From an uncultured Nitrospirota bacterium (GTDB taxonomy: Bacteria > CG2-30-53-67), in assembly GCA_947259355.1 (NCBI GenBank), contig CAMYMF010000024.1:1-32066 (forward strand): a stretch of 32,066 nucleotides of DNA. The letters are read 5' to 3'. The notes beneath the pieces were generated by a model that was not told the origin of the DNA, searched no databases, and saw nothing but the letters and a program-made list of their open reading frames with translations. Both the position numbers and the translations under genes were made by a program. Positions within the stretch are counted from its first letter, which is position 1. The number at the start of each line of letters is the position of its first letter. Shown here in pieces: positions 1-32,066 of this stretch.

Positions 1-2
1 CA

Positions 3-590
3 GACCTCGACGAGCAGGCCGACAGTCCAATGGCCGCAGGCTTCGTCATGCGTTCTATCTCGCGGCGGCACTCGAACTGGCGGTCGGAAGGGTCGTTTGC
101 CCAGTATCTGGCCAGGCACGACGTGGTGGCGTTGAGTGACATCGACACTCGCCGGCTGACACGGCACATCCGCGAACGCGGCGCGATGCCCATCGCCATG
201 GGAGCCGGCGTGTCCGAACAAGAGCTGAAGAACGCAGCCGAGTCAGCGCCGTCGATGGAAGGCCTCGATCTGGCGTCCGGTGTGTCCACGAGCGAGCCGT
301 ACCGCCGAGCTGCCACCGGCGACAGTCGCGGTCTGATCGTTGCGGTCGATCTCGGGATGAAACGCGACATCACCGAGAACCTGACTTCAAGAGGCTTCGA
401 CGTCGAGGTGGTCCCGTCCGATACGCCTGCTGCGGCGATTCTCGATCGGTCGCCGGTCGGAGTCTTCGTGTCGAACGGCCCGGGCGACCCCGAACCCCTC
501 GATTCGACTGCGGCGACGATCGGCGGCCTCCTCGGAGAGGTGCCGGTGTTCGGGATCTGCCTCGGACATCAGGTGCTCGGTCTGGCGCTT
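3..590 (+). other. carA-derived half of the chimeric ORF (foreign-looking)
   Basis: This segment encodes residues aligning with the middle of CarA: the ASGFVVK-like segment (here MAAGFVMRS), the SNWR motif, [11 protein letters not shown] and GICLGHQ. It differs clearly from the operon's own CarA, for example SRRHSNWRSEGSF against [13 protein letters not shown]. The wording resembles actinobacterial CarA, but that is an impression without a database search. The N-terminus is outside the window and the C-terminus is missing. Confidence 0.75.
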
Positions 591-1016
591 GCGCTGGCTC
601 CTATCGGGGCCTGGGTGGCCGTCAAGGGGACGGTCGAGGTGCCGGTCCTCCTTCTGGGGTTGGCTGTACTCTTCTGGGTGGCGGGGTTCGACATTCTCTA
701 TGCCCTGCAGGACATGGAGTTTGACCGACGGGCGGGGCTCCACTCCATCCCGCGTTATTGGGGAGTGCGCGGGTCTCTTCAGATGGCCCGGGCACTCCAT
801 CTCGGCACGCTGCTTCTGCTCCTGATTGAGGCGTTCGTTCTTGACTTGGGCGGAGTCTATCTGGTCGGCGTCGGCATCGTCGGCGGGCTCATGCTCTACG
901 AACATGCCATCGTCAGCGAGCACGATCTCTCCCGGCTCGACACAGCCTTTTTCAACATGAACGGTTACATCAGCGTGACCATATTTACCTTTACACTGAT
1001 CGATTTGCTGATGTAG
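3..1016 (+). CDS. Chimeric ORF: CarA fragment joined in frame to UbiA C-terminal half
   Basis: The frame is open from the window edge (first full codon at 3) to TAG at 1014-1016. Up to about codon 582 it encodes the middle of the small subunit of carbamoyl-phosphate synthase, including the DTRRLTRHIRERGAM stretch and the glutamine amidotransferase nucleophile motif GICLGHQ (Cys at 558-560). From about 597 it switches abruptly to a hydrophobic UbiA-family prenyltransferase tail with the motif FDILYALQDMEFDRR and several membrane segments. CarA loses its catalytic His/Glu (HPE) region and UbiA loses its first Asp-rich motif, so neither enzyme can be complete. The join lies in a Leu/Ala-rich stretch shared by both families. 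A complete carA lies at 17178-18314. I infer an assembly or amplification chimera at a contig end rather than a real fusion protein. Confidence 0.8.
   Translation, partial: DLDEQADSPMAAGFVMRSISRRHSNWRSEGSFAQYLARHDVVALSDIDTRRLTRHIRERGAMPIAMGAGVSEQELKNAAESAPSMEGLDLASGVSTSEPYRRAATGDSRGLIVAVDLGMKRDITENLTSRGFDVEVVPSDTPAAAILDRSPVGVFVSNGPGDPEPLDSTAATIGGLLGEVPVFGICLGHQVLGLALALAPIGAWVAVKGTVEVPVLLLGLAVLFWVAGFDILYALQDMEFDRRAGLHSIPRYWGVRGSLQMARALHLGTLLLLLIEAFVLDLGGVYLVGVGIVGGLMLYEHAIVSEHDLSRLDTAFFNMNGYISVTIFTFTLIDLLM
591..1016 (+). other. ubiA: ubiA-derived half (prenyltransferase C-terminus)
   Basis: About 140 residues of a UbiA-type membrane prenyltransferase remain: LAPIGAW, the second Asp-rich motif D-x6-D-x3-D in FDILYALQDMEFDRR, GLHSIP, and four to five hydrophobic segments ending in FTLIDLLM. 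UbiA/MqnP enzymes are normally about 280-300 residues, so roughly half is absent. In its native genome this gene would precede ubiX, which follows 110 nt downstream on the same strand. That pairing is typical of ubiquinone or futalosine-menaquinone loci, so this half probably belongs to the host genome. Confidence 0.75.
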
Positions 1017-1021
1017 AGTTG

Positions 1022-1082
1022 TAGCCCGCAACCTGCATGAGTCAATTTCTCACGACGATCGCTCATGCAATATCCCGGCTTA
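1022..1082. repeat. Imperfect inverted repeat, family TAGCCCGRATATTGCATGAG
   Basis: The left arm at 1022-1041 reads TAGCCCGCAACCTGCATGAG. The right arm at 1062-1082 is its approximate reverse complement (CTCATGCAATATCCCGGCTT and onwards), with a 20-nt spacer between. The same core forms the perfect palindrome at 1840-1883, so ubiX is bracketed by two copies. A half copy is at 29851-29870. Confidence 0.6.
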
Positions 1083-1115
1083 CCCGCGTGGCCGAAGGAC
1101 GGCTCTTTTCGGCAC

Positions 1116-1122
1116 GGAGGTG
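1116..1122 (+). promoter_or_regulatory. Ribosome binding site of ubiX
   Basis: GGAGGTG lies 4 nt upstream of the ATG at 1127. It selects this start over an out-of-frame ATG at 1120. Confidence 0.7.
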
Positions 1123-1126
1123 AAAG

Positions 1127-1753
1127 ATGACGGAGAAGAAACGGTGGGTGCTCGGGATCACGGGGGCCAGCGGTGCCGTCTACGGGATACGTCTCCTGGA
1201 GGTCCTGTCAGCCAGGGGTTTCGGCGTCGATGTCATCCTCTCGGAGGCGGGCCGGCAGGTGTTGCGCGAAGAGATGAAGATCGCGCTGCCGGAGGACTTG
1301 GATGCCGCCCGAGAAACCTTGAGTAAAAACTTTAATTTAGACGCTTCAACATTCTGTATTTACAGAAATAATGATTTCGAGGCCTCCGCAGCAAGCGGTT
1401 CGTATCGGTGCGAAGGAATGGTGATTGCGCCGTGCTCCATGGGGACGCTGGCGGCCGTGGCCCACGGCCTTGCGAGCAACCTGATCCGCCGGGCCGCAGA
1501 CGTCATGCTCAAACAACGGCGCACCCTGATCCTGCTCGCCCGGGAGACCCCCTTTTCCGCAATCCATCTCGAGAACATGCTCAGCCTCTCCCGGCTCGGG
1601 GCGGTGATCCTTCCGCCCATTCCCGCCTTCTATCAACAGCCCAAGACCGTCGCAGACCTCGTTGATTTCGTGACCGGACGCGTCCTCGACGTCATGGGGG
1701 TGGATCACACCCTCTACCGCCGGTGGGGAGAGGGGGAAAATCAAAATCCGTGA
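1127..1753 (+). CDS. ubiX: UbiX-type flavin prenyltransferase
   Basis: This 208-residue protein is a flavin prenyltransferase of the UbiX/Pad1 family. The family makes prenylated FMN, the cofactor of UbiD-type decarboxylases, from reduced FMN and dimethylallyl (mono)phosphate. Visible motifs are the N-terminal flavin loop GITGASGAVYG, the signature GMVIAPCSMGTLAAVAHGLASNLIRRAADV, the active-site segment RRTLILLARETPFSAIHLENM, and GAVILPPIPAFYQQP. The length is normal (about 190-210). A short AT-rich island at 1318-1375 encodes LSKNFNLDAST and carries the dyad TTCTGTA-tt-TACAGAA at 1352-1367, unlike the GC-rich surroundings, but the reading frame stays intact. The truncated ubiA sits just upstream, which suggests quinone biosynthesis. 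No ubiD is visible here. Confidence 0.93.
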   Translation: MTEKKRWVLGITGASGAVYGIRLLEVLSARGFGVDVILSEAGRQVLREEMKIALPEDLDAARETLSKNFNLDASTFCIYRNNDFEASAASGSYRCEGMVIAPCSMGTLAAVAHGLASNLIRRAADVMLKQRRTLILLARETPFSAIHLENMLSLSRLGAVILPPIPAFYQQPKTVADLVDFVTGRVLDVMGVDHTLYRRWGEGENQNP

Positions 1754-1811
1754 GACCGCCGACATCCTTGCCAAGGCCGCCGGGCCCTGTTAACAGCGGG
1801 GTGATTCTGTG

Positions 1812-1841
1812 TTGACAACGGGCTGCCTCCGACGATAGACT
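1812..1841 (+). promoter_or_regulatory. Candidate sigma-70 promoter of the biotin cluster
   Basis: TTGACA (1812-1817) is a perfect -35 box. It is followed after 18 nt by TAGACT (1836-1841), four of six matches to TATAAT. The predicted start, near 1848, falls inside the left arm of the palindrome, so the transcript would begin with a short hairpin. Confidence 0.45.
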
Positions 1842-1883
1842 AGCCCGAATATTGCATGAGTGATCATGCAATATTCGGGCTAG
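1840..1883. repeat. Perfect 20-bp inverted repeat (palindromic element)
   Basis: Left arm CTAGCCCGAATATTGCATGA (1840-1859), loop GTGA, right arm TCATGCAATATTCGGGCTAG (1864-1883), with no mismatch. It shares its core with the imperfect dyad at 1022-1082 and the half site at 29851-29870. It could be a REP/MITE-like mobile palindrome, a processed 5' hairpin, or an operator. Confidence 0.85.
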
Positions 1884-1922
1884 CGGCTGTGTATGAACCG
1901 AAGGGGCCTGCCGCTCTTTTTT
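1882..1922 (+). terminator. Possible attenuator upstream of bioB
   Basis: AGCGGC (1882-1887) can pair with GCCGCT (1910-1915), followed by a T run at 1917-1922, just 30 nt before bioB. The loop of 22 nt is long and the stem only 6 bp, so this is a weak candidate. It lies between the predicted promoter and bioB and so would act as an attenuator. Confidence 0.3.
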
Positions 1923-1955
1923 AATCATCCACCGAGCTTGAGGATCATCCCATGA
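1893..1955 (+). CDS. Possible 20-codon leader ORF coupled to bioB
   Basis: ATG at 1893 opens a 20-codon frame. It runs through the T-rich arm of the putative attenuator and stops with TGA at 1953-1955, overlapping the bioB ATG at 1952 (ATGA). This arrangement would couple translation of bioB to the leader. No Shine-Dalgarno sequence is seen before 1893, so translation is uncertain and chance is quite possible. Confidence 0.25.
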   Translation: MNRRGLPLFFNHPPSLRIIP

Positions 1956-2941
1956 TAGAAGCCATCCTTCAACAGGCGGTTCGCGGAGAATCCCTCACGT
2001 CGCAGCAAGCAGAGACACTGGCGGATGCCTGCCCCGCGGCCCTGCCGGAGGTGATGGCAACGGCCCGCACCGTGCGCGATCGCTTTCGGGGCGATGCGGT
2101 CAGTCTCTGTGCCATCATCAACGCCAAATCGGGACGGTGTGCGGAAGACTGCCGGTTCTGCGCTCAATCGTCGCGCTATGAAACGGGGGCGCCCTCCTAT
2201 CCACTGATTCCACAGGATCGGATCCTTGCCGGGGCGGAGCGTTCGGCGGACGATGGCGCTGCCTTCTTCTGCATTGTCACGAGCGGACGGCGGGCCACGC
2301 CGGCGGAACTGGCAAAGATCTGCGAGGCCCTGGGCAAGATGCGGGAGGCGGGGCGGGTGCGTCCCTGCGCCTCTTTGGGAACGCTGGAGCGGGCGGAGCT
2401 GCTGGAACTGCGGGACGCGGGGCTGACCCGGTATCACCATAACATTGAGACGGCCCGGAGCTTCTACGAGGAGGTCTGTACCACGCACGCCTTCGACGTG
2501 CGGGTGCGCACCGTCCGGTACGCAAAAGAGGCCGGTCTGCAAGTCTGCTGCGGCGGCATCCTGGGGTTAGGCGAGAGCATGGCCCAGCGGATCGAAATGG
2601 CCGAAACCCTGCGGGACTTACAGGTCGACTCGATCCCGTTGAACTTCCTTCACCCTGTGGCGGGGACGCCCCTGGCGGAGGATGCCCCCCCGCTGGCCCG
2701 GGAGGAGATCCTTGCCACGGTGGCGCTCTTTCGTTTGATCAATCCCACGACCGAAATCCGAGCCTGTGCCGGCCGGCAGGAGCACCTGCAGGAGGAGCAG
2801 GGAAAGCTTCTCGACGCCGGGATGGACGGCCTCCTGACCGGGGATTACCTCACCACAGCGGGCGCTTCCCCGGAGCACGATCGCGAGCTGGTCTCAAAAC
2901 ATGGCCTGAAAGTGTTGCCCGGCCCTGAACGCAAACCGTAG
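1952..2941 (+). CDS. bioB: Biotin synthase
   Basis: This radical SAM enzyme inserts sulfur into dethiobiotin to make biotin; it has 329 residues, a normal length. The SAM-binding 4Fe-4S ligands are Cys63, Cys67 and Cys70 in GRCAEDCRFCAQSS. Likely ligands of the sacrificial 2Fe-2S cluster are Cys107 (FFCIVTSG), Cys139 (VRPCASLG), Cys199 or Cys200 (LQVCCGG) and Arg270 (EIRACAGR). The substrate segment YHHNIETA is intact. The start at 1952 has GAGG at 1940-1943 with 8-nt spacing. It heads a tight cluster with bioW, bioF and an SDR gene 8 nt downstream. bioA and bioD, which would make its substrate, are not in the window. Confidence 0.96.
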   Translation: MIEAILQQAVRGESLTSQQAETLADACPAALPEVMATARTVRDRFRGDAVSLCAIINAKSGRCAEDCRFCAQSSRYETGAPSYPLIPQDRILAGAERSADDGAAFFCIVTSGRRATPAELAKICEALGKMREAGRVRPCASLGTLERAELLELRDAGLTRYHHNIETARSFYEEVCTTHAFDVRVRTVRYAKEAGLQVCCGGILGLGESMAQRIEMAETLRDLQVDSIPLNFLHPVAGTPLAEDAPPLAREEILATVALFRLINPTTEIRACAGRQEHLQEEQGKLLDAGMDGLLTGDYLTTAGASPEHDRELVSKHGLKVLPGPERKP

Positions 2942-2949
2942 GGTTCTGC

Positions 2950-3738
2950 ATGGAAGATCGTGTCGACACCCCGGTGCTCTACAGTGTTCGGATGCATGCA
3001 TCCACCGGCGGGCGCCATCTCTGCGGTGCAGAGCGGCTGGTGGGGGCCGAACGGCTCGCCGCCGTGGCTTCGGCCATGCTGGGTCGTGCAATCGATCGCG
3101 GCGGCCACCGCCTGGAGGATCTGCGCATCCACGTGGCGGCCATCGACCCGGCCCGACTGCGGCGGACAGGGCTGCTGCCCGTACGGACGGTGCCCGCTGA
3201 AAACCCCCCGGCCGCGTGGCAGGAGGCGATCCGGCTGGTGGCCGGTATCGGCGTGGCCGAGGCGGCCGTGCGCGGGGCTGTCGAGGCGATTCGTGGGGGC
3301 GCGGGCCCCAACGGCGCCAACATGCGGGGCGCCATGATCATCGATGCCGTCACCGGCGCCCGCCTGGAGCCCGACCCGAATCGGGGGGTCCGGGTAACCC
3401 AGATGGATCTCGAGGAGGGGATCCGTGCGGCCGTTCAAGAGTACCTGGTGCAGTGCAGCGCCCCCCATCCCCGGGTGATGGAGGCGCTGATCCTGGCTTC
3501 CAAGGCCGCCGCCGTCGAGGGCGTCGTTGCGGAGCTCTGCGTTTCCGACGACCGCGACTATACGACCGGTTATGTCGGCTCCCGGGATCTGGGATATGTC
3601 CGGATCCTGAATCTGAAAGCGCCGGGGGATCCCCGGGGCGGTCGGGCCATCTTCGTCAACGGGATCGTGTCCCCGGCGACCGTCATCGAGGCGCTGGAGG
3701 AAACCCCCTACCTTGTCTGTCGGATGGATCATGTTTGA
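2950..3738 (+). CDS. bioW: 6-carboxyhexanoate-CoA ligase (pimeloyl-CoA synthetase)
   Basis: BioW activates free pimelate to pimeloyl-CoA with ATP and CoA and so provides the first committed biotin precursor. The 262-residue protein has the family's characteristic blocks: YSVRMHAS near the N-terminus, GAERLV, GPNGANMRGAMIID, GARLEPDPNRGVRVTQMD, ALILASKAAAVEGVVAELCVSDDRDYTTGYVGS, and a C-terminal GGRAIFVNG. The ATG at 2950 is 8 nt after bioB. The end overlaps the start of bioF by 8 nt, indicating coupled translation. Its presence means that pimelate enters as the free acid rather than by the BioC/BioH route. The free pimelate source cannot be seen here. Confidence 0.93.
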   Translation: MEDRVDTPVLYSVRMHASTGGRHLCGAERLVGAERLAAVASAMLGRAIDRGGHRLEDLRIHVAAIDPARLRRTGLLPVRTVPAENPPAAWQEAIRLVAGIGVAEAAVRGAVEAIRGGAGPNGANMRGAMIIDAVTGARLEPDPNRGVRVTQMDLEEGIRAAVQEYLVQCSAPHPRVMEALILASKAAAVEGVVAELCVSDDRDYTTGYVGSRDLGYVRILNLKAPGDPRGGRAIFVNGIVSPATVIEALEETPYLVCRMDHV

Positions 3739-4912
3739 GCAGGAACTCGATCTGCTGAAGCGGCGGCGACGATTCCGCACACTGCGCACCATGGAGACCG
3801 GGCACGGACCGCGGGTGACTGTGGGGGGGCGGGAGATGCTTTCGCTCGCCTCCAACGATTACCTCGGTCTGGCGGTGCACCCGGCGCTGCGCGATGCTGC
3901 CGGTGCAGCGGTGGAGCGCTACGGGACCGGTAGCGGTGCTTCCCGTCTTCTCTCGGGGACCTCCCCGCTGCACACGCGTCTGGAAGAAGCGCTGGCGGAC
4001 TTTCTCCCCTGTGAGGCTGTACTCCTGTTCAATTCGGGCTACGCCGCCAACACGGGCGTGCTGGGCGCGCTCTGCGGCGCCGAAGACCTGATCCTCAGCG
4101 ATGCCCTCAATCACGCTTCCATTGTCGACGGATGTCGTCTGTCCAAGGCAGATGTTAGGGTCTATAAACATTGTGATCTCAATGCTTTAGAAAAAATGCT
4201 TAAAGCAGAATCGAGATATCGCCGACGCTGGATTGTCACCGAAGGTGTTTTCAGTATGGACGGCGATATTGCACCCCTGAGCGATCTGGTCAACCTTGCG
4301 GACAAACACGGCGCGGAAGTTTATCTCGACGATGCCCACGGCATGGGAGTCCTCGGTGAGCAGGGGCGGGGCACCGCAGCATACTGCGGCGTGGAAGATC
4401 GGCTGACCCTCCGGATGGGCACACTGGGCAAGGCCTTCGGCTCCTACGGCGCTTTCGTCGCCGGGCGCCGTGACAGCATCGAGTTGTTGGTCAATCGCGC
4501 CAGACCGCTGATCTTTTCCACGGCCTTGCCGCCCGCTGTGCTGGCAGCCTCCGCCGCCGCCTTGGAAATCATCGGTAGTCCCGCGGGGGACGTCCTGCGA
4601 GCCCGTCTCCATGCCAATGTCCAGACGCTGGTCTCGGCACTGCGGGACGCCGGCTGGGCGGGCCTCACCGGGGAGACGCCCATCACACCACTCATCCTCG
4701 GTCCGGTTTCAACGGCTCTGGCGGTGGCGGACCGGCTCTTTGCTCAAGGGGTCTTCGCGCCGGCCATCCGGCCACCCACGGTTCCCGAGGGGACGGCGCG
4801 CATTCGTTTTTCGGTGATGGCCTCCCACGGAGAGGAGGAATTGGGAAGGGTGGGCGCCCTGGTGGACCGGGAGGCCCTACTCTCCTGCGGGAACTTTCAC
4901 CATGACGGCTGA
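3731..4912 (+). CDS. bioF: 8-amino-7-oxononanoate synthase
   Basis: BioF is a PLP enzyme of the alpha-oxoamine synthase family. It condenses pimeloyl-CoA with L-alanine to give 8-amino-7-oxononanoate. I chose ATG 3731 (393 residues), where MFEQELDLLKRRRRFR fits the family N-terminus; an upstream start would reach further into bioW. Visible motifs are SNDYLGLA, GSGASRLLSGT, LFNSGYAAN, DALNHASIVDGCRLS, VTEGVFSMDGD, LDDAHGMGVLG and the PLP lysine Lys234 in LGKAFGSYGAFVAG. An AT-rich island around 4146-4215 interrupts the GC-rich codon usage without disturbing the frame. It overlaps the following SDR gene by 11 nt. Confidence 0.95.
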   Translation: MFEQELDLLKRRRRFRTLRTMETGHGPRVTVGGREMLSLASNDYLGLAVHPALRDAAGAAVERYGTGSGASRLLSGTSPLHTRLEEALADFLPCEAVLLFNSGYAANTGVLGALCGAEDLILSDALNHASIVDGCRLSKADVRVYKHCDLNALEKMLKAESRYRRRWIVTEGVFSMDGDIAPLSDLVNLADKHGAEVYLDDAHGMGVLGEQGRGTAAYCGVEDRLTLRMGTLGKAFGSYGAFVAGRRDSIELLVNRARPLIFSTALPPAVLAASAAALEIIGSPAGDVLRARLHANVQTLVSALRDAGWAGLTGETPITPLILGPVSTALAVADRLFAQGVFAPAIRPPTVPEGTARIRFSVMASHGEEELGRVGALVDREALLSCGNFHHDG

Positions 4913-5636
4913 CAGGGAAGTGGCCCTGGTTACCGGTGCGTCCGGCGGGCTCGGCAAGAGAGTGGCCGTCGGCCTTTCCGCCTCGGGTTACCGGGTCGCC
5001 CTCCACTATCACCGCAGCGCCGGTGAGGCCTCGGCGACTGCAGCGCAGGTTGAGGCCGGCGGTGGAGAGGCCCTCTGCGTGCCGGCGGATCTCTCCATGT
5101 CGGCGGATGTCGATCGGCTCGTGGGGCGCGTGCTCGCGGCATGGGGCGGAGTTCACGTGCTCATCAACAACGCGGCCATCATACAGGACGCGCCCATCGC
5201 CGCCATGAGCGAGGCGAGCTGGGAAGCGGTCCTTCGCGTCGATCTGTCGGGCCCCTTCTATCTGCTGCGGCGCCTGGCGGAGACCATGCGTGCCCAGGGG
5301 GGCGGCCATATGGTGAACATCGTCTCCATCGCGGGGCTCCGTGGCAGTGCGGGACAGGCGAATTACGCGGCGTCCAAGGCGGGTCTGGCCGGGCTGACCC
5401 GGGCCGCAGCCCTGGAATGGGGCGGCGACAACATCCGTGTCAACGGCGTCAGTCCCGGGTTTATGGAAACCAACATGACCCGGGGCCTGCCGGAGACCGT
5501 CCGGCAAAGGGCGTTGGCCGAGAGTTGCCTCAAGCGCTATTGCGACCCCGGTGATGTGGTCGATTTCATCCGGATGCTGGTGCGGACCCGGAGTGTCACG
5601 GGACAGCTCTTTCACGTGGACAGCCGAATTTCTTAG
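4902..5636 (+). CDS. FabG-like short-chain dehydrogenase/reductase in the biotin cluster
   Basis: This 244-residue classical SDR has the nucleotide-binding motif TGASGGLG (residues 11-18), the NNAA motif at 89-92, and the catalytic Ser142, Tyr155 and Lys159 (VSIAG, NYAASK). The Asn that often completes the tetrad (N-L-x-G) is Asp114 here (VDLSGPF). It resembles 3-oxoacyl-ACP reductase FabG. Its 11-nt overlap with bioF argues for a role tied to biotin or pimelate metabolism, but the BioW-BioF route needs no ketoreductase. It might act in pimelate chain synthesis. Its substrate is unknown. Confidence 0.85.
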   Translation: MTADREVALVTGASGGLGKRVAVGLSASGYRVALHYHRSAGEASATAAQVEAGGGEALCVPADLSMSADVDRLVGRVLAAWGGVHVLINNAAIIQDAPIAAMSEASWEAVLRVDLSGPFYLLRRLAETMRAQGGGHMVNIVSIAGLRGSAGQANYAASKAGLAGLTRAAALEWGGDNIRVNGVSPGFMETNMTRGLPETVRQRALAESCLKRYCDPGDVVDFIRMLVRTRSVTGQLFHVDSRIS

Positions 5637-5684
5637 AAAATATATAGATTAGAATCATATGGTTACGGTTTAAAGGTTCATGTA

Positions 5685-6992
5685 ATGTATTACACGATCA
5701 AGACCCTGGGCTGCAAGGTGAATCAGATCGATTCGTTACGCCTGGCCGAGTCTCTCGAGGAAATCGGTCTGGCGGAGGCGCCTCCGGGGGAAAGGGCGGC
5801 CCTCTGTGTGGTGAACACCTGTTCGGTCACGGCCCGAACGGACACCCAGTGCCGCCAGATGATCCGGCGGCTCGTGCGCGACCACCCCGGGGCGCGGGTG
5901 GTCGTGACCGGCTGCTATGCCGAGACCAATCCGGAGGCCATCCGGTCGATTCCCGGGGTCGATCGGGTCATGGCGAACGGGGAGAAGAGGCAGGCCCGCC
6001 GGATATGGGACGGTATCCTATCCAATCATCCTGAACGCGTCGCCCAGCCTCTGGCTCCACAGAGCACCCAAGCCCTTCCCCGAGAGCAGACCGGAGGAAT
6101 TCGGGGACGACGTCGGGCCTTCGTGCAGGTGCAGGACGGATGCGACGCGTTCTGCGCCTACTGCATCGTTCCCTATGGGAGGGGACCGCTCAATAGTGAG
6201 GATCCCGACAGGGTGGTACAGCAGGTCAAGACGCTTGTCGCCCGGGGGGTTGCCGAAATTGTCCTATCGGGGATCCACCTCGGTGCCTACGGCTTGGACC
6301 GGCGGGAGGCAAACGGGCTGGCCCGTCTGCTGCGGCGGCTCGTGCGGATCCCCGGGGAGTGGCGCATCCGCCTCTCGTCGGTGGAGCCGAAGGAAGTGGA
6401 TGATGAGCTGATCGCCCTGGTCACCGGCGAGGAGAAGATCTGCTCTCATCTGCACATCCCCCTGCAGAGCGGCGATACAGAGATCCTCCGTCGGATGGGG
6501 CGCCCCTATTCCAGGGAGGAGTACGCGGCGCTGGTCTGTCGCCTGCGGGAGCGGAGCGACACGATGGCCATCGGAACCGATCTGATCGCAGGGCTTCCCG
6601 GCGAGTCGGAGCGATCCTTTGAGTCGAGCTGTCAGTGGCTGCCAACCTTGCCGCTGACCCACTTTCATGTCTTTCCCTTCTCCCCCCGGTCCGGCACCAC
6701 GGCCGCCGAGATGGGCGACCAAGTCAGCCCGGCCCTTTGCAAAGCCCGGGCCGCGCGACTGCGGGCCATCGGCGGACGCCTGCAAACCAATTTCGTGCGT
6801 CGCATGACGGGGCGCGTTTTGCGGGTCGTGCCGATCTCCGATCCCGCAGCGGCGGGCACCCCCCTGAAAGTTCTGTCGGAAAACTACCTGGAAGGATTTA
6901 TCTCGGATCCGCCCAGCCCGAGCCGGGGTATCTTCACCGCAAAGGTTTCGCGCACCGAGGGTGTACGCATCCTTCTAAGGCCCCAGTCCTGA
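5685..6992 (+). CDS. mtaB: tRNA (t6A37) methylthiotransferase MtaB
   Basis: MtaB converts N6-threonylcarbamoyladenosine at tRNA position 37 to its 2-methylthio form. The 435-residue protein shows the methylthiotransferase layout. The N-terminal UPF0004 domain has auxiliary cluster cysteines Cys10 (LGCKVN), Cys46 (VNTCSV) and Cys77 (TGCYAE). The radical SAM domain has Cys153, Cys157 and Cys160 (DGCDAFCAYC), and a C-terminal TRAM-like stretch ends at ILLRPQS. HIPLQSGDTEILRRMGR is the usual family block. LGCKVNQ(I)DS fits MtaB rather than MiaB or RimO. An AT-rich 48-nt gap separates it from the SDR gene, so it may have its own promoter. It converges on the antiporter gene. Confidence 0.92.
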   Translation: MYYTIKTLGCKVNQIDSLRLAESLEEIGLAEAPPGERAALCVVNTCSVTARTDTQCRQMIRRLVRDHPGARVVVTGCYAETNPEAIRSIPGVDRVMANGEKRQARRIWDGILSNHPERVAQPLAPQSTQALPREQTGGIRGRRRAFVQVQDGCDAFCAYCIVPYGRGPLNSEDPDRVVQQVKTLVARGVAEIVLSGIHLGAYGLDRREANGLARLLRRLVRIPGEWRIRLSSVEPKEVDDELIALVTGEEKICSHLHIPLQSGDTEILRRMGRPYSREEYAALVCRLRERSDTMAIGTDLIAGLPGESERSFESSCQWLPTLPLTHFHVFPFSPRSGTTAAEMGDQVSPALCKARAARLRAIGGRLQTNFVRRMTGRVLRVVPISDPAAAGTPLKVLSENYLEGFISDPPSPSRGIFTAKVSRTEGVRILLRPQS

Positions 6993-6994
6993 TC

Positions 6995-7190
6995 CGCCGC
7001 CTGCCGTCAGCCTTCGTCCTTTTGTAGTTTCCGTCATCTGCCCTCTGTCGTCCGTCCTCTGTAATCCCTTATGCTGCCCGGAGCCTGTCCCGTCAGACGC
7101 ACAGCGTCTATCGGGATCCTCCGTCCTCCGTCCTCTGGCTTCAGTCTTCAGCCGTCTACCCTGTACTTCCCGCCCACTGCCCACTGGCCT
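6995..7190. repeat. Pyrimidine-rich low-complexity spacer between convergent genes
   Basis: The top strand is strongly C/T-biased, with drifting short units such as CTCTGTCGTCCGTCCTCTG, CCTCCGTCCTCCGTCCTCTG, CAGTCTTCAGCCGTCTACCC and CCCACTGCCCACTGG. The units look like imperfect 6-8 nt tandem repeats. The block lies between the stops of mtaB and the antiporter gene and contains a 29-nt hairpin at 7088-7116. No convincing coding frame is present. Confidence 0.6.
7088..7116. repeat. Inverted repeat inside the convergent spacer
   Basis: TCCCG-tc-AGACGC-aca-GCGTCT-at-CGGGA forms an 11-bp stem with one small internal mismatch. It lies between two convergent genes and could serve as a bidirectional 3' end or RNA stabiliser, but no T run follows. 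Confidence 0.5.
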
Positions 7191-7191
7191 T

Positions 7192-9072
7192 TCACCGTCC
7201 CTGCTCAACCTGAAACGTCTTCCGGGCATGCAGCACGGAGTCCAGGTCGCCGCAGACGGCGACAATGTCGTCGAGATAAAGTCGCGTTCGGCCGTGCGGA
7301 ATGATCGTGTCGCCCCCCCGTTTGATGAACAGAATCAGACTGTTGCCAGGGAGCCTGATCTCCTGCAGCGATTTGCCGCTGCAGGCAGGACTGGTGACCA
7401 CAATTTCCTGCACTTCATTCGCCGTGGCCTCCTGAACCAGCACATCGAACAGGTTGGGACGGAGGATTAGGTTCTCCATGGCCAGGCATCCCTGCCGTGA
7501 AAAATTGACGGTTCGGATCTCCATCTCACGATACCGCCGCGAAAAGGCGGGCTCATTGACCCGGGCGATGATCCGTTCCACCCGAAAGATATCCCGGGCA
7601 AGCCGGGCGATCTTGAGATTGGTCTCATCGCTGCGCGTGGTCAGAATCAGGATGTCCTCCGGGTAAATGCCGGTCATGGCTAGGAAGTCCGGATCCGTTC
7701 CATCGCCGTAGAGGACCTTCAATCCCGCCTCCTGGGCCCGCAGGCAGGAGGCCCGGTCCTTTTCAAGCAGGACGATGGGAAGGCCTCGTTCCCGGAGCCG
7801 CTGCGCCAGGTCCAGCCCCACCGTGTTGGCGCCTACGATCTGGATGTAGCGGGTGGGGCGAATCTCGGTTTTCATGAGATAGGTGAAGATCATGGGAGAG
7901 GCCACACAGGTGACCAACGCCATGATGATGATGGCTGAATTCAGGGCCGGACTGATGGCGCCCATCTCCAGACCGACGGCGGCCGCGGCCACAATCAGGC
8001 TCAAGCGGGTGGACAACAGCACTCCCGCCGCCAGCGTCTCTCGCCACGGAAACCGAAACCGCAGAATCAGCGCCGACAGGAAGTTCACGGCGTAGGCCAT
8101 GACGATCAGTACCGGGACCATGATCAGGCTGGTGGCCGACGCTGTCAGGGCCTCCAGGTCGAAATTCACGCCCACCATGATGAAGAAGATGGGGATGAAG
8201 AATCCGTAGCCAATGGCGTCGAGCTTCAACCGCAGGTTCGGGCTCTCGCCGCGGGAAATCTTGGAGACCAGGGCCCCCGCGAGAAAGGAGCCGAGAATGA
8301 CCTCCGCGCCGAGGCTCTGGGCGAGAACCACAAAGGCCAGCATGAGCGCAAAGACCCCCCGCACGCGAATCTGGGAGGTGGCATGGGCCAGCTCGACGAA
8401 GATCTTGCGTACGCCGGGCTTGTCCTGGAAGTAGTCGTTCAGACGGTCGGCCACGAGGACGGCGAGGAAGAGCAGTCCCACCAGGAGAAGCTTCGGGTCC
8501 CATCCGGCAGTGTAAACAATGAAGCCCATGGTCAGGAGAATGACCGTGATTAGATCGGCGATCACGGAGCACGACAGAATCACCTGCCCATAGTCTCGCT
8601 CCAGATAGCCCTGATCCTTGAGGATGAGCAACACGACACCCACCGAAGTGGTGGAGAGAATCAGGGCCATGAGCCAGACCTGTTTCACCAGGCCGGCCCG
8701 CCACAGACCGATGGAGATGAGCCCTGCGAGGCAGAGGCGCAGTACGAACACCGCCAGGCTCTGGTAGAGGGGCTCACTGAAACAGGCGCGCAGTGTCCAG
8801 CGGTGTCCATTGAGCTTGCGGGGACGGAAGAGATCGAAATCGAGTTCGAGTCCCGAGAGGAACATGAGGTAGGCGAACCCGAAGTGAGACAGAAAGGAGA
8901 GCCAGGGACCCTCGCGGACCAGATCGAATCCGCTGGTCCCGATGACCATACCACAGAGGATCTCACCCACCATGGCTGGTACCAAAAGCTTTCGGAAAGC
9001 GGCCGTCACCAGCGGGATCAGGAAAGCCAGCAGGGTGATCAGCAGCAGCGGGAAGAAGGAAATGGGCTCCAT
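7192..9072 (-). CDS. CPA2-family cation:proton antiporter with RCK (TrkA) domains
   Basis: This 626-residue protein has about 12 hydrophobic segments over residues 1-400 (Na+/H+ exchanger domain, KefB/KefC-like). A soluble RCK_N domain follows at about 409-525 and an RCK_C domain at about 543-617. It probably exchanges K+ or Na+ for H+ across the inner membrane. In the core, SCSVIADLITV holds a single conserved Asp (173). The RCK_N nucleotide loop reads VGANTVG, so the second Gly of GxGxxG is Asn. LYGDGTDP and ILTTRSDETN are typical later RCK_N blocks. GAGG lies 7 nt before the ATG. It lies downstream of the histidine kinase gene on the same strand with a 135-nt gap, so co-expression is possible. 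Ion and ligand specificity cannot be read from sequence. Confidence 0.88.
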   Translation of the reverse strand: MEPISFFPLLLITLLAFLIPLVTAAFRKLLVPAMVGEILCGMVIGTSGFDLVREGPWLSFLSHFGFAYLMFLSGLELDFDLFRPRKLNGHRWTLRACFSEPLYQSLAVFVLRLCLAGLISIGLWRAGLVKQVWLMALILSTTSVGVVLLILKDQGYLERDYGQVILSCSVIADLITVILLTMGFIVYTAGWDPKLLLVGLLFLAVLVADRLNDYFQDKPGVRKIFVELAHATSQIRVRGVFALMLAFVVLAQSLGAEVILGSFLAGALVSKISRGESPNLRLKLDAIGYGFFIPIFFIMVGVNFDLEALTASATSLIMVPVLIVMAYAVNFLSALILRFRFPWRETLAAGVLLSTRLSLIVAAAAVGLEMGAISPALNSAIIIMALVTCVASPMIFTYLMKTEIRPTRYIQIVGANTVGLDLAQRLRERGLPIVLLEKDRASCLRAQEAGLKVLYGDGTDPDFLAMTGIYPEDILILTTRSDETNLKIARLARDIFRVERIIARVNEPAFSRRYREMEIRTVNFSRQGCLAMENLILRPNLFDVLVQEATANEVQEIVVTSPACSGKSLQEIRLPGNSLILFIKRGGDTIIPHGRTRLYLDDIVAVCGDLDSVLHARKTFQVEQGR

Positions 9073-9207
9073 GAAGGCCTCACGGGTGAGGGATTTTTCC
9101 TATCCTACCACAAGGAAGATCAACTGTGGACTCGGAATTGAACGAAGGTCACGCCGGCACTGATGGAGGGCTTCGGGCGACACGGAAGCGGCGGTTTGGC
9201 GGCGCGG

Positions 9208-11130
9208 CTACCCTTTTCTGGAGACCGGAAGGTAGATGTGAATGGTGGTCCCGCGGCCTGCCCTGGACTCTGCGGTGATGGCCCCACCGTGTTTCGTCAC
9301 GATGGCATGGCAGATGGCGAGTCCCAATCCCTTGCCTTTCCGCGGTCCGTGGTGCTTGGTGCTGAAGTAAGGATCGAAGATCTGGGAGATACTCTCCGCG
9401 GAGATGGGCGTGCCTTGATCGGCGACGGAAACGTGGACGTAGTGGCCTTCCGGCAGGGGCAGTCCGCTTCCGCTGGTGACGGCGGCATTCGTGGCTTCCA
9501 TGGTTACGGTCCCCCCCTGCGGCATGGCCTCCTTTGCGTTGGTCACGAGGTTGTGGATGACCTGGCTCATCTGCTCCACATCGACTTCCACGGGCGCCAG
9601 ATCCGGCGCGATCTGGAAAACCACGTTTACGTTGGCGCCAGCGAGGGCAAAGCGCGCTGATTTTCTGATGAGTTCTTCGAAGGAGGCGACCCGTTTGACC
9701 GGTGCCCCCCGGCCTGCAAAGGTAAGCAACTGCTGGGTCAATTCCCGGGCCTGCAGAGAGGCTTCTTCGACCATGGCCAGCCGTTCGAAAAGCTCATCTT
9801 TGGCGACCAGGGACATCTTTATGAGCGATACCTGCCCGAGGATCGCCGTGAGTAGATTGTTGTAGTCATGCGCAATCCCTCCGGCCAGCACCGCGAGGGA
9901 CTCCAGGTTCCTGTTGCGCAGCAGAGTCGCCTCCATCTTCTTGGTGTCCGTGATGTCGATATTCGAGACGAGTACCCGGGCATAGGGTTTGGCATAGCCC
10001 GGCAGGGCCACCAGTTTAATGTTGTTTTGAAGGCACCTGCCCGAGAACGTGCGGGTCACAACCTCCGATTCGAATTCGGTGCGCCCTTCCGCCATGCAGA
10101 CGAGCCAAGCCCGCAGGGCACGATCCGTGTCCCGCGTACAGACATTCCGGAAATTATGAATCAGCTGCATCTTGTCCTCTGTGTTATACATCCGCACACC
10201 GGCCTGATTGAGCTCCCGGACCTTCATGAGAGAACTGCAATAGGCCACGGCGTCGGGTCGGGCGTCGAAATAGGCCTCCAGGTCTTTGATGCCCTGTTCG
10301 CGCAGTCCATCGAGGTGGGCTTTGACCTCGGAGAAGTCACCCACATAGAGGGCCACAGGAGACTCGTCGAAGAGGCGTTTGAAACGGGCCTCACTGGTTG
10401 CGAGGGCCTCTTCGGCCGCTTTACGTTGCGAAATGTCGATACCGAGTTCCAGCACCAGTTCGGAGCCGTCGATGTCGGTGAAAGGGTAGTCGTAGATTTG
10501 ATAAACGCGTCCATCGGGACTGTCGGTCCATTCCCAGACCTGTGGTGTTTTCGTCTCGAAGACGCGAAAGGTCGGACAGGGACGGCACGGTTGCCTACGC
10601 TGCCAGAGCGCCTCGTAACACCGTTTGTCTCCGGGATCACCGAAACGATTCCTGAAGTAGCTGTTGGTAAAACGGATAGTATGATCCGGCGCTTGCAGAT
10701 AGACAAAGGCCGGAAGCTGATCGAGCACCGACAAGAACCGCTGACTTTCGGACGCCAGAGAAGCGTTTTTTTCTTGGTACTGGGTGATGTCCGACACCTG
10801 AATGAGTCGGGCCGGGCATCCACCGGGCCAGAGGATGGTTCGACCCCGGAGGGCATACCATCGTCCGGAGCGCTCCTCACGGATTTCCCGCCGCCAGACC
10901 TCGGCTGCGGTAAGGCCTCCCTCCGGTTCTATCCCCAGCACCGCCTGGCACGTCCGACCCACCACCTGGCCGAAGATTTCTTCCATTTGCCGGTTGGCAT
11001 AGAGGAACCGGTTCGTCTCCCCGTCGCAGACGCACACGGCGGCATCCAAACCGTCGAGAACGGCCCGCAGTTCCTCCTGGGATGGGGGCGGACCTGCCGT
11101 GAGTCCGTGACCTTTCGGATTCTTGTCCAT
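9208..11130 (-). CDS. PAS-domain sensor histidine kinase
   Basis: The 640-residue protein has three PAS-like regions: about 20-115, 130-235 and 250-395. A HisKA domain carries the phospho-acceptor His421 in LAGGIAHDYNNLLTAI. The HATPase domain has an N box (HNLVTNAKEAM, about 526-536), Asp571 in VADQGTP, and the Gly-rich KGKGLGLA. No transmembrane segment or receiver domain is seen, so it is probably cytoplasmic and needs a separate response regulator, not found here. The second PAS contains a cysteine group, Cys171, Cys182 and Cys185, in CYEALW...PCRPCP, possibly a metal or redox site. The C-terminus is the NtrB-like type. It is divergent from lepA and upstream of the antiporter gene. No clear ribosome site precedes the chosen ATG. 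Confidence 0.9.
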   Translation of the reverse strand: MDKNPKGHGLTAGPPPSQEELRAVLDGLDAAVCVCDGETNRFLYANRQMEEIFGQVVGRTCQAVLGIEPEGGLTAAEVWRREIREERSGRWYALRGRTILWPGGCPARLIQVSDITQYQEKNASLASESQRFLSVLDQLPAFVYLQAPDHTIRFTNSYFRNRFGDPGDKRCYEALWQRRQPCRPCPTFRVFETKTPQVWEWTDSPDGRVYQIYDYPFTDIDGSELVLELGIDISQRKAAEEALATSEARFKRLFDESPVALYVGDFSEVKAHLDGLREQGIKDLEAYFDARPDAVAYCSSLMKVRELNQAGVRMYNTEDKMQLIHNFRNVCTRDTDRALRAWLVCMAEGRTEFESEVVTRTFSGRCLQNNIKLVALPGYAKPYARVLVSNIDITDTKKMEATLLRNRNLESLAVLAGGIAHDYNNLLTAILGQVSLIKMSLVAKDELFERLAMVEEASLQARELTQQLLTFAGRGAPVKRVASFEELIRKSARFALAGANVNVVFQIAPDLAPVEVDVEQMSQVIHNLVTNAKEAMPQGGTVTMEATNAAVTSGSGLPLPEGHYVHVSVADQGTPISAESISQIFDPYFSTKHHGPRKGKGLGLAICHAIVTKHGGAITAESRAGRGTTIHIYLPVSRKG

Positions 11131-11203
11131 AGGCCGTCATCGAAAGCGATGAAATGGGTGTGAAGACGTTCTGTCAGGCCCAGCGATATGATTCAGGAAA
11201 AAG

Positions 11204-11228
11204 GTTCACAATACCGAGTATTGCGAAC
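11204..11228. promoter_or_regulatory. Operator-like dyad
   Basis: GTTC-a-CAATAC-cga-GTATTG-c-GAAC is symmetrical over 25 nt except for one pair and the centre. It sits about 75 nt upstream of the kinase start codon on the minus strand and about 120 nt before the lepA promoter. A dimeric regulator site is a reasonable guess, but no regulator is known. Confidence 0.45.
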
Positions 11229-11351
11229 AAACAGTGACCAATTTACTTGAATTCTGTTAGCTTTGCAACAACACGACAAAAAATACCTATTTCGTAGGGT
11301 TTGCCACCGAGAGTTTGTGCGAGCACGGCGGCATGGGATTGCAGTTTCTCT

Positions 11352-11381
11352 TTGACAAAACCTCGAGCAATCCAATACAAT
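11352..11381 (+). promoter_or_regulatory. Candidate sigma-70 promoter of lepA
   Basis: TTGACA (11352-11357) is separated by 18 nt from TACAAT (11376-11381), 55 nt before the lepA ATG. Confidence 0.6.
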
Positions 11382-11395
11382 CAATGATTTGATTG
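11378..11395. promoter_or_regulatory. Dyad overlapping the lepA -10 box
   Basis: CAATCAA-tgat-TTGATTG is a perfect 7-bp inverted repeat that shares four bases with the -10 hexamer TACAAT. It could be an operator or a 5' hairpin in the mRNA. Confidence 0.4.
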
Positions 11396-11435
11396 AGTGC
11401 GACCTACCCCCTGGGCCACGCGTCAGGAACTGAAG

Positions 11436-13244
11436 ATGTCCCAAATTGAACGGATACGGAATTTCTCCATTATCGCCCACATCGATCACGGCAAATCGAC
11501 CCTGGCGGATCGCATCCTTGAGCATACGGGGGCCTTGAGTGACCGGGAACGGGTCAATCAGTTTCTCGACCAGATGGACATCGAGCGGGAGCGGGGCATT
11601 ACCATCAAGGCACAGACGGTGCGGATCCAATACAAGGCGCGCGATCAGCGGGAATACCGCCTAAATCTCATCGATACCCCTGGGCACGTCGATTTCAACT
11701 ATGAAGTTTCTCGGAGTCTTGCAGCCTGCGAAGGGGCGCTGCTCGTTGTTGATGCTGCACAGGGTGTCGAGGCGCAGACAGTGGGCAATGTCTATCTCGC
11801 CATCGATCACGATTTGGAAATCATCCCCGTGCTCAACAAAATCGATCTGCCCAGCGCCGACATCGCAGCGACCCGGCAGGAGATCGAAGAGGTCATCGGA
11901 TTGGACACGTCTGCGTCGATTACCGTCAGTGCCAAGGAGGGTACCGGGATCGAAGCCGTCCTGGAAGCCATCGTCCAGCGAATTCCGCCGCCCCTGGGAA
12001 ACCCGGAGGCACCCCTCAAGGCGCTGCTGTTCGATTCCTGGTTCGATACATACATGGGCACCGTCGCGCTCATCCGGATGGTGGACGGGAGGATTCGTCC
12101 AGGCATGCGCATCCGGATGCTCTCCACGGGCAAGGAGTTTGAGGTACAGCAGGTGGGCGTCTTCACCCCCCGGGCCACACGGGTCGACGCCTTGTCCGTG
12201 GGGGATGTGGGCTATATCATGGCGGGCATCAAGAACGTACGGGATACCCGCATCGGCGACACCATCACCGACGCCGCCCGTCCCACGGCCTCCGCCCTGC
12301 CCGGGTTCAAAGAGGTCAAGCCGATGGTCTTTGCCGGACTCTATCCGGTGGACAGCAACGACTACAAAGAACTAAAGGATGCCATGGACAAACTGCAGCT
12401 CAATGACGCGTCCTTCACGTACGATCCGGAGACCTCCAATGCGCTCGGTTTCGGGTTTCGCTGTGGATTTCTGGGGCTGCTGCACATGGAGATCATTCAG
12501 GAACGCCTGGAGCGGGAGTTCCGCATTCCGTTGATTACCACGTCTCCCACCGTGGTCTACCGGGTCGTGCTGAAATCGGGCGAAGAGGAGATGATCGAGA
12601 ATCCCTGCAAACTCCCGCCCGTACAGCAGGTGGATCATATCCAGGAGCCGGTCATCCTGGCCACCATCATGGCGCCCTCGGAATTCCTTGGGGGAATTAT
12701 CACCCTGGCTCAGGAGCGCCGGGGGGTGCAGCAGGGGATCGAGTATCACAGCTCCAACCGGGTCTCCGTTCGCTATGAGTTGCCGCTGAACGAAGTGGTG
12801 GTCGATTTCTTCGACCGGCTCAAATCGGTGACCCGGGGCTACGCTTCTCTAGACTATGAAATGGCGGGCTACCGTGCGGCGCAGATGGTGCGGCTCGACA
12901 TCCTGCTCAATGGGGAGATGGTGGATGCCCTGTCGGTCATCGTGCACAAGGACCGTGCCTATTACCGGGGACGGCGTCTTGCGGAGCGGCTCAAGCAGAT
13001 CATTCCGCGGCAAATGTACGAGGTGGTCATACAGGCAGCGGTGGGAAACAAGGTCATCGCGCGGGAGAGTATTGCGGCGCTGCGAAAGAACGTGACCGCG
13101 AAGTGTTACGGCGGAGACATCACCCGGAAGCGGAAACTGCTGGAGAAGCAGAAGGAAGGAAAAAAGCGGATGAAAAACGTCGGCCGGGTCGAAGTGCCCC
13201 AGGAGGCCTTCATGTCTGTGTTGCGGATGGAGAAGGACGGCTAG
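11436..13244 (+). CDS. lepA: Translation elongation factor 4 (LepA)
   Basis: LepA/EF4 is a ribosome-bound GTPase related to EF-G. The 602-residue product has the usual family length. GTPase motifs are G1 [10 protein letters not shown], switch [11 protein letters not shown]3 DTPGHVDF and G4 NKIDLP. The LepA-specific C-terminal domain ends with [25 protein letters not shown] chose ATG 11436 because [20 protein letters not shown] matches the family N-terminus and AGGA (11425-11428) sits 7 nt upstream; the frame itself extends further back. It is followed by lepB after 254 nt, the usual lepA-lepB pairing. Confidence 0.97.
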
Positions 13245-13498
13245 CTCGTTGCCGTGTACTGAGTATGCCTCGTCGTAAACCCTTGTGCGGTTTGTTGAAC
13301 ACATTGATGAGAGAATTCAGAAACTGCAATCCCGCCGTTTGGCGGGACGCATCGAAAGAATTGCTTATTTCAAAATTGAAAACCCATTCATGCCCCTTCT
13401 CGTTACCGAATTGGTGCCCTCGAGGGGGGTCTTGCTTTTTAGGAGCGAAGCTCGTATCATAAGCAAAAGGTACGACGCCTAGACGAAAGATAGACATC
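13245..13498. other. lepA-lepB intergenic region
   Basis: The 254 nt contain a perfect hairpin, TCCCGCC-gttt-GGCGGGA (13330-13347), and a weaker AAACC/GGTTT pair near 13274-13290. The second half is AT-richer and precedes lepB. No T run directly follows the hairpin and no strong promoter was recognised. No coding frame is convincing. Confidence 0.45.
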
Positions 13499-14134
13499 AT
13501 GGCATTGATGACACGTAAACAATCAGAGAGTAAAACGGGGAAATCATTCTGGCGGGAAAATTTTGAGGCGATTATCATTGCCGTCATTCTCGCCCTTCTG
13601 ATTCGAACTTTCGTCGTACAGGCCTTCAAAATCCCCTCGGGGTCGATGCTGGAGACCCTCCAGATCGGGGATCATATCCTGGTCAACAAGTTCATTTACG
13701 GTACACGCGTCCCCTTTACCAACTTGAAGCTGCTGCCCGTGAGGAAGCCGGAGCGGGGCGACATCATCGTCTTCAAGTATCCCGTGGACGAGAAACGTGA
13801 TTTCATCAAACGGGTCATTGGGATTCCGGGCGACGTGATGGAAATCCGTGACAAGATCGTCTACGTCAACGGCCGGGAGTTGGCCGATGACGAGTATGTG
13901 ATCTATCGCGATGACAACATCATCCCGGGCCAGCGGGACAATTTCGGACCTGAGACGGTCCCCGAAGATTCCTATTTCATGATGGGAGACAACCGGGACG
14001 GCAGCTTTGACAGTCGTTTCTGGGGATACGTGAAGGAGGAGGAAATCCTCGGCAAGGCCCTGATTATCTACTGGTCATGGGACCGGGACAACAAGCGCCC
14101 TCGCCTCGGCCGCATCGGCAAGATTATTCGCTAG
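13499..14134 (+). CDS. lepB: Signal peptidase I
   Basis: Signal peptidase I cleaves signal peptides from secreted proteins at the outer face of the inner membrane. The 211-residue protein has one N-terminal membrane segment (about 23-40, AIIIAVILALLIRTFVV), the catalytic Ser49 in IPSGSM, the general-base Lys104 in DFIKRVIGIPGD, and the late box MMGDNRDGSFDSRFWG. The single anchor and short length match the compact type found in many bacteria, not the longer E. coli form. ATG 13499 gives a basic N-terminus before the anchor. The pyr operon promoter starts about 20 nt after its stop codon. Confidence 0.95.
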   Translation: MALMTRKQSESKTGKSFWRENFEAIIIAVILALLIRTFVVQAFKIPSGSMLETLQIGDHILVNKFIYGTRVPFTNLKLLPVRKPERGDIIVFKYPVDEKRDFIKRVIGIPGDVMEIRDKIVYVNGRELADDEYVIYRDDNIIPGQRDNFGPETVPEDSYFMMGDNRDGSFDSRFWGYVKEEEILGKALIIYWSWDRDNKRPRLGRIGKIIR

Positions 14135-14152
14135 GCTCGGCCTAAAACTCTC

Positions 14153-14180
14153 TTGACAACCCTACTCCGTATGATATAGT
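14153..14180 (+). promoter_or_regulatory. Promoter of the pyrimidine operon
   Basis: TTGACA (14153-14158) and TATAGT (14175-14180, five of six matches) are 16 nt apart. This is the clearest promoter in the window. The predicted start is near 14187, giving a leader of about 110 nt before pyrR. Confidence 0.75.
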
Positions 14181-14209
14181 AGCCCGGATTCGGATCAGAC
14201 GGAGCAACA

Positions 14210-14266
14210 ATGCGGATTCTTGTGGTAACGATTGAGGCGTCCAGCCCTCGCAGGCCTTCTTGCTGA
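14210..14266 (+). CDS. Candidate 18-aa pyr leader peptide
   Basis: ATG 14210 has GGAG at 14201-14204 with 5-nt spacing. The 18 codons end with TGA at 14264-14266, exactly in the loop of the intrinsic terminator (14252-14285). A ribosome finishing this peptide would cover the left stem and block the terminator. That resembles the coupling logic of the E. coli pyrBI leader, although no sequence similarity is claimed. It is too short for similarity-based proof. Confidence 0.5.
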   Translation: MRILVVTIEASSPRRPSC

Positions 14267-14285
14267 TTGGCAAGAGGCCTTTTTT
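14252..14285 (+). terminator. Attenuator terminator of the pyr operon
   Basis: AGGCCT-t-CTTGC (14252-14263), loop TGATTG, GCAAG-AGGCCT (14270-14280), and T6 (14280-14285) form an 11-bp stem with one bulged base. It lies between the promoter and pyrR, so it must be read through for operon expression. A GUCCAG hexamer (14240-14245) recalls the CCAGAG loop of PyrR-binding RNA, but the full PyrR consensus is not visible. Confidence 0.8.
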
Positions 14286-14298
14286 GTGGCCTGAAAAC

Positions 14299-14865
14299 AT
14301 GCCCCAGAACGCATCGAAAGGACCTTCCCGGGGTCTGATCATCGATAAAACGAGAATGGGTGAACTGGTTCAGGAGTTGGCCGATCGTATCGTGGCGGCC
14401 AATCCGGACCTGTCCGAGGTGACCCTCGTCGGGATCCGCACTCGGGGCACCCATCTGGCACGCCGCATCGCCGAGCGGGTCGCGAAAAGCGTCGGCCAGA
14501 CGGTACCGGTGGGTATTCTCGATATTACCCTCTACCGGGACGATCTGCGGGCCCGCATCGATCAGCCCGAACTGCTCCGAACGGAAATCCCCGGACCGGT
14601 GGAGGGGCACAACATCATCTTGGTGGATGATGTGCTTTTCACGGGGCGCACCATTCGGGCTGCTCTCGACGGCATCATGGACCTGGGGCGGGCCCGGAAG
14701 ATCCAGCTTGCCGTGCTGGTAGACCGGGGCCACCGGGAACTTCCCATCCGGGCCAATTACACCGGGCAGTACATCGAAACGACGCAGGACGAGACGGTTC
14801 GCGTCCGTTTCGTCGAAGACGGCGATGAGGACAGCGTCATTCTGCGGGAGATCCAAAGACCATAG
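14299..14865 (+). CDS. pyrR: PyrR, pyr attenuation protein / uracil phosphoribosyltransferase
   Basis: PyrR is a PRTase-fold protein that in many bacteria binds UMP and pyr leader RNA and can have uracil phosphoribosyltransferase activity. The protein has 188 residues. The PRPP-binding motif [14 protein letters not shown] is at about 105-118, and [14 protein letters not shown] and [12 protein letters not shown] are family blocks. I chose ATG 14299, which lies just after the terminator and gives the expected N-terminus [10 protein letters not shown]. The frame stays open upstream, but a TTG start at 14260 would lie inside the terminator. No clear ribosome site precedes 14299. The position directly after an attenuator supports autoregulation of the whole operon. 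Confidence 0.92.
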
Positions 14866-14866
14866 C

Positions 14867-14911
14867 CCTTCCGTCGGTCGGAGAGACACGGCGCCGGAAG
14901 GTACACTTTTT
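14867..14911 (+). terminator. Possible second attenuator between pyrR and pyrB
   Basis: CCTTCCG (14867-14873) can pair with CGGAAGG (14895-14901), and T5 follows at 14907-14911. The 21-nt loop and the 5-nt gap before the T run make it weak, but internal attenuators are known in other PyrR-controlled operons. Confidence 0.3.
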
Positions 14912-14959
14912 CATCTGAGCGGCAGGGCGACGCCCGAATTCCGGCGGCTTCACAAAACC

Positions 14960-15886
14960 ATGGCGTGGGGAAAACGCAAAGACCTCCTGGGTATTGAAGA
15001 TCTCAGCCGGGATGAAATCGAAACCATCCTGGACACTGCCGAGTCCTTCAAAGAGGTCTCCCTTCGGGAAATTAAGAAAGTGCCGACCCTCCGTGGTACG
15101 ACGATCGTGAATCTCTTTCTCGAGCCGTCCACCCGGACGCGGACCTCCTTTGAGCTGGCAGGCAAGCGCCTCTCTGCGGACGTCATTAATGTCTCCGCAG
15201 CCAGCAGCAGTATTCTCAAAGGGGAAAGCCTCAAAGACACGGCTTGGAACATTGAGGCCATGAACACGGACATACTGGTCGTTCGCCATTCGGCGGCAGG
15301 GGCCGCGCACTTTCTCTCCAAAGTCCTTGACTGTTCGGTGATCAACGGCGGCGACGGCGCCCATGAGCATCCCAGCCAGGCCCTGCTCGACCTGTTCTCC
15401 ATCCGGGAGCGAAAGAAGCGGATCGAGGGGCTCACGGTCAGTATCATCGGCGATATCGCGCACAGTCGAGTAGCCCTCTCCAACATTCTGGCCCTTCAGA
15501 AGATGGGCGCTCGAGTGCGCATCGCGGGGCCGGCTACCATGATCCCCCTGGGCGTTGCATCCCTGGGGGTGGAAGTGACCTACGACATGGATGCGGCCAT
15601 CGAGGGAGCCGACGTGATCATGATGCTCCGAATTCAGAAGGAGCGTCAAGGCGCACACCTTTTCCCGTCGGTGCGGGAATATGCGACACATTTTGGGCTG
15701 AACCAGCAGCGGCTGCGGGGCGCAAAGAAGAACCTGCTCATCATGCATCCAGGACCGATCAATCGGGGCGTGGAGATCGCCCCCGACGTGGCCGACGGCC
15801 CCTACTCGATCATCCTCGACCAGGTCACCAACGGCGTGGCGGTGCGGATGGCCATTCTCTTTCTCTATTCGGGAGCGGCCCAATGA
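14960..15886 (+). CDS. pyrB: Aspartate carbamoyltransferase catalytic subunit
   Basis: PyrB condenses carbamoyl phosphate and aspartate to carbamoyl-aspartate. The 309-residue protein has the carbamoyl-phosphate loop [11 protein letters not shown] (Ser57-Thr60), [15 protein letters not shown], and the C-terminal [15 protein letters not shown] 14960 gives [15 protein letters not shown], a standard N-terminus, although the frame extends back into pyrR. The ribosome site is weak. It overlaps pyrC by ATGA at 15883-15886. No pyrI regulatory subunit is present; the linked pyrC suggests the type of ATCase that works with dihydroorotase rather than PyrI, which is an inference. Confidence 0.95.
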
Positions 15887-17181
15887 GTCTGATCATCAAA
15901 GGCGGCAGAGTCATAGACCCGGTGGGCGGCCTCGACCGGGTGTGCGATCTGGAGATTGACAAAGGCAGGATCGTGCGCACGGGCCGGGGATTGTCCGGGG
16001 AGCGGGTGCTCGAGGCCAGTGGGCTCTGGGTCCTGCCCGGTCTGATTGATATGCATGTGCACCTCCGGGAGCCCGGTTACGAATACAAGGAAACCATCGA
16101 GTCGGGTTCGCGGGCTGCCGCAGCCGGCGGGTTCACCGCGGTGGCCTGCATGGCCAACACCGATCCCGTCAACGACAACGGATCGGTGACGGATTTCATT
16201 CTCTCCCAGGCCCGCCGACGGGCTGCGGTGCGCATCTATCCTGTCGGTGCCCTGACGAAAAAGCTCAAGGGAGAGCAGCTTGCCGAGATCGCAGAGATGA
16301 AGGTCCGCGGGGTGGTGGCACTCAGTGATGACGGAGCCACCCCGATGAATGCGGAAGTCATGCGACGCGGCCTGGAGTATGCCAGCACCTTCGGACTGCC
16401 CGTCATCGCGCACTGTGACGATCAGAACCTGAGCCGCAAAGGCGTCATGCACGAAGGAGCGGTCTCCATGCGTCTCGGCCTGCCCGGCATTCCCGACGCA
16501 GCGGAGGCGTGCATTGTGGGCCGGGAAATTCTGCTCGCGGAGCTCACGGGCGCTGCACTGCACATCGCCCATGTGAGCAGCCGCCGTTCGGTGGCGCTCA
16601 TCCGCGGGGCCAAGGAACGCGGCGTGGCGGTGACGGCGGAGGTGACGCCGCACCATCTGACATTGAACGATGCCGCCCTGGCTGAATACGATACGAACCT
16701 CAAGGTCAGTCCGCCGCTGAGGACCGAGGCCGATCGACGGGCCCTCGTTGAAGGCTTGATCGATGGTACGCTCGATGCCGTTGCCAGCGACCATGCGCCC
16801 CACAATATTGCCGAGAAGGAAGTGGAGTTTGAGAACGCGGCCTTCGGGATGATCGGTCTCGAGACGTCCCTGCCGCTGCTGCTCCGTCTGGTGCATGCTG
16901 GCACGCTCACGCCATCCCAGCTTGTTCAGGTGATGGCGGTTGCGCCGGCCCGAATTCTTGGGCTTCCCGGTGGCACGCTCGGCAAGGGGGTGGATGCCGA
17001 TGTGTCGCTCGTCGATCCTGACCGCGTCTTCTCGGTGGATCCCCAGACACTGCTCTCCCGGAGTCGCAACACCCCCTTCGGCGGCTGGGAACTGAAAGGC
17101 AAGGCGGTCTGCACGCTGCTCCGGGGCAAGAAGGCCTACGAAGACCGAGAATGGAAGAGCCGTCAGAAGGTGTCGTCATGA
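15883..17181 (+). CDS. pyrC: Dihydroorotase
   Basis: PyrC cyclises carbamoyl-aspartate to dihydroorotate. The 432-residue amidohydrolase belongs to the long class typical of pyrB-linked genes. Zinc ligands His58 and His60 are in [10 protein letters not shown], further ligand regions are IAHCDDQN and LHIAHVSS, and the catalytic Asp is in ASDHAPHN. With these sites intact it is likely an active enzyme rather than a structural pseudo-dihydroorotase. Both ends overlap neighbours by ATGA (pyrB before, carA after), so translation is probably coupled. Confidence 0.95.
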
Positions 17182-18314
17182 AGGCAGCGCTGGCTCTGGC
17201 CGACGGCCGAATTTTCGAAGGCAAGGCATTGGGCGCCTCGGGAGAGACGGGCGGTGAGATCATTTTCAACACGTCCATGATGGGATATCAGGAGATCCTC
17301 ACCGATCCCTCCTATCAGGGGCAGATCATTACGATGACCTACCCGCTGATCGGCAATTACGGGACCAATAGGGAGGACGTGGAATCGGCAAGACCCTATG
17401 CGTCCGGTTTCGTGGTCAAGGAGGCGAGCGGTATTTCCAGTAACTGGCGCGCGGATTACTCCCTGGGCGACTACCTTCGGCGCCACGGCATCGTAGGTAT
17501 TCAGGGGGTCGACACGCGGGCGCTGACCCGGCACATTCGCGATCGCGGGGCTCAGCAGGCGGTCCTTTCCACAGAGTCTGTCGATCCCGCAACATTGGTT
17601 GCACGGGCGCAGGCCCGTCCCGCCATGGCGGGACAGGATCTCGTCCGGGAGGTGACCTGTACCGAACCCTATCGATGGGAGGAGTCCGAATGGGAATTGG
17701 GGCAGGGCTACCGTCCGGCGGGTGCTGCGCGATTTCGGGTGGTGGCCTTTGACTACGGGGTCAAACGCAACATCCTCCGGATACTGGCCGGTGCGGGGTG
17801 CCGAGTGACCGTGGTGCCCGCGACTACGAGCGCGGCGGCCGTGCTGGCCGAGGCGCCCGACGGGATCTTTCTCTCCAACGGTCCCGGCGACCCCGAACCG
17901 GTCACTTATGCCGTTGAGACCCTTCGCGAGCTGCTCGGGCGCAAACCGATTTTTGGTATCTGTCTGGGGCACCAGCTTCTGGGGCTGGCCCTGGGTGCGA
18001 GCACCTATAAGCTTAAGTTCGGGCATCACGGTGGGAACCAGCCGGTGATGGATCTCAAGACACGGAAGGTGGAGATCACGTCGCAGAATCACGGGTTTGC
18101 TATCCATCCTGACTCCCTGGCGGCCGCGGGCTCGGATTTGGAGCTGACCCACATCAACCTTAATGACCGGACGGTCGAGGGGCTGCGTCACCGGACGCTA
18201 CCGGTCTTTTCGGTGCAGTACCATCCCGAGTCGTCGCCCGGGCCGCACGATTCGCGGTATCTTTTTGACAGGTTTGTCGAGATGATGGAGGCCTTCAGAG
18301 AATCGCCAGGGTAG
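17178..18314 (+). CDS. carA: Carbamoyl-phosphate synthase small subunit
   Basis: CarA is the glutamine-hydrolysing subunit that passes ammonia to CarB. The 378-residue protein has the N-terminal CPSase small domain ([21 protein letters not shown]) and a class I glutamine amidotransferase domain. The nucleophile is Cys262 in GICLGHQ, and the His349/Glu351 pair is in [11 protein letters not shown] 17178 overlaps the pyrC stop (ATGA), with AAGGTG just upstream. It is complete, unlike the divergent carA fragment at the start of the window, and is therefore the organism's own gene. Confidence 0.96.
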
Positions 18315-18340
18315 AGCAACCGGGCCCGGGCATCCTTGGA

Positions 18341-18357
18341 CGCGCCGGCCCGGCGCG
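18341..18357. repeat. GC-rich palindrome between carA and the radical SAM gene
   Basis: CGCGCCGG-C-CCGGCGCG is a perfect 17-nt palindrome in the 67-nt gap. Folded as RNA it gives a strong short hairpin without a T run. It may be an mRNA processing or stability element, or chance in GC-rich DNA. Confidence 0.4.
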
Positions 18358-18381
18358 ACGGGAACGGATGGAAGGGACAAC

Positions 18382-19314
18382 ATGCGGGGGACCCAACAGG
18401 CGGCATCCTATCGGCACCTCAGCGAGGCGGCCTTTGCGAAAAGGGTGGAGCAAGCCTACGATCTGATGCGCCCCACGTGCCGGCTGTGTCCGAAAGCTTG
18501 CGGGGCGGAACGTCTGGCGGGCGAGCGCGGCGCGTGCGGCGCGACGGGACACCTCTTCGTCGCAAGCGTCAATCTGCACTTCGGGGAGGAGCCTCCCATT
18601 TCAGGCTGCCGCGGCTCGGGGACGATTTTTCTCACCCACTGCAACCTGGCGTGCGTCTATTGTCAGAATTATCCCATCAGCCAGTTGGGAAACGGGGCGC
18701 AGACAACACCCGGGGCCCTGGCTGAAAAGATGGTGGGCCTCCAGGCGCGCGGCGCTTACAATATCAACTGGGTGACGCCGACGCACCAAATTCCCCACCT
18801 GCTCGATGCCCTTCAGCGGGCGCGGCGGCTGGGTTTGGAAATTCCCATTGTGTACAACAGTAGCGGCTACGATTCGGTGGAGTCTTTGGCCCTGCTCGAA
18901 GGAATCGTCGACATCTATCTACCGGATATGCGCTATGCGGACGGACGCGTGTCGCAGCAGCTTTCAGGTGTCCCCGACTATCCCGACGTGAACCGGCGGG
19001 CCGTTGCGGAGATGCACCGTCAGGTGGGCGACCTCTGCATCGACGCCGAGGGCATCGCGGTGCGGGGCCTACTGGTGCGCCATCTGATCCTGCCCGGCGG
19101 ACGCTCCGGGACGGCCGACGTCCTGCGGCATCTGTCGCAGCGGATCTCGCCAAAGGCCTGGGTCAGTCTCATGAGCCAGTACTTTCCGGCCCACCGGGCA
19201 TCGGAAACGGAGGGCATGAACCGACGAATCACCCGCGAGGAATACGCGGCCGCCGAGGCGCTGCTCACGGCACACGGGCTGAGCCGGGGATGGGTGCAGG
19301 ACCTCGACGGATGA
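18382..19314 (+). CDS. PflX-type radical SAM protein (COG1313-like)
   Basis: The 310-residue protein belongs to the radical SAM proteins related to pyruvate formate-lyase activating enzymes. SAM-cluster cysteines are Cys87, Cys91 and Cys94 in [15 protein letters not shown] second N-terminal cysteine group, Cys33, Cys36, Cys40 and Cys52 (CRLCPKAC...GACGA), could hold another Fe-S cluster. Later motifs are [17 protein letters not shown] and VRHLILPGG. No reaction is established for this subfamily as far as I know. It is wedged between carA and carB, with 67-nt and 61-nt gaps, on the same strand, so it is transcribed with pyrimidine genes. No glycyl-radical enzyme partner is seen. Function unknown. 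Confidence 0.85.
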
Positions 19315-19375
19315 AGCCGAGAGAGTGCCCGTCGGCGGCAGAACTGATCCGTCTTTGATACAGGGCATTGAAACC

Positions 19376-22300
19376 ATGCCGAAACGAGACGACATCCAGA
19401 AGATACTCCTCATCGGATCGGGCCCCATTGTGATCGGGCAGGCCTGCGAATTCGATTACTCCGGCACCCAGGCGTGCAAGGCCCTGAAGGAGGAAGGCTA
19501 CACGGTGGTTCTGGTGAACAGCAATCCCGCAACCATCATGACGGATCCCGACTTCGCGGACCGGACCTACATCGAACCGATTACGCCGGCTGTGGTGGAG
19601 AAGATCATTGCGGCGGAACGGCCCGATGCCTTGCTGCCGACCATGGGGGGCCAGACGGCGCTGAATGTCACCATGGAACTGGAGTCCTCGGGTGTCCTGA
19701 AACGCCACGGGGTGCGCCTGATCGGCGCCGATGTGGCGGCCATCCACAAAGCTGAAGACCGGGAAGCCTTCCGGGAAGCCATGCAGCGGATCGGGTTGGC
19801 CCTGCCGAGGAGTATCTATGTGAAGAGCCGCCAGGAGGCCCGGGCGGCGGCGGCGGAGATCGGATTCCCGAGCATCATCCGGCCGTCCTTCACCCTGGGC
19901 GGGACCGGGGGCAATGTGGCCTTTAACGAGGAACAGTTCGAAGCGTATGTGGAGTGGGGGCTCGATGTCAGCCCTGTGCATCAACTCCTCATCGAGGAAT
20001 CTGTGCTCGGTTGGAAGGAGTTCGAGCTGGAGGTGATGCGGGACCGCAAGGACAATGTGGTCATCATCTGCTCCATCGAGAATCTCGATCCCATGGGGGT
20101 GCACACCGGTGACAGCATCACCGTGGCCCCAGCCCAGACCCTCACCGACAAGGAATACCAGATCATGCGGGACGCGGCCATTGCGATCATCCGGGAGATC
20201 GGCGTCGACACGGGGGGCTCCAATGTTCAGTTTGCCGTGCATCCCGAGGACGGCCGTTTGGTGGTGATCGAAATGAACCCTCGCGTCTCGCGCTCCTCAG
20301 CGCTGGCTTCAAAGGCGACGGGCTTTCCCATTGCCAAGATTGCCGCCAAACTGGCCGTGGGCTACACGCTGGACGAGATCACCAATGACATTACGAAAGA
20401 GACGCCCGCGTCCTTCGAACCGGTTCTCGACTACTGTGTGGTCAAATTTCCCCGCTTCACCTTTGAGAAGTTCGCCCAGACCGACGACACCCTGACCACC
20501 CAGATGAAGTCGGTGGGGGAGGCCATGGCCATCGGTCGCACCTTCAAGGAAGCGCTGCAAAAGGCGATCCGCTCCATGGAGATCGACAGCCACGGGTTCG
20601 AATCCCGGCCGCATACGGGGGAGGCGCTGCGGGAAAAGCTCCGGACTCCCTGTGCCGATCGGCTCTGGTACATCGGGCAGGCCCTGCGAGACGGCATGGG
20701 CCTTGACGAAATTTACGAGCTTTCAAAGATCGACCGGTGGTTTCTGTTTAACATTCAGGAGATCATCCGGTTTGAATCGGCCTTGCGGGAGGCGCACGAG
20801 CTGACGGTTCTACTGCGGGAAGCCAAGACCCTCGGTTTTTCCGACCGGCGCATCGCAGAGATCCGGGGGGTACCCGAGCGAACGGTGCGGGAAATGCGGC
20901 GCAGCGAGGGAATTCAGGCGACCTTCAAGACCGTTGACACCTGTGCTGCAGAGTTCGAGGCCTACACGCCCTATCTCTACTCCACCTATGAATCGGAGTG
21001 CGAGGCCGGCCCCACGATGCGCCGCAAGGTCATGATTCTCGGCGGGGGGCCCAACCGGATCGGCCAGGGCATCGAGTTCGACTACTGTTGTGTCCATGCC
21101 TCCTTCGCGCTGCAGGAGATCGGTTACGAGTCGATCATGGTCAACTGCAATCCCGAGACGGTGAGCACCGACTACGACACCTCCGATCGACTCTACTTCG
21201 AACCGCTGACCCTGGAGGACGTGCTGGAGATCATCCGGGTGGAAAAGCCCGACGGGGTGCTGCTACAGTACGGGGGGCAGACCCCTCTCAAGCTGGCGGT
21301 GCCTCTGGAACAGGAGGGGGTTCCCATCATCGGAACCTCGCCGGATGCCATCGATCGGGCAGAAGACCGGGAGCGTTTCCAGAAGTTGCTCCGCAAGCTC
21401 GGCCTGAAGCAGCCCGACAACGGCACCGCTACGTCGTTGGCCGAAGCGCTCGAAATTGCGCGGGACATCGGCTATCCCGTGGTGGTGCGGCCCTCCTACG
21501 TGCTGGGCGGGCGCGCCATGAGCATTGTCTTCAATGACGGGGACCTGGAGGCATATATGGCCTCCGCAGTGCGTGCCTCCTCGGAGCATCCGGTGCTGCT
21601 CGATCGTTTTGTCATGAACGCGACCGAGATTGACGTCGATGCCATCTCCGACGGTACCGATGTGGTCATCGGGGGGATCATGGAGCATATCGAGGAGGCC
21701 GGCATTCACTCGGGCGATTCCGCCTGCTCCCTCCCGCCCTATTCCCTCAAACCGCAGGTGCTCGATGAGATCCGCCGTCAGACGGTGGCCCTTGCGGGGG
21801 AGCTGCAGGTGGTGGGTCTCATGAACATCCAGTATGCCGTTCAGGATGACGAGATCTTTGTGCTGGAGGTGAACCCCCGCGCGTCCCGGACTGTTCCCTT
21901 CGTGAGCAAAGCCATCGGTGTGCCGCTGGCCAAACTGGGTGCCAAGGTGATGACGGGAATGCGTTTGGCGGAACTGGGATTTACCGAGGAACGGAGCATC
22001 CCTTATTTCTGCGTGAAGGAGGCGGTGTTTCCCTTTCTGAAATTTCCCGGTGTGGACACGTTGCTGAGCCCTGAGATGAAATCGACGGGCGAGGTCATGG
22101 GAATCGATCGGCGTTTCGGCAGCGCCTTCGCCAAGTCGCAGATTGGTGCGGGCACCCTGTTGCCGACATCGGGCAAAGCCTTTGTCAGCGTGCGGGACAC
22201 GGACAAGCAGCGGGTACTGCCGACGGTGCGCAAGCTTGTGGATCTGGGCTTTGAGATCGTTGCGACCCGCGGGACCGCAGCATTCCTGCGGGAGCATGGG

Positions 22301-22585
22301 GTCGCCGCGCAAGTTGTCAACAAAGTCCTGGAGGGACCGCCGCACATTGTGGACGGCATCACCGGGCGCGAAATCGCCATGGTTATCAACACACCGACAG
22401 GATTGGCCGCGGAGCAGGATTCGTTCTCCATTCGACGGTCCGCGTTGACCTACTTCATCCCCTATTTCACAACCGTCGCCGGAGCACGGGAGGCGGTGAA
22501 CGGGATAGAAGCCATGGCTGCGGAGGAATTGAAGATCTGCCCCATCCAGGAATACCATCGCACGGGAGGAGAGACAAAGTCATGA
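19376..22585 (+). CDS. carB: Carbamoyl-phosphate synthase large subunit
   Basis: CarB makes carbamoyl phosphate from bicarbonate, ammonia and two ATP. The 1069-residue protein is the normal length (E. coli 1073) with duplicated ATP-grasp halves. Each half opens with a GPxxIGQxxEFDYxxxxA block ([18 protein letters not shown] and [16 protein letters not shown]). ATP-grasp motifs include [12 protein letters not shown] and [12 protein letters not shown]. The C-terminal MGS-like regulatory domain starts near [16 protein letters not shown] 19376 gives [16 protein letters not shown], the standard start. The end overlaps greA by ATGA. The MGS-like domain is the usual site for allosteric ligands such as UMP. 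Confidence 0.97.
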
Positions 22586-23079
22586 TGCCGGGAAAAGTGC
22601 CCATGACGCCCGCGGGGCATGAGATTCTCAAGGAGCAGTTGCGCCGCCTCATGAATGAAGAGCGGCCCAAGGTCGTGCGTGAGATTGAAGAAGCGCGTTC
22701 CCACGGCGATCTGAGTGAGAATGCCGAATACCATGCCGCCAAGGAGCGGCAGGGCTACATCGAAGGACGCATTGCCGAACTGAACGCCAAGCTTGCACGG
22801 GCGGAGGTGATCGCCCCGTCCAAGATCCGCACCGACCGCGTCAGTTTTGGCTCCGTGGTAACCCTCGTGAATGCGGCCACCGACGAAGAGGTGACCTATC
22901 AGCTCGTGGGTGAAGAAGAGGCCGACATCAGCGACGGGAAGATCTCCGTCTACTCACCGGTGGCCAGGGCTCTCATTGGAAAAGAGGTCGGGGAAGAAGT
23001 GGAGGTGCGGGCCCCCGGCGGTATCATTGGCTACGAAATCCTAGATATTCAATGTCCTTCTTTCCCATCCGACAAGTAA
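22582..23079 (+). CDS. greA: Transcript cleavage factor GreA
   Basis: GreA enters the RNA polymerase secondary channel and stimulates cleavage of backtracked RNA. The 165-residue protein has the N-terminal coiled coil with the acidic tip [16 protein letters not shown] (Asp43, Glu46), then the C-terminal FKBP-like domain ([29 protein letters not shown]). The start is ATG 22582 or 22585 (tandem ATG ATG), the first overlapping the carB stop. The C-terminus runs 28 nt into pyrK. Placing greA directly after carB is a familiar arrangement in several bacterial groups. Confidence 0.95.
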
Positions 23080-23864
23080 CGGCCCGGGTGACGGGAAACG
23101 ATCCCGTGGGCGAAGCCACCTTTCGGCTGATTCTCTCGGCGACAGACTTCCCCCCGACGGCTGCGCCTGGTCAGTTTGTTATGCTCCGGACCTCCGCCGG
23201 TGCAGACCCGATGCTGCGGCGGGCCTTCTCCTTGCACGATCGGCAGGAAGGTTCCCTGGAGATTCTCTATAAGGTCGTGGGCCGGGGGACGGCTTGGATG
23301 GCGCAACGGCGCACGGGGGATGCCATTGACTTGATCGGCCCCCTGGGACAGGGGTTTGCCATAGCACCCACGCTGCGCACAGCGCTTCTTGTTGCGGGGG
23401 GCATGGGGATTGCGCCGTTTCGGTTTCTGATCCGATCGCTGAGAGCCGCGGGGGTCGACATGCTTCTCTTCTACGGCGCGCGCACGGAAAGGGATCTGCT
23501 GGAACTGGCAGAGATGGAAGCGGCCGGCGTTTCCCTGCTGCTTGCCACCGAGGACGGCAGCCGGGGGGAGAGGGGTCGCATTACGGAGCTTTTCCAGCAA
23601 CACTTCCGCAAGGTGGAACCGTCGGAGGCGTTCAAGATCTTCGCGTGCGGTCCCCACGAGATGCTCTACGAAGTAGGCCGCATTGCGCGGGGCCAGGCCA
23701 TTGCCTGCGAAGTCTCGCTGGAGTCTCACATGGCCTGCGGCCTGGGAACGTGTATGGGCTGCGTCATCGCCACAGAGGATGGGTACCAGCGGGTTTGCCG
23801 CGAGGGACCCGTCTTCTCGGCCCAGCGCTTGCTCCTGGATGAAATCTCTCTCGCGCAGGACTAA
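23052..23864 (+). CDS. pyrK: Dihydroorotate dehydrogenase electron transfer subunit PyrK
   Basis: PyrK carries FAD and a 2Fe-2S cluster and passes electrons from PyrD FMN to NAD+. The 270-residue protein has the FAD motif RRAFSLHD (about 56-63), the NAD-binding segment LLVAGGMGIAPFRFL, and the Fe-S cysteines Cys229, Cys234, Cys237 and Cys249 (MACGLGTCMGCVI...RVC). ATG 23052 gives [13 protein letters not shown], in line with the family, and makes a 28-nt overlap with greA. The next gene, pyrD, is 30 nt downstream and supplies the catalytic subunit. Confidence 0.95.
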   Translation: MSFFPIRQVTARVTGNDPVGEATFRLILSATDFPPTAAPGQFVMLRTSAGADPMLRRAFSLHDRQEGSLEILYKVVGRGTAWMAQRRTGDAIDLIGPLGQGFAIAPTLRTALLVAGGMGIAPFRFLIRSLRAAGVDMLLFYGARTERDLLELAEMEAAGVSLLLATEDGSRGERGRITELFQQHFRKVEPSEAFKIFACGPHEMLYEVGRIARGQAIACEVSLESHMACGLGTCMGCVIATEDGYQRVCREGPVFSAQRLLLDEISLAQD

Positions 23865-23894
23865 CCTGTTGGCAGCGAACCCCACGAGGACTGT

Positions 23895-24836
23895 ATGATG
23901 AATGTGAGCAAATCGGCGCCGGAGCTTTCCGTTGAGATCGCAGGGATCCGGATGAAGAATCCTGTTTTAACGGCGTCGGGGACTTTTGGTTACGGCGAAG
24001 AAATGGCGCAGATCTACGACCTCTCACAGCTCGGCGCCCTCACGGTCAAAGGGCTTTCCCTCCGCCCGCAAACCGGAAACCGGCCCCCCCGAATCTGCGA
24101 GACCCCGGCGGGGATGCTCAATTCCATCGGTCTGCAGAATATCGGCGTCGAGGCCTTCGTACGCGACAAACTGCCTTTCCTGCGCCGCATCGATACCCGG
24201 GTGCTCGCCAACATCTACGGACACAGCGCCGAGGAATATGCCGCGGTGGCCGGCATCCTCGACGGGGCCGACGGTGTCGATGGTATCGAGCTCAATATTT
24301 CCTGTCCCAATGTAAAGAAGGGGGGGATGGCCTTCGGCACCGATCGTGCCGAGACGGGTCGCGTGGTGCGGCTTGCACGCAAGGCCACGGGGCTGCCGCT
24401 CATTGTCAAGCTTTCACCCAACGTCACCGATATCACCGAGATCGCGCGGGCCGCGGAGGGTGAAGGCGCAGACGCCTTATCGCTCATCAACACCTTGCTG
24501 GGAATGGCCGTCGATATTGATCGGAAAAAACCGCGCCTCTCCCGGGGGGTCGGTGGACTGTCGGGTCCGGCCATCCGGCCGGTGGCTCTGCGCATGGTCT
24601 ACCAGGTGTCTCGGGTCACAGAGCTACCCGTCATCGGCATGGGGGGAATTGTCTGTGCCGAGGATGCCATCGCCTTCCTGCTCGTCGGCGCTTCTGCGGT
24701 GTCGGTGGGGACCGCCAATTTTGTCGACCCCCTCTGCCCCCTGGAGATGATTACAGGAATCGAGGCGTACCTGAAGGAACATGGACATACCCGCGTCCAG
24801 GAGCTGGTGGGCGCGCTGGAGATGGAACAAGTATGA
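23895..24836 (+). CDS. pyrD: Dihydroorotate dehydrogenase, catalytic subunit (class 1B)
   Basis: PyrD oxidises dihydroorotate to orotate with FMN. The 313-residue protein is the class 1B type, shown by its catalytic Cys137 in NISCPNVKKGG and its partner pyrK. Other motifs are NPVLTASGTFGYG, KGLSLRPQTGN, ETPAGMLNSIGLQN and PVIGMGGIV. Tandem ATGs at 23895 and 23898 are both possible. GAGGA (23886-23890) is 4 nt from the first and 7 nt from the second, so 23898 may be preferred. It overlaps the next gene by ATGA. pyrE and pyrF, needed for UMP, lie elsewhere. Confidence 0.95.
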   Translation: MMNVSKSAPELSVEIAGIRMKNPVLTASGTFGYGEEMAQIYDLSQLGALTVKGLSLRPQTGNRPPRICETPAGMLNSIGLQNIGVEAFVRDKLPFLRRIDTRVLANIYGHSAEEYAAVAGILDGADGVDGIELNISCPNVKKGGMAFGTDRAETGRVVRLARKATGLPLIVKLSPNVTDITEIARAAEGEGADALSLINTLLGMAVDIDRKKPRLSRGVGGLSGPAIRPVALRMVYQVSRVTELPVIGMGGIVCAEDAIAFLLVGASAVSVGTANFVDPLCPLEMITGIEAYLKEHGHTRVQELVGALEMEQV

Positions 24837-26188
24837 AAAAGCCACGGCACGTTGGGACAGCCTTTCTCTGCACACTGCTTGTGATCCTGAGCGCCTGTAC
24901 GCCGGCGGGCAGGACGCCCGAGCCGGTGACACTCAACATACTCTACACGGGCAATGTCAACGGAGAGCTGGAGCGGTGCGGGTGCGCCGAGAAACAGCTC
25001 GGTGGTGTGGCCAGGCGCAAGACCATCATAGACAAACTCCGTGAGGAGCCGGCCCTGCTCGTCGATGCCGGGGACCTTCTTTTCGGCTCCTTCGTCGATC
25101 GCGCCGGCAGCCCCGCCTTTTACCGCAGCAAGTCGGCTGCCATGATCGCGTCCATGAGTCACATGGGGTACGATGCTGTGACACCGGGGGATTACGACTT
25201 CGCAGAGGGGGACGCGTTTCTACGCGAGCGCATCGCCGAGGCGGCCTTTCCCGTGGTGTGTGCGAATCTCATCGGACCTGATGGCCATCCCGTCGTCGAG
25301 CCCTACCGTGTGGTGACCAAGGGGGAGCTGCGCGTGGCGCTGGTGGGGTTTCTGGATTCCCATGTCGTCACGGAACGCTACCGGCAGGCGCTTGGAGCCC
25401 TGCAGATCGAGGACCCCTTCGCGTCGGCCCGACGCTGGCTTCCCGAGATCGAGAAGCAAAGCGATGTGATCGTCGCGCTGATCCACTTCAACATCGTGGA
25501 TGTGGCCAAGTTTCTTACGACATATCCTGTTATCGGTATTGCAGTGCAAGGCCATGTGACGGGTGATGGACAGCCCGTGCGGGTCGCGCAGAGCCTGGTG
25601 GTCGCCGGGGGTGTTCTGGGCAAAGAGGTTGGTCAGCTGCGCGTCACCTTCGATGGGCAACGGCGCATCACCGGATACACGGGCTCTTTGATACCGATCG
25701 TCGAAGAGACGGTATCGGACCCGGAGGTGCGCGCGGTGGTCGCGCGTTTTAACGAGACCGTGGAAGCAGAGAAGTTTTCCGATACCGTTCGCTTCTATGA
25801 AGACGGCGATCGCGGTGAATCGTACGGCGGCGCGCAAGCCTGCGCGCCCTGTCACTCTTCGAACTACCAGAGATGGTTGCAGACACCCCACGCGTTCGCA
25901 ATGCAGACCCTCATCGACGGCGGTTACGCATACAACCCGGAGTGCGTGATCTGTCACGTCGTCGGTTATCGCGAACCGAAGGGATATGTCAGTGCCGAGA
26001 AGACGCCCCATCTTCAGAACGTGCAGTGCGAGAGCTGCCACGGTTCCGCCGCGAAGCACCTTCAAGGAGAGCCAATGAAATCAGGGGTTCCCGAGGAGGT
26101 ATGTATCACATGCCATGACGACGTGCACAGTCCCGGCTTCGACTATTCCCTTTTTCTGCCGCAGGCCACACCCTGTTTAATCCGCTGA
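24833..26188 (+). CDS. Lipoprotein with 5'-nucleotidase-like domain fused to tetraheme cytochrome
   Basis: The 451-residue product has a lipoprotein signal (LSAC, Cys22), a calcineurin-like/5'-nucleotidase-like domain (about 33-310), and a C-terminal region with four CxxCH heme sites at Cys337, Cys371, Cys399 and Cys424, resembling cytochrome c554-type domains. It is probably a periplasmic lipoprotein anchored by lipid. The usual metal ligands are changed: the DxH position reads TGNVNGEL, followed by ERCGC, and the GNHExD position reads PGDYDFAEG, while VDAGDLL is kept. Enzyme activity is therefore doubtful. It overlaps pyrD by ATGA and ends the operon. A link of nucleotides or of dihydroorotate electrons to heme chemistry is attractive but unproven. 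Confidence 0.85.
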   Translation: MKKPRHVGTAFLCTLLVILSACTPAGRTPEPVTLNILYTGNVNGELERCGCAEKQLGGVARRKTIIDKLREEPALLVDAGDLLFGSFVDRAGSPAFYRSKSAAMIASMSHMGYDAVTPGDYDFAEGDAFLRERIAEAAFPVVCANLIGPDGHPVVEPYRVVTKGELRVALVGFLDSHVVTERYRQALGALQIEDPFASARRWLPEIEKQSDVIVALIHFNIVDVAKFLTTYPVIGIAVQGHVTGDGQPVRVAQSLVVAGGVLGKEVGQLRVTFDGQRRITGYTGSLIPIVEETVSDPEVRAVVARFNETVEAEKFSDTVRFYEDGDRGESYGGAQACAPCHSSNYQRWLQTPHAFAMQTLIDGGYAYNPECVICHVVGYREPKGYVSAEKTPHLQNVQCESCHGSAAKHLQGEPMKSGVPEEVCITCHDDVHSPGFDYSLFLPQATPCLIR

Positions 26189-26307
26189 GCGCGACGACGC
26201 GAACTGCCCGTGACGCGACAGAAATCTTGTCGGCGCGACCGGACGGATTTGTTTTTATCTCTTGCGTTGGAATGCCAAGAATCATTGGAAAAAAGTTGAC
26301 AAATTGC

Positions 26308-26336
26308 TTGCATTACATTTTTCGTTCTGCTATATT
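26308..26336 (+). promoter_or_regulatory. Candidate promoter of the H1-like gene
   Basis: TTGCAT (26308-26313) and TATATT (26331-26336) are 17 nt apart. A perfect TTGACA at 26296-26301 is too far (29 nt) from TATATT and has no good partner, so the exact promoter is uncertain. Confidence 0.4.
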
Positions 26337-26367
26337 GACTTATAAAGTTTTATTAACTCACTGTGGT

Positions 26368-26389
26368 AGGGGTTACTAATTAAACCCCT
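26368..26389 (+). promoter_or_regulatory. 5'-UTR hairpin of the H1-like gene
   Basis: AGGGGTT-actaatta-AACCCCT is a perfect 7-bp stem, 35 nt before the ribosome site. It may stabilise the mRNA or serve as a regulator site. Confidence 0.45.
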
Positions 26390-26438
26390 GATTTCTTGAG
26401 TAGGTCGTTCTTGCCAACCACACAAAGGAGGAATGGAA

Positions 26439-26690
26439 ATGGCAACAGCTCGGAAGAAGACCAGAAAGAAGACGGCTAAGAAAGGCACCAAGAAGAAAGC
26501 CACGAAGAGGAAAGTGGCCAGGAAGAGAGTTGCAAAGAAGAAAGTGACTAGAAAGAAGGCCACCAAGAAGAAGGCCGCCAAGAAGAAAGCTGCGAAGCGT
26601 TGCGCGGCCAAGACCAAAGAGGGAAAGCTTTGTAAGAACAAAGCCAAGCCGCCTTCCAAGTACTGCAGGACCCACCAGAAGAAGCGGTAG
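26439..26690 (+). CDS. Histone H1-like Lys/Ala-rich protein with C-terminal Cys/His motif
   Basis: The 83-residue product is extremely basic. Residues 1-53 are KK-A/T/V repeats (KKATKKKAAKKKAAK and similar) like the C-terminal tail of histone H1 and bacterial H1-like proteins, so nonspecific DNA or RNA binding is likely. The last 30 residues contain C-A-A-K-T-K-x-G-x-x-C and Y-C-R-T-H, which could form a small zinc site (CCCH). I chose ATG 26439 because AAAGGAGG (26424-26431) is 7 nt away, against 1 nt from the ATG at 26433. It is monocistronic, with its own AT-rich promoter region and a very strong terminator, which suggests high expression. Confidence 0.8.
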   Translation: MATARKKTRKKTAKKGTKKKATKRKVARKRVAKKKVTRKKATKKKAAKKKAAKRCAAKTKEGKLCKNKAKPPSKYCRTHQKKR

Positions 26691-26710
26691 GCTCTCTGCC
26701 CACGAGATCG

Positions 26711-26760
26711 TTCTGGATGCTCAGACAATCCCCTCGTGTCTGAGCATCCAGAAACTTTTT
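26711..26760 (+). terminator. Strong intrinsic terminator of the H1-like gene
   Basis: TTCTGGATGCTCAGACA (26711-26727), a 9-nt loop, then the perfect complement TGTCTGAGCATCCAGAA (26737-26753) and T5 (26756-26760). The 17-bp stem is the longest uninterrupted terminator stem in the window. Confidence 0.9.
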
Positions 26761-26852
26761 ATCCCCTCATTACCGTTCCCTTGAAACTGCCACATCATCG
26801 AGCACAAGCGGAAACCGGCCTCCCTAGAAGCGTTGCGCCTGCGCTTTTCCCG

Positions 26853-26881
26853 TTGACAGATCCGCAGACCCGGGCGATACT
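26853..26881 (+). promoter_or_regulatory. Candidate promoter of the DUF4388 gene
   Basis: TTGACA (26853-26858) and GATACT (26876-26881, four of six matches) are 17 nt apart, with TATAAA directly after. The 5' UTR would be about 185 nt and contains a TTCTGAA/TTCAGAA hairpin (26947-26965). Confidence 0.5.
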
Positions 26882-26946
26882 ATAAAAAGCGAACGCAACG
26901 GACGCTTTTCTCACCAAATGATCGAGCCAACGTAATTTCCGAGCCG

Positions 26947-26965
26947 TTCTGAAGTTTGTTCAGAA
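26947..26965. repeat. Small inverted repeat in the DUF4388 gene 5' UTR
   Basis: TTCTGAA-gtttg-TTCAGAA is a perfect 7-bp dyad about 110 nt upstream of the start codon. It could be an operator or an RNA hairpin. Confidence 0.4.
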
Positions 26966-27072
26966 ACATCTTTTCACGGGCAGCCATTGCAGGACATGAC
27001 CGGTCAGCATGTCTGATTGGGACTCTGATATCCTGCGATGACGGGACAGCATCAGACTCGAGGTTTTACACC

Positions 27073-27885
27073 ATGAAAGCAGATGCCTGTGGCACCACAG
27101 CGACGTGCGCCTGTCGAGACAGAGAATCACACCATGTAACCGTTGAACTGCGGGGGGAACTGAGAACAATACGTGTTCCCGACCTGTTGCAGCTGCTCGC
27201 GTCCTGTCAACACACCGGGACGCTGATCGTGCGCAACGGCCATGACCAGAAGAGTCTCAGTATTCGAGGCGGGAAGATCTTCACGGCGTCGTGCCTGGAC
27301 CGGGACAACAAGAACAAACTCGGACGTTTTCTGGTCAAACTGGGGAAGCTTTCGGAAGAACAGCTGTCTCAGGCCCTTGCACGGGGCGCCGAATATCCGT
27401 CCAAGCCTCTGGGCGAAGCACTCATCGAAATGGAAATCGTGTCCAAGGAGGATATACGGGAGGCGCTCCGCATTCAGGCGGAGGAGATCATCTATTCGCT
27501 CATGGCCTTTCCGGAGGGACGGTTCGAATTCTTCGCCGAAGAGCCGGCCATAGATCCGGAACAAATGTTCTCACTCGACGTCATGGGCCTCGTCATGGAG
27601 AGTGTCCGACGGGAAGATGAGTGGCAGCGCATGCGGGCAGCCATCCCGTCCATGGACTTGGTTCTTGGGTTTGCATCGAGGAGCCAGGGATCGCAAACCT
27701 CTGAGGAGTATGCGCCAGATCAGAAGATGATTCTGGGACTGATCAACGGTCAGCGCACAGTCGGTGAGATTTGTGCTTGCGTGCCCTGGGTCGATTTTGA
27801 AGTCTGCAGCTTTTTATACTGTTTGATAGAAGACGGCCTGCTGATAGCGGTGGGTGATGAAACGCCCTGCACCGTGAACCCGTGA
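27073..27885 (+). CDS. DUF4388 domain protein
   Basis: The 270-residue protein begins after a short Cys-containing leader with a DUF4388 (PATAN-like) domain: VELRGELRTIRVPDLLQLLASCQHTGTLIVRNG and LSIRGGKIFTASCLD. It continues with repeated helical motifs (LGRFLVKLGKLSEEQLSQAL, LGEALIEMEIVSKEDIREAL) and ALRIQAEEIIYSLMAFPEGRFEFFAEE. A C-terminal winged-helix-like stretch reads ILGLINGQRTVGEICACVPW. Such proteins occur in signalling networks, often in Deltaproteobacteria, but the function is not defined. ATG 27073 has GAGG at 27059-27062; the frame is open further upstream. It precedes the HExxH gene by 72 nt on the same strand. Confidence 0.8.
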   Translation: MKADACGTTATCACRDRESHHVTVELRGELRTIRVPDLLQLLASCQHTGTLIVRNGHDQKSLSIRGGKIFTASCLDRDNKNKLGRFLVKLGKLSEEQLSQALARGAEYPSKPLGEALIEMEIVSKEDIREALRIQAEEIIYSLMAFPEGRFEFFAEEPAIDPEQMFSLDVMGLVMESVRREDEWQRMRAAIPSMDLVLGFASRSQGSQTSEEYAPDQKMILGLINGQRTVGEICACVPWVDFEVCSFLYCLIEDGLLIAVGDETPCTVNP

Positions 27886-27957
27886 GAAGCACTCAAGGCC
27901 GACGCGTCGCGAACCGATAAGAAAAGAGTTATTCATCAAGCAGGTGGCCAGCGCCCT

Positions 27958-28557
27958 ATGCGGTTCCATCAATTTACAGACAGGCTGAAACGCCCGCTCA
28001 TCAGCGTCGCCATCATCGCACTGTTCGTGCTGCTTCACAACGACATGCTCGGCGCCCGATACAGCAATGGTGGTGTGGAGCTGGTGAAGTTCATGACGCT
28101 GGAAAACAGCTTCTGCAAGACTCAGGTATTCCACGAATACAACAAATATGACGAAATGAATCGGTACCTGAAGATTGCCTTCAAGATCTTCCCCGACTTT
28201 ATTGAAAAGCACGTTGGTTTACGGCTGAAGGAGGCACAGTTCCATAGCCTCAAGAGAGAACTTGAGATCCAGATTATTTCGGACAAGACCCTCAACAGTC
28301 GCATCATCGGCCGATACGGTCTGCTCCTCCCGGTGGATGGCCTCTATGATCCCGAGATCAAAACCATCTACATATCGAAGGACTATGATCTGCCGACTCT
28401 GGTTCACGAGTACTTCCATTTCCTGCGAGATGTTTCGGGTATCGCCCTGGAGCACAATCAGGAGGAAGAACTGGCGGACCTCTTCGCCGACAGAATCATT
28501 GACTACATCTGCACCGGAGAGGTCGACGCCGACCTGGCCATGGTGAAATCCCCCTGA
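27958..28557 (+). CDS. Small membrane-anchored protein with HExxH metallopeptidase motif
   Basis: The 199-residue protein has one N-terminal membrane segment (about 13-27, PLISVAIIALFVLLH) and a soluble domain. It carries H150-E151-Y-F-H154 in LPTLVHEYFHFLRDV, then EEELADLFADRI (Glu169-171), which could supply a third zinc ligand as in gluzincins. A strand TIYISKD precedes the helix, as is usual for zincin folds. I do not recognise the family. It is probably a membrane-tethered zinc protease or a relative. A weak AGGTGG lies about 12 nt before the ATG. It may share transcription with the DUF4388 gene. Base composition is slightly AT-richer than in the core operon. Confidence 0.65.
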   Translation: MRFHQFTDRLKRPLISVAIIALFVLLHNDMLGARYSNGGVELVKFMTLENSFCKTQVFHEYNKYDEMNRYLKIAFKIFPDFIEKHVGLRLKEAQFHSLKRELEIQIISDKTLNSRIIGRYGLLLPVDGLYDPEIKTIYISKDYDLPTLVHEYFHFLRDVSGIALEHNQEEELADLFADRIIDYICTGEVDADLAMVKSP

Positions 28558-28853
28558 GCCCTCATAACACCTGCCCTTAGTCTCATGCGTCATCGTGTCC
28601 GCGCAGCCCGCATCAGCGAATAGGTTCGCTTCCCTTTGCACCATCGTTTTCCGAAGATAGCCTCAGCAGGTCGTTCTGATACCGGGCGGTGGGAGCATGG
28701 GCGGCACGGCGCAGCGACATTGATGCGTGCCATGCACCCGGCGCGTGCAGCCGTGCGACGACAAGCAACGGCGAGGCTGGCCAGCGGTGAAGAATTTGCA
28801 CTTTGAAATCCACAGCGCATACGTTATACTCTCCCCTTTAAGGACGAAGACCT
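28558..28853. other. Intergenic region upstream of yciO-type gene
   Basis: In these 296 nt I see a promoter (28803-28830) at the right end and otherwise nothing certain. The middle (about 28600-28800) is GC-rich and open on the minus strand (28613-28813), but that frame has no recognisable motif and no ribosome site. No tRNA fold was found by eye. Confidence 0.4.
28803..28830 (+). promoter_or_regulatory. Promoter of the yciO-type gene
   Basis: TTGAAA (28803-28808) and TATACT (28825-28830) are 16 nt apart. They are followed by AAGGA (28840-28844), 9 nt before the ATG at 28854. Confidence 0.6.
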
Positions 28854-29468
28854 ATGGCCACTTTACTGCAGGTGCATCCAGAAAATCCTCAAGGGCGGCA
28901 CATCAAGCGGGCAGCTGATGTCATGCGGTCCGGGGGGGTGATCATCTACCCGACGGATACGATCTACGGGTTTGGCTGCGACATCACCAACGTGCAGGCG
29001 GTGAATCGTATCATCAAGATCAAAGGGCGAGACCCAAAGAAACCGCTGTCCTTCGTCTGCGCGGACTTGACCGATATCAGCCGCTATGCCACGGTCTCCA
29101 ACTTTGCTTACCGTCTGCTCAAGCGCTATCTCCCAGGACCCTACACCTTCGTGCTGCCGGCGAGTCGAGAGACGCCGCGAGGACTGCGCCACAAAGGCCG
29201 GACTGTCGGTATTCGAATTCCTGATCATCCCGTGCCCCTGGCATTGGTGGCGGAACTCGGAAATCCCATTCTCAGCACCAGCGCAAACCGAAGTGACGCC
29301 GAAGTCATCACGGACCCCGATGCGCTGAATCAAACCCTGGGCAAGGAAGTGGATCTCATACTGGCGTGCGGCACCCTGCCTGTGCTCCCGTCGAGTGTGA
29401 TATCCCTGGTGGACAATACCATTGAGATATTGCGTGAGGGCTTGGGAGATCTGACGCATTTCAGGTAG
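28854..29468 (+). CDS. Sua5/YciO/YrdC-family protein (YciO-like)
   Basis: The 204-residue protein has the YrdC fold typical of L-threonylcarbamoyladenylate synthase (TsaC/Sua5), which starts t6A formation on tRNA. Motifs are GGVIIYPTDTIYGFGCD, KGRDPKKPLSFVC, PGPYTFVLPAS, GIRIPDHP and ILSTSANRSD. The N-terminus (LLQVHPENPQGRHI) and the end (EILREGLGDL) match E. coli YciO more than TsaC, and YciO's role is less certain. The KxR-SxN residues needed by TsaC appear to be kept (KGRDPKKP, STSAN). It is notable that mtaB, which acts on t6A-tRNA, is also in this window. The next gene begins 10 nt downstream. Confidence 0.88.
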   Translation: MATLLQVHPENPQGRHIKRAADVMRSGGVIIYPTDTIYGFGCDITNVQAVNRIIKIKGRDPKKPLSFVCADLTDISRYATVSNFAYRLLKRYLPGPYTFVLPASRETPRGLRHKGRTVGIRIPDHPVPLALVAELGNPILSTSANRSDAEVITDPDALNQTLGKEVDLILACGTLPVLPSSVISLVDNTIEILREGLGDLTHFR

Positions 29469-29478
29469 GAGAGCACTT

Positions 29479-29853
29479 ATGGCACAGCGCATCCGGATCG
29501 AAGCCGGGAAAGAAGTGGTGACGGCCGAATTGCATGACAGCGAGACGGCGTTGAAAGTGTACGGGGCGCTTCCCATCGAGGGGACAGTGCACACGTGGGG
29601 GGATGAGATCTATTTTGAAATCCCCGTGTCCAGCGCGCTGGACGAGACGGCCCGGGAGGTCGTGGAGGTCGGAGACCTGGGTTTCTGGCCGACAGGGCGT
29701 GCATTCTGCATCTTCTTCGGGCCCACGCCGGCGAGCCGGGGCGACGAGATCCGACCGGCCAGCGCAGTCAATCTCATTGGCCGCGTCATCTCGGAGACGG
29801 CGTCTTTGAAAAATGTCGGGGATGGTGAGCCCATACGGATCGAACGGGGCTAA
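29479..29853 (+). CDS. Cyclophilin-like fold protein (TM1367-type)
   Basis: This 124-residue protein resembles the Cyclophil_like family (PF04126, structure prototype TM1367): IRIEAGKEVVTAELHDSETA, ALPIEGTVHTWGDEIYFEIP, VVEVGDLGFWPTGRAFCIFFGPTPAS and VNLIGRVI. The fold is a small beta barrel like that of cyclophilins. Prolyl isomerase activity has not been established for the family, to my knowledge. It starts 10 nt after the YciO-type gene, with AGGAGAG just before the ATG, so the two are probably one transcript. Confidence 0.8.
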   Translation: MAQRIRIEAGKEVVTAELHDSETALKVYGALPIEGTVHTWGDEIYFEIPVSSALDETAREVVEVGDLGFWPTGRAFCIFFGPTPASRGDEIRPASAVNLIGRVISETASLKNVGDGEPIRIERG

Positions 29854-29870
29854 CCCGGATATTGCGAGAG
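29851..29870. repeat. Half copy of the TAGCCCG...GCATGAG repeat
   Basis: TAACCCGGATATTGCGAGAG matches the arm of the palindrome at 1840-1883 at most positions, but no inverted partner lies within the next 100 nt. It begins with the stop codon of the cyclophilin-like gene. Confidence 0.4.
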
Positions 29871-29973
29871 TCAGTCTATTACGAGGCCGCGCCCACGCAG
29901 GATAATTACCCTCACCTGTTTGGACTAAGGGACGCCGGGCGCATTGTTCACAATCCAGGAGGGCGGGAAAGAG

Positions 29974-30390
29974 ATGGACCATCAGATTTGCAGGCTGCTT
30001 CATCAGTATCGCACGGTCGCGGTGGTTGGACTTTCTCCGAAACCCGAGCGAGACAGTCATCGGGTGGCCCGGTTTTTACAGGAGAAGGGATACCGGGTTA
30101 TTCCGGTCAATCCCGGTCAGACGGAAATTCTCGGAGAGGTGTGCTATCCGTCTCTATTGGACATTCCCGAACCGGTGGAAATCGTCGATGTTTTCCGAAG
30201 GACTGAAGCCGTGCCGCCCATCGCTGAGGAGGCGATGCAAATCGGCGCCAAAGTTTTCTGGATGCAGCTCGGAATACGTCACGGGGAGGTGGCAGAGAAA
30301 CTGCGCGGCCACCCGATGACCGTCATTATGGACCGATGCATCAAGATTGAACAGATGCGCTGTGCCGAGGAGAGTCGAAAAGATGCTTAA
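29974..30390 (+). CDS. CoA-binding domain protein
   Basis: The 138-residue protein is a single Rossmann-like CoA-binding domain (YccU/CoA_binding_2 type): VAVVGLSPKPERDSHRVARFLQEKGYRVIPVNPG, then GEVCYPSLLDIPEPVEIVDVFRRTEAVPPIAEEAM, VFWMQLGI and VIMDRCIKIE. Members bind CoA or acyl-CoA, but their cellular role is mostly unknown. ATG 29974 gives MDHQICRLL; the upstream frame lacks support. AGGAGG (29957-29962) is 11 nt away. It overlaps the M23 gene by 8 nt, which implies coupled translation. Confidence 0.88.
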   Translation: MDHQICRLLHQYRTVAVVGLSPKPERDSHRVARFLQEKGYRVIPVNPGQTEILGEVCYPSLLDIPEPVEIVDVFRRTEAVPPIAEEAMQIGAKVFWMQLGIRHGEVAEKLRGHPMTVIMDRCIKIEQMRCAEESRKDA

Positions 30391-31360
30391 ACGGAAACGT
30401 CGTATTTTATTTGTAGCCTGGGGTGTCGCACTGGCCGTTCTGCTCTGGGGGGATGGGTATGGGGCCCGGGCAGATCAAGCCTTGCAAGTGACGGTGGGGG
30501 AGGCGGAGATCTTTCCGGGTCAAGCGATTCTTGTGACGGCCATTGCGTCGCGACCCGTTGCGTCGCTGGTAGGAGAGTTCATTGACAGGAAGGTGATGTT
30601 CTTTCCCGATGAGAGCCGATTGCGCTGGACGGCGCTGGCCGGCGTCGATCTTGGGGTGCCCGCCGGGACGCACGGGTTGACGTATACGGGCCGCTATAGA
30701 GACGGCGCTCGCCTGAAGGGGGAGTACGATGTAGAGGTTCTCTCCAAGAGCTTTCCCGAGGAGCGGATTACCGTCGACCGCAAGTTCGTCCAGCTCTCCA
30801 GGCAGGATCTCGAGCGGGTGCGGCGCGAGAGGAAAATGCTGAACGCTCTCTATCGGGTCCAGAGTGCCGAGGTCTTCTGGCAGGAAGGATTCGGGGTTCC
30901 TGTGAACGTGGAGGCGGGGAGCCGCTTCGGTCTCAGGCGATTCTTTAACGACGAACCCCGCAGTCCCCATTCGGGCAGCGATCTCAAAGCGCCCGCAGGA
31001 ACACCAATTCAAGCGCCCAGTGCAGGCCGTACCGTCTTTGCGGGGGAGCTTTTCTTCAGCGGCAATGCGGTGATCCTCGATCACGGGGGAGGGCTGTTCA
31101 CACTGTACGCTCACCTGCAGGACATGAGCGTCGGCGAAGGGGATGTCGTCGCGAAGGGCGATGTCCTCGGGCACGTGGGTGCCACGGGTCGGGTGACGGG
31201 CCCCCATCTGCACTGGGGGGTTAAGCTGAACGGCGCCCGGGTCGATCCCTTCTCGCTGGTGCTGCTCCCGCTGCATCGGGTCCGGGTCAGTGAACGCCCA
31301 GAGGATCCCACAGATAGAGAAAGGGTGAGCCCGACCAGGGAAACCCGTGCCCCGGAATGA
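30383..31360 (+). CDS. M23-family metallopeptidase (LytM-like)
   Basis: The 325-residue protein has a basic start and a signal peptide or anchor (about 1-30, ending GARA), so it is exported. Residues 35-125 form an Ig-like beta region. The C-terminal M23 domain has zinc ligands His196 and Asp200 (HSGSD), His244 (YAHLQ), and His275/His277 (GPHLHWGV). It probably cleaves peptidoglycan cross-bridges or regulates an amidase. All catalytic residues are kept, so it is likely active. ATG 30383 gives a normal signal peptide and overlaps the previous stop. Its last 74 nt overlap sppA on the other strand. Confidence 0.92.
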   Translation: MLKRKRRILFVAWGVALAVLLWGDGYGARADQALQVTVGEAEIFPGQAILVTAIASRPVASLVGEFIDRKVMFFPDESRLRWTALAGVDLGVPAGTHGLTYTGRYRDGARLKGEYDVEVLSKSFPEERITVDRKFVQLSRQDLERVRRERKMLNALYRVQSAEVFWQEGFGVPVNVEAGSRFGLRRFFNDEPRSPHSGSDLKAPAGTPIQAPSAGRTVFAGELFFSGNAVILDHGGGLFTLYAHLQDMSVGEGDVVAKGDVLGHVGATGRVTGPHLHWGVKLNGARVDPFSLVLLPLHRVRVSERPEDPTDRERVSPTRETRAPE

Positions 31361-32066
31361 GCAGGTTGATTTCTGTGACGGGGGGCAGTGTGGGGGCGGA
31401 GTAGATATTCTCCTTGTACGCGTAAGGCAATCGGTAGAGCACGACCCGCGCCGCGTCGAGGCCCGCCATCTCCTTCACCCCTTCGATGGCATCGTCCAGA
31501 TAGCCGATGGCATCGACGAGGCCGTGCGAGAGCGCCTGCCCGGCCGTGTAGATGCGCCCGTCGGCAAGTGTGACTACCTGGTCGCGCGTCAGGTTTTCCC
31601 GCTGCTCGGAAACCGTGTCGACAAAGCGCCCATGCAGGGCGTCGATGGCTTCCTGAAGCAACCGCACTTCCTCTTCCGTTTCCTGCCGAAAGGGCGAGCC
31701 CATGTCTTTGTGCTCACCCGACTTGACGGCTGTACTCTGGATCCCGATGCGCGCCAGCAGATCGTGGACATTGAATTTCTGAACAATGACCCCGATGCTT
31801 CCCGTGATGCTCGTAGGCTGGGCGTAAATCCGGTCCGCTGCGACCGCTACGTAGTAGCCGCCGGACGCGGCCGCGTCCATCATCAGGGCAACCACGGGCA
31901 GTTCGCGCTTCTGCTTGAGGAGGCGGATTTCCCGGAACATGGTATCGGAGGCGGTGACCGTTCCGCCGGGGCTGTTGATGCGCAGCACGATCCCCCGGAC
32001 CCGTTCGTCGTTCTCGATTCGTCGGAGCTTCTCTTTGAGATCGCTGAGCACGGTCACCGGGGGGGC
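31287..32066 (-). CDS. sppA: Signal peptide peptidase SppA (N-terminus outside window)
   Basis: SppA is a membrane serine protease that digests leftover signal peptides. The visible 259-residue part has LRINSPGGTVTAS, the catalytic Ser in MDAAASGGYYVA, and the likely catalytic Lys in VKSGEHKDMGSPFR. Later blocks are DGRIYTAGQALSHGLVDAIG. It is the short, single-domain (Ser-Lys dyad) type. The frame stays open to the window edge; a GTG at 32057 is internal, not the true start. The C-terminus ends within the M23 gene on the opposite strand. Confidence 0.93.
   Translation of the reverse strand, partial: APPVTVLSDLKEKLRRIENDERVRGIVLRINSPGGTVTASDTMFREIRLLKQKRELPVVALMMDAAASGGYYVAVAADRIYAQPTSITGSIGVIVQKFNVHDLLARIGIQSTAVKSGEHKDMGSPFRQETEEEVRLLQEAIDALHGRFVDTVSEQRENLTRDQVVTLADGRIYTAGQALSHGLVDAIGYLDDAIEGVKEMAGLDAARVVLYRLPYAYKENIYSAPTLPPVTEINLLIPGHGFPWSGSPFLYLWDPLGVH

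Follow-up and report, generated by a model that had tools for sequence, protein, structure and literature searches.

The pyrimidine genes in the window (the whole stretch of 32,066 nucleotides analysed here) lie in the order lepA-like, lepB, promoter and leader, pyrR-pyrB-pyrC-carA, a radical-SAM gene, carB, greA, pyrK and pyrD, all on the forward strand (Table 1). The radical-SAM gene is of the PFL-activating or AmmeMemoRadiSam kind, and greA, which encodes a factor rescuing paused polymerase, sits within the pyr operon. The sequence-only reading of this DNA had described a strong promoter followed by a short ORF with a ribosome site, and each of these elements was confirmed. The hairpin of the intrinsic terminator ahead of pyrR (−16.0 kcal/mol, one bulged U) begins ~66 nt from the likely transcription start, making this a short leader, and the stop codon of the leader ORF falls 11 nt into its stem. 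The TGA had been placed exactly in the terminator loop; this holds for its G and A, but the T pairs as a T.G wobble that closes the stem. Folding of the whole leader was unremarkable (z = −0.43), leaving the terminator as the only strong structure, and a by-eye search found no conserved upstream antiterminator partner for its 5' arm.

Table 1 Features of the pyr leader and operon in the window, and the PyrR hairpins of the sister family.
Feature	Position	Strand	Details
Sigma-70 type promoter	14153–14180	+	TTGACA-16-TATAGT, extended −10 TG; 11/12 consensus
Shine-Dalgarno sequence of leader ORF	14201–14204	+	GGAG; 6/6 family genomes have GGAG or AGGA here
Leader ORF	ATG 14210 to TGA 14264–14266	+	18 codons, MRILVVTIEASSPRRPSC then stop
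Invariant motif	14253–14267	+	GGCCTTCTTGCTGAT; spans the 5' arm of the terminator, the stop codon and the loop
Intrinsic terminator (attenuator)	14253–14279 (hairpin), 14280–14285 (U-tract)	+	U-tract TTTTTT
pyrR	14299–14865	+	PyrR-family uracil phosphoribosyltransferase without R15, R19 and H22; NCBIfam NF003549, 200.5 bits (cut-off 138)
pyrB	14960–15886	+	Aspartate carbamoyltransferase
pyrC	15883–17181	+	Dihydroorotase
carA	17178–18314	+	
Radical-SAM gene	18382–19314	+	No NCBIfam model above cut-off
carB	19370–22585	+	
greA	22582–23079	+	
pyrK	23052–23864	+	
pyrD	23895–24836	+	
Sister-family PyrR hairpins	L007 2115–2154; L008 2124–2163	−	Below the Rfam threshold (30.1 bits)

The collection contained only eight genomes of the class of the source genome, six from the window's own family (three genera) and two from a sister family, and support for the leader comes from just these six related genomes, all fragmented assemblies. 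TTGACA with its 16-nt spacer, the ribosome site and the ATG were kept in all six. The leader ORF, whose conservation in relatives had been put forward as a check, was likewise present in 6/6, starting 38–43 nt before the terminator stem and running for 18, 18, 18, 18, 17 and 12 codons. Its stop codon lay inside the hairpin in five genomes, where the codons end in RPSC-TGA; in the sixth (G002) the frame is shifted and a 12-codon ORF ends at a TAG 2 nt before the stem. Hairpin energies ranged from −16.0 to −17.8 kcal/mol. The 15 bases of GGCCTTCTTGCTGAT were identical in all six genomes and the 3' arm of the terminator was variable (GGCAAGAGGCC, CAGCAGGGGGGC, AGCAGGAGGCC) yet still pairing. The motif is single-copy in each genome except for one chance copy in G002; that copy sits inside a coding sequence, and a GGCCTTCTTGCTGAT regulon was rejected.

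When the window's leader was shuffled with dinucleotide composition preserved, 5.9% of the shuffled leaders gave an ORF ending at the terminator, and across the six family genomes this chance was 3–12% per genome. One such ORF on its own is therefore weak evidence. Taking one value per genus, and if the genera are independent, the joint chance was ~2 × 10^−4, and the occurrence of the arrangement in six genomes of three genera is well beyond chance. This bears on the simplest alternative, in which the terminator is constitutive and unregulated, the ORF is meaningless and regulation lies elsewhere, for example in UTP-dependent choice of start site or slippage. The single-genome chances are compatible with it, and both genomes of genus g3 (leaders L003 and L005) start near GATTTAG or AATTTG(G), which we take to resemble the UTP-sensitive start region of E. 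coli pyrBI and which could add slippage control. The same layout in three genera, built around an invariant 15-base core, nevertheless makes this alternative unlikely.

Apart from its two ends, with MR.L shared by two genera and RPSC by five genomes, the leader peptide is not conserved. Between G000 and G001, 4/5 differing codons are non-synonymous as read from the sequence. Because the changes between close relatives are mostly of this kind, selection seemingly does not act on the peptide as such, whereas it mostly does on the start, frame and end; divergence of the peptide in close pairs is what would be expected if only the position of the ribosome counts. Ribosome position, and not peptide content, thus appears from these comparisons to be the thing that matters. 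Arrest by the nascent peptide, in which a ribosome stalling at RPSC-stop senses a pyrimidine or other small molecule and blocks the terminator, could draw on the identity of RPSC-TGA in 5/6 genomes. However, G002 retains the nucleotide motif even though it is out of frame there, suggesting a nucleic-acid constraint beyond codons, and a constraint on DNA or RNA can explain the conservation. With the remainder of the peptide unconserved as well, we consider such arrest rather improbable.

We searched the leader for a PyrR RNA element using the Rfam covariance model RF00515, whose positive controls (B. subtilis, Thermus and Lactococcus) were matched. There was no match in the window's leader up to E = 10, gathering-threshold and permissive Rfam scans gave no credible family, and at its E-value limit the model found nothing in any of the eight class genomes. 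Elsewhere, it detected the element in 11/60 genomes of the relatives set and in 30/40 genomes with close PyrR relatives. A hairpin-only model, built from 34 PyrR loops and run with filters off at full sensitivity, had no match in the six family leaders, its best score at a family locus (9.9 bits) falling outside the leader. No PyrR-binding hairpin with a UCCNGNGAGG loop was detectable in the leader of the window, bearing out the earlier remark that no classic PyrR-binding loop was evident, although a terminator does stand between promoter and pyr genes, as in PyrR attenuators. Genome-wide searches were uninformative, the short PyrR loop motif being too common and the 40-nt hairpin model too weak.

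The protein itself points the same way. The product of pyrR belongs to the PyrR family, scoring above the curated cut-off and retaining an intact PRPP-binding motif. R15, R19 and H22 (B. subtilis numbering), which we take from mutagenesis work to contact the RNA, were present in 41/41 PyrR from genomes with RF00515 (one with Y22), an association examined here directly. Among the six PyrR of the window's family, none has R15 or H22 and a single one has R19; position 15 is E, A or G, position 19 is E, D, Q or R, and position 22 is D, A or E. Outside the class, only 3/102 PyrR lacked R19 or H/Y22, and both sister-family proteins keep R, R and H. No upp gene scored above cut-off in the eight class genomes, compared with 11/14 control genomes. 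Together with the intact PRPP motif, this suggests that PyrR probably serves these cells as their uracil phosphoribosyltransferase, and we infer that it was probably kept as that enzyme.

Attenuation could still depend on PyrR if its binding hairpin had diverged so far that both models missed it. In keeping with this, pyrR is the first gene and the 5' arm CCTTCTTGC resembles the terminator arms of PyrR-type leaders elsewhere, possibly as a relic. The absence of any RF00515 match to E = 10, the silence of the hairpin-only model in a leader whose sister-family counterparts it recognises, and the loss of R15, R19 and H22 render this distinctly improbable.

In the sister family, the hairpin-only model identified the PyrR hairpin in both leaders (34.3 bits in L007, 25.6 bits in L008). 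These leaders fold exactly like the Rfam hairpin and are without a terminator. The 3' strand of the hairpin holds AAAGGG, the ribosome site for a leader ORF whose end lies at the pyrR start and, in G007, overlaps it. The hairpin would hide this ribosome site, making it a candidate PyrR translational switch. It seems to resemble the translational repression by PyrR reported for Mycobacterium smegmatis, and is absent in the window's family. In the sister-family genome G006, the pyr leader is closely preceded by an RNase P RNA gene, cut by the contig end (L007 2259–2532, minus strand).

Taken together, we favour a ribosome-controlled transcription attenuator, acting through the short leader ORF in a pyrBI-like manner and having replaced control by PyrR, as the probable explanation. 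Translation-coupled attenuation, which the sequence-only reading had suggested, thus stands as the best-supported interpretation; its further suggestion of a mix of E. coli pyrBI-type and Bacillus-type logics does not. Of the two findings named beforehand as counting against the attenuation reading, a PyrR element in the covariance search and loss of the ORF in relatives, neither was observed. A PyrR without the element-linked residues next to a leader without the element argues for replacement of one mechanism by the other. We infer that the leader ORF is translated and that the ribosome blocks the hairpin. Whenever RNA polymerase outpaces the first ribosome, the hairpin would form and transcription would stop at the U-tract before pyrR. 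With a slow polymerase, for which low UTP is the most plausible cause by analogy with pyrBI, the first ribosome would reach codons 14–18 or wait at the TGA in the loop. Given the position of the stop, 11 nt inside the stem, a ribosome at the last codons or the stop would cover both arms with its footprint, and the operon would be transcribed. Termination would be the default state, with read-through needing a slow polymerase, and PyrR, whose site and RNA-contact residues this family has lost, would not be involved in binding RNA.

Work in E. coli shows that translating ribosomes repress a terminator almost completely if it lies only a few bases from the stop codon, that this effect has faded by ~30 nt, and that it is weaker for terminators located within the first 100 bp of a coding region, unless the polymerase pauses (PMC4824070). 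The short leader and the terminator within the first 100 bp thus count against the proposed attenuator, as do the frame shift in G002 and the sequence upstream of the stem, which is T-rich in genus g3 only and has no long U-tract like that of E. coli pyrL in the other two genera. The conserved GGCCTTCTTGC before T fits 5/6 positions of the elemental-pause consensus, some features of which are given in PMC12288461, and other 5/6 matches occur in several leaders. It is conceivable, albeit doubtful, that GGCCTTCTTGCTGAT arose from a PyrR-type terminator once PyrR had lost its hold on RNA, and that it now combines three functions in one small sensor: a pause at GGCCTTCTTGC, where the next base is U and UTP supply would set the pause; the 5' arm of the terminator; and the last codons of the ribosome together with the stop in the loop.

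The likeness to E. coli pyrBI, whose attenuator lies within the pyrL leader ORF and works by ribosome repression (PMC5021804), extends to the promoter, a short ORF bearing a Shine-Dalgarno sequence, an intrinsic terminator overlapping that ORF, the first structural genes of UMP synthesis, and the lack of a repressor element. In contrast to pyrL, read directly from E. coli K-12, the window's ORF has 18 codons rather than 44, its stop is in the terminator loop and not ~20 nt beyond the U-tract, a clear U-rich pause tract is lacking in two of the family's three genera, and the operon begins with pyrR. The leader would work like pyrBI and we call it pyrBI-like, since full membership of that class would need a UTP response and a pause. 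With Bacillus-type PyrR attenuation (RF00515) it shares a pyr operon with pyrR first, a terminator in the leader and similar terminator arm sequence; it differs in having no PyrR-binding hairpin, in a PyrR without R15, R19 and H22, and in a putatively translated ORF in place of the antiterminator. Classical amino-acid attenuation through slow codons also places a short leader ORF ahead of a terminator, but is highly improbable here, as none of the six peptides has a run of a single amino acid, the 5' arm has no conserved antiterminator partner, and the stop is inside the terminator, whereas terminators of amino-acid attenuators lie >20 bp away (PMC4824070).

One small class therefore offers a case in which the RNA site of an RNA-binding regulator and the RNA-contact residues of the protein vanish together, with PyrR surviving, probably as an enzyme, whilst an attenuator of minimal length run by the ribosome would take over. 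With two homologous operons, in the window's family and the sister family, this change of pyrimidine control can be tested. A further caution is that the regulatory part of the annotation ‘bifunctional pyr operon regulator PyrR’ can be wrong. In Pseudomonas, pyrR operons have a pyrR that is not known to act in RNA binding and a pyrBI-like leader peptide with an attenuator, and may be a precedent in a lineage unrelated to the window's family; for this reason we regard the novelty as moderate. Our literature searches returned no text on Pseudomonas pyrR leaders.

A wider survey of leaders, run with loose rules and with at least one locus mis-oriented, and hence of qualitative use only, indicated that an ORF with a Shine-Dalgarno sequence ending near a terminator occurs at other pyrR loci as well, although only at a minority. 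In G013, whose PyrR is without H22, a 9-codon ORF ends ~12 nt before the leader terminator and there is no PyrR hairpin; this site lies ~100 nt upstream of where the conserved PyrR region begins (L023). It is possible that G013 represents a second case of the same switch in a separate lineage.

Directly after the U-tract (14286–14288 in the window), an ATG or GTG out of the pyrR frame was found in 6/6 family genomes. The 3' arm of the terminator supplies it with SD-like purines, and the pyrR ATG (14299) itself is without a Shine-Dalgarno sequence. In G000 and G001 this start opens a 2-codon ORF ending 4 nt before pyrR, and in G004 a 5-codon ORF that overlaps the pyrR ATG.
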